DNA from: Mycoplasma ovis str. Michigan
GTDB lineage: Bacteria; Bacillota_I; Bacilli_A; Mycoplasmatales; Mycoplasmoidaceae
Length of the DNA stretch: 64,000 nt
NCBI RefSeq assembly: GCF_000508245.1
Contig: NC_023062.1
Coordinates: 633,254-697,253 of the forward strand
Direction of reading: 5' to 3'
The notes below the pieces were generated by a model. That model did not search any database and was not told the origin of the DNA. It saw nothing but the letters and a program-made list of their open reading frames with translations. The stretch's first letter is position 1. Every line of letters begins with the position of its first letter. Both the position numbers and the translations under genes were made by a program. Positions 1-64,000 of the stretch are shown here, piece by piece.

Positions 1-50
1 CTTTAGAAGCTCCGGAAAAATATCTAAAACTTATGGGTTACGAGGGATAA
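1..50 (+). CDS. 3' end of a family A paralogue (partial)
   Basis: Only the last 15 codons are inside the window, ending LEAPEKYLKLMGYEG and a TAA stop. The tail matches the ends of the family A genes at 27875 (EAPEEYLQLMK) and 33070 (LPKDYLQQMGLL), so this is very probably another family A member in the same orientation as the next gene. The function of the family is unknown. Confidence 0.6.
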   Translation, partial: LEAPEKYLKLMGYEG

Positions 51-91
51 GAGTATTTAAAACATAGAACAGAAAAAATTTAGTTAGTTTC

Positions 92-957
92 TTGGCTTTT
101 TCTCCTTCCCTTTTAACCAAATATTTACTTTCTTTTATGGGAGTGGGGTTGCGGGAACTGCTTTTGGAGCCCACAATACTAGTACTAGTGAGTTGCAAGG
201 TCAAAACTTAAAGGTTGAGTATAAAGAAGATTTAGGGACTCAAGATCCCGAAATAGATGGTGATTCGGGAGGGGATCGAGTTGAAGAAGGAGTGCTTGGA
301 GCTAAGGAGGTCACACCGCCCCAATCAGAACAAGGAGAAAAACTCAATGACCAAATTACTTCCACATCTTCCGAGAAGTCCGAGGGAAATGATGTTGATG
401 AAACGTCGCAACAAATATTAGGACAATCTTCTACTGATTTTGCCGGCAGTAGTTCAAAGCGAGAGGAGCCTAGATTAACACAGCCAGCATCAGGACCAGT
501 TACTTCTGATTCAACTAAACAAAACATTAAACACGAGAATGAGGGAGAAGAATATTTAAAGGAAAAACAAGAGTCTGTTCCAAAATTGACTAAGGAAGCT
601 ACGCAATTAAATGCAAAAGAAATTCAGAGCAAAAATTGATTCTCGATTGATTCAAAAGTTTACGAGAGTTTAGATGAAAATGAATGGACAATTTCAGAAT
701 GCGAGACAAATCAACAAGATAATGTATTTTCTCTGAAATGTCCCTGAAATTATTCAACAGAAAAGACTCACATTAACTTTTCCTTTTCTCCTGATTCAGT
801 GCCTGAATTAAAGGAAAAAGATTGAACCAAATTACAAGAATTATCGATTACTCCTCCCAATCTTGAACAAGGAATAACCTTGGAACTATTGTTTAATGAT
901 GATTTGGAACATCTGATAGAAATCCCGCTGAATAAGCTAAACTCAAAGGCGACTTAA
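92..957 (+). pseudogene. Family A paralogue, frameshifted just after the leader
   Basis: A TTG at 92 opens the usual family A leader (MAFSPSLLTKYLLSF), but this frame runs out after about 40 codons. The rest of the protein (SGVAGTAFG, then an acidic Ser/Glu-rich middle and a C-terminal Cys-pair domain ending at 957) is in another frame, so about one base is missing near 139-150. TGA codons at 637 and 745 read as Trp. The C-terminal part follows the family pattern: Cys, then CPW, a stretch of FSF, then KDW and a final basic-free tail. A predicted secreted or surface protein that cannot be made as sequenced. Confidence 0.7.
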
Positions 958-1151
958 AACATCATTATCAAGTTAATTTTTACCTGCTTTTCCCCCAAGA
1001 AGAAAATGACAAAAAATTAGATTACAGAAGGTTCCAGAAACTAAGATAAGTAACTAAAGGAACGCTAAAAGTAATTAATGCTTTAGAAAAAATTAACTAT
1101 TTTTCAATTCTTCTGTAAAGCTTTTCGTTCTTAGAAAAAGTAAATAAGTTT

Positions 1152-2214
1152 TTATTTTTTAATATTCATTCACTGTAGTAATTTCTTTGCAATTTTCAAC
1201 TCAATTAAAGAAGAAGAATTTTCCTCCATTTCTTGCAATTTAGCTTCTTGTTGTTTAAAGCTTTTAACCGCCCTATCCCAAGAAACAAAAGATCTATTTC
1301 TTGAGATCTCTTGTCTCTTACTTGCAATGGTAAAGAAAGTTTTATTTAAAGAAGATATATCTCTTTGAAAATCTCCTTCATTTTCATAAAAATGTCTGTA
1401 AGGATTTTTATCTCATCTCCCTCAATCATTTGTGAACACATTAGTCTTTCCTTTCAGAGTTTTTGTAATTTTTATTTTCTCCCAAGATCACCCAATTTGT
1501 TGTAAAGCAAATTTAATTTCTGAAAGTTTCGGCTTTTTCTTTAATGTATGAGACATTTCATCAGATAGGCTTTCCTCTATTTTTTGAATCTCATTTAAAT
1601 TTTCAATAAGCTTATCCTTCTCAATATTTAACTCACTATAAAGTTCATACATCTTTTGCAAAACAGTTCTGTGTTCTTTGGAAAGAGAGGGAGCTATTTT
1701 TGGTTTATCCTTAGATATTTTGTCTATTTGATTTCTTACAGTTTGAAAAACATCCAAATATTTTTTCTACCCTCTTCATTTCCATTGAGATGTTTTTGAA
1801 CTGTGTTTTCATATTGTCCAGACAACCGTAAATCAAGTTCGCTGACTCTTTCAGAAGTACTAATTTCTTGATTTACATTCTTAACTATTGATAAGACATG
1901 TTCCTTTGTAGCATCTAAGCTTTCTAAAGAAAAAGAATCTTCAGGTTTCTCAAGTTTTAAATTTACCTGAGGTAAATTAATTGAATCTCCTATTAATTTG
2001 TGTTGCTGTGAATAAGATTCTGACTTTGTGTCTAACTTACTATCCTTAAGTCCTAAAGTATTATAAAAATTTTTGTTTAAAGTTGTTGCCCCCCCCAGCT
2101 AAAGTCTTTTATATTTTTAAACAATTCATAACTGTTATTCAATATAGGTCATGCGACACCATTTGCCCCAAGAAAACCAAAGCCACCTAGAATTAACTTA
2201 GTTTTTCCCTTCAA
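1152..2214 (-). pseudogene. Family F coiled-coil-like protein, poly-G phase OFF plus poly-A frameshift
   Basis: The TTG start at 2214 is preceded by AGAAGGA. The leader (LKGKTKLILGGFGFLGANG) matches the family F gene at 25293. After about 35 residues it enters a G8 run (2096-2089 on the coding strand); with 8 G the frame ends at once in TAA, with 9 G it continues into LNKNFYNTLG and the helical, Lys/Glu-rich body. A second frameshift lies in the A6 run at 1766-1761, where relatives imply A7. Adding one base at each run gives 1065 nt, about 354 aa, the family size. The C-terminus keeps the family block NDWGRWDKNPYRHFYE. Function unknown. Confidence 0.7.
2089..2096 (-). repeat. Poly-G tract (G8), contingency-type
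   Basis: Eight G on the coding strand of the family F gene, in the context AGCTGGGGGGGGCAACAA. Nine G would join leader and body in frame; eight give a stop within four codons. Confidence 0.9.
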
Positions 2215-2312
2215 CCCTATTCCTTCTATATTTATTTCTTGAATAGTAGTTAAATCAATTTAATTCAAAAGTCAAAAATCAGATTTTGATTTTGTTTATC
2301 TATGTTAGATAA

Positions 2313-2858
2313 ATGTTTCAACTAAAAAATTACGCTATTTGTTCTGTGTTGTCATTGGGGTGTTTAAGTTTTATTTCTTCTGTTCCCTCCGCGCTAGTAG
2401 GGATGATGAAAACGGTTCAAAAGGCTGTAACTCCAAAAAAACCTAAATGGTATCCTAAGTACTGCTATAAATGAATCATTTATTTCTCAAATGGTGAACT
2501 TATAGTGTGTCCAACAATAGAAGGTACTCCGCAAAAATATTTTTTTTATTTGTGGTGACTAAAAGAATATGACTTTAAGACAAATGATGGATCTAAACAA
2601 TACTTTTATCCTGTGCAAAGCATATCTACAAATGTTGATAGTATAAGCTTTACCTTTAAAGGGGGCGCAAACTCCTCATCATCTGGAAAAAGCTTAACTA
2701 TAAATCAATGAGAGAAACGAAGTGAAAAGGACAAGAATATACAAAAATTCAATGGAGTTAACTTAGAAGATAATTGCAAAGTTGAAGGAAAAAAATTAAG
2801 TTGTTTAAATAATCAATATATTGCGAATTGATTGGATTACCAACCATTCTATTTTTAA
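2313..2858 (+). CDS. Family B-like secreted protein
   Basis: An intact 181-aa frame from ATG with six TGA-Trp codons. The leader (MFQLKNYAICSVLSLGCLSF) is hydrophobic. The body has the family B plan in divergent form: a Cys-Tyr pair, then GELIVCP, a Trp-rich FYLWWLKEY, and a tail with a Cys pair. It is closest in style to the gene at 29917. Function unknown; a surface or secreted protein is an inference from the leader. Confidence 0.75.
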
Positions 2859-2979
2859 GGATTTATACAAATATTCACAAAAGTATTTAACAAGAAAATT
2901 AAGGACTTAAGGATTGATTTTTGGAGTTTCCAATAACACTCTTTGACCTCTCTTGGAAACTAAGTAAATTTAGACTGAA

Positions 2980-3525
2980 ATGTCTTTCCTTTCAGCTAAA
3001 TTCATTGCTTTTTCCGCTCTTTTAGGCAGTTCCGGAACTGCCATTGTAATTTCTACCGCTCTTAAGAATATTTTTACTTGCAAAGCAAACCCTAAGATTA
3101 TTAGGAGGGTTAAACAGCAATGTGCTCAGTTATTTGTCAACTTACAACAAGGGGTTTTTATAGTTTGTCCAGATGTTAACCAAGATACTGGCTATCAATT
3201 TTGGTTGCGAGAGCAAACTAGAAAAGGTCCTTCTTATTCTGAAATAAAAAAAGTTAAAGTTTCAACTGTTCCTTCAGATTCTACAAAGGAAAAGATTAAA
3301 GAAATTAAAGTAGAGTTTGAAAACTTAAAGAAGGGCATAACAATGAGTTCTAGGTATATAGAGGAATTTGGTACATCAGTCGAAAAGTTACAACACTTAA
3401 ATTCTCAAGATTTAAGTCAATGCAAAATTGAAGCCCAAGATAAAAAGCCTTATATCACATGTGGGCAATATACTCAAGAGCTTCGTCAGATACAAACTTA
3501 TGCAATCCCTAAATATATTCCCTAA
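2980..3525 (+). CDS. Family B secreted protein
   Basis: 181 aa, ATG start, no TGA. The leader MSFLSAKFIAFSALLGSSG is followed by CAQLF, a GVFIVCPD motif, FWLRE, a YSEIKKVKV strand, IKVEFENLKKGITM, FGT, and a C-terminal Cys tail with YTQELRQ and a final IPKY. This is the reference copy for family B: the copies at 3638 and 46982 have exactly the same length. It heads a run of same-strand paralogues. Function unknown. Confidence 0.8.
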   Translation: MSFLSAKFIAFSALLGSSGTAIVISTALKNIFTCKANPKIIRRVKQQCAQLFVNLQQGVFIVCPDVNQDTGYQFWLREQTRKGPSYSEIKKVKVSTVPSDSTKEKIKEIKVEFENLKKGITMSSRYIEEFGTSVEKLQHLNSQDLSQCKIEAQDKKPYITCGQYTQELRQIQTYAIPKYIP

Positions 3526-3637
3526 TTTTTGAAAATTACAAAAATACAAAAACCCAAACATTAATTCTTAAAATCTCCCGATAATGTTTATTTTCAGAGT
3601 AGATTAGTTCTTTTAAAATCTAAGTTTTTGGGTTGCA

Positions 3638-4183
3638 ATGCCTTTTCTTCCAATTAAAGGCGTTGTATTTTCTACACTTTTAGGAGGTTGCGGGGCAATC
3701 ACCACAACATCATTCCCTTCTATTAAATGTGCAGTGAGCGCAACACCAATCAGAATTAGACAACAATGTGCTAAATTGTTTGCACAAGTTGATGCAGGAG
3801 AATTTTTAGTTTGTCCGGATGAATATAAAAATGATGGAATTAATTTTTGGTTTCTAGAAACTGCAGGGAAGTGGCGGGGGCGACATTCTTATACTGAAGT
3901 TAAAAAAGTTAAATTAGAAACAACTCAAATAACCCATAAAGATAAAAAAGTTCAAGCAAAGAAAGTTAACTTTTTGGGAACCAACAAAAGTGTGACAATG
4001 CGTGATGAGGTTGTAAACTATTGAGTAACATCAATTGACAAACTGCAGAAATTAGATAATTTAGACCTAAAAGAAAAGTGCAAAATTACACGTTCTCATA
4101 ACAAGCCTCAAATTAATTGCAACGGATTCACACAAGAGCTTAAACATATAAGATACTATTTAACTCCTAAGTTAACTAATTAA
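3638..4183 (+). CDS. Family B secreted protein
   Basis: 181 aa, with one TGA-Trp at 4022 that would wrongly truncate it in the standard code. The leader MPFLPIKGVVFSTLLGGCG ends in LGGC, which resembles a lipobox, though most relatives lack a Cys at this point. The motifs QQCAKLF, GEFLVCPD, NFWFLE, YTEVKKVK, FTQELKH and a final LTPKLTN are present. Intact and probably expressible. Confidence 0.8.
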
Positions 4184-4289
4184 TTTTTTAAAAGTTTTGC
4201 GAGCGCTAAACAAATAACTCTTGAATTGGACAATAAAGCTAATTTAGTTCAAATTAATCCCCTTAAAATCTAGGTAAATCTAGAGTAAA

Positions 4290-4830
4290 ATTTCTTTCCT
4301 TTCAGTTAAGAGCATTGCCCTTTCTACTATTGTAGGTGGTTGTGGGGCGGTTGTCGCAACCTCTCCTACCTTTAAATGTATCAACGGTTCAAAGCGCATT
4401 AAAGTTCAACAGCAATGAATGTGCTCAGTTATTTATAAACCCGAAAGAAGGGGTGTTAATATTTTGCAGAGACATTAATGGAGGGGACGGCCTTCAATTT
4501 TGGTTTATAGAACAATATAAAGGTTATACCTACTACACTGAAGTTACACAAATTAAAGTCTCTTCTATTCCAAACACAAATCCACCAAAAAACACTGAAA
4601 CAATTAAAGTTGAACTTCAAAACTTAAACAAAACCATAAACATGAATGCTAGGTATGTCAATTACTTGGGAACGACAATAAAAGACTTATCACATTTAAA
4701 TTCTCCAAACTTAAAAGAAAAATGCAAAATTCAGAAACGAAATAATAAACCTTACCTAGTTTGTAATGCAAACAGCAATAAATATGAACAAGAACTTCGT
4801 CACATAAAAGACTATTACATACCCAAGTAA
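4290..4830 (+). pseudogene. Family B paralogue, start lost and 4-bp duplication
   Basis: Alignment to 2980 puts ATT (4290) where the ATG should be, followed by the usual leader SFLSVKSIALSTIVGGCG. The frame shifts at CAATGAATGTGCTCAG: relatives have CAATGTGCTCAG, so a tandem AATG has been inserted. The downstream frame then gives a normal family B body (CAQLFINPKEGV, FWFIEQ, KYEQELRH, YIPK). Two independent lesions make this a non-functional or silent copy. Confidence 0.7.
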
Positions 4831-4914
4831 GTTCATAAACTTAATTAGCTTTAACCTGCAAGTAAGGTCTTTTGCATGTAAAATTAAGTCAAAATTTACT
4901 TTTTTATTTAAAAA

Positions 4915-5672
4915 ATGGCTGTAAGTCTAAAGTTATTTCCTTTAGTTGCCGGAATTGGATGCGGAGTTGAGGGGATTTCCCTGACTATTAGTTGGTGGAG
5001 AGGGGAGTAATACTAACTCAGTTTCTTTACAAACAGATCAGGTACCCGAACCAACTGCGGTTACACATTCAAGAGATTCTTCTTCTTCCCGAGTTACTCC
5101 AGAAGAAACTCCTTTAACAGACTCGCCGACGGAAGAATCTTCCCGCACGTCTAGTGAGACTGAATCTAGTAAGACTCAAGAAGAAACAACTGCTGAATCT
5201 CCCGAACAAAAAGTTGCTCCAAAACCAGAAATTCAAAAAGATGAAACTCAAGTCGCTGAAGAGGCTTCCGTTGCACAAGTTATTAATAACTGCCAAGTAA
5301 TAGATATTACTGAAGAATTAAGTACTGCTGATCTGAATGGCGGAAAAATTTGAAGATCAATTTATAAACATATCTTGTTTGGACACTTCTGATGACGATG
5401 ATTCTATTTTTCTTAGCAAGTGAAAAGGGGCGTTTACTAACAGTCTTTTGACAGGAAGTCATAAGTTATCAAAAGGATCTTTGCTTGATCTAAAAATGAA
5501 AGTTTCTTCAGCGGAGGAAACTTCTGAAAGTTACCGGCAAATTGTTTTTTCCAGCACTTGTTTTGAATCTTCTGTAACTGGAATATGAAAAACAGACAAA
5601 TGCAAAATCAAGATTATTGATATTTCTGATCCCCGTGTATCTCCTGACAAAATCTTTCTAGAATTCGATTAG
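4915..5672 (+). pseudogene. Family C paralogue with two frameshifts
   Basis: ATG at 4915 opens a family C leader (MAVSLKLFPLVAGIG) that is shortened in the glycine stretch. The frame stops at 5008; the Ser/Thr/Glu-rich middle is in another frame, as if the G4 at 5002-5005 should be G3. A second shift near 5330-5350 separates NCQVIDITEELST from KFEDQFINISC. The C-terminal domain (LDLKMKV, SSVTGIWK, ISDPRVSPDKIF) is complete. Function unknown. Confidence 0.65.
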
Positions 5673-5872
5673 ACTAATTTTTTACCTTTAAGTTCTAATT
5701 TTTGGTTTCTATTGGTGGGATGGGATTTACTGAAGGAACAATAGAAAAAGACAATTAGTTTTTAACTAAGTAAGACTAAAAACCTTTTTAATCGAGATAA
5801 GAAGATAAGTTTTCTCTTACATTTTTGAATAAAAAATTAATGTTTTAAAAGCTAAAGAATTTATGAAAAAAT

Positions 5873-6538
5873 TTAGTTTTTCAACTTCAGATACATTAAA
5901 TTTTCTTCCAATTTTGGATCAACTATTGTTACTGTATATACCTGAGAATCATCAGGATTTCAATTTGAGTAATCTCCCAAAATTTTTCCTCCCCAACTTC
6001 CAATAATTTCTGGATAAGAGAAAATTTCACTTACAAATTTAGTCTTATAAAAGTCTTCGATCGATTCAAGATCATTTCAAGCTGTAGAAGTTTGAATATC
6101 AATTTTTGTGTCAGAGTTAAAGAATTCTTTAGGCTCTTTCAATAATTTTGTGGATAATCATAACTTCCACTTAGCATTAATTATCTCATCTCCGCGACCG
6201 CTATTATCACAAGACAAGGAAATATACTCCTTATCTTTAGGGAGTAAATAAAAAACCTCTTGATCCTGACCTTCTAACACAACACAATTTTCCAATTGCT
6301 TAATAACTCTTGATGGTTCATCTAGAGTTTCTCCTTTTTTCTCTTCTTCAACAGGCTCGGAGTTTTGTGTAGACGGATCTTGTCGAGACTCATCCTCCTC
6401 CCCCGAAGTTTCTTGTGTTACATCTGTTTGTTGATTTACAACTGAAGAACCGGATAAATAATTTGAATTAATAAAAGGAGCGGCACAAACTCCCCCTCCA
6501 ACAAGAAGACAAGAATAGGATTTTATTAGAAGGCTCAT
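5873..6538 (-). CDS. Family C secreted protein (C2 subtype)
   Basis: 221 aa from ATG at 6538, with four TGA-Trp codons. The leader MSLLIKSYSCLLVGGGVCA is followed by an acidic Glu/Ser-rich linker, an NCVVLEG motif, ISLSCDNSGRGDEI and a C-terminal strand-rich domain with IIGSWGGKILG. It is the intact counterpart of the plus-strand copy at 18692, which shares CDNAGRGDTI and QGRWGGSIL. Convergent with 4915. Confidence 0.75.
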
Positions 6539-6968
6539 TTAATAACTTAATAATTTCCTATATTTCCTTTATATTAATACCAACTCAAAAGCTTTCTTGA
6601 ATTTCACTAAATAAAAATTTCTCCTAATCTCAAAAGAATTGAGAAAGAAAAAACAACTTGGATTGCAAAACCTCTCCCTATAAAAGTTGCTTTAATATCT
6701 CTACCTGAATTTCCACGCTCCTGTGTTATTAAAATATACCTCCTTGATCTTTGAAACGAGCAATAGAAAGGGGGCGATCTTAAGAAATAAACCATCACAC
6801 TTATCTTGTCAAAGTTATATCAGAGCCCTAAACAAAAGTATTGGAACAAGTACTTTTTGCAAAACTTCCAAAACTTTTCTTGTGGTCTAGATGATAAATT
6901 CTTACTAAGATAAGCTTTTAGTCTTTAGGTTCAAAAGTTACTCTGCATTAAAGCTGGAAAAGGATTAA
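6539..6968. other. Intergenic region between divergent genes
   Basis: About 430 bases with no intact gene, between the starts of the minus-strand gene at 6538 and the plus-strand gene at 6969, so promoters for both probably lie here. A minus-strand open frame at 6798-6607 includes GRDIKATFIGRGF, which faintly recalls the family C stretch ATFSGKGL; it may be a remnant, but the match is short. Confidence 0.4.
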
Positions 6969-7472
6969 GTGTCCTTCTTTTCAGCTAAAATTCTTGCATT
7001 TCCTACATTACTTGGATGACTTGGTGTTTCATTGGCCATTCCAAACTTTAAAGAAAAATGCAAGATTGTACTTAGGTACAGAATAACTTGTTACAAATTA
7101 TTCGCTAGCGCAAAAGAAGGAGAATATATAGTTTGCCCCTCGAAGGGGGATGAGACTAATCCTAATTTTTACTTAAGATGAACAAAAGATAAACCTAGTC
7201 GTAGTACATTTACCAAAACAGGAAAAATAACGACACAAATGCAATCAGATAAAAAATCAGTTCAGGTGAAATTCACAGAACTAAACAAAGAGATGAAAGT
7301 ATCAATTGGCTATTTTGATATTTTTGGGACTGACAAAGACAATTTAGAAAAATTGCATTCTATTGATCTGCAGACATCTTGCACTATCAAAAATAAAGAA
7401 AAAAGTAATCCAGAACTGGATTGCGGAAGTTATAAGCAAGAACTTAAGTATTCACAAAAATATCTAATCTAG
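6969..7472 (+). CDS. Family B secreted protein, GTG start
   Basis: 167 aa. The start is GTG at 6969, placed by alignment of SFFSAKILAFPTLLGWLG with the ATG copy at 2980. It has CYKLFASAKEGEYIVCP, NFYLRW, FTELNKEMKVS, FGTDKDNLEKL and the tail SYKQELKYSQKYLI. Two TGA-Trp codons. Slightly shorter than the 181-aa members because the middle and C-terminus are trimmed. Function unknown. Confidence 0.75.
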
Positions 7473-7611
7473 TAGCAAACTTTTATCTAACTTTTTAAAA
7501 GTTGGAAAATTTTTATTTAGGTTTTTTGACAACGGAAAATGGTGAATTTGGGAAAATACTTCAACAAAGAATACAGTTTTTTTAGTCTCTAAAAATAAAT
7601 AATTTTTCAAA

Positions 7612-8118
7612 ATGTCCTTTTTAACAGCAAGGATTTCTGGTTTAACTTGTTTGATCGGCGGGACAGGCGCTATTGCTACTACAGTTTCATGAATGACCTC
7701 TTGTAAAAAAGTGATTTTGAATAACAATGAAAAGCAAACATGCTATAAGATTTTTACCAATATAAGTGCAGGGGAATTCTTTGTTTGTCCGAAACTTGAA
7801 CAAGGACAACAAAAACCTGAAAATCCCATTTTTTGATTGTGATGAACTAAGTGAGGTCGAAGATGAAGGTCTTATGACTTAGTGAAGAAGATTAAAGTCA
7901 CAAAACAAGCTGACAAAAATATAAAGGTAGATTTTCCTGAATTAAAAAACAAAAGTTTAATAATGAAACATGCGTATGTTAAGATTCTGGGCACAAAAGA
8001 AGATCAATTGGACCAATTGAATAATATAGACCTTAACAAAAGTTGCAACAGTGGAAAATATGAACAAGAATTGCTTCAACCACAAAAATATCGTGTTCCA
8101 CAATACTTATTGACTTAA
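7612..8118 (+). CDS. Family B secreted protein
   Basis: 168 aa from ATG. The leader MSFLTARISGLTCLIGGTG is followed by TCYKIFTNISAGEFFVCP, a Trp-rich FWLWWTKWGRRW, KKIKVTK, DFPELKNKS, ILGTKEDQLDQL and KYEQELLQPQKY. Five TGA-Trp codons. It directly follows the gene at 6969 with a 139-bp gap that contains a short palindrome (AACTTTTTAAAAGTT), a possible weak terminator. Confidence 0.75.
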
Positions 8119-8279
8119 TTAATCTTTAGCCACTAGTACATAAAAAATAACAAGGAGTAACTTAAAGTATTAGATTTGATTGAATAATTTCTTGTAATGC
8201 ATAAGTTCAATTCATTGCGATAATTGTTAATTATTGATTAAGCTATTGATTTTAAAATTAAGGAAATTTACCTAAGAAG

Positions 8280-8879
8280 ATGATTTTGAGGCCAGCTTCT
8301 TTGGCAATAGTAGTTGTGTTTAGTAGTGCAGTTCCGTGAATTTTTATGAAAAATCAAGGGGAATTAAATTCCTCGAACAATCCAAGTTTGGTTGTCAAAA
8401 CAGAAAAGGAAGTGAAAAAGATTGATGTGGATAGAGAAAAAATTGATGATAGTAAAGGTAATTGTGAAGTAATTCAAAAACAAGGGATTTTAGATAATGG
8501 GCTCTGAGAAGATGGTTTAGATGACTACACTTATTTAACAGTCTCTTGTCAAGATACAAATAAAGATCCTGAATCAACATTACCTAATAAATGAATAGGA
8601 ATGTTCCCTGAGACATTAATTAAACAAAGAAAACAATTAACAATAGGTAAGAAGCTTGAGATAAAATTGGAATCTAAGTCTTGGAATTCAGGGAAAGTTG
8701 GGGAAAATACTGGACAAGTAACAATTACCGGAAATAGATTTAGATCTACTTTAATTGGTGACTGGGAGGAAGATATAGAGGGGGTTGGGGTGAAAAAAAT
8801 TAATATTACTTCCCCATCTATGCCGAAGGACAAGATATATTTATTGCCCCTTGATTGTCAAATTAGTGTACTTTTTTAA
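8280..8879 (+). CDS. Family C secreted protein
   Basis: 199 aa from ATG, three TGA-Trp. The leader is short and lacks the usual Gly run (MILRPASLAIVVVFSSAVPW). It then follows the family plan: a charged linker, GNCEVIQ, YLTVSCQDT, NKWIGMFPETL, LEIKLESK, ITGNRFRSTLIGDW and a final strand. Function unknown. Confidence 0.75.
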
Positions 8880-9200
8880 TTACTTAAAGAGAATAAGGGA
8901 TTAATTTATAGAGGCAGATCATTAAGGGTTAATATTCGATCATTCACAGTTGAACTTAATTCAGCAAATTTAACTAAATAAAATAAATATTTCTTCTTCC
9001 TTGAACTAGTTCTTTCAAAAATTCCAATAAATTAAAAAAATTTTTTGAAGGAGAAGTCTTTGAGGGAGTTTGGGTATTTTACAAGATTAGTTAGTGTGAA
9101 TTAATGTGAACTAATTCCTATGGGAAAACAACTCTAAGCCAATCGACACAAATTAAAAATAAATTTCCTGAATCTTATTGAGAAAAGAAATTTATATTAA
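8880..9200. other. Convergent intergenic region
   Basis: About 320 AT-rich bases between converging genes. I see no open frame with family similarity, no RNA gene and no clear hairpin. Confidence 0.4.
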
Positions 9201-10088
9201 CTATCTGCCTTTCAGAAAAACTGTTACCTCCTCTGATGAATTTCCTTGAGTGTAAAACACTACATCCAAAATAGCATTGTTGGATAACCCAGGAGTAACT
9301 GTTATTTCTTTTAAGTCCGATCAATTTCTATTTTTCAATTCAGGTTCTGAATTCAGATCAATATGGAAACTAATAGTGGTTTTTGGACCATAATTGTTTC
9401 AAGGACATTTAAGAGTAATTTGATCTCCAACTAAACTTTGTTCACATTCTCTAGATGCAAATTCATCCCCTTCAACAACGTCAGGATCTCTAGATTCAAT
9501 TGAAAACCAATTGTTTGTCAGAACACTTTCTTCCTCATTTTCTTCATCTGAATGTAAATCATCTTCTTCCGAAGCAACAGAGTCGGAAGTAGATTCAGCA
9601 ACTTGATTATCTTGAACGAAAGAATTATCTTCTAAGTTTTTCTGAACAACCTGAGGTTGAACAACTACTTTTTGTCCCATTTCTTTTTCTTCTCCTTTCT
9701 CTTCTACTTTAGAGGAAGATTCTGAAGCTGGTAAAGAGTCGGACTTCTTTGGCTCTTCTGGAAGTTCTGTTCGAGCAATTGCTGTAGGCGGACTATTCTC
9801 ATCCTTATCTTTTACTGTAGAAACATCTGACTCTGTTTGCTTTCGTTCTTCCCCTATATTTTTTTCAGGTTCCGAGGATTCATCAGCAGGATGTCTGACA
9901 TTGGTTGTCTCCTGAACTTCCGGAAAAGATTCAGTCGATCCAGTACTAGATTCGGACAATACGACTGTTGAGGGTTCCAATGTATCAGATTTTTTAGTTA
10001 ATGTAGTGCCTATAACCGCTCCTGTAGAACTTCCAACAAATGCCACAGCAGTCAATAAATAATTACTTAAAAACCCAGACAAAGCCAT
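9201..10088 (-). CDS. Family A secreted acidic protein
   Basis: 295 aa from ATG at 10088, with two TGA-Trp near the C-terminus. The leader (MALSGFLSNYLLTAVAFVG) is followed by about 170 residues rich in Ser, Glu, Thr and Pro. The C-terminal domain has SRECEQSLV, KCPW, TTISFHID and RNWSDLKEITV. This is the only minus-strand family A member in the window. The low-complexity middle suggests an extended surface stalk; that is inference. Confidence 0.78.
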
Positions 10089-10420
10089 AAATTAATTTTT
10101 TTGTATTGTTTTTATCTTATATTTACTGAACTTTTGAATCCAGACAACCGCAATCGCAAATTAACAATTAAATTGGATTTAACTCAATTGAAAAAAGTCA
10201 AAAAATCTATAGATGCAAGAACAAGATATTAAATTAAATGATTTCCTAAATTAAGAAAGTGAACTTAGACAAAAAGTAACAAATATACTTAACGAAACAA
10301 AAAAGGAAAACTTAATTTTTTGATAATCTACAAGCTATATTTTTCAATATTTATTAGTTGCTAATCCTACTTTACAACCCAACAAAATGAATAAATTATT
10401 TATCTATGTCTAAAGTTTTA
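10089..10420. other. Intergenic region
   Basis: About 330 bases without a recognisable gene. It lies upstream of the gene starting at 10088 (minus strand) and downstream of the gene ending at 10421. Confidence 0.35.
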
Positions 10421-10885
10421 TTACTTCTCTGGACACTTAATTTTTCAATTCTTTTCATCCTTCCCTTCGACTTTACAATGTGAAGCTTCAAATGTCTTAT
10501 ATCTTAAAAAGACAATGTCTTCATCTTCTTTGTTACTATCAAAATATTTTTTATCAGGGATGAATAAACCACCTTTAACATTTCCTTTCAGTTGTAAAAC
10601 CAAGGAATAATCTGTAGATGTTAACTTTTCAACATCAACAAATTTATCGTCTGTATTTTTGATAAATCACTTGAAACTTAGGTTTTGATTACCCTTATCT
10701 AGACAAGCAAATAATGGCCCAGAGTCTTTAGTCCTAGAATCCCAATTATGATCCCAAGTCTTATTATTTTGAATTTCCTTGCAATTTGAAGCACCATTCT
10801 TGGTTAATTGCAACTGGGAATAGTTGGTTGAAGTTAAAGACACAGGAGCTACTGCGGAAACAGCAACTCCCAACCCGCCTACCAT
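10421..10885 (-). CDS. Family D secreted protein, start uncertain
   Basis: 154 aa if started at the ATG at 10885. The frame stays open upstream (FLAKIWIP, with one TGA-Trp), and family leaders begin with a Lys there, so the true start may be a non-ATG codon 7 or more codons earlier. Body: NCKEIQNN, FACLDKGNQNLSFKW, QLKGNVKGGLFIPD, HCKVEGKDEKNWKIKC. The paired Cys and NW-x-x-x-C tail define family D (compare 19736 and 37135). Confidence 0.7.
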
Positions 10886-11136
10886 TGGAATTCATATCTT
10901 GGCAAGAAAGTTACAAAATTTGTTTAAAAAGATATATGCGTAACAAAAACCTTATTTAGAGACATGTAATCTCTAAGATCTAACTACTTAAATCAATAAA
11001 TTCCTTAAATTGAAGGATCTAGAGTTAGAGACTTTCGATGATTAACACTTTTACCAAATAATTGTACCACTCTCATGTATCCCTATTTCTCCTTAACCAA
11101 TTAGATTGAAGAACTGTAAAAACTACTGATTATGGT

Positions 11137-11751
11137 TTAAGGCGGAGAAGCAAGAAATAGGTATATCAATTCAGCTTCTCTTCCTCCATCTTTAATTTCA
11201 ACAGAGAATCTTTGTTGTTCTACTTCAAATTCATCCATCAAATCTAGTTCTCCTGAAATAGTAGACTTTAATCCTGATCCGCTAAAAACTGCTTTCATAA
11301 CACTTCTAGTGTCTCCATCCTCATTCTTTGTTTCAAGGTTCAACTTAAACTTTTCTCCAATCTTTTGAGTGGATTCCAAAGATAGGAAGGTCTTGGGAAA
11401 TAATCCTATTCAAACGGGAGGAAGATCGATGTGTTGGCTAGAAAGAACATTGTTCTTACATTTAACGGAGACATAATCTTCTTCTTTCTTTCCCCTCTTG
11501 TCAAGAAAACCATCTAATCCATTTGGTCTAGCAATTACTTCACAAGTTCCTTGTGTGGCACTTTTCTTAGTTTCTTCGTTTGGTAAATCATGAGGTTTCT
11601 CAGTTGCAATTGTTTCACTTTCAGCAGGAGTAGCTTTTTGAGAATTATCCTGAGTTTTTGACTCTATACTATTATTTGACTTCAGTAGGAAAGGTAGGAT
11701 AATACAGCCACCTGCAACTGCCGACACAACCGCAAAAAGCTTTATGTTCAT
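11137..11751 (-). CDS. Family C secreted protein
   Basis: 204 aa from ATG at 11751; one TGA-Trp at 11410 joins the two halves. Leader MNIKLFAVVSAVAGGCI, Lys/Thr/Glu linker, GTCEVIA, DYVSVKCKNN, WIGLFPKTFL, SGSGLKSTISGEL. It lies directly downstream of the minus-strand hsdS remnant. Intact; function unknown. Confidence 0.78.
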
Positions 11752-11813
11752 CTAAAAAGATAAAAGTTTGTACCTAAATTTTAAGGCTAAAATTTCGGAT
11801 TAATTGAGAACAT

Positions 11814-12964
11814 TTAATTCAGAGTTTCAATAATACATTTTTGTAATCTCAAACATTTAGTAATTATTTGTTCATTATTTTTTTGTAGTTCAAAAATTGG
11901 ACTACAAATTTGGTTGAATTTTTCAATTAAGTGTTGGGGCGGAAGTTTGACTTTAAAGCTTTGGAATTTTGAAAGATTAAAGGAAACTATATCAGTCGAA
12001 TTGTTCAATAATCTCTTTAATTTTGTGACATTTTCCCTAATCAAAAAGTAAATATAAGAAATAGGCAAATTGTGTTTGCCCCCCCCTCAATGACCCACAA
12101 ATTGGGAGAAATAATTAATGTCTTGAGTTGATTGATTAATAAACGTCCACCTTGACGACCAGCCGTTCCAACAAATATCAATCCATTTTCGGGAATTAAT
12201 TTAGCTTTGCATCTTTTAAATCCGGCTTCAGTCAATTGTTCAGAAGTTGAATTTAAAAACTTGCATTCAAAAATGTCTTTTGTTCTTACAAAAGGTATTC
12301 CCCCTTGCTTACAAAAGTAGAGTTTTTCTAAATAAAAATTGGATTTAGGGGGCTGAGATCCTTTCAAAACTTGAAACAAACTTCCAAATCTCCCAAGTTA
12401 TCAAACAAAATATGGTAATAAATTTCCATTCATTCTTCAAGTAATTCATTAACTTTTTTCTTAAGTTGAATAACTTTCTCTAAAGTTTCATATTTATTCA
12501 CAACTTTTTGTTGTACCTCTAGAGGAGGTACTGATATGGGAAGTTTTATGAAATCTTTTCAAGCAAGCTCTCCCCTAATTCCTCCAAAACACATTCAAAG
12601 AAGTCTTAGATCTGTTGATTCTTTTTTAAAAATCAACATCAAGTATTCGCTCGAGAGATTAGGGTTGTTGACTTCAAAAACGTGATATTGGGAAGAAACG
12701 ACAGCTAACTCTTTTCTCTTGTAAAGCCCTACTGCCAATTTTCTCGTTTTTTCAATATCCATCAATCTAACCACAAATTGGTTATTAGAAATTAGAAATT
12801 AACAGGCATCAAGTTAAATTGGTATTTTTTCCAGAATAAGGGGAAACTATGACCTCCTTATCTGAACTAACGCCAAGTAACTTAGTGCTATCTAAATTCT
12901 TATTCTTGTGGGAAATTAAGGAGATGAAATCTCCTAAAGGAGAAATATTATTGTTAAAGCTCAA
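11814..12964 (-). pseudogene. hsdS: Type I restriction specificity subunit HsdS, multiply frameshifted
   Basis: HsdS is the DNA-recognition subunit of type I restriction-modification enzymes. The pieces, in order: a probable TTG start at 12964 with SPLGDFISLISHKNKN; the first conserved region (KTRKLAVGLYKR, KLPISVPPLEVQQKV, a helical spacer); the second half-repeat (FQVLKGSQPPKS, GGIPFVRTKDIF, LPPQHLIEKFNQICSPIF). Three lesions separate them: a 7-bp tandem duplication (attagaa twice, 12784-12797), a one-base deficit in TTTGGAAG near 12385, and a G8 run at 12086-12079 that needs G9. No hsdM or hsdR is in the window. Confidence 0.8.
12079..12086 (-). repeat. Poly-G tract (G8) in hsdS
   Basis: Eight G on the hsdS coding strand (TTGAGGGGGGGGCAAACA). 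With eight, the frame leaves the HsdS sequence after NLWVIEGG and ends about 17 codons on; with nine it continues into NLPISYIYFLIREN and the conserved C-terminal helix. Confidence 0.88.
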
Positions 12965-13103
12965 CCTAAAAACTACTGTTGAATTCCTGAATAAAAATTA
13001 GTCCTTCTGTCCTAATGAGAGAATATACAAACTCCTAAATTTCTTCTATTATCAAAATTTATAAGTAAAGATTCTTATATCTAAAGAAGAATTCAGTTAA
13101 TTT

Positions 13104-13760
13104 ATTAACAAAACTAGAACCTTTTATTTTCTCACTCTTTTTCCCGCGGAGCTTACTAATTGGTTAATTCACTCAATTACTTTAAAAGCTATTTATAGAT
13201 CTCCCATTGTATACAAGGTTCTAAATATAAGACAGGGATGAAATCAGCAAGTTGATTTTCCTGCATGTGGAGGGCGTGGCGGGATGGTGATATCTATAGA
13301 ACCTATATATAAATTGTTAGAACAATACAAGTTATTAAATAATGCTCATATTATTTTGTTGTGCCCTAGAGGAGAAAAATTTACCCAAACTAGATCTAGA
13401 GAGTTAGAAAAAATATCAAGTAAATCAACAATAGTTTTTCTTTGCGGTCACTATGAGGGCATAGATGAAAGAATTCAGCATTTTATTTCGGAGAGAATTT
13501 CTATAGGTGATTACATAATTTCTTCAGGAACTTTAGCTTCTGCAGTAGTTTTAGAAGGAATAGTTAGATTAATTCCTAACGTAATTTCCGAGGAAAGCCT
13601 AGAATCTGAAAGCTTTAATAACTCTGAAACTCCAGATGACTTTGATTTTCCTTGTTATGCGCCGCCCAAAAATTTCTTAAACTTAAAAATTCCTGAAAAT
13701 TTAGTAAATCTTTCCAAAAGAAAATCTACTTCTCAAATTTCAAAGAAAAAGAAGAAATAA
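13104..13760 (+). CDS. trmD: tRNA (guanine-N1)-methyltransferase TrmD
   Basis: TrmD methylates G37 of tRNAs reading CNN-type codons and prevents +1 frameshifting; it is a knotted SPOUT-fold enzyme and is normally essential. Visible: LTLFP near the N-terminus, a Gly-rich GGRGGMVISIEPIY, the knot segment CGHYEGIDERI and SIGDYIISSGTLA, and a final basic tail. There is no in-frame ATG: upstream of LTLFP the frame opens after TAA at 13098, and ATT at 13104 is the likeliest initiator (218 codons, normal length). TGA at 13239 reads as Trp. It stands alone between paralogue arrays. Confidence 0.85.
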
Positions 13761-13836
13761 TTAGTTAAAAGTCTTTGAGGGATCTTACTGTTATAGTAAC
13801 CTTACTCTAGAAATTAAGTAACCGAATTTAAAAATT

Positions 13837-14487
13837 CTATTTTGAATCTAATGTTTCTGGGCGTGGAAAGGCCAAATATATTACTTTAGATTTGAAATTC
13901 CCTTCTTGAATTTTCACAGAATCTACACGTTTACCTGTCGGAGAATTATCATCTAAAAAATCTAATCTCCCTATAACTGTCTCTTTCACTCCTGAACCAC
14001 CAAAAGTTACCCACCAAGTACTTCCTATGTTACCTTCCCCTCGAATCACTTGAGCTATCAATTCAAATTTCTTGCCACTACCTTCAAAAGATTGGTCCGT
14101 CAAAATGATCTTCGGGAATAATCCTGTTCATGTTTTTGCAAAAGTCACATCATAATTCTGGTCGGTGCTAGTATTGTTGCAAACAGCTGAAACATAATCA
14201 TCTTTATTTTTACTCTTATCTTGAAGGAACTTTTCTAAGTCTTGTTCTAAATCAGTGATATTGCAAGCTCCCTTAGTAATGCTCTTAACCTCTTCATCTA
14301 AAACATCTCCAGAATTAGAAATACTGTTAGTCACTGATGCAGGCGCAGTAGATCGAAGGCTGGACAAATTTTCTGGAGCTACTTGAGTCGTGGGGGACGA
14401 TGAACGAAGATAAAACGGAAGACCTATGCAACCTCCTACAGTACAAACAAAAGCCGAAGTAGAAAGAAACTTTGCAACTACAGACAT
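13837..14487 (-). CDS. Family C secreted protein
   Basis: 216 aa from ATG at 14487; TGA at 14128 reads as Trp in WTGLFPKIIL. Leader MSVVAKFLSTSAFVCTVGGC, GACNITD, a KSKNKDDYVSAVCNN block, then FGGSGVKETVIGRLDF. The KNKDDY block is shared with 11137, 16412 and 17149. Divergent from the methyltransferase at 14804. Confidence 0.78.
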
Positions 14488-14803
14488 GTTATAGAGATTA
14501 TTGTAATGGTTCTTCTATCTTTTCTACCAATTATATTGAGTTCTTAGTTTACATTCTGTATTTTTTACAATCACTTCCTTTAATTAGTCATGTCTTCCCC
14601 GAAAATATTAAAACCAATCTTCTTTTCAGTTAAAAGGCTTCCTTTAAACAAAAAACACTTTTGTAGCTACTTAAATTTATTTGAATAACTGATGGACCCG
14701 CTTGAAAAAACTATAAAAGAACATTAAAAGAATTTTTTGAATCTTTCTCAAACACTATCTTCAATTTAAGAGAGGTGAGCGAAGGAGGATTTTTTTCTAA
14801 GAC
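14488..14803. other. Divergent intergenic region
   Basis: About 315 AT-rich bases between two divergent starts. It should hold promoters for both. A 32-codon ATG frame at about 14590 is too short to support. A strong Shine-Dalgarno (GAAGGAGGA, 14781-14789) serves the next gene. Confidence 0.4.
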
Positions 14804-15559
14804 ATGATAAATCGAAAAATAACTAAATGAGAACCTGAAAATTTTCAGTTACAAACTAATACATTATGAAGTTTCCCAGATAGGGGAAGTTGAGCGACTC
14901 ATGATGCCAAGTGAAGGGGAAACTGATCCCCTTATATTCCAAGAAATATCTTGCTTAGATATTCTAAAGAGGGTGATCTAGTATTGGATCAATTCGCTGG
15001 AGGGGGAACTACTCTAGTAGAGGCGAAATTACTTAACAGAAATATTATCGGAATTGACGTCAATGGCGAAGCAATTAAAAGATGTAAAGAAAAAATTGAC
15101 TTTGATTATTCTAATGCCAATGGAAAAGTGACCACAATGAAGGGAGATGTGAGGAATTTATGCTTTTTAGATTCAGACAGTATTGATTTAGTTTGCACCC
15201 ACCCACCTTATGCAGACATTATTCGATACAGTGAAGGGAAAGAAATTATCGAAGATTTATCTAACTTAGAAATAAATGAATTTTTATCTCAGATGCAATT
15301 AGTTGCATTCGAGTGTTATAGAGTTTTAAAAAAAGGTAAATTTTGTGTTATTCTAATGGAAGATACTAGAAAAAATGGACACATGATTCCTTTGTCCTAC
15401 AAAGTTATGAAAATTTTCGAAGATAAAGGTTTTAAGTTAAAGGAATTAATTATTAAGGTGCAACATAATTGCAAGACTACAGGCTATTGAGCAACTAATA
15501 GTGTTAAGTACAACTTTTTATTAATTGCACACGAATATCTATTTGTTTTTAAGAAATAA
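14804..15559 (+). CDS. SAM-dependent DNA methyltransferase (N6-adenine or N4-cytosine type)
   Basis: 251 aa from ATG at 14804, with seven TGA-Trp. Motif I is LDQFAGGGTTLVEAK (about residues 63-77), the acidic SAM-binding strand is IIGIDVNGEA, and the catalytic motif IV is THPPYADIIRY (about residue 130). Thr replaces the usual Asp/Ser before the PPY core. Order I then IV, with a short N-terminal segment (SWATHDAKWRGNWSPY) typical of small solitary or type II methyltransferases. No restriction endonuclease is next to it, so it may be an orphan. The base and site are not deducible. Confidence 0.75.
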
Positions 15560-15570
15560 TTGAAAAAATT

Positions 15571-16134
15571 TTAAGTAGTTTCTTCATTTTCTTCTTTCAA
15601 TTTAGGAAACAATAGATATAGTCAGCTTCCACTAAAGTCTCCTTCTTTAATTTCGATAGAAACTACTAATTTTTGTAACTTTTTAGGATCCAAGTAGTTT
15701 CACTCTCCTTCCATTTCCTTTTTTAATCACTCTCCTCCTACAGCTGCTTTATTCACACTTCCTCTTTCTCCCTCCTCCTGTCGTTTTGTGATTTCTAGAT
15801 CAAATTTGTTTCCTTCCTGAAGCGCTAAGCTTTCAGACAATATGTTTTTAGGGAGCAAAATGCTTCACTCTTGAAAGAGAGCAAATATATCATCATTTTC
15901 TTTAATGTTTGAGCAGGCAACTGAAATATAACTTTCTTCATTTTTGGATTGCTCCTGAAGAAACTCCTTAAGTTCCTCTGAAATTCGATCAATTTTGCAG
16001 GATGATCCAACAAAGCCTTTGGGTACATGTAAAGATTGTGTTGTTATTGTATTTCGTGTTCCTCAAAGATATAAAGGCAATTCAACTCCCCCGCCAAATA
16101 AAGTTGTTACTGCAATAAAAATTTTTGAATTCAT
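15571..16134 (-). CDS. Family C secreted protein
   Basis: 187 aa from ATG at 16134, uninterrupted once five TGA are read as Trp, though standard-code reading shatters it. Leader MNSKIFIAVTTLFGGGVEL, almost no acidic linker, SSCKIDRI, EFLQEQSKNEESYISVAC, then EGNKFDLEI, GGEWLKKEMEGEW and YLLFPKLKEE. A compact version of the family. Convergent with the methyltransferase (12-bp gap). Confidence 0.75.
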
Positions 16135-16189
16135 AAACAATCGTTACAAACTTTTGTATCTATTTAAAGCTATTTAAAAGATTCTATCC

Positions 16190-16330
16190 CAAAGTTTCCG
16201 CTATACACTTTTGTAATTCAAAAATCGGACCACAAGTTTGGTTGAATTTGTCAATTAGGTTTTTTCAGGGGGGTTAACTTCAAAATTCTTAAGTCTTTTT
16301 TATTCCGTCTGAAATAAAGGTTTTTTAAAG
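16190..16330 (-). pseudogene. hsdS 3'-fragment
   Basis: The minus strand carries NLIDKFNQTCGPIFELQK, closely matching NLIEKFNQICSPIFELQK-like sequence at the 3' end of the hsdS at 11814. The reading frame breaks just upstream around a C6 run. This is a leftover of a second hsdS copy or of an inversion or duplication. Confidence 0.65.
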
Positions 16331-16411
16331 TCTAAGGCAAACTCTTTTTTCCCGAAAGTCTATAAAATTGAACAAAAATTTTAAAAGCTTTCAAAAAATA
16401 GATTTTTTGCT

Positions 16412-16966
16412 GTGTCTTTAGGCGCAAGAATAGCTTTTGCTCTGGCCACCCTTTGTGGAGGAAGTTGTGTATCCATTCCTTTTTACTTTCATTCAGCGAC
16501 CACTGTTGCAGGAGCAACTAACAAAGAGCATAGAGGTGAATGTGAGGTAATTTCATTGGAGAATGATTTAGAAATTTTCCTTCAAGGGAAGAAAAAGGAT
16601 AAAGATGATTATGTTGTAGCAACTTGCAAAAATACTGGGTTTGAAAAGGATAATCTCGCTACTCCAACAGAAGTTTGAACTGGATTGTTTCCTAAAACTG
16701 TTTTGTCCGATAAATCTTTGGAGTTGGGAAATAAAAAATTTGAAGTAAAAATTGAAGTAGTTCAAGAAGAGGGAGATTCTGGAAGTATTAGATTAGTAAC
16801 TTTTAGTGGAAAGGGAGTTACAAACACTATTAAGGGGCAGTGAACTTATTTGGATGATATTCTTCAAGAAAGAAAAATAGCAGTTTCTGTCGATATTCAA
16901 GGGGAAGATTTCAATCCTAATTCAATATATTTTGTGATACCGTTGCCAGAAGGCGTGGAAATATAG
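16412..16966 (+). CDS. Family C secreted protein, GTG start
   Basis: 184 aa. GTG at 16412 aligns with the ATG of relatives: SLGARIAFALATLCGGSC. No long linker; GECEVISLEN, GKKKDKDDYVVATCKN, WTGLFPKTVL, VTFSGKGVTNTIKGQW. Two TGA-Trp. It begins close to the hsdS fragment at 16190-16330 and runs opposite to it. Confidence 0.75.
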
Positions 16967-17148
16967 TGGGATTTCTCAATTATTTCTTTAATAAATAGAA
17001 AAATTTGAATTTAGTTGCCTTTTTGTAATTATCAGATTTGTTTAAGTTGAGTTAATTTAAAGCAATCAGTATTCCAATATTGATCGCCAATTTCCCTTAA
17101 GCTCTCTCTCCCCAGACTTAAAATGTAAAAAAATTTTTATATTTGGGG

Positions 17149-17772
17149 ATGAGAGTAAAGCTTGTGGCTTCAATGGTGGCGATAGCTGGTGGTGGTATTG
17201 GCTTGCCTTTATATTTATTGAAGGCACCGGATAATTCTGGCTTTACTAGTCAGCCAAAACAAACGAAAGTTGAACCTCCGCAATCTCCTACAAAAATTAA
17301 AGGTGCTCCAAAACTTGTAAAATCCGATTCTTCAAAGAGTTTTGTGAAGGGAGCTTGTCAAGTTACTTCTCTGGAGGAAAATTGAGAGAAACTACTGACC
17401 TCAAAATCCAAAAATAAATCAGACTATGTTTCCACGAGTTGTAAGAATACCATCGTAAAAAATGACTATATAGAATTACCTGTTGATTGAAACTTATTGT
17501 TACCTAAGATATTTCTGAAAGATGCATTTACTAATACATCTAGCAGTGTTTTCGAAATTAATACTGAAGTGGAACAAGTTGAAGATTTAGACACTGGTAA
17601 CAGTAAAATTATTGCCACTTTTAGTGGCAAAGGACTAAAGTCTAGCGTTACAGGAATATGGGATGAAGTTGATCAAAAACAATTACCAAAGAAAAGGGTA
17701 ACTTCTGCTTCAATACAAAAAAGTGAAATAGGTTCTGGGATAGTATATATGATTTTTACTCCCACTTTTTAA
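17149..17772 (+). CDS. Family C secreted protein
   Basis: 207 aa from ATG at 17149; TTG at 17143 is an alternative start two codons upstream. Leader MRVKLVASMVAIAGGGIG, GACQVTSLEENW, SKSKNKSDYVSTSCKN, ATFSGKGLKSSVTGIWDE. Two TGA-Trp. The next gene starts 22 bp downstream, so the two are probably cotranscribed. Confidence 0.78.
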
Positions 17773-17794
17773 GGGGGGATAGTATTTTTTAGAT

Positions 17795-18496
17795 ATGGCT
17801 GTAATTCATAGAGTTTTAACTGTTATTACGGCCTTAGGAGGAGGATGCAGCGGAGCTTCACTAATATGGTGGAAAAACAGTAGTTCTGAAGCTACAAATC
17901 CTACATTAATCGAGCAGATTGGTCAAAAAGAAAGTTCTCCACAAATAGACGAAAAAGAAGTTACTAAAACAATAACTTCTCCCGCCCCTGAAGTTACTGA
18001 TGCCTCTAAAGCAGATATTGCACCCACGTCGCCCCCTATCAAAAATCCTTCTGTAGGCAATTGTCAAATTGTCGACACTTCTGAAGAGCAAAAAAATATT
18101 CTTTGAAGTGATGAATTTAATCAATGGGCAGAAGACTACTTTTCTCTTGCTTGCAAAAATACGAATTTAGATGATTCTGATGTGAATATGCCTAATGATT
18201 GATTAGGATTATTTCCAAAATCTCTGTTCCCGAATGCTTGAAAATTACAAGTAGGAAATACGTTGAATATCAAGAATAAAACTATTTCATCCGAAACAGG
18301 AATTTATAGTACGACTTTCAGTAGTAGTGAATTGTCTCCCACTTATTTAGTCGGAGAGTGGAAAAAAGAGCCAAAAATTATTCTCGGAAAGGAAATAACA
18401 GTCATTCAAACAAAAAGTCCAGCAAAGCCCGAAACAATTTTGTTGTTGTTTAAAGACGAGCTCATTCATAAAAGTACTAGTGAAAAGGATTCTTAG
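17795..18496 (+). CDS. Family C secreted protein
   Basis: 233 aa from ATG, with three TGA-Trp. Leader MAVIHRVLTVITALGGGCS, a Pro/Thr/Lys linker, GNCQIVDTSEE, EDYFSLACKN, NDWLGLFPKSL, LVGEWKKEPK. It closely resembles the copy at 46113 (same ILW after the Cys motif and the same NEWVGLFPKK region). Confidence 0.78.
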
Positions 18497-18500
18497 TTAA

Positions 18501-18524
18501 TTTTTAAATCTTTTGATTTAAAAA
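18501..18524 (+). terminator. Perfect AT-rich stem-loop after the gene at 17795
   Basis: TTTTTAAATC-TTTT-GATTTAAAAA is a perfect 10-bp stem with a 4-base loop, five bases after the stop codon. The AT-rich stem and position fit a mollicute terminator. Confidence 0.6.
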
Positions 18525-18691
18525 CTTAAGAAGTTTTAAAAATATCTAATTAAAAATTTTTCTTCTGTTTAATTATTCAAGAGTAGGATAGAAAGACTTT
18601 AAAGTGAATATCTGTTAAATTAAAAATAAAAATTTTTAGTTTAAGTGATTTAAAGTCAAGAAAGAAAAGAGAGTTTAACTCTTATTTTTAA

Positions 18692-19387
18692 ATACATTTA
18701 CTAATAAAAGGTAGTTCTTTATTATCTCTGGGCGGAGGTGCTTGTGTTATACCCTTTATCAGCCTTACTTCTTCAACTAGTCCTACCCAATCTGACACGA
18801 CGCAATCAGTTATTTCTGTTCCGGAAGGATTAGAGAGCGTTCCCATTAAACAAGGTCCTGAAAGTCTTTCTTCCCCTGAAACGAGCTCTTCACCGGAAAA
18901 ACCTAGGCTCGAAAATGCCAAAGAATTAAGTTCTGTACCTAAAGTTCAAGAGGCCAAGAATTGCGCAGTAGCAAAAGAAACAGATTCGGCCATTGCTGAA
19001 CTTTTGCCTAAATATTTTCTTTTCTCTTGCGATAATGCGGGAAGAGGAGATACGATAATTGATTCAAAATGGTCAATATGAATTCCCTCGACTCTTTTAA
19101 ACCAACAACAATATCTGCAAGATTTCTTTAAGGAGGGGCAAAACATTGAAATAAAAACTAATTCGGTCACAATAGCAGAAGGAGAAACTTCGAATGAATT
19201 TGATATGTATAAAACTACTTTTGAAAGTGAGAGTTTTTCTACTCAAACAATACAAGGTCGATGGGGAGGAAGTATCTTAATGAATGATTCTGATCCTATT
19301 GAACCATGAATATATAAAGTCACACTCTTGAATGCTGATTTATCAAGTTCTTCTATTTATTTGCAACTATCAAAAACTTTTATATAG
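18692..19387 (+). CDS. Family C secreted protein, ATA at the start position
   Basis: 231 codons. Alignment with the minus-strand gene at 5873 (MSLLIKSYSCLL) puts ATA at the start (ATA CAT TTA CTA ATA AAA GGT). No ATG, GTG or TTG lies nearby in frame, and a TAA precedes it directly. The rest is intact: acidic linker, NCAVAKET, FSCDNAGRGDTI, IQGRWGGSIL, LQLSKTFI. Either ATA initiates weakly or this copy is silent for lack of a start. Confidence 0.65.
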
Positions 19388-19735
19388 AGTAGAAATTTTT
19401 TATCTTAGTTCCTGAAATAGTTTGATAAATAATATTTCTGAAAAATTTCTATAAATAGTTATTAAGGGAAAGCCAAATTATTGTTTAGGTTGTTTAGAGG
19501 TTAGAAGATAAGTCTTTAACAAAATAAAAAAATATTTTTATCTTTAAAGACTCTTTGTTAATTAATTCGAAAACATTTTGTGTTATTTCTGCGGAAAGTT
19601 AAGAGATAAAGCTGGATTACATATTACTTATTTAAAGAGTTAAAAAAATTTCTAAACAATTTAATCTCCAGAACATTTAAAGCCTAGCAGTTAAGTTTCC
19701 TTATTTTTAATGGAAAAATAATTTAAAAAGAAGAC
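19388..19735. other. Convergent intergenic region
   Basis: About 350 AT-rich bases between converging genes. The only clear structure is the hairpin at 19511-19552; no gene is seen. Confidence 0.45.
19511..19552. terminator. Long two-part hairpin between convergent genes
   Basis: Outer stem AGTCTTTAA/TTAAAGACT (9 bp) encloses a second perfect stem ATAAAAA/TTTTTAT with loop AATA. Lying between converging genes, it fits a bidirectional terminator. Confidence 0.6.
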
Positions 19736-20218
19736 TTATATTTTTTGTTTAGAACAATCTAGTGTTCAATTTTTAAGTTCTCCTTTAACGGTACATTTGG
19801 AAGGATCAATTTCAGTTGATTTAGGGAAAATTACGTATGCGCCTCCAGAAAAATACTTATCTTGAGGCACAACAATTAGATCTCTTGAGACTCCGAAATT
19901 CCCTAAATTAAGTTCTACTCGTAAGGAATAACCCAAAGAATTTAATTTCTTAACTTCTTTGAGTTGAGAATCTGACTTATCAAGCCATCAAAAGCTGACA
20001 TTTTCTCCAACTTTGCTGAAGCAAACCATTAACTTTCCTTCATCTTCTTTTTGAGCTTCATCTTTCAAGATCTCCTTGCAATCTTCAGAATCTGAAGTTT
20101 TATTGACATTGCCAGAACTGGTTGAAGTACTTGAAGCTGTTACAATAGGCACAGCTATAGCAGTTGTAGTGGCCCCAACCGCCAATAATGATCCAAATAA
20201 CTTTAAAGTAAGAGTCAT
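19736..20218 (-). CDS. Family D secreted protein
   Basis: 160 aa from ATG at 20218, two TGA-Trp. Leader MTLTLKLFGSLLAVGATTT, Ser/Thr patch, DCKEILKDE, LMVCFSKVGENVSFWW, RVELNLGNFG, FSGGAYVIFPKS, KCTVKGELKNWTLDC. This is the cleanest family D copy and starts the first D-E-F block on the minus strand. Confidence 0.78.
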
Positions 20219-20428
20219 AAATTTTTAAATTTTAAATTTAGTCCTGATATATTTTTCTATAATCTAATTTTCAATTTCCTTGGAAAATTAGAATTTAATA
20301 ATCTTCATTTAAGGACTTTTTAAGTTAAATTTCCCAAATTTCCTTGGCAATTTCAGCTTAATTTCCAAATGAAAATTGATATTCCTTGTTTTATTCATTT
20401 GAAAATTTTGATATACAATTAAAAAAAC

Positions 20429-20737
20429 ATGAAATTAATTAACCTAATTATTGGTGGCCTCTCTTCCTCTCTTGCATCAGCAACGGGAGTTGTTTCAATA
20501 AGTTATTTGAGTGGAAATGACAATATTCCAACTGCCGTAACTCCAACCACTACAAGCACTACCGAAACGAGAACACAAACTACTGTTTCAAGTTCTAGCT
20601 CCTCTTCTACTACAGAAGCAGAGAGAATGAAAGAATTAGATGAAAAGTGAGCGAAGTTTGATAGATGTTTTACTAGTCTTACAAAATTAAATTCCTGTAA
20701 GAAACTTCTTCCGACGTGGTTTAAACTTCCAGAATAG
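20429..20737 (+). CDS. Short Ser/Thr-rich secreted protein
   Basis: 102 aa from ATG. The leader MKLINLIIGGLSSSLASATG is followed by a Thr/Ser tract (residues about 35-65) and a compact C-terminus: KELDEKW, DRCFTSL, SCKKLLPTWFKL. One TGA-Trp. The C-terminus recurs in the pseudogene at 27499, which has a different leader. Divergent from 20218. Confidence 0.7.
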
Positions 20738-20813
20738 AATTATCCTCTAACTTTAACTGTTTAATTACAAAGAAATTTATAGATAATTCAATACTTCTTT
20801 AGAGCTTAAAAAG

Positions 20814-20846
20814 TTAAAAATAAAAAATATATTTTCTTATTTTTAA
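20814..20846. terminator. Perfect AT stem between convergent genes
   Basis: TTAAAAATAA and TTATTTTTAA form a perfect 10-bp stem with a 13-base loop, 76 bases after the stop of the gene at 20429 and before the converging gene ending at 21014. Confidence 0.5.
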
Positions 20847-21013
20847 TGGAGGTTTAAGTTAAATTTTTAGAAAGAAATTTAACTTTTGACAAATCATTCA
20901 GTATAAGTACAAAAAAACAAATTACTAATTTTTTGTTTCTAATCGATCTAACTTTATAAGTTTAAAAATATTGAATTAATCTCTATATTTTTTTAATTAC
21001 GTTTTTAAATTAA

Positions 21014-21616
21014 TTAACAACCAACTTTTCAATCTTTATGTCCTGAGCTGTCTAAATTATCTTTTCAAACTAACTTACATTGTTGACCTGTAAACGAATT
21101 TCCGCCAACAGTAACTTGAGAAATTATTCCTTGACCGGCTATAATTTCGTCATTTAATGTAAATCTTTTAATGGTATCATAAGACATATCCTCCTTATCT
21201 AAAGTAACTGCTAAATCTCTGATCTTAAATTGCAGATTTGTAACAGATATAGGCGTTGAAAATTGATCTTTGAGATATTCGAACTCTAGTTCTTCGGTTT
21301 TTCTATGTAATCTGCATACCCTTAACTTTGATTTATCTTGCACATCCGCTAAAACTTCTTTGCATAACTCTGGGTGCTCATGTCTTTCCTTTTGTTTTAA
21401 AACGGGAGTATTAGGGATGGAATAAGGCTCTTCAGCAACATCTGGTTTTGGAGTTTGTTGTTGTTCAGGGACAGCAGAAGGTGTTTCTGTATGTGAATTA
21501 CTGCCTTGATCAGTTATTGTTATAGCAGTATTGGAGGGCGCAAGAGTCAGGATTGTTGGAACTGCAACAACTGTTGTTGTTGCTCCTCCCAATAATAAAG
21601 CTCTTAGGGGTGTCAA
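21014..21616 (-). CDS. Family E secreted protein, TTG start
   Basis: 200 aa. The TTG at 21616 aligns with ATG of 38859 (TPLRALLLGGATTTVVAVP). Family E signature: HPELCKEVL, SKLRVCRL, LEFEYLK, PISVTNLQF, VTVGGNSFTGQQCKL, then DWKVGC. Two TGA-Trp. First of four same-strand family E genes separated by 20-80 bp. Confidence 0.77.
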
Positions 21617-21640
21617 TTTAAAACAAAAAAATAACTATTA

Positions 21641-22255
21641 TTAGATTTCTTTACAACTAACTCTTCATTCTTTTATTCCGTATGTTTGTTCTTCTATTTG
21701 ACATTGTTTTTCATTAAATTCTTTTCCGCCCGCAACGTAGGTGAAAACACCTTGCAAATTAATCAACTCAGGAGTCAAATCTAGCCTTATAGAGTTAGAG
21801 TCTAAATCATCTTTTTCTCGTAATTTAATAACTAATTCCTTATGAGTAAATTTCAAGCTTTCAACTGCAATAGGCATTGAATATTTACTGTAGTAATATG
21901 CAAATTCTATTTGAGAACTACCTGTCGACAATCTACATGCTCTTATTCAGGAATCAATATTTGTCTTTGATCTCAAGATTTCCCTACATAAATCTGGATT
22001 TTCATATCTTTCCTTCAACTTATTTGCTGAAAAAACTAATTCAGAGGATACATCTCGCGGAATGAAATCAACTTCATCATCCTTCTCTTCTAATGAAGTT
22101 AATTCTGAATCTCCCTTATCAATAGAGTTTTCTACTTCTCGAGCTGTCTCAGAACTCTGGACACTTGAACCCTTAGTTCAAGAACTGAGAGGTAAAACAA
22201 CAGTAGCCCCAATTGTTGGAACAGATAATAAAGCTAACTTAAATGCAAAAATCAT
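21641..22255 (-). CDS. Family E secreted protein
   Basis: 204 aa from ATG at 22255, three TGA-Trp. Leader MIFAFKLALLSVPTIGATV, acidic linker, NPDLCREILRSK, WIRACRLSTGSSQIEFAYYY, PIAVESLKF, VAGGKEFNEKQCQIEE, WRVSC. Closely related to the copy at 38239: both end in the same WRVSC tail. Confidence 0.77.
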
Positions 22256-22288
22256 GAAAGATTAGATTCAAAAAACTGATAACGAGTT

Positions 22289-23008
22289 TTAAGTTACTTG
22301 ACACTGAACTGTTCAATCCTTGGAATTAATTTCTAGATTTCCTGTAGCTTTACAGTGTTTATCTGTAAATTTCTTACCTTTAACTGATTGCAGTGGAATA
22401 ACACTCTTTCCAGCTATTATATCCTCGAATTCAGATAACAACATTCTTTTATTTGTGGATCCATAATTATCTGACTTAGTCAAATTTACTACTAAATGGT
22501 TATAAGTAAATTCCAAATCTCTAACCCTTATGGGCATTGAGAATAGATTAGTATGATACATGAACTCTAAATCTGCCCCACCTTGAGAATTTCTGCAAAC
22601 TTCCACTTTAGTTTTTTCAGAAGTAGAAGCTAAAACAACCTTGCACAATGCAGGATTATTTACCCTATTTTTATATTCTTCAGCCTCAGATAATTTAGAT
22701 ACTTTGGTTGGGAAGGGGGAGTGAGCCTCTACTTTCTTTTCCTCTTTTGGTTGTGCGCCAGAAGCGCTAGTTTCTGTTCTAGAAGAAGCATCCTTAATTT
22801 GAGGCTTTTGACTTTCTTCTGCAGATTGTTCTCCTGTTGCAGGAAAATTATCTTCGGTATTTTGCCGTTGTCCCATTAATCCCTCTGACGTAGTAACTAC
22901 TTTAGATTCAGAGGAGTTTAAAAAAGATTTAGTAACGATTGTTGCAGTACCTGCGATTCCAGCGACAGCTGAACCTCCAACAAGAAGAACTTTTAAGGAA
23001 AGAGCCAT
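22289..23008 (-). CDS. Family E secreted protein
   Basis: 239 aa from ATG at 23008. Leader MALSLKVLLVGGSAVAGIAG, a long Glu/Ser/Lys linker, NPALCKVVLAST, KVEVCRNSQGGADLEFMYH, PIRVRDLEFTYNHLVVNLTKSD, KKFTDKHCKA, WTVQC. One TGA-Trp at 22313. Intact. Confidence 0.78.
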
Positions 23009-23080
23009 AATTTAAAAAACTCTAAAAATTAGTTAAATTTTATTGATTTTTCCTACAAAAGATTAACTACGTAAGACTAA

Positions 23081-24043
23081 TTAAACTCCTGCTTTTTTAG
23101 TAATCTTTCAAATCTTTTGTGTTCCAGTTCCTCCAGTAATCTCTAGCTGGCACTGCTTGTCAGTGAATGATTGGGTTCCCATATCTGAAGGATTCATTAA
23201 TCCTTTGCCAGTAAACATATCTGTAGCTTGAGATATATCCATTCAATGATTATTCATTCCTCAATAATCTGACTTGGTCAGATTAATCACTAATGAACTG
23301 TGGGTAAATCTCATATCTTTAATTCTTATTGGCATTTCTCCTATTTGAGGTTGATAATACATAAATTCCAAATCTATACTATCTTTAGACACTCTACATG
23401 CCTTTACACTGGAACTATCTTTAGTGGAAGTCAAGATATTTCTACACAAATCTGGATTTTCAGTTCTTTCTTTGTACTTAACAGCTTCTAAGGCATCGAT
23501 TGAAAGCTGTTGTGTTGTAGAAGTGGAAGTCACTTGTGCAGGTTGTCGAGAGATTCCTAACTTTGGACCCTCTTCCACTCTCTTAACTATTGGAGCTGGG
23601 CTAGAGTGACTTAAAGTTCTGCCAGAGGAATGTGATTGCGTAGAATCTGTTTTAACACCACTTATTTCAAGTCCTTTGTTCGTGGCCTCTCCCTCAACCC
23701 CTGTATCTGAGCCTGAGGAGATGGTAGAAACAGCCAAAGATGCCGTTAGTGCGGGTTGTTGAGGAGTTAATGGTTGGTCTTTTTGCTCCTCAGCTTTAGA
23801 AGTCTCTTCAACTACTGGTGAAGGTGATTCTTTTTGAGTAGTAGGTTGTTGAGAAACCTCTAAATTTGAAACATTCGCAACAACTCTTACACTGCCTTCT
23901 GAACTAACTGTCACACCAGCGTTATCAATAGAAGTTTGCGCTGTAACGCTAGAACTAGGTCGAGTTAAAACAACTGCAGTAGAGACTGCAGAAGTGGCAA
24001 ATATCCCGCCTCCCAGAATTAAAAGTTTGTGAGCTAACAACAT
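23081..24043 (-). CDS. Family E secreted protein, longest copy
   Basis: 320 aa from ATG at 24043, three TGA-Trp. Leader MLLAHKLLILGGGIFATSA, about 150 residues of Ser/Thr/Pro/Glu-rich linker, NPDLCRNILTST, VKACRVSKDSIDLEFMYY, QIGEMPIRIKDMRF, GTQSFTDKQCQLEI. The QIGEMPI block and MLLAHKL leader are shared with 38937, its counterpart in the second D-E block. Confidence 0.78.
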
Positions 24044-24208
24044 ACTACGGAATTAACGAAATTTTAAACTTAGCAACCATTTTGCACTTTCTTGTCTAAA
24101 AAATACTTTTCATTCTGTATATTTATTTTCTCCAAAGAGAATCTTTCAAAAGAAAAGTCACTATAAAGACTTTCTCCTTCGGCTTCCAACTTTTAACCGA
24201 TTTTCAAC

Positions 24209-25293
24209 CTATTGCCCCTTAGTCTTCAAAATATTCATATTTTCTAATAATGATTGTGCCACTTGTAACTCAATATGTGAGCCAACATTGGCAGAAGCTT
24301 CATTCAATTGTTTCTCTTGTAAATCAAAATGATTCGTTGCCCTTCACCACCCTCACATTGCTCTATCGCTAACTAATTGTCTTTTTGCCTTTTCAATAGT
24401 TGCGACAGAACTATTCAAAACAGAAATAGCTTTTCTGTAACTGTCTTCGTCTTTGAAGAAATGTTTATAAGGGTTTTGACTTCAACCCCCTCAGTCATTT
24501 TTAAACATTTTCATTCCCTTTCCACCTTGTTTAGTTAATCGAATTTTGTCTTGAAGCCAGTTAATTGTTCTTAAGGAGGACTTTATTTCCTCTAAAGAAG
24601 GCCTGCTAGTTTGTCTTTGGGCAGATAACTGACCATCCTCTAGTTTTTTGATGGCATCTAGGCCATCCATTAATTTAGTTTTTTCATCTAAAAGAGTACT
24701 GAAAAACTCATACATTTTTTGCAAACTTTTTCTTTCTTCTTTAGAAATTGGGGTCGCCGACCCTTTTTTTGTCTTTTCTTTAGATCATTGTTCAACTTGC
24801 TTCTGTACTTTTTGGAAATTTTCTAGATGTTTTTGTTCAGATCCTTGTCTTCCATTTAAATATCGTTTGACAGCATAGTCATATTTTTCTTTAAGTTCTG
24901 ACTCTAAACTTACAACTTTATCTTCAACACTTATTTCACTCTTCAAGTCCTTAACTATAGACTGTATGCCTCCTTGATTATCTACAAAAGAACCTAATGA
25001 CAGATTTTTTGCATCTTTTCCTAAATCCAACGAAACCGTTGGTAGGTTAGTAGTAGACTCAGAAAACTTAAAGGGAGATTCTTGAGAACTACTTACTTCT
25101 CCTTTTAGAACTAATTGATTAGAACTGTTTTCCAGTAATTTGCTACCTAATTCCCCTATGTAATGCCCCCCCCGAAAATAGAAGAACTTAGACTATCAAA
25201 TATTCCATAATTGTTATTTAAAACAGGTATTATTGCACCATTAGCTCCCAAGAAACCAACACTTCCTAGTAATAACTTTGATCTACCACTCAT
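24209..25293 (-). CDS. Family F coiled-coil-like protein, poly-G phase OFF
   Basis: ATG at 25293; leader SGRSKLLLGSVGFLGANG. A G8 run (25173-25166) follows about 40 residues in. With 8 G the frame ends in GGGIT and TAG; with 9 G it opens into HYIGELGSKLLENS and stays open to 24209, giving 1086 nt (361 aa). The body is rich in Lys, Glu, Leu and Gln with long helical stretches (KYDYAVKRYLNGRQG, KMYEFFSTLLDEKTKL), then NDWGGWSQNPYKHFF and a final helical block. No other lesion is seen, so this is a candidate for reversible switching. Confidence 0.78.
25166..25173 (-). repeat. Poly-G tract (G8)
   Basis: Eight G on the coding strand, context TTTTCGGGGGGGGCATTAC, inside the family F gene at 24209-25293; nine would put leader and body in frame. 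Confidence 0.9.
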
Positions 25294-25564
25294 TTATGCG
25301 TAACTAATGAATTATGGTTTAAGTCTTAGTTTCTAATTAATAATTAATTACAAAGAAGTTTATTAATGATTTAATTCCTTTTGAATTTCTTATCTGTAAT
25401 TTAACTGGCTTGCTGATCTGGCATAAAGAAATATTTATTAGTTACAAAATTAATCAAAAATTAATAGATTAAGAACAAAAAATAATACTTTCTGAAGATT
25501 GTTGCATCAATTATTTAAGTTAAAAAGACGCCAGTAAAATCTATAGAAAAACTTAGATTAATTT

Positions 25565-26560
25565 ATATCTTTTCTTTCCTCTTTGTTAGGAAAATATGAA
25601 ATGATTGCTTTAGGTTTGGGTGGAGGTACTGCAAGTTCCGTTGCAGGAATGTTATCTACTTATAAATCTACAGAAGTTGTTGTGTCAGAGGCAGATACTA
25701 AAGATGTAGGAGCCCAAACTCCAACAGAACAAGAAGACAAAGGTGATAGTGTTTCTGGTTTCGAATCACCTCAAGATGCTACTACTTCTGAAGAGGGGGC
25801 AACTAGTGAAAGTGTAAGTGAAGGAGACGGTGTTACTGCGCAACAGCCTTCGTTAGGACAAGAGATGGGGGTACAAGATCCTGATTTGGATGTAGAAGAA
25901 ATAAAGTCTACAACTGCAGACTCCGAAACAGGGGATAATGCAGACGGAAAAGTAAATCAAGCTGACAGTGATGAGCTAGGTACACCTAGTCTTCAGAAAT
26001 ATGATGATTTACAAGTTCAGGGAACTCCTACAAACGCAGAGGGTGGAGAAACTTCGGATATTCCTCTTGGAGACAAAAAAGATAGCGAAGGACCTAAAGT
26101 TGATCCAACAACAAAACAAATTGCGGAACCGAAAAGTAATGTGAAAATTGTTTCTGCGCAAGAACCTGTTTCCTCAGTTCCTGTAGCAAGTACTCCACAA
26201 ATCACAACAATTTCCCCTTAAGAATCCTCTAAAAAAGGTAGTTTCGCAATGAAATCAGGAGATTACGAGAACCTAGAAGATAAAGAATTTGAAGCTCAAG
26301 AATGTGACATAAAAGAAAACGGGGGACAAGTGTTCTTCACTTGCCCTTAAACTTTTTCTCGTCAACATACAGAAATTAATTTCTCTTTTAATCCCTCAGA
26401 ACACAGTGGTTTAAAAGGTAAAAATTGAAAAGAACTAAAGGAATTATCTATCTCCCCGAAACTGGAAAATATTATTGTAGGGTTTGTGTTTTATGGAGAT
26501 GAAAGTAATGAAATAGAGATTCCTCTCCCTTTACCGCAAGAACTATTAAATAGTTATTAA
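25565..26560 (+). pseudogene. Family A paralogue with ATA start position and two TAA stops
   Basis: ATA at 25565 aligns with the GTG/ATG of relatives (ATA TCT TTT CTT TCC); a TTG at 25583 is the only ordinary alternative. One frame then runs the full length but contains TAA at 26219 and 26348. The second falls in the CP-x motif, where the genes at 92 and 9201 have TGA-Trp (CPW), so it looks like a TGA to TAA change. Long acidic Thr/Glu/Asp-rich middle. Silent as sequenced, at least for the C-terminal domain. Confidence 0.7.
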
Positions 26561-26574
26561 TAGTTTTTTAAGAG

Positions 26575-27405
26575 GTGTCTTTTTCTCCATTATTGGCGGG
26601 CAAATACCTTTTAACTTCTTTAGGGATCGGTAGTGGAATTGCAGGAGCTTTTTTTGGAAAAGGTGATTCCAAATCAAACCAAGAACAAGTAGTTCAAAAA
26701 GAACTTTCTCCCTCTGAACTTCAAGCGGGAGAAGTCTTTAGATCAGGAACTACAGAACAGACATTTGTTGAAAGTTCTGAAGATACAGATAACAGTGGAG
26801 CACATAAGGATGACAAGTTAATTGTGGAAAATTCTCCACAAACAGTGAATAGGCCAGAGTCACAAACGCAACAAAATGTAGATTTACCAACTGAATCTAA
26901 TCTAGAACAAAAAGAGCAAGAGTCTAAAATTGCTCCAGAACTTCAACCAAATCAAAATATCCCAGTTAAAGTTGATTCTGTAAAAGCTCCAGAAACTTCT
27001 TTCTCCGCAATAGGAAAGGAACAACTTCAAGATGTTCCTTTGCCAAGAAGAAAAGCTAATCCTTCAAATAAAAGTTGATTCAATATTAGCTCTAGTAATT
27101 ACAATGATTTAGTTCTCAATGAGTTGGATCCTAATGATTGTCAGAAGAAAGTAGATGAACAACAAGTCACTTTTGTTTGTTCATGAGATATTTCTTCTTC
27201 TAAAGAAAAAACAAATATCAGCTTTTCTTTTGCTGTCTACGATTACCCTAATTTACAACAAAAGAATTGAGAAGATCTAAATGAGATTTCAATTTATCCA
27301 GAAGAAGACAATATTACTATAGGTTTGATATTTAATGATGATCTAGGAAGTGAAATCAAAGTTCCTATTGTTGCTCCTAAGGAATATTTAGAGCAAGTTA
27401 ATTAA
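26575..27405 (+). CDS. Family A secreted acidic protein, GTG start
   Basis: 276 aa from GTG. Leader SFSPLLAGKYLLTSLGIGSG, Gln/Glu/Ser-rich middle (about residues 35-165), then a W-FNISSSNYNDL strand, NDCQKKV, FVCSWDIS, TNISFSF, KNWEDLNEISI, EIKVPIVAPKEYL. Three TGA-Trp. It starts 14 bp after the previous copy and is intact, next to broken neighbours. Confidence 0.78.
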
Positions 27406-27498
27406 TAGATAAGTTATCAGAGCAAAAATCTTTTATAAAAGAGTTTTTTGAATAGCTTTAGATCGGTAATACATTTATTAAAAGTTAGTTAGATTATT

Positions 27499-27842
27499 GT
27501 GTCTTTTTACACTTCCTGAGTAGTTAAATATTTGTTAATTACTTTAGGAACAGGTGGTGGTATTGCAGGTACACCATTCTATTACCTTCTAGTTCTCCTT
27601 TAAGTTCTATTTCAAAAGATTCTCAAGTGACTGAAGACAATAAAGTTTCTGACACTTCGACAGTGGAAATCAGAGAAACTAGTCCCTCTACCGATATTCC
27701 TGTTTTGCAATCTCCAATTAAAAAGAAAGAACTTGATGATAAGTGGAATAAGTAAAACAGTTGTTTGAGTCACTCCTTATATGAAAAATGTAAATCTCTT
27801 CTCCCAACATGATTTATTTCCACTACATCTGGTTGAGATTAA
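27499..27842 (+). pseudogene. Chimeric remnant: family A leader with a 20429-type tail
   Basis: GTG at 27499 opens a family A leader (SFYTSWVVKYLLITLG, then a Gly-rich stretch). The frame ends soon after YYLLVLL; the next part is in another frame and ends in KELDDKWNK, a TAA (27752), NSCLSH, CKSLLPTWF. That tail is the C-terminus of the plus-strand gene at 20429 (CKKLLPTWFKL). A short, doubly broken hybrid between two families. Confidence 0.65.
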
Positions 27843-27874
27843 AGGAGTTTATTTATTAGTTAAAAGTTAGTATT

Positions 27875-28787
27875 ATGGCCCTTTTCTCCTTCTTTATTAT
27901 CTAAATACTTACTTTTTGCTATTGGATTAGGAAGTGGAGTTATAGGCACTGCGACTGGCACAATTAGTGTTAATAATTCACGGGAGCAGATAGTACAAAT
28001 TAAAGAGACTCAACAATCAACTAATGATGGTCTAGTTTCACAAGTTTCTGTTTCTTCTGTGCGAACCTTGCAAGACCCAGTTGAACCTCAAGAACATTCC
28101 GGAAATCACGGTGATGCTCATTCTTCTGAAATGGTTACAACTCCTGAAAGCGATGAAAAAGGGGATGCGAAGAAAGAGTCTCTAGGAAGAGAACAAGATA
28201 AAGAGCCTCCTTCAGAATCTTTAACAAGAGAGGCGCCAGAAGAAGTTCAAAGGCCGGAATTAGAACCATCTTCTATTGTTTCCAATGAAGGACAAGATCC
28301 GAAAGAACTTCATTTAGACACGCAAATTACATCTCCAGACAGCAAAAATACAGAAGGGAGTCCTGTTTCAATTTCCGAAACTCCCCCGCAACCTTCAGAT
28401 TTGCCAGAAGATTCAATAGATGAATCTTTATCTTCCTCTAAAGAGTCAAGTGTCTTAAAAGGAAGTGCATTCTCTATAAAACTAGGAAATTACAGTGATT
28501 TGGAAAGTATTGAATTGGAACCTAGAGAATGCAAAATAGATGTGAATAGGGATCAAGTCTCTTTTTCTTGTCCTCCAAGCGAATCAACTTTAAATACTCA
28601 AATTGATTTATCTTTCCCAATTTCTGAAGAACCGAAGCTCAAGGGTAAAGACTGAAAGAATTTAACAGAAATAACCATTTATTCTAGGGTCGATAACATC
28701 GGTTTAGGTTTGATATTTGACCAAGGAGACGGAGAAATAGAGATTCCTATTGAAGCTCCAGAAGAGTATCTACAACTAATGAAGTAA
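27875..28787 (+). pseudogene. Family A paralogue, frameshift right after the start
   Basis: ATG at 27875 gives MALFSFFII and TAA. Removing one C from CCC at 27879-27881 gives MAFSPSLLSKYLLFAIGLG and a frame open to the end. The middle is acidic, and the C-terminal domain (RECKIDV, FSCPPSES, QIDLSFPI, KDWKNLTEITI, EDEIEIPIEAPEEYLQLMK-like tail) is complete. It is one base from being intact. Confidence 0.7.
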
Positions 28788-28901
28788 TAAATAATTTCAC
28801 TTTTTAAGAGATATTTAATTTTTTTTAAAGCTGATTCTAGGAATTAACTGTAAACAAAGGATAGTTAGTAAACTAGCTTGACAATAATTTAGATTATTGT
28901 T

Positions 28902-29774
28902 ATGATCCTCTATCCTTCTAAAGTAGGCAAGTATTTATTGTCCTCTTTAGGATTGGGTAGTGGATTGACTGGAACTTTGTTCGCTGTATCTAGCCATAAC
29001 TATCCTCAAGAAAATGTTGTTCAAGTGGAAGATGACGTTTCACGAAATGTTGAAGGAGATGTTGAAACGCAGGAAAGTGAAGAATTTGATGCAACTTCTG
29101 GAGTTAAAGAAAATGTCGACGTACAGGGATTAGAGAGTCAAGCTGAATTGCAAATTCCTGAAAAAGACAATCAACACAATGAAGGTTCAAGAAAAGATTT
29201 CAAATTACAAACTGAGGAAGTTGCAAAAAATGAAATGGAACCACAAGAAGATAAAGGAAAACAAGATGAGGAGCCGGAAGGAGCGATTCTCCCTAAATCT
29301 CTGGAGACTTCAAGTGACAAATCAGAAACAACATCAGTAGCATCAGAACAAGTTCCTAAGGAAACTTTTCCTAAAACTTCTCCAGAAACAACTAAGGAAT
29401 CTACCCGTGCAGACCAAGCCATCCATTCCAAAGGAAATGGATTTTCATTTCAAAAAAAGGAATCTTCTGATATCTTGGCAGAAGGATATGAATGGTCAGT
29501 TAAGGAGTGCGATCGAAATGAAAAGGAAGGACTAATGACTTTTTCATGTCGTCAAATAGATGTTTCAACGCCTAACACTTTGATTACTTTCTCTCTTTCT
29601 CCTAATTCAATTCCAGAATTAAAAGATAAGGATTGATCTAAGTTACGAGAATTGTCAATTTCTTCCCCTAACTTAGACAATGAAATTACTTTAAAATTGG
29701 TGTTTGAAGATGGATATTCACAAAAACAAGTGGATATTCTTTTGAAAGAATTCAAAGACTCAAAGTCCAATTAA
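28902..29774 (+). CDS. Family A secreted acidic protein
   Basis: 290 aa from ATG; one TGA-Trp at 29634. Leader MILYPSKVGKYLLSSLGLG, about 150 residues rich in Glu, Ser and Gln, then SVKECDRNEKEG, FSCRQIDVS, TLITFSLSP, KDWSKLRELSI. Intact. Followed by a hairpin at 29799-29831. Confidence 0.8.
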
Positions 29775-29798
29775 AAGATTTATATAAGTTTTTCAAGT

Positions 29799-29831
29799 AT
29801 TTTTATTTCAAATGCCCAAAAAAATAAAAAT
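29799..29831 (+). terminator. Stem-loop after the gene at 28902
   Basis: ATTTTTATTT and AAATAAAAAT form a perfect 10-bp AT stem with a 13-base loop, 24 bases after the stop codon. Confidence 0.5.
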
Positions 29832-29916
29832 TACTCCATTTATTTAGAAAAAGAAAAGCGCAGGAAACAGCTTTTCAATTTCTTAATCTCAAATAAAATC
29901 CTTTGATTTTTAGTAA

Positions 29917-30468
29917 ATGATTGGATTAAGGCTTAATGCCATTGTTTCTGTGTTATCTATAAGTGGCTTGGGAGTTGGTGTTGCCTATGGGTCTTCAATA
30001 CTGATGGGGGAGGGGCATAAAACAATAAAGAAATCTTGAAAAATAGAGTCTCGTGAATGTCTAACTTGAACTTATGATTTTCTGTCAAGCACACTAATTG
30101 TTTGTCGCCCAAAAGATCAAGGTAGTCAAGTTCCTTCGTTCTATCTTTGATGGATTAAAGGAATGAATTTTGAAACTGGATTAGGGCAATACTTTTTCCC
30201 AATAGAAACCATAAATGTCTCTCAAAATAAGATCAAATTCACTTTTAAAAACGACTCTAAAGATTTGTCCGGAGATAAAGAGTTACACATGAAAAATTCA
30301 TACACTCAAAGACCTAAAATTGAGACACTGAACGGACAAAAATTAGAGGAAATATGCAAATTAGAAACAAATAATAATCTCAATTGTACCGGAACAGGAG
30401 GGGCGCAAGCATATTATTACAAATTAACACAACCACAAAATTTCAACATAGTTTCCGGAAATTATTAA
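29917..30468 (+). CDS. Family B-like secreted protein
   Basis: 183 aa from ATG, three TGA-Trp. Leader MIGLRLNAIVSVLSISGLG, ESRECLTWTYDFLSSTLIVC, FYLWWIKG, KFTFKNDSK, LEEICKLETNNNLNC. Like 2313, it keeps the two Cys pairs and the FYLWW core of family B but not its tail. Confidence 0.72.
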
Positions 30469-30708
30469 AGGAGACTCAATAATAATTTCAAAAGTTAAAA
30501 AATAAGTTTTTAGCTATTTTTGACAATTACATCATTCTTACCCAGATTGATGAAATTCAACAGTTTTGACCTTGTTTAAAAAGACTTAAATTTTGAAATA
30601 AATTACAAAAGATAAGTTCTAAGAGATTAATTTAATAATTGTTATTTCCTCAAAAAATTACTAATTAATAAGTTAGTTCGATTTATTTTGATAATTAAGA
30701 CTTTTCTG

Positions 30709-31782
30709 TTATTCCGGCTTAATTCATTCTACTAATTTACTTGCTACTTGCATTTCTAGATCTAGTATTGCTTCGGAAACGGCAACTTTAAACGAATTTT
30801 CGTGGCGTTTGATTTTTTCAATTCTTTTGGCATTTACTACATTTTCTCCCAATTTTCCCATCATTCCTTGTCCGGCCTGAAAATTCTTTAAAGAGCGTTC
30901 AGCCCTTTCTAATTTATCCATAACGGCTTTATATTCTTGTCTAGAGTTAAAAAAGACTCTAAAAGGATTTTGTTTTCAATTACCTCAACCATAAGTTTTT
31001 TCTTCTCCTTTTTGGTCTGGATTGAAAACTATTCGACCCGCTTCATCAAGATACTTAACTCTAATCTTTAGGTATTTCTTTTTCCAGTTAATTCATCTTA
31101 GAGCTCTACGAACATCTCTCCACTGGTGTTTCATTTTTATTAAAGAGTTTTTTATGCTATCTCCATTATCCAAACTAGTATCTCTTAATTTCAGTAACAA
31201 ACTATTAGTACTCTCTTGTAACTTAGCATGAATTAAATAAAGTTCTTGAAGAGATCTTTTTCCTCAAACACCTATTTCAGAAATAGATTTCTCTCCTGCT
31301 TTGATCTCCCTCTCTAATCCACCTTTACCTTTTCATTCAGTTATTTTCTCCCGTGCATCTTTTAAGTCTTGCAAATATTTAATCAAATCTTTGCCAGATG
31401 TATTTTTAGAGAAAACTCTTTGAGATTCTTGCTCAATTGAATTAATCTGATCTTCTCGGGAAATTTCAACGCGAATACCTTTTATCGCATCTTGAGAAGA
31501 ATTAGTGTTAGAGAGATTGTTTATTGAATCTATATGGATTGGGGAAGAGGTATCAGAAATATTAAGACTCGCGCCAGTAGTTATTCTGCTACCTCGATAA
31601 ACACCTTCTGCTAACTTTAAACCCTCTGAGTTAGCTCTTCCTATTTTTAAATTTGTTTTAGCTTGACTGTCACCGACAGTTAATCTGTTACTTAATTTTT
31701 GTTCCCCTATTCCTGCAACAGCAAAACTAGAACTATTCAGGGAGTTGAATATAAAAGGAGAAGCAATCCCATTTGCCCCCAA
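30709..31782 (-). CDS. Family F-like coiled-coil protein without a poly-G tract
   Basis: From TTG at 31782 (GANGIASPF) the frame is open to 30709, about 357 aa with seven TGA-Trp. By alignment the leader should begin about 14 codons earlier (KNWKIIGGIFALLGANG, to about 31824), but no ATG, GTG or TTG lies there, so the start is uncertain. The body has long helices (EREIKAGEKSISEIGVW, LQELYLIHAKLQES), GWGNWKQNPFRVFF and a final helix ending VEWIKPE. It lacks the G run of relatives. Confidence 0.68.
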
Positions 31783-32069
31783 AAGGGCAAAAATACCACC
31801 TATTATCTTTCAGTTCTTAAGTAGTGCGGGCTAGAAAGATTGAATTAAGAAAAGCAGAAAAATTAATGAAATTAACTATTTAATTTATAAATTTTCTTGT
31901 AAACAAATAAAAAATAAATTATACTATAGAGTCTTTTTTATGTAATTCCAACTGATTAATTCCATACTTGTTTTTCAATTGAGATGGAAATCTCTATACA
32001 GAGATTGATTCTGGAATTTACAATCAATGAAACATTAATTAAATAAAGAAAGCCATTTAGGTCACTCTT

Positions 32070-32972
32070 ATGGCATTGTATTCATCGCAATATAAATATT
32101 TATTTGTTGCATTAGGGGTTGGCGTTTCCCTTGCCGGTACGTTTGTCCAGAAATCCGGTCTTTTACCAAATAGTATGGTTAAAGCTCAAGAAGAGACGAC
32201 AAATGTTGGCACAGAAGAAGAAACGCAAGTTCAGATAGCAAAAACACACTTAAAACAGACAACTGATTCCTCGGGCGAGAATCAACATGAATTTGCAGAA
32301 CCAAATGAAGAAACTGAGACACATGTAGATGAAGTTAAAAATAGAGAAAAATCTGATAACCCTGCACGAGTACAGGCGTCTGAAATTAGAGAAACTACAG
32401 GTGAACCGATTCTTCCGGATAAAGGATGAGAAGTCAATCGCATTCAAGAAGATACTCTAATCCCGACCCCCGAGACAAAGCCTTTGACAATAAAAGTAAA
32501 GGAACCTCCTGTTCAGTCAGCTCAAATTAAGGAAGCAAGTCTCAAAGAGGAAATTCACGAGATTGTCTCCGATGACACAGAAGAAGACAAAAAAGTATTA
32601 ACAGAAAATCATATTCCTTCCAAAACATCAACTTCTTTTGGAAAGAATTGATTCTCGATGAATGCTGAAGCTTCTTCAATAACAGAAGAGGGATATGAAT
32701 GATCAATTAATGATTGTGTTTAAAGTCGAAAAGGGGATCAAATCATTTTTAAATGCAACTTAGACCTTGTCAAATCTAAATCAATTGTTGAACTGGCTTT
32801 CTCTTCCGAACTAGTTCCCGAGCAAAAACAAAAAGATTGAACTAAATTGCAAGAATTATCAATTACGGAACCCAATCTAGAGAATGTAGTTACTCTGGAT
32901 TTATTATTTAGTGATGATTTGGCAAATCCAGTAAAAATCCCACTTAATCATCTGAATTCAAAGGTAGATTAA
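32070..32972 (+). pseudogene. Family A paralogue with one TAA in the C-terminal domain
   Basis: ATG at 32070 and a single open frame (MALYSSQYKYLFVALGVG, acidic middle, NWFSMNAEA, EWSINDCV) up to TAA at 32721, then on in the same frame through FKCNLDL, VELAFSS, KDWTKLQELSIT to 32972. Five TGA-Trp. The stop removes the conserved Cys-pair domain; a truncated secreted product of 217 aa could still be made. Confidence 0.68.
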
Positions 32973-33069
32973 AAATAATTACATAAAAAATGTAAATCTC
33001 TTTTTTCGAGACAGTTTATTTAAGATACAACATACTTAGTGTAGAGATTTTTTAACTAGTTAAATCCCT

Positions 33070-33993
33070 ATGTCCTTATTTTCAAAATCTTTACTTTCTT
33101 TTTTAGGATTGGGCAGTGGAGTTATGGGAGCTCTACTTGGAATTATGAAGGAGAGTTGGTCAGGAAGGGGCATGTCGCAAGTTCAAGTTGAAGCTGTTTC
33201 AAATGTTTTGTCAGAGGGGAGTGTGACAAACTTACAGTTCGATAGTCAGAGTCGCCCTGATGTTGACGTTGGGAAAAGAGAAGATTCTTCTTCTGAGGGA
33301 GAGTTGGGATTGTCTGCTTCTCAAAAATCACATTCGGATGAAACAACTAAGTCTATAGAAGATGGAGAAGAACCTAAATTAGGTAAAGAGCCAAGGGTAC
33401 AAGCTAATTTACCAGAGAAAGTTGAAACGCAACTAGAAGAGGCGAAAGAAAGTTCAGAGTCTGGGGATGTGGTTTCGAAACCTAAAGTTTCCCAAGATGA
33501 AGGGAGAGAAGCTGAGTCAGAAATAAGTTCTACAGACTTAAGAGAAGGTGAAGATAGAAATAATCTCGACGAACTTTCTGAGATTTCTACATCTATATCT
33601 GGAGCGAGTGAATACGTAGATGTGTCCTCTTCTGGAGAAAACCGTAAAGGTTTGAAGAGCGGTTCATTTAAGATGGACTCAAAATTTTACGACAGTTTGG
33701 AAGAAAATGAATTAGCACCTGAGGATTGTCAAAGGCAAGAAAGAAAAGAACAAATTACATTTTCTTGTCGTTGGGAGCTTTCAAAGCCTGAAACTAATAT
33801 AAGTTTTTCTTTTTCTAAGTCAGAGGTCCCTAAACTAGAAGGGAAACGATGAGATGATTTACTAGTAATTTCAATTTATACATATTTAGAAAATTTGGAA
33901 GTAGGATTGTTATTCAGCGATAATAGAGCGGAAGAAATCAAAATCCCTATTGATTTGCCTAAAGATTATCTACAGCAGATGGGTTTGTTATAG
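33070..33993 (+). CDS. Family A secreted acidic protein
   Basis: 307 aa from ATG, one TGA-Trp at 33850. Leader MSLFSKSLLSFLGLGSGVMG, a Ser/Glu/Asp-rich middle, then ELAPEDCQRQERKEQ, FSCRWELS, TNISFSFSK, RWDDLLVISIY, EIKIPIDLPKDYLQQ. Intact, the longest clean family A copy here. Confidence 0.8.
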
Positions 33994-34300
33994 TAACAAG
34001 TTATAAGATACTAACTATCTAACGTAGAAGTCATTAATTCAAAAAGAACAACAGATCACTTGTACTTTTTTTAACGTTGTTCATTTATTCCTAGTCACTA
34101 TAGAAAAGAAGAGTAATAATTAAATTTTTTCTAAAAATCTATAAATCTTCTAGATTCTTAAGTTAATTTCGTTTTTCTATCTCTCGCCACTTCAAGTTTC
34201 TCTAAATTCTTCTTTTCAAATTAATTAACAAAAATATCAAAATTAATCTTTTTTCAACTAAACAGTTCCGAAAACACTTGTCAACTAAACAAAACAAAAA
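33994..34300. other. Convergent intergenic region
   Basis: About 305 AT-rich bases between converging genes. GAACAAC (34046-34052) and GTTGTTC (34076-34082) could pair into a weak stem with a 23-base loop; nothing else is evident. Confidence 0.35.
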
Positions 34301-34963
34301 CTAAGCTGATCCTGAACTATTTAAAAACCATTCGGGTAGAGGAAGTAGGAGATACACTTCTCCTTTCCCCAATCCTCCACTATCGATGGAAACAGAGTCT
34401 ACTCTTTTATTAGGTATTTGTGTTTGATCTAATAATGGTTCTCAAGTTCCGGAGATAGTTGTCTTTAGTCCCGAGCCATTAAAAGTCATAATATATTTAC
34501 TTTTTCGATGCGTTATGCTTTCCACCTGCTCATAATGTGTATCGATTTCAAAATCCTTCAAAGACCCCTTTAAAACTTCTTCTTTCAGAAAAATCTTTGG
34601 AAATAATCCCTGTCAATATTCTGATAGTGAACTATGTTCATTTTTAGTTGAATTTTTGCAATCAACTGCAACATAGTTTTCTTTATTTTTGTCGCGACCT
34701 GAAAGAAAATCTTCTCATTCCTTGAGAAGTGAGGTTAATTTACAACTTCCCTTTTCTTCACCCTTTCCAGCTCCAGAACTAACTACTTGTTCTCCTGATT
34801 CTCTTGTGATTATTTGGTCGGGTTGAGGTTCAGCGATTTTTAAAGTCTTGGGTTGAGCTTTAGAACTTACAGTATTTTGTGTTTGAGAAAAATATATTGG
34901 TATTCCGGCACAACATCCCCCTATGGCTAAAATTGCAGAAAAAATTTTCAATCCTGCCGGCAA
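34301..34963 (-). CDS. Family C secreted protein, TTG start
   Basis: 220 aa from TTG at 34963. Leader PAGLKIFSAILAIGGCCAG, GSCKLTSLLKEW, GRDKNKENYVAVDCKN, WQGLFPKIFL, MTFNGSGLKTTISGTW. Three TGA-Trp. Very similar in order and spacing to the plus-strand copy at 45245 (NYVAVDC versus DYVAVDC; WQGLFPQIFL). Confidence 0.77.
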
Positions 34964-35249
34964 GATAGAAGAAATTGAACTTCCTTATATGTGACTAGAT
35001 TATATTGAGTTTGTTGGTCTGAGAAGTAATAAGATTTGAAAATATTTAACTTAAAAACTATCTAAAAATTACATAAATTTCTTCCTCTAAATAATTACTT
35101 ATACATAACTGAACTAAATGCAGATTAAAACAACATCATTATCAACTATTTAACATTTTCTTGTTTTTTTCTTGAAATTTCCCTAAAAACCAATGATAAC
35201 TACCAAGTAACTCACAAGAATCCAAAATAATTAACTCTAAAAATTAGAA

Positions 35250-35813
35250 ATGTTTGCCAACATTTCTTTCTTGTCACTCAAAACTGGGGGGGGCTTAGTC
35301 TTACTCTTGGGATGATGTGGCACGTTCGCAACAACTACAATGTTTAAGAATTTTCCAAAAGATTGTATGAAGAAGGCCAAATTTAAGCGTCTCAGAGTTA
35401 GGCGGGAGTGCTATAAATTATTTACAAACTCTAGTCAAGGAGAATTGATAGTTTGTCCTGATCAAAAAGAATGGACTAATCCTGTTTTTTAATTACGTTG
35501 AAACAGAAGAGAAGGTCACAACCGTAATCATTACACTGAAGTAACAAAAATAAAGGTAGAAAAAACTCCCGAAAAAACACCAATTGAAGTAGAGTTCCCC
35601 GACTTACACAAAAATATCACCATGAGTAAAAAATATGTAGATATTTTGGGCACACAAGTAGACAAGTTAGAGAATCTGAATTCTCTGGACTTGAAGCAAA
35701 AATGTAAATTTGAAACTCAGGAGAAGACTTTTCCTAAATTAATTTGTGATAAATATTCTCAAGAACTTCGTTATAGACAGTACTATTTAATTCCTCAAAT
35801 TGTTTCTAAATAA
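35250..35813 (+). pseudogene. Family B paralogue with in-frame poly-G and a TAA stop
   Basis: ATG at 35250; the leader MFANISFLSLKTGGGLVLL carries the G8 run (35286-35293) as GGG in frame. The body CYKLFTNSSQGELIVCPD is followed by TAA at 35490, where the gene at 6969 has Tyr (NFYLRW), then continues in frame (LRWNRREGHN, TEVTKIKV, LGTQVDKLENL, YSQELRY, LIPQIV). One TGA-Trp in the leader. The poly-G is ON but the product is truncated at 80 aa. Confidence 0.7.
35286..35293 (+). repeat. Poly-G tract (G8) in a signal peptide
   Basis: Eight G on the coding strand (AAAACTGGGGGGGGCTTAG); here eight keeps the frame. Confidence 0.9.
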
Positions 35814-35855
35814 AAACTCCCTCATAACCTTAATCCCTGCGGGAGGGGATTTAAT

Positions 35856-36050
35856 ATGCGCAGATCCAATAATACTTAAAACAGAAAGGTCAATTGGAGA
35901 GAAAAGTCCAGAATAAGACGTAGAAGTGTAATTCTGACATATGCTTATGTTGATAACTTAAATTTCGAACGTGCAAAACATAAATTTTTTGATTTATTTG
36001 ACAGTAAAATTAAAGGAAAATTTTGACATCCAAAGAAAAAATATTCTTAA
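35856..36050 (+). pseudogene. Small basic protein with strong ribosome site, one TAA stop
   Basis: ATG at 35856 lies 7 bases after GGGAGGGGA (35840-35848), one of the best Shine-Dalgarno matches in the window. The frame reads MRRSNNT, TAA (35877), NRKVNWREKSRIRRRS, VILTYAYVDNLNFERAKH, FFDLFDS, FWHPKKKYS. Beyond the stop it is 56 codons of plausible basic protein with one TGA-Trp. It is unlike any paralogue family here. I do not recognise it; a decayed housekeeping gene is possible. Confidence 0.45.
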
Positions 36051-36107
36051 AAAATATATATATATCTAAAAGATCTTTAGATAGTTTTTAGTAAGAATTA
36101 ATTAGCT

Positions 36108-36841
36108 ATGCCCATAAGTACCAATGCACTTGCTTTAGTTGCTGGAATTGGAGAGGGTTGCGCAGGTATTCATTGACTACTTAGACAACAATAAGGTTCT
36201 TCTAGTGGTAATCCTGTAATTCAAGCAGTTCAGTCTGATAATCCGTCTTCAGACGTATCTGTTGTAACTTCAGATTCCCTTTCTGCTCCCGTTACTAGTG
36301 AAGAAGCTATTTCTGAAGCCCCCGCATTGAAGGCTCAAGAAGTAGCTACTCCAGCAACTATTACACCAGGAGTAAAAGAAATTGTGGGAAATTGTGTAAT
36401 AATAAAAGCACAAATTAGTCTTGGCGACACTGAGGATATTACAGAAGAAGAGAGGGTTCTAGAAGAAGCTATTTGAAATTCTGGCAAGGAAATAAGTGTA
36501 GACAATTTTCTATCTGTTTCTTGTACTAATACTTATGAAGGGGGAGATGTTAAGTTCCCTAGTAATTGAGAAGGATAATTTCCAAACAATCTCTTTACAG
36601 GTAGGGATGAACTAAGTAAGGGAAATAAGCTTGAAATAAAAATTCAAGTTACGAAAAAAGAAGAAGATTCAGAAAACTCTCGGAAGATAGTATTTACAGG
36701 GAATAAATTTGAGTCTACTGTGACGGGGAAGTGAACAGGAGAAGTAATAACGGACTTTGAAATCCGGAAAAACACGTAAATGTGGTTAATATAACTAACC
36801 CCTCTTCCTCTCCAAATGTAGCTTTCATAAAAGTCAGTTAA
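36108..36841 (+). pseudogene. Family C paralogue with two TAA and one frameshift
   Basis: ATG at 36108; leader PISTNALALVAGIGEGCAG. TAA occurs at 36192 (after LLRQQ) and at 36576 inside the GLFP-type motif (NWEG-stop-FPNN, where relatives have Leu, TTA). A frameshift near 36750-36775 separates VTGKWTGE from VNVVNIT. The copy fragment at 41404 is its closest relative in the window. Confidence 0.68.
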
Positions 36842-37134
36842 GTAAATAATCTAAAAGCCAAAATTTAAGTGAAAAATTTGAAAACTTTTAACTAGAGGTA
36901 AGGTAGAAAAAGCAGTTTTAAGAACAATTTCTAAAGAGGTTAGTATCTAAAACTTTAGGTTACTGTTTAGGATTAAAAATTTGAGAGAAGGGAAGAAGTT
37001 AAATGTTTACAAAAAGAATATGAAACAAATTCTTCTATTAGTTTTCCTGTAGAAGAGAGGTAAATGGAAATAAATAGATTTATTTAAAAAATTTACATGG
37101 ATTTTTAAAGAAAACTTCCGTATTTATAAATCTA

Positions 37135-37611
37135 TTATTGGGAACAATTTAATTTTCAATCATTTGCTTCCTTTTCCTCGAGTTTGCATTTTTCAATCTC
37201 CAATTTTTGTCCGTTACCAACTTCCCCTCTTTTAAATAAAACGTCTCCTTTTTCACTAAATAATTCTTCGGAAGGAAAAAATAAAATTGGGCTATCTTTT
37301 TTAGAATCTTTTAACTGTACTTCTATAGTTACTTTTCTAAATATCAAACTATCTACTAACAAGGAGGTCAAGTCCCAATGACTTTTAAATCACTTAAATT
37401 GAACTTTTTTATCTTTTAGGTTTCCTGCCCCATTTAGACAAACAATTAACTCTCCTATATTGTCTTCTGAACCCTTAACTACTTTGCAATTCCCTTCCTT
37501 CTTTGCCTTCTCTTCTAAAGTTGGATATTGTTTTAAAACAGAACTTAAAGTTGCGGGAACGACTGAAGCAACTCCTGCTGTTCCCGCGAGAACTGGAATA
37601 ATAATTTTCAA
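37135..37611 (-). CDS. Family D secreted protein, TTG start
   Basis: 158 aa from TTG at 37611. Leader KIIIPVLAGTAGVASVVPA, NCKVVKGSEDN, LIVCLNGAGNL, FKWFKSHW, VTIEVQLKDSK, KCKLEEKEANDWKLNC. Two TGA-Trp. First gene of the second D-E block. Confidence 0.75.
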
Positions 37612-37679
37612 CTCTAAGGTAACTAAAAACTAATTTTTCTCTAAATTAATTTTTATTTAATCCTATTCAAGAATTAAGA

Positions 37680-38209
37680 TTAAGCAACTGCGGACTTCGT
37701 GCAATCTAATATTCAGTTTTCATTATTGCCTTTTATTTCACAATTAGATCCTCAAAGCTGCAACTTTCTTGAGTCTTTAAAATGGCGTCTGTAGAAACTA
37801 AAGAACATGTCGGATTTAAGGTAAATCACTTGTCTTCTAAACCTACGACAGTTACAGTTACATTTCCCTCAACTTGCAACTTCAATAAATAACAATCATT
37901 TTCTGGAAATCTTTGATTTTCAATTTCCAAAAATGTTTGATTTAAGTGTTTATCAAACCATTTGAATCTTAGATTGAAATTTTCAGGCTTATTTTTTGCT
38001 TTGAATAGGCAAGAAAGCAATTCTTCTAACTTGTTGGAATTATTTTCTTGTCCAAACTTATCTTCGCAATTCCTTGCCTCTAATCTAACGGATTCTCCCT
38101 TATCAGTTGAGTTATTGGAAAAAATATTTACATTAAATAAAGAAGGTACAACTGCAGTTGAACCAATTAAACCGCCAACAAGGGAAAGAAAAGCTTTAGA
38201 GGAAAACAA
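37680..38209 (-). pseudogene. Family D paralogue, frameshifted in the C-terminal half
   Basis: ATG at 38209; leader MFSSKAFLSLVGGLIGSTA, NCEDKFGQE, LLSCLFKAKN, LRFKWFDKH, VEGNVTVTVVGLEDK. The frame then departs near 37826; the proper family D ending (YLKSDMFFSF, SNCEIKGNNENWILDC) is in another frame and ends at 37680. About one base is missing or two extra. Confidence 0.65.
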
Positions 38210-38238
38210 TTTAAGTTCCTTTTATTAAATGACTTAAA

Positions 38239-38859
38239 TTAGGGATTTTCTTGACAACTAACTCTTCATTTTTCATCTCCTGATAAAGATTCTTCTATCT
38301 TACATTGTTTTTCACTAAAAGATTTTCCACCTACAGCAGAAGTAAAAACACTTCCTTTCAGGGTAATCATTTCTGGTGTCAAGTTAAATCTAACATGTTT
38401 GGAACCTAATTCATTTTCTTTACTTAAATTAATCACCAATTCACTTGAAGTAAACCTTAAATTCTCAACTGAGATAGGCATCGAATGCGAATTAGAGTAA
38501 TACTCAAATTCTACTTTTGAACTCCTAAAACTTTCCCTGCATGCCCTTATCCAAGAACTATCTTTAATAGACTTCACAATTTCTCTACATAAAGTTGGGT
38601 TATTATGTCTTTCTTCTAATTTTTTCGCCAAAGATGTAGAAGGAGAAGTGGCCGAGACATCTTCTGTTATTTCCTTAGATATTTCTGTTTGTTGGGAAGA
38701 AACTTCACTCTTTTCTTCAGGTAAGGTAATTTCTGCTTTTTCCAAAACTACCGAATCTGTAGAAGAATCAAAGGAAGATTTAGTAATTATTGTGGCAGGA
38801 ACTGCAGTACCCACTACAGCAATACTTCCCAAAAGTGTTGCTTTTAAAGATAAAAACAT
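38239..38859 (-). CDS. Family E secreted protein
   Basis: 206 aa from ATG at 38859. Leader MFLSLKATLLGSIAVVGTA, short acidic linker, NPTLCREIVKS, WIRACRESFRSSKVEFEYY, PISVENLRF, AVGGKSFSEKQCKIEE, WRVSC. Closest to 21641. One TGA-Trp at 38266. Confidence 0.78.
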
Positions 38860-38936
38860 AAACTAAAAAAACTAAAAACTATATTTTATTGATCTTTTCT
38901 ATATCTAATGAAATGGAATGTTAGATAATCTAAAAA

Positions 38937-39632
38937 CTATTTAGAATCTTTGTAACATTTTATTTTTCAATCTTCTTGTTGAGACCCATCTTTCTTAGTT
39001 ATTTCCAATTTACATTGTTTTTCAGTAAACTTTTCCCTTTCAACGTTGGTAAGATCCATTAACAACTTTCCAGTAAATACATCTTCAGAAAAATCCATTT
39101 GCTTATTGTCTAACCCTAAACTATCTAATTTAGTTAAGTTAAAAAATAATGCACTATATGTTTGTCTCATGTCTCTAACTTTTATAGGCATTTCTCCTAT
39201 TTGATCTGGATAGTACATAAATTCAATATCTAGACCATCTTTATTTAACTTACATACTCTTAATTTAGATTTGTCTTTATTAGATGCCAAAACATCCCTA
39301 CATAAATCTGGATTATCAGTTCTTTCTTTATATTTTCTAGCTTCATCTAATTCAGTTGAAGAGAATTTGGAAGCGGGAGCTGGTTGGGCAGGTTCTACGA
39401 TTCTTGATGCTTTTTGAATTTCCGCAGAAGAACCAGTTAGATATTGTGTTTCTTTAGAAGATTGGGCTACTAGAGTCTGAGTAACTTTGCGTTCTTCCGG
39501 ATCATTGCGGGAAACTACTTCTTTCTTGACAGTTGAAGTTCCGTTAAATTTATAAATAGCTACTGCGGTAGTTATTGCAGAAGCGAGTGAAAAGCCACCT
39601 ATTGCCAACATAAGTTTATGAGCAAGCAACAT
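38937..39632 (-). CDS. Family E secreted protein
   Basis: 231 aa from ATG at 39632. Leader MLLAHKLMLAIGGFSLASA, NPDLCRDVLAS, LRVCKLNKDGLDIEFMYY, QIGEMPIKVRDM, KFTEKQCKLEI, DWKIKC. The MLLAHKL leader and QIGEMPI block pair it with 23081, so the two D-E blocks share at least two corresponding genes. Confidence 0.78.
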
Positions 39633-39819
39633 TTTATATAAACAAAGAAATTTTAGAAACAGACTAAGTTATTTTTCAATAGCTTTTTTGTAATCAATTT
39701 TTCCAGCCTCTATATCTCTGTATGTAAATAAGGATCTAAGAATTTAATTTCTGAAAAAACTTAAGAAGTGATTAAAGAAACTAAAAACTTTTATGTTTTT
39801 GAAGAAAAATTAATTGAAC

Positions 39820-40320
39820 TTAACAACTTATTTTCCAATTTTATTCTCCTCGAACGTAATCAGTAACTTTACATGAAGAGAAATCAAACTCTCATTCATT
39901 TTCAATAGGCATTTTTCCTAAATGAGTATCTCCCTGACCTTTAAATACTTATGATTCGAACTGTCACAATCTGGAACCAACATTCTCTGCACCTTCCAAC
40001 ACAATTCTCAAATTTCCTGAATCTGTTATTGTCATCCCCTTGACAACTTTTGGTTGAGAATCTCCTCATGAATCAAATCATTTAAATTTCACTACCGATT
40101 CTTTTGGAGACTCTTGTTCAGTAATACAAGCTATTAAGTGTCCCCCAAGTTTAACTTGTGGTTTGTTCACTTCGCCCAATACATCTCTACAATTTCCCAT
40201 TCTTTGTGCATGTTGCTCATCCGATAAGTAATCGGTTGAGGAGGTGGTTGAGTAAACTGTAGCAGAAATGCCTGCCACCCCGCCGATTAAAGGAATGGCT
40301 AGCTTATGAGAAAACAACAT
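39820..40320 (-). pseudogene. Family D paralogue with two TAA stops
   Basis: ATG at 40320; leader MLFSHKLAIPLIGGVAGIS, NCRDVLGE, LIACITEQE, KFKWFDSWGD, LRIVLEGAENVGS, then TAA at 39949, FKGQGDTHLGKMPI, CKVTDYVRGE, TAA at 39841, NWKISC. Three TGA-Trp. The leader (LFSHKLA) resembles the family E LLAHKL rather than other D leaders, suggesting exchange of leaders between families. Confidence 0.65.
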
Positions 40321-40379
40321 ATGTCAATCAAAAATTTATTCCTAAATCTTTTGAGAATTTTATTCCAAATATATTCCGA

Positions 40380-41404
40380 TTACTCTTCTGATCTAAGTAG
40401 ATTTATATCTTTAATATTTACCTTCAAATTCATCAAATCTAACAACCTTTTAGCAATTTGTAATTCAATTAGAGAGAAAGAATTTTCTTCCATCTTATTT
40501 AAAGAGACTTCTCGTAGATGGAAATCTTGCAGAGCTCTTGTTCAATGTGCTAAAGCTCTTTCTCTAGAAATCTTCTGTCTTTCGTGGGAAATAGTACGAG
40601 AAATGTTATTTACTCCAGATATAGCCTTCTTAAATTCATCTTCTTTGTCATAAAAATATCTGTAAGGATTTTCTTCTCATTTTCCTCAATCATTTGTAAG
40701 AACTCTGGTTTTGCTTACATCATTTTTTGTAACCTCAATCTTCCCTCCAGTTAACTTAATTTGATTTAAAGCTTTTTTTATCTCTGTTGAAGAAGGTGTT
40801 TGTTTAGGCTCAAAGGAGGGCTTCCCAGATTCTTCTATTATCTTTCTAATGTCATTTAAATCGTCAGTTAATTTTTCTCTGTGTTCGCGAAGGTTGCTAT
40901 AAAGCTCATAAATTTTTTGCAACAAAAACCTATCTTCTCTAGAAAGGGAAGGTAGAGGGAATGACTTTATTTTCTTAGTAAACGAATCCTATACTTGTTG
41001 TTTAATCTTGCGAAAATTGTATAAATCTGCTTTTTTCTTCACTTCATTTCCCCTTAAATGATTGTGAACTGTAACTTCATATTTCTGGGAGACTTCCTCT
41101 TCCAGTTCCTTTACCTTATCAGAAGTATCAATTTCTTTTATTACATTCTTCACTGTAGATGAGACGTCTTCGTCTCCTCTTTTTAAGATATCTACTGATA
41201 GGGAATCTTCTCCTTTTCCAATCTCCAGATTTACTTGAGGTAAGTCAACTATATTTCCTTGTAAATCTAAATTATCTTATGAGGATTGGCTTTCTTGTTT
41301 TATATCTAACTTATTGTCTTGGTGTCTCGAAATATCGTCAGTGTGTTTTCGAAGTAATTTATGCCCCCCCCAGTCGTTCTCTTTTATATTCTCAAATAAT
41401 CCAA
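40380..41404 (-). pseudogene. Family F paralogue, 5'-truncated, with G8 and two stops
   Basis: The signal peptide is missing: at about 41404 the sequence changes to the plus-strand family C fragment. From HHKYFGLFENIKEND the frame passes through the G8 run (41371-41364, in frame), then TAA (41277), LPQVNLEIGKGEDS, TAG (40989, near the family Trp), KIYELYSNLREHREKL, NDWGKWEENPYRYFY and a final helical part. Not expressible. Confidence 0.7.
41364..41371 (-). repeat. Poly-G tract (G8) in a truncated family F gene
   Basis: Eight G on the coding strand (GACTGGGGGGGGCATAAA), same position relative to the body as in 24209 and 1152; eight keeps the frame here. Confidence 0.88.
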
Positions 41405-41704
41405 AATACTTATGATGGTTCAGATTCTGAAATTCATAGAGATTGAGAAGGTTCATTCCCAAACAATCTTTTTGTAAGTAGAGATACATTAATAAAAGGA
41501 AAAGGTCTTGATATGAAGATACAAGTTACACCACTAGATTCAAGCAATTACCGAAAGATTACTTTTGAAAGTTATAAATTTACTTCTCCTGTAGTGGGGG
41601 AATGAAGAGGAGAAAGTGAATTATCAGGAACAAAGAATGTCAAAACTATTCATATCACAGATCCAAAAATGCCCCAAAACAGAATCTATCTCGCATTTAA
41701 TTAG
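41404..41704 (+). pseudogene. Family C 3'-fragment
   Basis: Begins abruptly within the family C domain (NTYDGSDSEIHRDWEG, compare NTYEGGDVKFPSNWEG at 36108) and runs intact to TAG at 41702: SFPNNLFVSRDTL, LDMKIQV, SPVVGEWRG, ITDPKMPQNRIYLAFN. No start. It abuts the truncated family F gene, so the junction is a recombination scar. Confidence 0.7.
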
Positions 41705-41715
41705 GTAATTTTTAA

Positions 41716-42360
41716 ATGGCTTTAAATCCTAAGCTATTTACTTTAGTTGCTGGAGTTGGAGGGGGATGTGGAGTAGTTCCTTTCTTATTTGGGCAAAACA
41801 ATAGTTCAGGTTTAACTGAAACTCAAGCTGCACAAAACAGTGTTACTGAGACTTCTGGAACTGCCGTTTCTGACCCTGTTCCTGAAACTCCTGCAGATCC
41901 TGAAAGATTAGAGCAAAAGGCTCAAGAAACTGATGAAACTCAATCAACAGTGGTTCCAAAAGTGGAAACAGGAAATTGCACAGTTCTTGCTAATCCTCAA
42001 GATATAGTAGATATGTTGTACGATCATTTTTTTGAGTTGGAAATGGATTACATCTTTTTTTCTTGTCAAGATACTGGAGACAAAATAATGCCTACAGACT
42101 GAAATGGCGCATTTCCAAGGGATTTAGTTATTGATGAACAGAAAATGAGAACTGGCAATAAATTCGACTTAATGACTGAAACTACAGAAAGTGATTCAGA
42201 GAATTACAAAACAGTTTTAAATAGTGATAAGTTGAAGGGTTCGAGTGTATTGGGAACTTGGAAAAAACCTTTAGAAATAAAAGAAGAAAAAATAGTTGCC
42301 CCTATCACTATTTCAGAAGATTCTAAAAAAATTTATCTAATATTTAAAGATGTTTTTTAA
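41716..42360 (+). CDS. Family C secreted protein
   Basis: 214 aa from ATG. Leader MALNPKLFTLVAGVGGGCG, Thr/Glu/Pro linker, GNCTVLANPQD, DYIFFSCQDT, WNGAFPRDLV, KLKGSSVLGTWKK, KKIYLIFKDVF. One TGA-Trp. Starts 11 bp after the preceding fragment. Confidence 0.78.
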
Positions 42361-42388
42361 AAGATAATCTACTAATAACTTCGGTTCG

Positions 42389-42432
42389 ATAATTTTTTAA
42401 GCTTTAGACAATTAGTTCTTTTAAGAAATTAT
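42389..42432. terminator. Possible stem between convergent genes
   Basis: AATTTTTTAA and TTAAGAAATT pair with one wobble, with an 18-base gap between them, in the gap between the converging genes ending at 42360 and 42461. Weak. Confidence 0.3.
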
Positions 42433-42460
42433 TGCCTGTTTAAAACAAACTAGATTCCAA

Positions 42461-44172
42461 TTAACTCTTTTTAATTACAGATTCTTTAGACACTACCGTT
42501 TTTTGAGTATTGTCTCATTTCAAGCCTAAGAAATCTAAATATTGTTTATAGTTCTTAATTTCTATTGTGTCATCGCCATGAAAAATTCCCAAACTTTTTG
42601 ACTTATTAGATCAATAAATTGGTCTAGCTAGAGAAATACTTTCTAAGTTTTCTTCCGTAATATCTTTAAGAGAATAGTTGATGGCTGGAATAACTCCATT
42701 AGCTCCTCAATCTAACTTCATAACTTTCCATTTTCCTAAATAAGAATAGTTTTCAAAATTACGTCTGCTAGCGTGTTTTCCTGGATCATTTAATCATCAA
42801 CTTAAAGAAGGTAAATCGTCAAGTTGGTATCCTGACTTGTAATATTCTTCTAAGTTATTATTTGTGAATTTGTCATTCACAAATTTATAAAAATAATTCA
42901 TATCATAACCTCCACTCCAATAACTTCCTTTTCCTTTCCACTTCCAAACAGTTAACTCCTGTTTGGCTTGAGCCAAAGAAAAAATTTTGGCTTTACTATC
43001 TCATTTATAAAGATTTACCAAAGCTTTAGCGGACTTTCTTCCCCTCCAATTTTGGTCATCTAATTCTTCCCAATTCCAGAAATAATAGACAGGGTTATTG
43101 TCTTGGTATACATCTAATTTATCCAGAATTGCATTCATGAACAATACGTTATCTGGATTTCCTAACCTTTTTTCAACTAATACACTTGCTTCAAGCTCCT
43201 TTGATACTACCCCATCTTGAGAATTGTTTTGTTTAAGGCCTAAAAAGTCTAGATATTCTTTATAAGTTTTGATTTCAGTAATGTCTTGACTTGCGCTACT
43301 TTCCTTAGGTCCCTCTGCAAAATCCTTGGGCTTGCTAGACCAATAAATTGTTCTAGCTAATTGAATGTTTTGTGATTGTTCCCGAGAGATATCATTTGAT
43401 GATTTGTTGAGAAAAGGAATACATTTTGCAGTTTCCTTATCTAACTTAATAACTCTTCACTGACCAACATAAACTGATTCCAATAATGATCTTTCTGGAG
43501 AAGATTTGTTCTTCCCTGTTCAAGACAAGGAAGAAGATCTATAAGTATCATATTGAGTTCACAAGTAATTTTCCAAGTATGGATTTAAGAATTGATCTTC
43601 TGCAAATTTATAGAAATACTGTAAGTCGTAACCATTGCCTAAGGCCTTACCACGTCCTCACCATTTCCAAATGGTTAACTCTTGTTTTTCTTTAGCAAGA
43701 GTGAATATTTTGGCATTACTATCCCATTGATATAAATCCACTTTGGATTTGGACCTATGTGCGGGATTACTATTTTCTGTTTCTTCTCAATCCCAAAAAT
43801 AATAAATGGGATATTTTCCCATGAATGAGTCAATTTTGTCCAAAATGGAATTCATGAATAAGACATTATCTTGATGTCCCCTAATTCCCCAATTTTGGGG
43901 ACTAGGTGTTTTTAATTCTTGGGCTTTCGGTGCAACACCTTCTTGCTTGTGCTCAATTAACGATAAAGAATAATTCTGAACTTCTTGTTCTCTATAACTA
44001 TTTTGTGATTCTAAAACTCTCTGAGAAGTTAGTTCTAAACTATTGTTTCCATTGATTATCTCGGGGGGGGCAAGGGAAGATAACTACTCAAAGTATTTGC
44101 TCATGTGAGAGAAGCGACAGAAACTGGCGCTAAACCCAAAAATCCTAAAGCTACTTTTATAAGAAGAGACAA
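42461..44172 (-). CDS. Secreted tandem-repeat protein, poly-C/G phase OFF
   Basis: TTG at 44172 opens a signal peptide (LSLLIKVALGFLGLAPVSVA). A C8 run on the coding strand (44070-44063) puts the rest out of frame (PPPR and TAA); nine C restores one frame of 1713 nt, 570 aa. The mature part is two copies of a module of roughly 230-250 aa. Each has NVLFMN-ILDK, a YYFW-W-EE core, LYKWDSKAKIF, KQELTVWKW, a Gly-Tyr-Asp stretch leading to YFYKF, then SLARPIYWSNK or its twin, IEIKNYKQYLDFLGLK. Very Trp- and Tyr-rich, with many TGA-Trp. No known domain recognised. Confidence 0.75.
44063..44070 (-). repeat. Poly-C tract (C8) just after a signal peptide
   Basis: G8 on the plus strand, C8 on the coding strand (CTTGCCCCCCCCGAGATA). 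Nine C would be in frame and encode Pro residues. Confidence 0.9.
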
Positions 44173-44211
44173 TTTACGAGACTACAAATTAATATGCAAT
44201 TTCAAAAAATT

Positions 44212-44320
44212 TTAGATACTTAACCTCTGTCATTTCCCTGAATCCAAATAAATTTGTTTTGAAGTGTTATCTAACTTAAAGCCCAAAAAGTCTAAATGCT
44301 GTTTTAGTTTTTAATATCAA
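44212..44320 (-). pseudogene. 3'-fragment of a tandem-repeat-protein paralogue
   Basis: LKQHLDFLGFKLDNTSKQ on the minus strand matches the C-terminus of the gene at 42461 (YKQYLDFLGLKWDNTQK) and ends in TAA at 44212. A remnant of a second, now deleted copy directly upstream of the first. Confidence 0.65.
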
Positions 44321-44470
44321 GATCTCGATCCCTAATATAAATTAATCTCAAGAAGAAGTCAGAGAAAAGACTACTAATCATAGAAGGCGCCAAAAATATT
44401 AATCAGCCTTAGACTTAAAAATTCATTCCCCTTTAATTACAAACAAAGATGCAGAAATAATAGAACTTAA

Positions 44471-45054
44471 CTAAATCTGAATGCCTGATTGAACTTTTTT
44501 AGTATTACAGGTCAGAGAATAAGATGATTTATTATCATCCTGTGAAATTTGACAATCTTTCTCTGGAATTAATGGATTTTTTTGAACAGTTCTTAATCAC
44601 GATGGATAATGACTTAATTTTTCAATATGTCCACCAACCAAATGGATATCTATAGAATAACTTCCTTTAGTACTAATAACTTGTTTTACTTGTGGAAACG
44701 TTTTGTTGGATTCTGAAATTTTGTTTTTATTAAAGAAATAAAAATTAGGTTCATAATCATCTTGGCTTTTAGTCTTTAAACATACATATAGTTGAGTTAC
44801 TTTACCCTGACTTTCTAATGAGGCGCAACCTCTATACTCTCCATCCTTAACTAACTCCTGTATAGACTTAGTGATAATTTCACTAACTTTTTTGGGTTCT
44901 GAAGGAATACTAGATTCTTGTTGTATTACTACTTGGGGGGGGCAACAGTAAATGCTGGAACTAACTCCTTATTTTGATTAGCAAGTAAAAAAGAGGAAAT
45001 AGAAACTGCACTTAATCCAGAAAAACCGGTAACGGTTTTAGTTAATAGCGACAA
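44471..45054 (-). CDS. Secreted protein, poly-C/G phase OFF
   Basis: TTG at 45054; signal peptide LSLLTKTVTGFSGLSAVSIS, related to that of 42461. A C8 run (44942-44935) ends the frame in APPK and TAG; nine C gives APPQVVIQQESS and a frame open to 44471, 585 nt, 194 aa. The mature part has CASLESQGK, YVCLKTKSQDDYEPNFYFF, a DCQISQD and LTCNTKK, that is, two Cys pairs. One TGA-Trp. The Cys spacing faintly recalls family B. Function unknown. Confidence 0.72.
44935..44942 (-). repeat. Poly-C tract (C8) after a signal peptide
   Basis: G8 on plus, C8 on the coding strand (GTTGCCCCCCCCAAGTAG). Nine restores the frame. Confidence 0.9.
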
Positions 45055-45244
45055 TTGAAAGGCTAGAAGTTGTTAAAAGTATCCCTTAAATTTTAAAGTT
45101 TATGGTTCTTACAGTTTATTTTGTGCTTTTAGATCTAAATTATTCGAATTGTCCGAACAATTCCCCCTGATTCTTAAATCTTGAAAGTTCCTAATTACTA
45201 GTACTAATTAGTGAGCTCAATACAATATAAGTCACTAATAAGTT

Positions 45245-45925
45245 ATGTCTGCTGGAGTGAAGTTTTTGGCAACTGTTTCAGCCATGGGTGTTTGTTGTGT
45301 TGTGTTACCATTATGTCTTCGAAAATCTCAAAATACAGTAATGTTGTCATCCCAAATTAGTTCTTCAGGGTCAGTTGAACCTGCAGTTACTAAAACAGGT
45401 CCTTCAAAAGAAATTAATAAGGTTTCGGGAAGAACGGTAGTTAGTTCTGATTCTGGAATAAGTAAGGCAAAAGGGGCATGTCAAAAAACCCCAATGGTTA
45501 ATGGATGAGAAGCCTTTCTAACAGCGCAGGGAAAAGTTAAGAGTGATTATGTAGCTGTTGATTGCACAAATATAGCTCTAAAAAATGACCACATTCCCCT
45601 AGAAGGAAATTGACAAGGATTATTCCCACAAATCTTCCTTACAGGCGAAGTAATACTTGGAACTAGTCAGAAATTTGAAATTGATAGTGAGACGGAACAG
45701 TTTGAAGATTTAACGCATAACAGAAGTGCAAATGTTATGACTTTTAGTGGTTTAGGGCTAAAGTCTATTATTTCTGGAATAAGAGAAGAAATGGATTGAA
45801 CTCAATTGCCACAAAAAAGAGTAGCTTCTGTTTCAGTTGATGAAGAAAAAATAGGAACTAGGGATATATACCTTATTCTTCCTGAGCTGGAACAACTTGA
45901 TTCTGAAGATGAAGAAACTAATTAG
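45245..45925 (+). CDS. Family C secreted protein
   Basis: 226 aa from ATG, three TGA-Trp. Leader MSAGVKFLATVSAMGVCCV, GACQKTPMVNGW, KVKSDYVAVDCTN, WQGLFPQIFLTG, MTFSGLGLKSIISGIRE. In relatives the last motif has Trp where this copy has Arg. Near-twin in layout of 34301. Confidence 0.78.
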
Positions 45926-46112
45926 TGAAAGTAACACTTAATCCTTAATATTGTGTTTTTATTTCGAAAGAGTTAGACTTAGTTCTTTTTTTGCTCTAAA
46001 TTAAAACTAAGACATAAATCTAAATAGGTTTATTTAACATAACTAAATTAAGCGACAATCAGAGTAACGCACAACTTCTTAAAGCTGTTGAATAAAAAAT
46101 TTATTTCATAGC

Positions 46113-46787
46113 ATGACAATAATTCCTAAAGTTGTAACGATTATCACAACTGTAGGAGGGGGAATGGCTGGCATTCCATTATTATTCCAGAATTCTGATA
46201 ATACAGTTAACACAAGTTCTCCAGCAATTCCTTCTAATTTGGAGACAGAGAATCCTAAATCTGAAGTGACAGAAACTTCCAAACAAGAAACTGTATCAGC
46301 TTCAGAACCTGAAAAAAATCAAGAAAATGACTTATCTTCTGATAATGCAGTGAGGGGGAATTGCAAAATTATTGTGACTTCCAAAGAAAAAGAAGATATT
46401 CTTTGAGAACATTCCTTGAAATTAAGTGATGACTATCTAACTATTTTGTGTAACAATACTAACTCAAATGACGAAAAGGGAGATTTGTTGCCTAATGAAT
46501 GAGTAGGATTATTTCCTAAGAAAGTTATTTCAAGTGATGGCAGTTTAGGAATTGAAAGTACATTGGATATTGAGGCGACAACTACTGTATTAGATCCAGA
46601 AAATTATAGAACTATTTTTAGTGGAAGCAGGCTATCGCCTACTTCCTTAACGGGAGAATGATCTAAAATTCCGACAATCATAAATAAAGAGGAAGTTGTA
46701 GTTGTAAATATAAAAGAGAATATTGCAGAAATTTTCTTGCTTTTTAAGGATAAATTGATTTTCAAAAATACTCAAGAAAATAAATAA
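46113..46787 (+). CDS. Family C secreted protein
   Basis: 224 aa from ATG, three TGA-Trp. Leader MTIIPKVVTIITTVGGGMAG, Glu/Ser linker, GNCKIIVTSKE, DDYLTILCNN, NEWVGLFPKKV, SLTGEWSKIPT, LFKDKLIFKN. Twin of 17795 (shared LFKDELIHK-type ending). Intact. Confidence 0.78.
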
Positions 46788-46981
46788 AGTCAATAATTTT
46801 GTTAGAAATTTATTTTTCAATTAGTTGCTCGGGTAACCATTGATTCACTCTAGCGAAGAAATTATTCAGTCCTTATAAGTGTTAAGTGAAAAACTTAATG
46901 ATTAATCTTTTTTAGCTTCTTCGGGTGACCTTGTAAGTCTTTAGATAGCCCTACTTAAAATCAGATTCAATTTAGGTTGAA

Positions 46982-47527
46982 ATGGTTTTTATTTCGCCTA
47001 AAAGTGTTTTACTACCTTTATTCTTAGGTGGTTGTGGAGTGGCGGTAACAGTTCCAACGACTTTGAAAAGTTCATTGAAGGATTGCAAGAAATACATTCG
47101 AGTTAAACAGAAGTGTTATAAGTTATTCATTAATAAAGATGAAGGTGAGTTTTTAGCTTGTGTAAAGAAAGAGAACACAACTCAACTAAATTTCATTGTC
47201 AGGTGAACAAGCAAAGAATCTCGTAAAACTCCTCTATATGCCGAAGTGACGAAAATCAAAATAGAAAAACCTATTTCAGAAGATCGAATTAAAGTAGAAT
47301 TTCCTGAATGAAATAGGAGTCTTGAACAGAAAAATAAAAACTGGGTTAAATTCCTAGGTACACAAATAAGTAATTTAGAGAAGTTAACTTCTGATGATTT
47401 GAAAAAATCTTGCAAGATTGAAAGACAAGACAGTGAACAAACTCCCAAACTAACTTGTGGAACATACACTCAGGAACTTCTTTATTCTCAAGAATATCCT
47501 ATTCCGAAAATTCTTGTTGAAAAATAA
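46982..47527 (+). CDS. Family B secreted protein
   Basis: 181 aa, same length as 2980 and 3638. Leader VFISPKSVLLPLFLGGCG, VKQKCYKLFINKDEGEFLAC, LNFIVRW, YAEVTKIKIEK, KFLGTQISNLEKL, SCKIERQD, YTQELLYSQEYPIPK. Two TGA-Trp. Isolated from the main family B array. Confidence 0.8.
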
Positions 47528-47763
47528 CCTTTTTAAGACATGCTTGGAAAACTATTAATAAAATTCTGGATAAATTGCTTAATAGCCGAAATGTGACAAA
47601 CAAAAGTATTTAACTTACTTAAATAAACTTGAAAGAAATGGGGAAAGTTTTTGGATTCAAAATTCATGTACTTCATAAAACAAAAGATTCTGTTTTTAAA
47701 AGAGTTTTTGCATTCTTGTCTTAGATTACTAAGTTTTGCTTAAAATGTAAGAACCAATCCAAT

Positions 47764-48102
47764 ATGTATTTCCCGATACCCAAAGAAAAAGAAAAAGATT
47801 GGTATTTATTTTTAAGCCAGTTTATCGAAGGTGGTGTTATAATTGCTTTGATAATCAGTAGGGGAAGAATATTAACTTATTGTTCCCAAACAATACATCT
47901 AGAGAGCCAAAATAGGAAGAGACACTTCGAGTTGTTTTTTGACCAAAATTCGGGAGGATTTTTATTTTCCCTAGTAGAGACAATGAGGTTGAAATTGCCT
48001 TGGGATTATGGTGAGGTAGAACTGATCAGAGAAAGAAACACTCACACAAATTTAGGACATTTCAAGCTTAAAAGCGTAAGTTTGGAATTCTATCATGATT
48101 AA
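47764..48102 (+). CDS. Hypothetical protein, possibly a distant family B relative
   Basis: 112 aa from ATG with no TGA. A charged N-terminus (PIPKEKEKDW) precedes one hydrophobic stretch (FIEGGVIIALIIS). HFELFFDQNSGGFLFS resembles the family B segment KLFTNSSQGELIVC without its Cys. It could be a decayed family B gene or an unrelated small membrane protein. Confidence 0.5.
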   Translation: MYFPIPKEKEKDWYLFLSQFIEGGVIIALIISRGRILTYCSQTIHLESQNRKRHFELFFDQNSGGFLFSLVETMRLKLPWDYGEVELIRERNTHTNLGHFKLKSVSLEFYHD

Positions 48103-48200
48103 GTAACGGGCATTTAACTAAAAATAATCTGTAGGTATACTAGTTAGCAGTAGAGACAAAATAAATCTGGAGACTTAAATTTGTCTGGAGCTTAAATAGA

Positions 48201-48443
48201 GTGGTTCTAAATCTTAAAATCTTGACCTTAATTTTGGGATTAGGGGTTGGAAGTGTAGGAGCTCCATTGTTGCTGTCTAGCCGTTCTCAGAAATTAACTG
48301 AAACTACTTCTCAAATAAGTCAAACAACTTCAAGTTCTCCCGAAACTTCTAAAACAGAGGGTTTAAAAGTTTGAGAAAAAGATTTGTCATTCCCTAAGAA
48401 TATAGAGGATATAGTAAATCTTTTTGGAGATTCTGGGAGTTAG
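48201..48443 (+). pseudogene. Family C N-terminal fragment, GTG start
   Basis: GTG at 48201, leader VLNLKILTLILGLGVGSVG, Thr/Ser linker, KVWEKDLSFPKNIEDIVNLF and a TAG at 48441. The Cys and GLFPK domains are absent. A truncated copy; an 80-aa secreted peptide could still be made. Confidence 0.55.
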
Positions 48444-48513
48444 ATGAGTTAGAGATGCAAGGTTTGTTAACTAAAGGATCGATGAATTAGTAGTACCTCA
48501 GAAACCAGATTAA

Positions 48514-48699
48514 TTAATCCACTGTAAATATTCTGTAAGAGAAACCAAAAGGATCTTTAAATTCAATCTTTTCATATCGTTCTTTTATATAAACTTCAGA
48601 TTGCGAATCTACTTTAAAGACATAATCTATTTCAATTTGTGAAAGAATAATTGGATTTAATTCTCTATAGGAATAGGTTTCATCTATTCAATATTTTTA
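48514..48699 (-). pseudogene. Short coding remnant
   Basis: About 61 open codons on the minus strand, ending in TAA at 48514: WIDETYSYRELNPIIL, IEIDYVFKVDSQSEVYIKE, RYEKIEFKDPFGFSY, RIFTVD. The composition is convincingly protein-like, but there is no start codon and it fits no family here. Possibly the 3' end of a lost gene. Confidence 0.4.
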
Positions 48700-49379
48700 G
48701 TGTTATTTGACTTGGAGTATCACTTATACCCTTATCAATAATAGGAATAGATATTAATGGAACAACAGGAAGGTCAAGAATTACCATAAAAAGGTATATA
48801 TATCCTAGATTTGTGTTAGGTTCTGATGAAAATGGTAGAGAGTTAAGTATAGAAGCAAAGGGTTTATTGGATAAAAAGGGTACTAATGTTCTTATACCTT
48901 TTAGTTCTATAAAAATGCAATGAGGTTATAGGAGATTAGGTGAATATGACACATTAATTAGTACTTGCAAAACAGGGGAATTTTATGTTGCAGTACATGA
49001 TTGAGATAAGTGATATAGATTGGATAATGTCAAAAGAATCACTTTATCTCAAGATATTTGCTCAGGAAATTTGAAAGATGGAGCGAAGTTTATTGACATG
49101 AAATTTAAGAAGAAAGAAAATAATGGAAATGAAGGGGAGAAGGATATTAGTAAGCTGAAATTAACTCTGAATAAATGTAATTTTCAGTGAGAAGATAAGA
49201 ATCAAAATGGGGTTACGGGACAAAGAGCCTTGAAGATGATTTGCGAGGGAGAGATAAATGAATCTATGGGAAGGGTAACAAATGGAAATGGAGAGTATAA
49301 GGAGGGGGATGTTGTTTTAACTCTAGGAGAAGAGGACTACAAGCTTGAATACAAACCTACGAAAAAAACTAATAAATAA
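48693..49379 (+). CDS. Unrecognised secreted-type protein with no ATG start
   Basis: 229 open codons with five TGA-Trp. The first in-frame candidate is ATT at 48693, opening a hydrophobic leader (FSVIWLGVSLIPLSIIG). Body: IKRYIYPRFVLGSDENG, LIPFSSIKMQWGYRR, TLISTCKTGEFYVAVHDW, DICSGNLKDG, LNKCNFQWEDKNQN, KMICEGEI, LGEEDYKLEYK. Two Cys pairs and the STCKTGEFYVA segment suggest a distant family B relative. A start must be ATT or another non-standard codon, or the copy is silent. Confidence 0.55.
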
Positions 49380-49576
49380 GTCTTTTTAAAAATAGTTTCT
49401 ATCGATTCACAAACATATTTACCTAAAGATAAATAAGAATACTAGAAATTTCGGTCACTGAATGGCAAATATAGAATTGATTAGGAGTCTTTTGGTTATT
49501 TGGCTTTAGTAAATAGAGAAAGAAATCTTAAAGAAAGGGTTATTCGTAATTTATAACAATCTCCTAGAAGGTTAAT

Positions 49577-50632
49577 TTGAAAACTAAGACTAAATTATTT
49601 TTGGGAAGTTTGACCCTTTTTGTCGGCGCAGGAGGTGTTGTGGCATTTACTTTGAGGAATAATTTTGGGAATGTGGAAGAAATGAAGCAAATTAACCCAA
49701 CTAGGAATAGTCGTTCTTTAAGAAAATCCACAACTACAACTGAAAACCAAGGTTTGAAACTACAAGAACTAAATACAAAAGGTAATGAAATTACGATTGA
49801 CACACAACTTCCTGAAGTTCAGTTAGATTTACAAAACAATACCGCAAAAGAATTAAATATCTCTTCTCTTCTGGGAGAAACACATTCACAGGAAGAAATT
49901 AAAAACGTTCGAAAAGAAATACAAACTGCAGATAGAACGGGAGAAATGAACAAAGAGGTCCTTGAAAAATACAACTCTATTCTCCGAAAACACTTTCCTC
50001 AGGATAAAGATCCAATAAAAAAACATATTGAAAATATGAAGGATATAAGAAGACAAGTCACAAAAGAGAAGATTAAAGAAATTAGACAAACTACCGATAT
50101 TTCTCACTCTTTGGGTCAAGATAAGAGAGAAAGCTTACAAAAAATTTATGCACTTTACCAAGAGCTTACATCGGAAAAAAATCAATTTTCTTTAAATCTA
50201 GACTCTTTTCTTGATGGAGGGACGCCAATTACTGGAATTTCAACTTCACCCGCCAAACAATCTCAAGATTTTTCAGAAGCCTTAAAACAAATTGATTGAA
50301 CTAAAGTTCAAATTAAATTGACTAAGGACACAACAAAGGCCGGAAGTCAGTTAGAAAATGACTGAGGAAGCTGAGACAGTAATCCTTATAGCAAGTTTTA
50401 TGATAGCGAAAAAGAATTTGAAGAAGACTTAAAAAGCCTAGGAGAATTATCTAAGAAAACTCATGAACAAAGACAAAAGATTTATCAAGAACTTTCATCA
50501 AACAATATTCAAGGTCAAGTTAAAAAGGTACTTGACTATCAAGAATGGTTATTAAACCATCAGCTAACACATGCCAGATCACTTGTTGAATACAAAATAG
50601 CTAAAAAAATATTAGCGGCAATTAAACAATAA
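49577..50632 (+). CDS. Family F coiled-coil-like protein, intact, no poly-G
   Basis: 351 aa from TTG at 49577, preceded by AGAAGG. Leader KTKTKLFLGSLTLFVGAGG, then a Lys/Glu/Gln-rich helical body (KEIQTADRTGEMNKEVLEK, KIYALYQELTSEKNQ), NDWGSWDSNPYSKFYD and a C-terminal helix (YKIAKKILAAIKQ). Four TGA-Trp. The position that holds G8 in 1152 and 24209 has no run here, so this copy is constitutive by sequence. Confidence 0.78.
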
Positions 50633-50904
50633 TTTGTAAGGCAAACTCAACCTCGAAAACACTTCTTTAAAAGTATCGCTACACCCAAATAATCAATACA
50701 GAATAACATTCCATTTTCTCAGTTAAAAAAAGGTAACCGAAGTCTACTTTTCCCGCCCCGCAACTCCTCGCCTGAGAAAGAACTAATAATTCCCAATAAA
50801 ACAGATTCTTTCAATAATTACAAATAAATAGAGATCATCTCTTTTAGTATCTCTTTAAACAAATAGCTAGTTAAAATAGAGAAAACTAGTAAAATTTTTA
50901 AATT

Positions 50905-51570
50905 ATGTCTTTAAGTCTTAAGGTTGTATCTTTAGTTGCAGGAATAGGAGGAGGGTGTGGTAGTGTTCCTTTTTTACTTTGCAACTCACAAGGTTTAACC
51001 TCCGCACAAACACAAAGTCCACAGGCTGAACCTTCGTTGACGGAATCCTCTCCCTCTGAAACTACTGTAACTTCAACTGAACCCGCTTCCACACCCGCTA
51101 AAGCGGAAGTTCCTGCGCCATCAGCAACTCTAAAGGAAGAAACTGGAAATTGTGTAATTGAAGATAAACTTTCAGATTTGGATACTATGGCTTGAAATAA
51201 TGGAATAGCTGACACTGATTATTTCAGAATTTCCTGTAAAGATACTTTAAGAGGATTGAATTCTGACTTTACTCAAGACTGATCAGGACTATTTCCTAAA
51301 AAGTTATTTCAAATAACACACGATTTCTACAAAGGTAAAAAGCTTGAACTAAAAATGCAAATTACAACTCTAGAAGGAAAAAGTAGAGTTGAATTTACGA
51401 GTGATAGATTTATATCAACTGTTTTAGGTGAATGAAACAGAGAATTTCATACAGAAAATAACCAAAAGATAAAAATTATCAATATTCAATCTTCAAAAGT
51501 TTCTCCAGATAAGATTTACATGCAATCCATTCAAGAAAAAGATGATTTTGTGCTACATTACGATCTTTAG
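50905..51570 (+). CDS. Family C secreted protein
   Basis: 221 aa from ATG, three TGA-Trp. Leader MSLSLKVVSLVAGIGGGCG, Ser/Thr/Pro/Ala linker, GNCVIEDKLSDLDTMAW, DYFRISCKDT, WSGLFPKKLF, ISTVLGEWN, SPDKIYMQ. Intact; relative of 41716 and 51657. Confidence 0.78.
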
Positions 51571-51656
51571 AAATTTTCGAATTTCTAAAGAGGAAATCTA
51601 AATAAACTAAACTTTTACATCTTTTTTAAGTATTAGTAGTTAATATTCTTTAAGCA

Positions 51657-52352
51657 ATGTCTGTAAGCGCTAAAGCTCTTACTTTATTTGCTGGAGTTGG
51701 TGGGGGTTGTGGTGGAATTCCTTGATTACTTTCTAATTGAAATTCTTTTAGATCAGAAAATTCTCAAGTTGCACCACAATCTATTGTGGCTGAGTCTCCT
51801 TCTATTCCAGAACACGGAAAAACAGAAGATTTAGGGGAACGACGAGAGTCAGCAACGACAGAGAGTACAAAGCCGGAATTAGAAACTCCTCCCACGCCTA
51901 CAGCACCTAAACAACTTAAAGAAGAAAAGGGAAATTGTGAAATTGTATCTTACAAAGAAAAAGATCACTTAGAAAACTTGGAGACAATGTTATTCTAAAA
52001 AATAAGTACTTTATCTGATTACTACGCGATTCTTTGCAGAGATACTAGTGACAATCCAGACTCTAATTTCCCAAGTGCTTGAACAGGATTATTTCCAAAC
52101 AAGTTGTTTACATGAAAAGATAATTTAAAAGAAGGTCAAAAGGTTGAAGTGAAAATGAGAGTAGAGAAGCAAAAAACTGACACAGAAGGCTACAAAATAT
52201 TTTTCACTGGTAAAGACTTTCAAGAATCTGAAATAGTCGGTGATTGAATAGGAGAAGAGACACTTGCAGGAAATGACAAGTTTAAGGCCATTAAGATCGA
52301 ACAACCTAAAGTTGATTTAGGACAAGAATATATTTATATTTCGGATAAATAA
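51657..52352 (+). pseudogene. Family C paralogue with one TAA at a Trp position
   Basis: ATG at 51657; leader SVSAKALTLFAGVGGGCGG, linker, GNCEIVSYKEKDHLENLETML, then TAA at 51996, ISTLSDYYAILCRDT, WTGLFPNKLFTW, SEIVGDWIGEE. The neighbour at 50905 has TGA-Trp (TMAW) at about the same position, so a single TGA to TAA change may have silenced it. A 113-aa N-terminal product remains possible. Confidence 0.68.
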
Positions 52353-52408
52353 ACAAACACCTTAAAAATAATTGAAATTCAGCTTTAGACTCATCATTTA
52401 GTTCCGAA

Positions 52409-52444
52409 AAACTCTACAGACACTATAGTCTGTTGAGAGAGTTT
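52409..52444 (+). promoter_or_regulatory. Imperfect inverted repeat upstream of the 1112-aa protein gene
   Basis: AACTCTACAGAC and GTCTGTTGAGAGAGTT can pair with small bulges around ACTATA. It lies 57 bases after the stop at 52352 and 63 before the ATG at 52507. It could end the upstream transcript or regulate the downstream gene; the sequence does not decide. Confidence 0.35.
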
Positions 52445-52506
52445 ATCTAATTTTCTAAATAATCAATTATTATGGTCTTGATTTGGGGAAGGAGTAATCC
52501 CATTTA

Positions 52507-55500
52507 ATGTCTCCTAAATGGAGGAAGAGACTGCTGTGACTACTACTTCCTTCTTTTGGAGGCCCAACTATCGGTTCTGTAGTTGCCACAGAACTAAATG
52601 GAAATTTTGGAAAGATTAATTTCAAACAGTCTCTCAAGGAAGAAATAGGAAAGTTTATTAGGAGAGTTGGGGGGGGCAACGGGACAGAGGGAGATAACTT
52701 CACTCCAGTTACATTAGTCTCAGATTTAGCAAAAGATCCTAATTCTATACCCCTATTAATGAGAGGCTTTGCGACTCAAGTCGCTAAGCATATTTTTGAT
52801 GGAAGTTTATTCAAAGACAAAAAGTATGAACAGCACAAAAAACACTTTTCTAGCCATCTGAGAGTAGTTAAAGCTAAAGCTGATGGATTAATTAAACACA
52901 AGAGGAAAAGCAAAAAAAGAGTTAAGAAAAATTGAGTCTCGGACGAAGAAAAATATCTTTCATCTCTAGAGGATTTTGTTTTAGGAAAAATAGATACTAG
53001 AAGTATCGAATCCTACTACAAGTTAAAAGAAAATATTTTTACTCCACTAACGAAAGTAAAAGTTCCAAAAGATGCTTTCTCTTTTATTGGATTTTTGATG
53101 TCTCGATGACTAAAAGAAGTTAAAGCTGGTAATTTTATTCATTACATTCTCCCTTATGCTGGAAGTTTTCAAAAAACAACCAGCGAACTTTATGAGAAAA
53201 AATTCACCAACATAAAACTTCCCGATAATCCCAACTTTTATTTCCCAGATTTTGATCCCAAGAAACTAGAAGATTGAAAAAAGATTGTAAATGGGGAAGA
53301 GGGGAAAAAAGAAGAAAATGGCAAAGAAAAGGAGCTGACTATTAAATGAGTTTCTGCAAGTAACACTCCGCAAACCAATTTGGTTTTGAAATATCTTTCT
53401 GAAGGAAATGGAAGTAAAAACGGACTAAATGGCGATCAATGTTCCAAAGAAACGACAAAAAAGGAAGAACTACTTAAGCTTTTCTGTATTGATGGTAATG
53501 GTGGCACAGAAAAAAGTTCAAATAGTGTTGAATTTGTAGTTTGCAATGGAAAAGAGCAAGCCAAAAAACAAATTTTCTGAAGAGACGAAAGAGGGTTTAA
53601 CGTTTTGCTGGCGCATTCCAATGGTAAGGAAAAGGAAAAAGAGGAAGAACGCAAAGAAAACTTTGAAAAGAGTAAAAGTCAAATGGTTTCTGAATTCAAA
53701 GAATATACAAAAAAGAATTTTTCATATCTTCTCCTTCAGTATTACTTATTTATTAATAAAAATGGTTGCAAAAATGGAAAGGACACTATTCCTTGTTGTT
53801 GCAAGGAAGTTATAGAAAGTTTAGTGAAACTTTGAAAACTTAACAGAGAACTTACAGAACTTAATGACAACTTAAAAATTTGAGATATTAGAGAAAGAAA
53901 TAATTCTTTCTTTAAAGTTGTAGATTATTCTGCCGGAGGAGCTAATTACCTTTATAAATTAGGTACAGTTGATGCCAACCCTCCAGAATTTTTAAAAAAA
54001 GTTTCTAAGGAAACTAAGTTAGAAAAGATTAGTTCTGATGTAAGTGAACATCTCAAAAAAGTTGGAGAATATTTTGGGAAGAAATCGGAAGGTGCTCAAA
54101 ATCAAGGAAAAAAGGCTGAAACTGTTGAGCTAAAGGAGAAAGAATATACAGGTTCTGGAGAACATTCAAGTTCCAAATATTGATCTTTTGAGGTTACAGG
54201 AGGAGGCTCTAAAGACCATAAGGAATGTATGAAAAAACAAGTAGCAGAATTCCTACTAGAAAAAATTTCAACTATGGATTTACTCAAAAAGACGTTACTA
54301 CTTCCATTTTCTTTTGAGAAAATCTTTGATTTAACTCAACAGATCGCAACTGAAGGTCAAGGAACAGAATCTGCTAATCCTCTCTCGAAACTTGAAGAGT
54401 TACTAAAAAAAGACTACAGCGGATTCTTTAATTTTGAAGACACATCTAAAAGCAGAAAAAAGAGAGAAGCTCCTAAAGCCCCAGAGGCCAAAGACAAATT
54501 AATTAATATGCTCCAAAAAGCTATTAAAGAAGAGTTGTCAGTTTCACAATTGTCAAATGTATCTGACACTTTACTTTATAAGTTATCTTCTGAAACTTCT
54601 GAGTCTTCAAAAAATGGTACTGATAACTTTGGAGCTATAAAACACCTAGTAACTATAAGTAATCTTTCTAAACAACCATTAAAAACAGCTAATACTTTAG
54701 AAAGATCTCAAATAAGACTATTAGTTACTTCTCTATATCTATTAGAAGACTCTATGAAAGAATATAGAGAATTACTTAAGAATATTATTAAAGAGCAACT
54801 TTTTGGAGGTTATGCATTCTCCATAAGTTGAAATAAATTCTGTACTCAAAGTGATGAAAAAAATCCGATTGATCCTACTAAAGAACTAGGAAATGGTGGA
54901 AGTAGCGGACAAAACAGTTTCTGGCATCCAATTACTTCTTCTACGACAAGCCCGAGTAATGGTGCAAAAGAATGAGATGCCAAAACACTAGACCCTAGAA
55001 AATGTATAAGAACTCCAGACAGATACTCAATATCAACTATTAAAAAAACCTCAAATGGTGCTGGCGGGGGAGGTTCTGGTAGCTCCACAACAAATTCCGC
55101 TATTCAATTAATGGGTTACAAAGGTTCTTTAACTAGAAATTCTCAATTACAACTTCCAGGAGATCTTTATGAAAAAATCATTTCTTTCCTCTTGAAAGAA
55201 GGTCATATAAATTGGACAGATATAACAAAACAAATAGATCTAATTAAGTCAAATAGACAACTCTATAGTGTTATCCAGCAACTAAGCAAAATTAATAGTT
55301 CTCTGGGAGAAATATTTAAGTTGCCGGATTACAAAAATTTAAAAGAGGATGTGGATGAATCTAAAAAAGTTGAAATGCTGGAATGACTTGGTCTAGCTAA
55401 CAACAAGGAACTACTAAAAGAATTTATTCAAAAAAACATCACCAAGACAGAACAAGTGACACAGGTTAGTTCTTCTCCAGAAAATGGTACTGAAGGATCA

Positions 55501-55845
55501 AAAGATAAAGAGGCTTTTTCAGGATTAATGTGAAACACTACACAAGATCAGAAAAAATTTGTGTTCTCAACCAAAGATACTAATGAGGGTTCTGCAGCAG
55601 TTTATCTAATCCAATATAGTGCAAATGATGTTCAAAGTAAGGAAAACTTTGCAAAATTCCTGAAGGGAAAGTTAACTCCAGATGCAGTAATTAAGGATAT
55701 AGTAAAGAAAGCGCAAGATCCAGGATTACAAGCTAAAGCTATCAATCATTACCTAATGAGAGGAAATTATGCTGGAGGTAAAGTCTACAATCTTGTCTCC
55801 GATGATTACTACTTAAAAAATCAATTCTCTTCTATTATTCTTTAA
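52507..55845 (+). CDS. Large secreted/surface protein (1112 aa), poly-G phase ON
   Basis: One frame of 1113 codons with many TGA-Trp. ATG at 52507 follows GGAAGGAG (52488-52495). N-terminal signal: SPKWRKRLLWLLLPSFGG. The G8 run at 52669-52676 encodes VGGGN in frame, about 55 residues in. The rest is mostly helical and charged with Gly/Ser-rich breaks (GAGGGGSGSS near residue 855), a CCC motif near residue 425, and KSRKKREAPKAPEAK near 650, which resembles a basic cleavage or linker site. No known domain recognised. It is by far the largest accessory gene and the only full-length, undamaged poly-G gene in the ON state. Confidence 0.82.
52669..52676 (+). repeat. Poly-G tract (G8), ON
   Basis: AGAGTTGGGGGGGGCAACGG inside the 1112-aa protein gene; eight G is in frame, seven or nine would end translation early. 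Confidence 0.9.
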
Positions 55846-55888
55846 AAGTTCTTTCCCATACTTTAGATTTAGATAAGTACTCTAACTT

Positions 55889-56791
55889 ATGGGCTCATTA
55901 ACTACTAAACTATCCATTTATTTCTTCAATCTCAAAGAATTATTTACACACTTACGTGATAAATATTTCTCAATAATTCGTGATCCTAAAGAATTAAGAA
56001 AATGAGGAGGAATATTTGCTTTTTCCAACATATGTAGTACAGTATTTTTTTATCTCTGACACATGTCAGTTTTAGAGCCAAGTGTTGCTAATTCTCTTTT
56101 GATAACCGCTATTATTATTCACTTCTTCTGTGGAGCTAGATTTCTTCCCAATATGCAAAGATTTGGTAGAGTGGCCTTTACCAAATGAGCTTGATTAACT
56201 CTAATATTTGTTTCTCCTTTGGGACTTTTTCTTCTTTACTATGTTTTCAATTCCAAATATTGAATACTAGATGATATTAGTCACGATAAGGAATTGCTTC
56301 AAGCTGAACTTGAAAAGGATAGACAACAATCGTCTAAATCTTTTAAACATAAAAAGATAGAGGCTAAATTCAACTACTCTCTAGCTTACTTAAAAAAAAT
56401 AAATGAGGATATAACAAGAGATATTCTTAGACAAATTCTAAAAATAACTCATAACTCATTTACAGAACTAACTTTTTTTCAGATTAGTGCCGTTATTGCT
56501 CTAGCTACAATCTGTAAACAATGCAAACAAAAAACATTTGATAACTTAATTTGAGGAGCACATTGATATGAAGACAATTTCTTTACATTTGGATTTAAAA
56601 ACAATAAACCTGTTTCCGCCTACAATAGATACCCAATGACTGTAGGTTCTATAGTGCTGGATGAACTAAACAACTATAAAAAAATAATTGATGCTAAAAA
56701 CCAAATAAAAAAGAATTTGTCTTTCTCTGATGCAAAAATAATCTCTTTACATATGGGCGATGAATATAAGTTCTATGTGAATCAACAATAA
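55889..56791 (+). CDS. Conserved-type multi-pass membrane protein
   Basis: 300 aa from ATG. Three or four membrane segments fall in residues about 50-130 (GIFAFSNICSTVFFYLW, SLLITAIIIHFFCG, LTLIFVSPLGLFLLYYVF), then a charged cytoplasmic helix (DKELLQAELEKDRQQ) and one more hydrophobic stretch (ISAVIALATIC). Eight or so TGA-Trp. It lies between the accessory arrays and upp, on the same strand as upp, 39 bp before it. I do not recognise the family. Confidence 0.75.
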
Positions 56792-56830
56792 ATAAAATAT
56801 ATGTAATTTACTAGATTATTCGATTAATCT

Positions 56831-57451
56831 ATGTCTGTGATAGTTTCAAAAAATAATTTAATTAAGAATTTCTTAATTAATGTGAGAAACAAGAACAGTA
56901 GTAGTTTTGTTTTTGGAAGTAATTTAAAAAAGATTACATTAGCCTTACTTACAGAAGCTCATTCAGAGTTTCCGATGGAAAATACAACAGTTGATTCGCC
57001 ATTTGGTAGTTGTCCAGCTCAAAAGATTTCAAAAACTATTACAGTAGTTCCTGTTCTTAGATCTGGACTGGCAATGTCAGATGCTATTCAAACTTTCTTT
57101 GAAGATTGTCAAGTAGTACACATAGGGATTTACAGAGATACTGACTTAAGTGCTGTCAGTTATTATGAGAAATTTCCTTCAGGGATGGAAAACTCCAAGG
57201 TAATTCTTTGTGATCCATTAATTGCTACAGCTGTAACTTTGTCAAAGTCTTTAGATATACTTGCTAGATATAATTGCAAAGACATTACAGTTTTAGGAAT
57301 TATTATTTCAAAACATGCTGTGAAATTATTAACTGAAAAATACCCAAATCTAAATATCTATGTAGCTGCAGTGGATGATGAATTGAATTCTAAGGGTTAC
57401 ATTATCCCAGGAGCTGGGGATGCCGGAGATAGACTATTCAGAACTAAATAA
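56831..57451 (+). CDS. upp: Uracil phosphoribosyltransferase
   Basis: Converts uracil and PRPP to UMP in pyrimidine salvage, needed because mollicutes lack de novo synthesis. 206 aa, the usual length. The N-terminal helix is followed by VVPVLRSGLAMSDA, the PRPP loop VILCDPLIATAVTL (in most Upp: DPMLATGGS), and a C-terminal uracil-binding stretch KGYIIPGAGDAGDRLF. IATAVTL in place of ATGGS is a mild deviation. First clear housekeeping gene after the accessory region. Confidence 0.93.
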   Translation: MSVIVSKNNLIKNFLINVRNKNSSSFVFGSNLKKITLALLTEAHSEFPMENTTVDSPFGSCPAQKISKTITVVPVLRSGLAMSDAIQTFFEDCQVVHIGIYRDTDLSAVSYYEKFPSGMENSKVILCDPLIATAVTLSKSLDILARYNCKDITVLGIIISKHAVKLLTEKYPNLNIYVAAVDDELNSKGYIIPGAGDAGDRLFRTK

Positions 57452-57457
57452 ATTAGT

Positions 57458-57739
57458 TTGGAAGAATCTATATCTTTGAAAGAAAAAGACCTAGATTCTT
57501 TTGTTGAGGAATTAATATCTGGTTGAAGATCTAAAAAACCTGATGATGAAAGTTACTACCAAAAGTTTGCATCTCTATCCAAAGAAGACTTACAAAATCT
57601 AATAGATTTACTAATAGAGGAAATAGAAGATATTAAGGGAATTAATAAGCTAATCAGATTGAAAGAAAGTCTTTCTGCAGTCTTTGACTTAAAACTTCTT
57701 TACAATAACTTAAAGTCTGTTATTTTGAATACTTACTAA
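57458..57739 (+). CDS. Small helical protein downstream of upp
   Basis: 93 aa if TTG at 57458 is the start; ATT at 57452, immediately after the upp stop, is another option. Sequence is acidic and helical (EESISLKEKDLDSFVEEL, KEDLQNLIDLLIEEIEDIK, KLIRLKESLS), with one TGA-Trp. Likely translationally coupled to upp. Its stop lies two bases from the converging topA stop. Not recognised. Confidence 0.6.
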
Positions 57740-57741
57740 AT

Positions 57742-59931
57742 CTAACTCTTTAAGCTTTCTAAATACTTACAGTTAGGGAAGTTCGTACAAGAGATAAATT
57801 TACTTTTTCTCTTGAAAGAGTACTTATAAGCTAACTTTCCAGAACACTTAGGGCAAGTACGTCCGGAGACTATTTGTGGTTCTGATTTTTCATTCTTTCC
57901 TTCTATATATCTACATTTGGGAAAATTAGGGCAGGCATTAAAGTGTTCTCCAGTTTTTTTACTTTTTCTCTTAACTAAAGAAGATTTACATTCAGGACAC
58001 AATATATCTAGTTTCTCTAGTGGTTCTTTTTTCTCATTTTTGAGGAACTCAGCATACTTACAACTTGGGAACCTAGCGCAACCTATAAATTTTTTTCCTC
58101 ATCTAGAAAATTTAAATACTAAAGTTCCACTACATTCTGGACATTCTCTTCCTTCCACCGTTTCAAATCTTTCAACCTTTTTAAAAGATTTATCTAAATC
58201 CAAAAAGACTCCATTCAAAAATGACTTTCAGTCAGTTTTTGATTGAGAAATATTGTCTAATTCTTCTTCCATCAACCTTGTATAGTCATACGAAATGAAG
58301 TTAGAAAAATTTTTCTCTAAATCTTTGGAAACTTTATAGCCTAACTCTGTAATCTCAAACTTTTTGTTTTCGAAAGTTGCATAATTTCTAGTCCTAATAA
58401 TTTTTGCAACAACTGGATAGGTGGAAGGTCTGCCTATCCCTTTATTTTCAAGGGCTTTAATTAAAGTTGCTTCACTATATTTCATTGGAGGAGAAGTATT
58501 TTCTTCTATTATGTTCTCTTGTTTCTTTGGAAATATTTGACCTTCTTTTACATTTTCCAATACAGGACTAAAACTCTTCTCTATTTTCTCTTGAAATAAT
58601 CAATATTCTCTTAGTATCTTTCTAAAACCATCAAATATTTCCTTAGTTTCTGTAGTATTAAACAAATTCTTATTGTTTTGGAATGTATAGCTCTTCTTTT
58701 CGTTTTTTGCAGGAGAGCAAAAAGATGCAATAGTAATAGCTCAAATTAACTTATAAAGTCGATATTCTGGAGTGTTAGTCTCAATATACTTAGACAATTT
58801 TTCAGGTGTCATAGTCAAATCAACTGGTCTTATTCCCTCGTGTGCACCTTGAACTAATTTGTCTTTTTTGACAACTTGATTTTTTTGATCTTGTTCCAAA
58901 TTTAGATATTTCTCCGAATACTTATTTAAGATGTAATTCTTTAACTCTGTAACAAAATCTTCTGATAAGTCTGTCTTGTCTGTTCTAGGGTAAGTAATCA
59001 AAGCTATTGATTCTTCCCCTAGAGGGATTCCCTCATAAAGTTTTTGAGCTGTTTGTTCTACTACAGCAACTCTCATTCCCAGCTTATTAATAGCTGATTC
59101 ATATAAAGTAGAAGTTTTCAGTGCCTCTGGAGGACTAATTATTTCTTGTTTTGGCTCTCCTATTTTTATTAATTGATAGTCATTATCGAGAGTTCGAATT
59201 AACTTTTCGACTCCCTCTTTAGACTCAAATCAAACTATTCCTTTTTTCTGTTCTTTAAATAGTTTGATTTGTGGAAGTATTTCAGGATTTAATTGAACTG
59301 CAGAAATATTCAATCCATTTTGCAATTCAACTTTCAAAACAAATCAACTTTCTTTTTTAAAAGATTTGATTTCATCTTCTCTGTCAACTAAAAATTTCAG
59401 AGCTATTGATTGAACTCTACCAGCTGAAATGCCTCCAACTTTTTTTCGGGTATAGTCAGAAAGCTTATAACCAACAAATCTATCAAGCAATACTCTTGCT
59501 AGATAAGAATTGATAATAGCTTGATCTATTTCTCTAGTATTATTTAGTGAGTTTTTAATAGCTTTCTCAGTAATTTCATTAAAAACTGCCCTAAAACACT
59601 TTTTTTGATCTTCTTTATTTAATATGGAATAAATATGTCAAGAAATAGCTTCCCCCTCTCTATCTGGGTCAGTAGCTAAATAAATTCTAGAAGCTTGACT
59701 AGCCTTTCTTTTAATAGCTTCTACAATTGAAATCTTTTTATTTCCAAATTCAACTAATCTGTTGCTATTTTCTCATTGAGGATTAAACATTTGGTCACCT
59801 CTACCCATTCAACGTTTTTTAACTTCTCTAATATGTCCATAAGTAGCAAACAAATCTATCTCTTTTCCAGACAGATATCTACTTATGCTTTTCATTTTTG
59901 CTGGAGACTCAATAAACATTAAGTCTGCCAT
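57742..59931 (-). CDS. topA: DNA topoisomerase I (type IA)
   Basis: Relaxes negative supercoils through a transient phosphotyrosine bond. 729 aa from ATG at 59931 with several TGA-Trp. N-terminal Toprim domain (LMFIESPAK, IYLATDPDREGEAISW), the RVLLDRFVGYKLS and SAGRVQSIAL blocks, catalytic ALITYPRTDKTDLS, QGAHEGIRP and PSTYPVVAKI. The C-terminus has three Cys4 zinc-ribbon units (ECPECSGTL, CPECKSSL, CPKCSGKL, each with a later Cys pair). Complete and undamaged. Converges on the gene at 57458. Confidence 0.95.
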
Positions 59932-59950
59932 TTCTATTGAGTTACATAAA

Positions 59951-61612
59951 TTAGATGTAAGAAATTACTGAAAGAACTGCTGGTTTCTTATGTATATAAG
60001 TATCCAAGGAATTATAAATAGATTTTCTAATTGATTGCTTGAAAGTCTTATTATCTATTTCTACATTATGTTGAAGATATCTAGAAATATCTATTTTTAA
60101 TTGTGATTGAATTTTTCCCGTAACTTCATCAATTTTTGGAAAATCATTAGCAAACACATTTAATAACTCTAAATGAGGTATCTTAACACTATTACTTTTA
60201 GAGTTACTTCTCAACGTGACTACAACAACTCCACTTTGAGAAAGTAATCTTTTCTCAAATAAAGTCATCTTATTAATCTCTAAGGCTGATTGTTTTCCAA
60301 TATAAACTTCCGAAACTACTTGATCAGTGATTTCTATATTCTTTCTGTTAATGGTTATTAGTTGACCATTTTCCAAAAAATGAATCTTTTGAGTATTCAT
60401 GACATTCTCTAAAGCTTTTAAAAATGCAACATAGTCCTTATAAAAACCATTAACAGGAACTACATTAAATGGAGATAAACAATTAATTAATAACATAATA
60501 TCTTCTGCTCCCGCAAGATAAGGTTGAAGAGTATTGGGTTGTTTTAATACTTCTCCTCCATTATCTGCAAGTTCATTAATTATAGAAATTTCTTCTAATT
60601 CTCTCTCCATATATGTATGAGTCATAAACATAATGACATCATCTGTCTTTATACTGAAATCTTTTACTGATCCTAAGTGAATATCTCTTAGGTTAGAGTA
60701 CAAAGTATTGTGATCGCCTGTAACTACCAATAAAGGCTTCTCGTGTTCAGGAGAAAGCTCACTACCTTTTATAGATAGTGAATAGTCTTTCAACTTATTT
60801 TGAGTTATGTAATTATTAAATAATGTAGCAAATTCGTTGGGATAAATAACTAGTGGATACTTATAAATATTTGCTATCTTGCTGATATTTAATAAAGTAT
60901 CTCAACTATCAGAATAACTAGCAACTACTAATCTAGTTGAAATACTAGAGACTAACTTCTTTAGGAAGGAAAAATTATCTGATTGTTTGAGTGCAAAAGA
61001 AGAAACTGTTGCACAGGATTGCATACCTACTATAAGTAGTGAAATCTTTCCCTTTAGGTTTTTGTAGAGTCAATCTAATTGATTCTCTCTACAAGGAAGA
61101 TTTTCCGAGGCAATTAAAAACTCATCAATAAAGACTACATAGTCAGATTGTGAGAACTTAAAAGCTCAAGCCAAAGAATTAGGTAATGAAGCTGCAACTT
61201 TAATCGGAATTGCTTTACATTCCGAAGAAATAGTATGCTCACTAACTAAATCCAGTGGAATAATATTTGCACTTATTTTCTTATTACTTTTCTTTTCAAA
61301 ATCCCTTAAAAAATATTCAATAAAAGATTTACCAAAGGAATTAGTATAAATTGGTAATTCTGGAAAAATCTCTAATAAATATGGAATAGAAGAGATATTT
61401 AAGAGTCTTGGAACAGAAATAAATAATCCCTTAATTTTTTTTGCATTAACAGTTAAAAACTGATAATCTGGAATGACTTCTTCAATGTCATAAAGATTTG
61501 TATTAACACAACTACCTCCAGCATTTAATAACAAAATCTCTCCTCCGCATTCCAAAACTCCACAATATCTAAATCTCTCATCTTGACCTCCTAAAGAGTA
61601 ATACTTAATCAT
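59951..61612 (-). CDS. RNase J-like metallo-beta-lactamase protein, catalytic residues lost
   Basis: 553 aa, the normal RNase J length. The RNase J scaffold is clear: YSLGGQDE at the start, VIPDYQFL, IKGLFIS, IPYLLE, PNTLQ, LLINCLSPFNVVPVNG, and a C-terminal domain. Every metal ligand seen in active enzymes is changed: HGHEDH is VPRLLN, NHSIPDS is AASLPNS, HxSGH is PYLAGA, and PVHGEYR is PVNGFYK. It is probably a structural partner for an active RNase J, like a more extreme RNase J2. Its ATG overlaps the serS TAA by one base (TAATG). Three TGA-Trp. Confidence 0.8.
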
Positions 61613-62856
61613 TAGTTACTAATTCTCTCTATCTTTTCTGAACCATAATACTTTAGTAAAACTTTTGGTATTACTACTTCTCTGTCATTAGTTTGATGAT
61701 TTTCTATTAGAGAAGCAAACAATCTATCTATCGCTAAACAAGAGCCATTAAGTATATGTAAATATTTTGATTTCTCTTTAGTACTTAATATATCCTGTTT
61801 GTATCTTATTTTTCCTCTAATAGATTGAAAATCTCTAGTGTTAGACAGAGAAGAAATCTCTCTATATATCTTTTCAGAAGGCATTCAAACCTCAAAATCA
61901 TAAGTTTTTGAGGAAGAGAAAGACATCTCTGATCTAGAGAGTAACACCTTTCTATAAGGTAGATGAAGAGTTTTTAATAACTCTTCTATCATTGAAGAAA
62001 GATATTCCTGAGCTTGCTCAGATTCCTCAGGTTTAGACAACATAACTACTTCTGTCTTGCAGAATTGATAAAGTCTTATCAATCCCTTAGATTCAACTCC
62101 AGCTCCAACTTTCTCAGCCCTAAAGCAATTGGTATTTGCACAAACTTTAATTGGCAATAAATCTTCTGAAAGTATTTGATCTCTAAACAAATTTACCAGT
62201 TGAACTTCTGCTGTGGGAGAAAGATATTTCTCATTAGTAGATAAGTTAAACAAAGTATCTGAAAACTTTGGTAATTGTGAGGTACAAATCAAAGATTCTT
62301 TGTTTACAATGACTGGAAGATATTTTCTCTGGAATCCATAACTTTCTGCTCAATCTAAAGTAAACGATATTAAAGACCTCAATAATTTTTCTCCTCTCCC
62401 TGAATAAACTACAAAACCACTACCAGAACAACTAACTGCAGACTTAAATTCAATCAAACCTAATTCAGTTGCTAACTCTAAATAAGAAATAAATTTTTTT
62501 GTTTGTTCAATCTCTCCTCAAGAACTAACAATTTGATCTGAATCGACTGGAACAGATTCGTCAGGAATTGCAGGTAATGTCAAAAAAAGAGAATTAAATC
62601 TCTCTTTAATATTTTTTTCCTCTTTTTCTAAATTACTTAGTTCAGTTTTTAACTGAACAATTAAATCTTTATTTTTGAGACCATCTTGAGACAAAACATT
62701 CTTTTGATTTCTGAGTTGATCAATCTTCTTCTTTAACTCAATTAATTTGTTATCTAGGTCCTTAATTAATTGGAGCTTCTCTAAATCATTTTCCCTATTT
62801 TTATATCTCTCAATTAATTTTTGAAAATCTTCTCGAAATCACTTAAGAGCAATCAT
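61612..62856 (-). CDS. serS: Seryl-tRNA synthetase
   Basis: Charges tRNA-Ser; class II synthetase with a long N-terminal coiled-coil arm. 414 aa from ATG at 62856. Arm: ELKKKIDQLRNQKNV. Class II motif 2: NCFRAEKVGAGVESKGLIRL, YQFCKTEVV. Motif 3 is NGSCLAIDRLFASLIEN, where the family has NGSGLAVGRT, so Gly and Gly-Arg are changed to Cys and Asp-Arg. The start codon overlaps the ftsH stop and its stop overlaps the next start (TAATG both times), so ftsH, serS and the RNase J-like gene are one tightly coupled operon. Confidence 0.92.
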
Positions 62857-64000
62857 TAAAGAAAGAATACATCAGGAGAATTCATTCTTTCTTCTTTTCT
62901 AACTCTTTGTTTTTCTACTTCAGCTTCTTTAGGAATTCTCTTGTATTTATGAATGAACTCAATTTGAGTTCTATCAATAGTTTCTAGTAGAAGTAAAGTT
63001 TCAACTATTAATAGATACTCTACCTTATTAGATTCCAATACTCTCTTAGCATTGGAATATTGTGTGCTAATAATGTCTTGAACTTCCTTATCAATTATTT
63101 CTGCATATTTATCAGAATAATTGTTTTTGTAAGGATTCTCTCCTTCTTCTGAAGGAATGTATTGAACCATTCCTGCAACATTAGTCATGCCAAATTTCAA
63201 TACTATACTTCTAGCTATTTGAGTGGCCTTATAGAGATCGTTTGAAGCTCCTGTACTAATATTGTTTGGACCAAAGAATATTTCTTCAGCAGCTCTACCA
63301 GCTAGTAGAGTCAAGATAGATGACAATAGTTGTGCCTTTGTACTAATAGTTCTTTCCTGTACTTTAGGTACTGAAAGAACATATCCAGCTGCTTGACCCC
63401 TAGGAATAATAGTTATTTTTTCAACTATTTCTCCATCTTCAGTGTATAGTCCTGCAATAGCATGACCGGCTTCGTGATAGGCAATTTGTTTCTTTTCTGA
63501 GAAGGAAATTTTTCGTCCTCTTTTAGCTGGACCTGCCATAACCCTATCTATTGCTTCATCTATTTCCTTAGTAGAAATAACTTTTTTTCTCTCTCTAACA
63601 GTTAACAAAGCCGCTTCATTTAATACATTTTCTAGCTGTGCCCCAGAAAACCCTGGGGTTTTTCTAGCAATTTCTTCTAAATTGACCTTATCAGATAAAT
63701 TTTTATTTTTAGCATGAAGTTTCAAAATTTCTCTTCTTTCAGATATATCTGGAAGATTTATCTGAATATGTCTGTCAAATCTACCAGGTCTTAATACTGC
63801 TTGGTCAATGCTTTCTAATCTGTTTGTTGCCGCAATAATAATTATTCCGGCATGTGTATTAAAACCATCCATTTCACTCAATAACTGGTTAATAGTTTGT
63901 TCATTACCTTGAATATTGTATTTGCCCCCTCTTCGGCCTGCTAGAGCATCAATTTCATCAATAAAGATAATGCAAGGAGCTAATTTCCTAGCTTTATCAA
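62856..64000 (-). CDS. ftsH: ATP-dependent zinc metalloprotease FtsH (C-terminal part)
   Basis: Membrane AAA+ protease that degrades misfolded membrane and regulatory proteins. The gene runs off the window at 64000, so the transmembrane part and Walker A are missing. Visible: Walker B IIFIDEIDAL, RRGGK, SEMDGF, sensor AATNR, the second region of homology VLRPGRFDRHI, the zinc site YHEAGHAIAG with a downstream Glu ligand region (LLAGRAAEEIFFG), and a C-terminal helical tail. Intact through its TAA at 62856. Confidence 0.95.
   Translation of the reverse strand, partial: DKARKLAPCIIFIDEIDALAGRRGGKYNIQGNEQTINQLLSEMDGFNTHAGIIIIAATNRLESIDQAVLRPGRFDRHIQINLPDISERREILKLHAKNKNLSDKVNLEEIARKTPGFSGAQLENVLNEAALLTVRERKKVISTKEIDEAIDRVMAGPAKRGRKISFSEKKQIAYHEAGHAIAGLYTEDGEIVEKITIIPRGQAAGYVLSVPKVQERTISTKAQLLSSILTLLAGRAAEEIFFGPNNISTGASNDLYKATQIARSIVLKFGMTNVAGMVQYIPSEEGENPYKNNYSDKYAEIIDKEVQDIISTQYSNAKRVLESNKVEYLLIVETLLLLETIDRTQIEFIHKYKRIPKEAEVEKQRVRKEERMNSPDVFFL

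What the first reader, a model, noticed from the sequence alone, without database searches (positions are those of the whole stretch)
52507..55845. A 1112-aa secreted protein under poly-G control is the only full-length copy switched ON
Of the eight tract genes, only this one is both in frame with G8 and free of other damage. It has a strong ribosome site, a classical signal peptide, the tract about 55 residues in, and no recognisable domain. If the system is real, this would be the surface protein expressed in the sequenced population.
Basis: partly seen in the sequence, partly recalled or inferred. Interest (0 to 1): 0.75.

Follow-up and report, generated by a model that had tools for sequence, protein, structure and literature searches.

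The report
Surface chaperone-family protein with G8 tract
This gene of the sheep blood parasite Mycoplasma ovis encodes a membrane-anchored relative of an essential mycoplasma surface folding helper (Mpn444); it carries an in-frame run of eight Gs that may act as an on/off switch, but it is one of many such genes and not the only one readable.

Summary
The ORF, its start, the G8 tract (52669-52676, codons 55-57) and the hydrophobic N-terminus are real. The organism is Mycoplasma ovis Michigan. (1) "No recognisable domain": the protein matches Pfam DUF3713 along residues 79-1078 (E 6e-52). That family includes the essential M. pneumoniae lipoprotein Mpn444, deposited in the PDB as an extracellular peptidyl-prolyl isomerase homotrimer. 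The model matches Mpn444 (Foldseek E 1e-9; Z 10.4 for the N-terminal half), and weakly PrsA/SurA foldases. (2) "Only full-length copy ON": true of this window only. The genome has two more intact paralogues, one with the same G8 at the same codons, and about 28 clearly coding G8 tracts are in frame. Six relatives in the genus keep an orthologue (34-49% identical); none has the tract. The poly-G system itself looks real: 120 G8 tracts, in-frame and out-of-frame members within families, and a conserved DUF3713 gene broken exactly at its G8. All 13 clearly out-of-frame G8 tracts are displaced in one direction. Best reading: an anchored extracellular foldase-family protein of suis-group haemoplasmas, duplicated in M. 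ovis, with a plausible but unproven contingency tract in its juxtamembrane linker.

The parts
52507..55845 (+). CDS, 1112 aa, DUF3713/Mpn444-family protein (M. ovis window paralogue)
52489..52494 (+). AAGGAG Shine-Dalgarno-like site, 12 nt before ATG; same AGGAG layout upstream of paralogue L002
52531..52587 (+). Hydrophobic N-terminal signal/anchor segment (about residues 9-27), no lipobox cysteine
52669..52676 (+). G8 tract, codons 55-57 (Gly-Gly-Gly), in the low-confidence linker before the folded ectodomain
52741..55740 (+). Pfam DUF3713 match, residues 79-1078
   Evidence: E 5.7e-52
53125..53619 (+). Region aligning (weakly) with the parvulin domain of PrsA/SurA, residues about 207-371; contains clade-invariant His212 and Gly363-Phe364-Asn365
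54454..54465 (+). RKKR multibasic motif (residues 650-653) in a low-confidence loop; a like motif in both paralogues, M. wenyonii and G032
55889..56791 (+). Downstream 300-aa membrane-protein gene, the syntenic neighbour in all six relatives
56831..57451 (+). upp, uracil phosphoribosyltransferase
   Evidence: PF14681 E 4.5e-55

Best explanation
The gene encodes a suis-group haemoplasma member of the DUF3713/Mpn444 family. Shown: full-length family match, one N-terminal hydrophobic segment, a conserved orthologue in all six same-genus relatives, and a predicted fold like Mpn444. Inferred: the chain is exported through Sec, stays anchored by its N-terminus, and forms an extracellular foldase-like (PrsA/SurA-type) ectodomain, probably trimeric as in Mpn444. 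In M. ovis the gene was duplicated to three copies. A G8 tract arose in the juxtamembrane linker of the window gene and its nearest sister, where three glycines are tolerated. Slippage there would cut the protein to roughly 65-75 residues, so the tract can act as a contingency switch. In the sequenced consensus this gene, its two paralogues and many other tract genes are all in frame.
For: DUF3713 match E 5.7e-52, and matches in all seven further clade and canonical proteins scanned. DUF3713 in 58 of 60 family genomes and 40 of 40 good ones. Profile with canonical rows hits PDB 9gn0/9qgq (Mpn444, 'extracellular PPIase' homotrimer). Foldseek to 9gn0 E 1.4e-9; Z 9.3 over 699 residues for the whole model and Z 10.4 over 456 for residues 58-600, with PrsA and SurA next at Z 3-4. 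Synteny with the 300-aa membrane protein. Tract kept at the same codons in L002 despite different flanks and 25% protein divergence; the only GGG/GGG codons among 56 conserved glycines. Genome-wide tract statistics.
Against: The profile of this clade alone does not find Mpn444 in the PDB at E 0.01, and hhalign against the canonical family covers only the C-terminal third, so the clade is divergent. The full model is of modest confidence (pLDDT 62) and was built from an alignment that included canonical members. The parvulin resemblance is weak (Z about 3.5), and the clade has Asn where canonical members have His, so isomerase activity may be absent. No read-level or second-strain data show that this tract varies.
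Confidence: 0.65

Rival explanations
1. The G8 is a fixed Gly3 linker in this gene, not a switch: the protein is made constitutively.
For: All six orthologues are intact and lack the tract; both copies with the tract at this place are in frame at the same length; G8 length is almost invariant genome-wide.
Against: GGG is a minor glycine codon here (8 of 78) and the exact G8 is kept in two diverged copies; another M. ovis DUF3713 gene is broken exactly at its G8.
Confidence: 0.35
2. One reading: a dedicated, phase-variable surface antigen that is the one expressed in the sequenced population.
For: Surface location likely; tract after the hydrophobic segment as in many M. ovis surface-protein paralogues.
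Against: It belongs to a family found in every good genome of the mycoplasma family sampled, and its tract is one of about 28 in-frame G8 tracts.
Confidence: 0.12
3. Tract lengths in the consensus are partly an assembly artefact, with longer G runs collapsed to eight, so ON/OFF states read from the assembly are unreliable.
For: M. ovis and M. parvum, both assembled from Illumina reads with ABySS 1.2.7 (PMC3907730, PMC4423628), almost lack G9 or longer (2 and 3 words), while M. suis, M. wenyonii, haemolamae and haemominutum have 40-117. All clearly out-of-frame G8 tracts are displaced the same way.
Against: Coverage of 1000-1500x with 100-250 base reads normally resolves runs of 8-10; two G9 runs are present; A/T runs also stop at 8 in this window.
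Confidence: 0.12
4. Ribosomal or transcriptional slippage at G8 lets out-of-frame genes be expressed without DNA change.
For: The single direction of displacement (13 of 13, seven families).
Against: G7 tracts show displacement in both other classes; no stimulatory structure was looked for; two-state length variation explains it as well.
Confidence: 0.06

Closest known systems
Mpn444 of Mycoplasma pneumoniae (DUF3713; PDB 9gn0, 9gnh, 9qgq)
   Same: Full-length family match and predicted fold; large extracellular protein held by its N-terminus
   Different: Mpn444 is a lipoprotein; this one has no lipobox cysteine. The His of the family's Gly-x-His motif is Asn here. Carries a G8 tract
PrsA / SurA parvulin foldases
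   Same: Helical foldase-like N-terminal half with a parvulin-like region at residues about 207-371, outside the membrane
   Different: Weak structural score, no Pfam parvulin (Rotamase) match, and a large extra C-terminal half
Poly-G contingency loci of Campylobacter, Neisseria and Treponema
   Same: Coding G runs in surface genes with in-frame and out-of-frame members
   Different: Lengths almost all exactly eight; variability not demonstrated in M. ovis
M. ovis canonical DUF3713 pair (C1:206056-213008)
   Same: Same family; the second gene also carries a G8
   Different: That gene is out of frame at the tract; the window gene is in frame

Membership tests
DUF3713 / Mpn444 family | Match to PF12506 above the curated cut-off over most of the model | tested here: met
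   177 bits against cut-off 27.2, profile 35-1144 of 1144
DUF3713 / Mpn444 family | Fold like Mpn444 | tested here: met
   Foldseek E 1.4e-9; Z 10.4 over 456 residues; model partly informed by the family alignment
DUF3713 / Mpn444 family | Homotrimer, PPIase activity | not testable with these tools
   Needs protein; known for Mpn444 only from PDB titles
Mycoplasma lipoprotein | Lipobox cysteine after the hydrophobic segment | tested here: not met
   No cysteine in residues 1-40 of any of the three M. ovis copies
Parvulin PPIase (PrsA/SurA) | Parvulin fold | tested here: inconclusive
   70-86 residues at rmsd 3.3-4.0, Z about 3.5
Parvulin PPIase (PrsA/SurA) | Both active-site histidines | tested here: inconclusive
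   By sequence alignment, His212 kept in 9/9 of the clade; the Gly-x-His position is Asn in 9/9; the alignment is distant
Classical secreted protein | Signal peptidase I in the genome | tested here: inconclusive
   No PF10502 in the genome although 12 of 14 controls ring; divergent enzymes not excluded
Poly-G phase-variable locus | Tract in the reading frame, with early stops in the other frames | tested here: met
   G8 at codons 55-57; the other two frames close after 9 and 16 codons
Poly-G phase-variable locus | Length varies between cells or strains | not testable with these tools
   One assembly only; no reads
Poly-G phase-variable locus | Tract conserved in orthologues (supporting, not strictly required) | tested here: not met
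   0 of 6 orthologues have G7 or longer; kept only in M. ovis L002

The most novel reading that the evidence does not exclude
M. ovis runs a genome-wide poly-G contingency system of over 100 tracts tuned to two neighbouring lengths, and has placed it in members of its extracellular foldase family, so that switching a folding helper could change many surface proteins at once.
Probability: 0.25. Interest if true: 0.7.

Novelty: new member of a known kind. Interest (0 to 1): 0.42.

Why it matters
It replaces 'unknown antigen' with a testable identity: a haemoplasma branch of the Mpn444 family. Haemoplasmas persist in blood and are not grown in culture, so how they vary their surface is open; a family of foldase-like proteins carrying G8 tracts, in a genome with about 120 G8 tracts, is a concrete place to look.

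Tried and rejected
Genome-contig scan with the protein returned no relative; relatives came from the genome search instead. NCBIfam: no match. phmmer of the single protein against the PDB gave only chimeric receptor constructs at E 0.009 and worse, rejected as chance. Clade-only profile against the PDB: nothing. Foldseek of residues 58-600 alone gave no match at E 0.001 and did not list 9gn0 among the 50 rows shown, although VIA-align scored 9gn0 at Z 10.4. The dnaX-like gene upstream of the G032 orthologue was not found in the M. ovis stretches held, so only downstream synteny is claimed. Papers describing Mpn444 as a PPIase, or poly-G tracts in haemoplasmas, were not found in the held library.

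Full report
What is there. The window lies at C1:633254-697253 of a 702,511-base genome, the published size of Mycoplasma ovis Michigan (PMC3907730). The ORF at 52507-55845 encodes 1112 residues under code 4. AAGGAG ends 12 nt before the ATG. G8 lies at 52669-52676 and reads Gly55-57 in frame. In the window G7 words occur 16 times against 0.82 expected.

What family it is. Pfam DUF3713 matches residues 79-1078 at E 5.7e-52. The family is in 58 of 60 sampled genomes of the mycoplasma family and in all 40 good ones. A profile of 34 members finds PDB 9gn0 and 9qgq, deposited as M. pneumoniae Mpn444 and 'extracellular PPIase Mpn444' homotrimer. That hit is carried by the canonical members: a profile of this clade alone does not find it, and hhalign of this clade against canonical members is significant only over the C-terminal third (E 1.1e-8). 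The AlphaFold model of the whole protein is of modest confidence (pLDDT 62, pTM 0.61) and matches 9gn0 at E 1.4e-9 and Z 9.3 over 699 residues. The N-terminal part, residues 58-600, is better predicted (pLDDT 75, pTM 0.79) and matches 9gn0 at Z 10.4 over 456 residues, followed by PrsA and SurA foldases at Z 3-4, several of them on residues 207-371 alone.

Relatives and paralogues. M. ovis has three copies of this type: the window gene, L002 (75% identical) and L003 (52%), plus the canonical pair at C1:206056-213008. All six sit beside the same 300-aa membrane-protein gene as in the window. The tree puts the window gene and L002 together with full support. None of the six has a G run of seven or more in the gene.

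Anchoring. All nine proteins have an N-terminal hydrophobic segment and none as hydrophobic elsewhere; the three M. ovis copies have no cysteine in the first 40 residues, so they are not lipoproteins by that sign. No signal peptidase I family match was found in the genome, though 12 of 14 control genomes ring. A retained N-terminal anchor is therefore more likely than free secretion (inference).

The clade differs from the canonical family in the parvulin-like region. At the position where most canonical members have Gly-x-His, all nine have Gly-Phe-Asn; all nine have His212 where no canonical row does. Whether the clade has isomerase activity is open.

Is it the only ON gene? In the window, yes among eight tracts, although only four of these lie in clear sense coding context. 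Genome-wide, no. Scoring codon usage on either side of the 132 tracts held, 28 G8 tracts join the same frame upstream and downstream, 13 join frames displaced in one direction, and none in the other; most remaining tracts could not be called. The displaced G8 cases fall in seven protein families, so counting families the one-sidedness has a two-sided probability of about 0.016. Several families hold both in-frame and out-of-frame members. One canonical DUF3713 gene is split exactly at its G8 (C1:206969). These are the signs expected of a contingency system.

Odd length distribution. From, the genome has 20 G7, 120 G8 and 2 G9 runs. In the window no A or T run exceeds eight either. M. parvum shows a similar ceiling and was assembled with the same program; four other named relatives have many longer runs. 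A technical contribution cannot be excluded.

Does the tract control this gene? For: it is kept as exact G8 at the same codons in L002, with different flanking codons, and these are the only GGG/GGG pairs among 56 conserved glycines; it lies in the low-confidence linker before the folded part, and slippage would end translation 9 or 16 codons later. Against: orthologues lack it, and no variation has been observed. I put the switch at about even odds for this gene.

Judgement. An ordinary identity (a divergent member of a widespread mycoplasma surface family with a foldase-like fold) with an interesting, unproven tract, inside a genome-wide poly-G pattern that is more striking than the gene itself.

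Noticed in passing
whole genome G000: G runs peak sharply at exactly eight (20 G7, 120 G8, 2 G9), and clearly out-of-frame G8 tracts are all displaced in the same direction (13 of 13, seven families).
   Followed up: partly
L041, C1:206056-209288 (-): The second canonical DUF3713 gene is split between two frames exactly at a G8 tract; relatives have an intact copy.
   Followed up: partly
window 54454-54465; L002, L003, L035, L036: A multibasic RxKR/RxRR motif lies in a poorly predicted loop in the M. ovis copies, M. wenyonii and G032, but not in most other relatives; it resembles a furin-type site.
   Followed up: no
window 12079-12086 (-); C1:452938, 258667, 368854: Sequences resembling type I restriction specificity subunits (HsdS; by eye, not scanned) are interrupted at G8 tracts.
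   Followed up: no
window 42461-45000 (-): A minus-strand coding region appears broken near two C8 runs (44063, 44935).
   Followed up: no
C1:456356 and 456779 (-): One ORF carries two in-frame G8 tracts.
   Followed up: no
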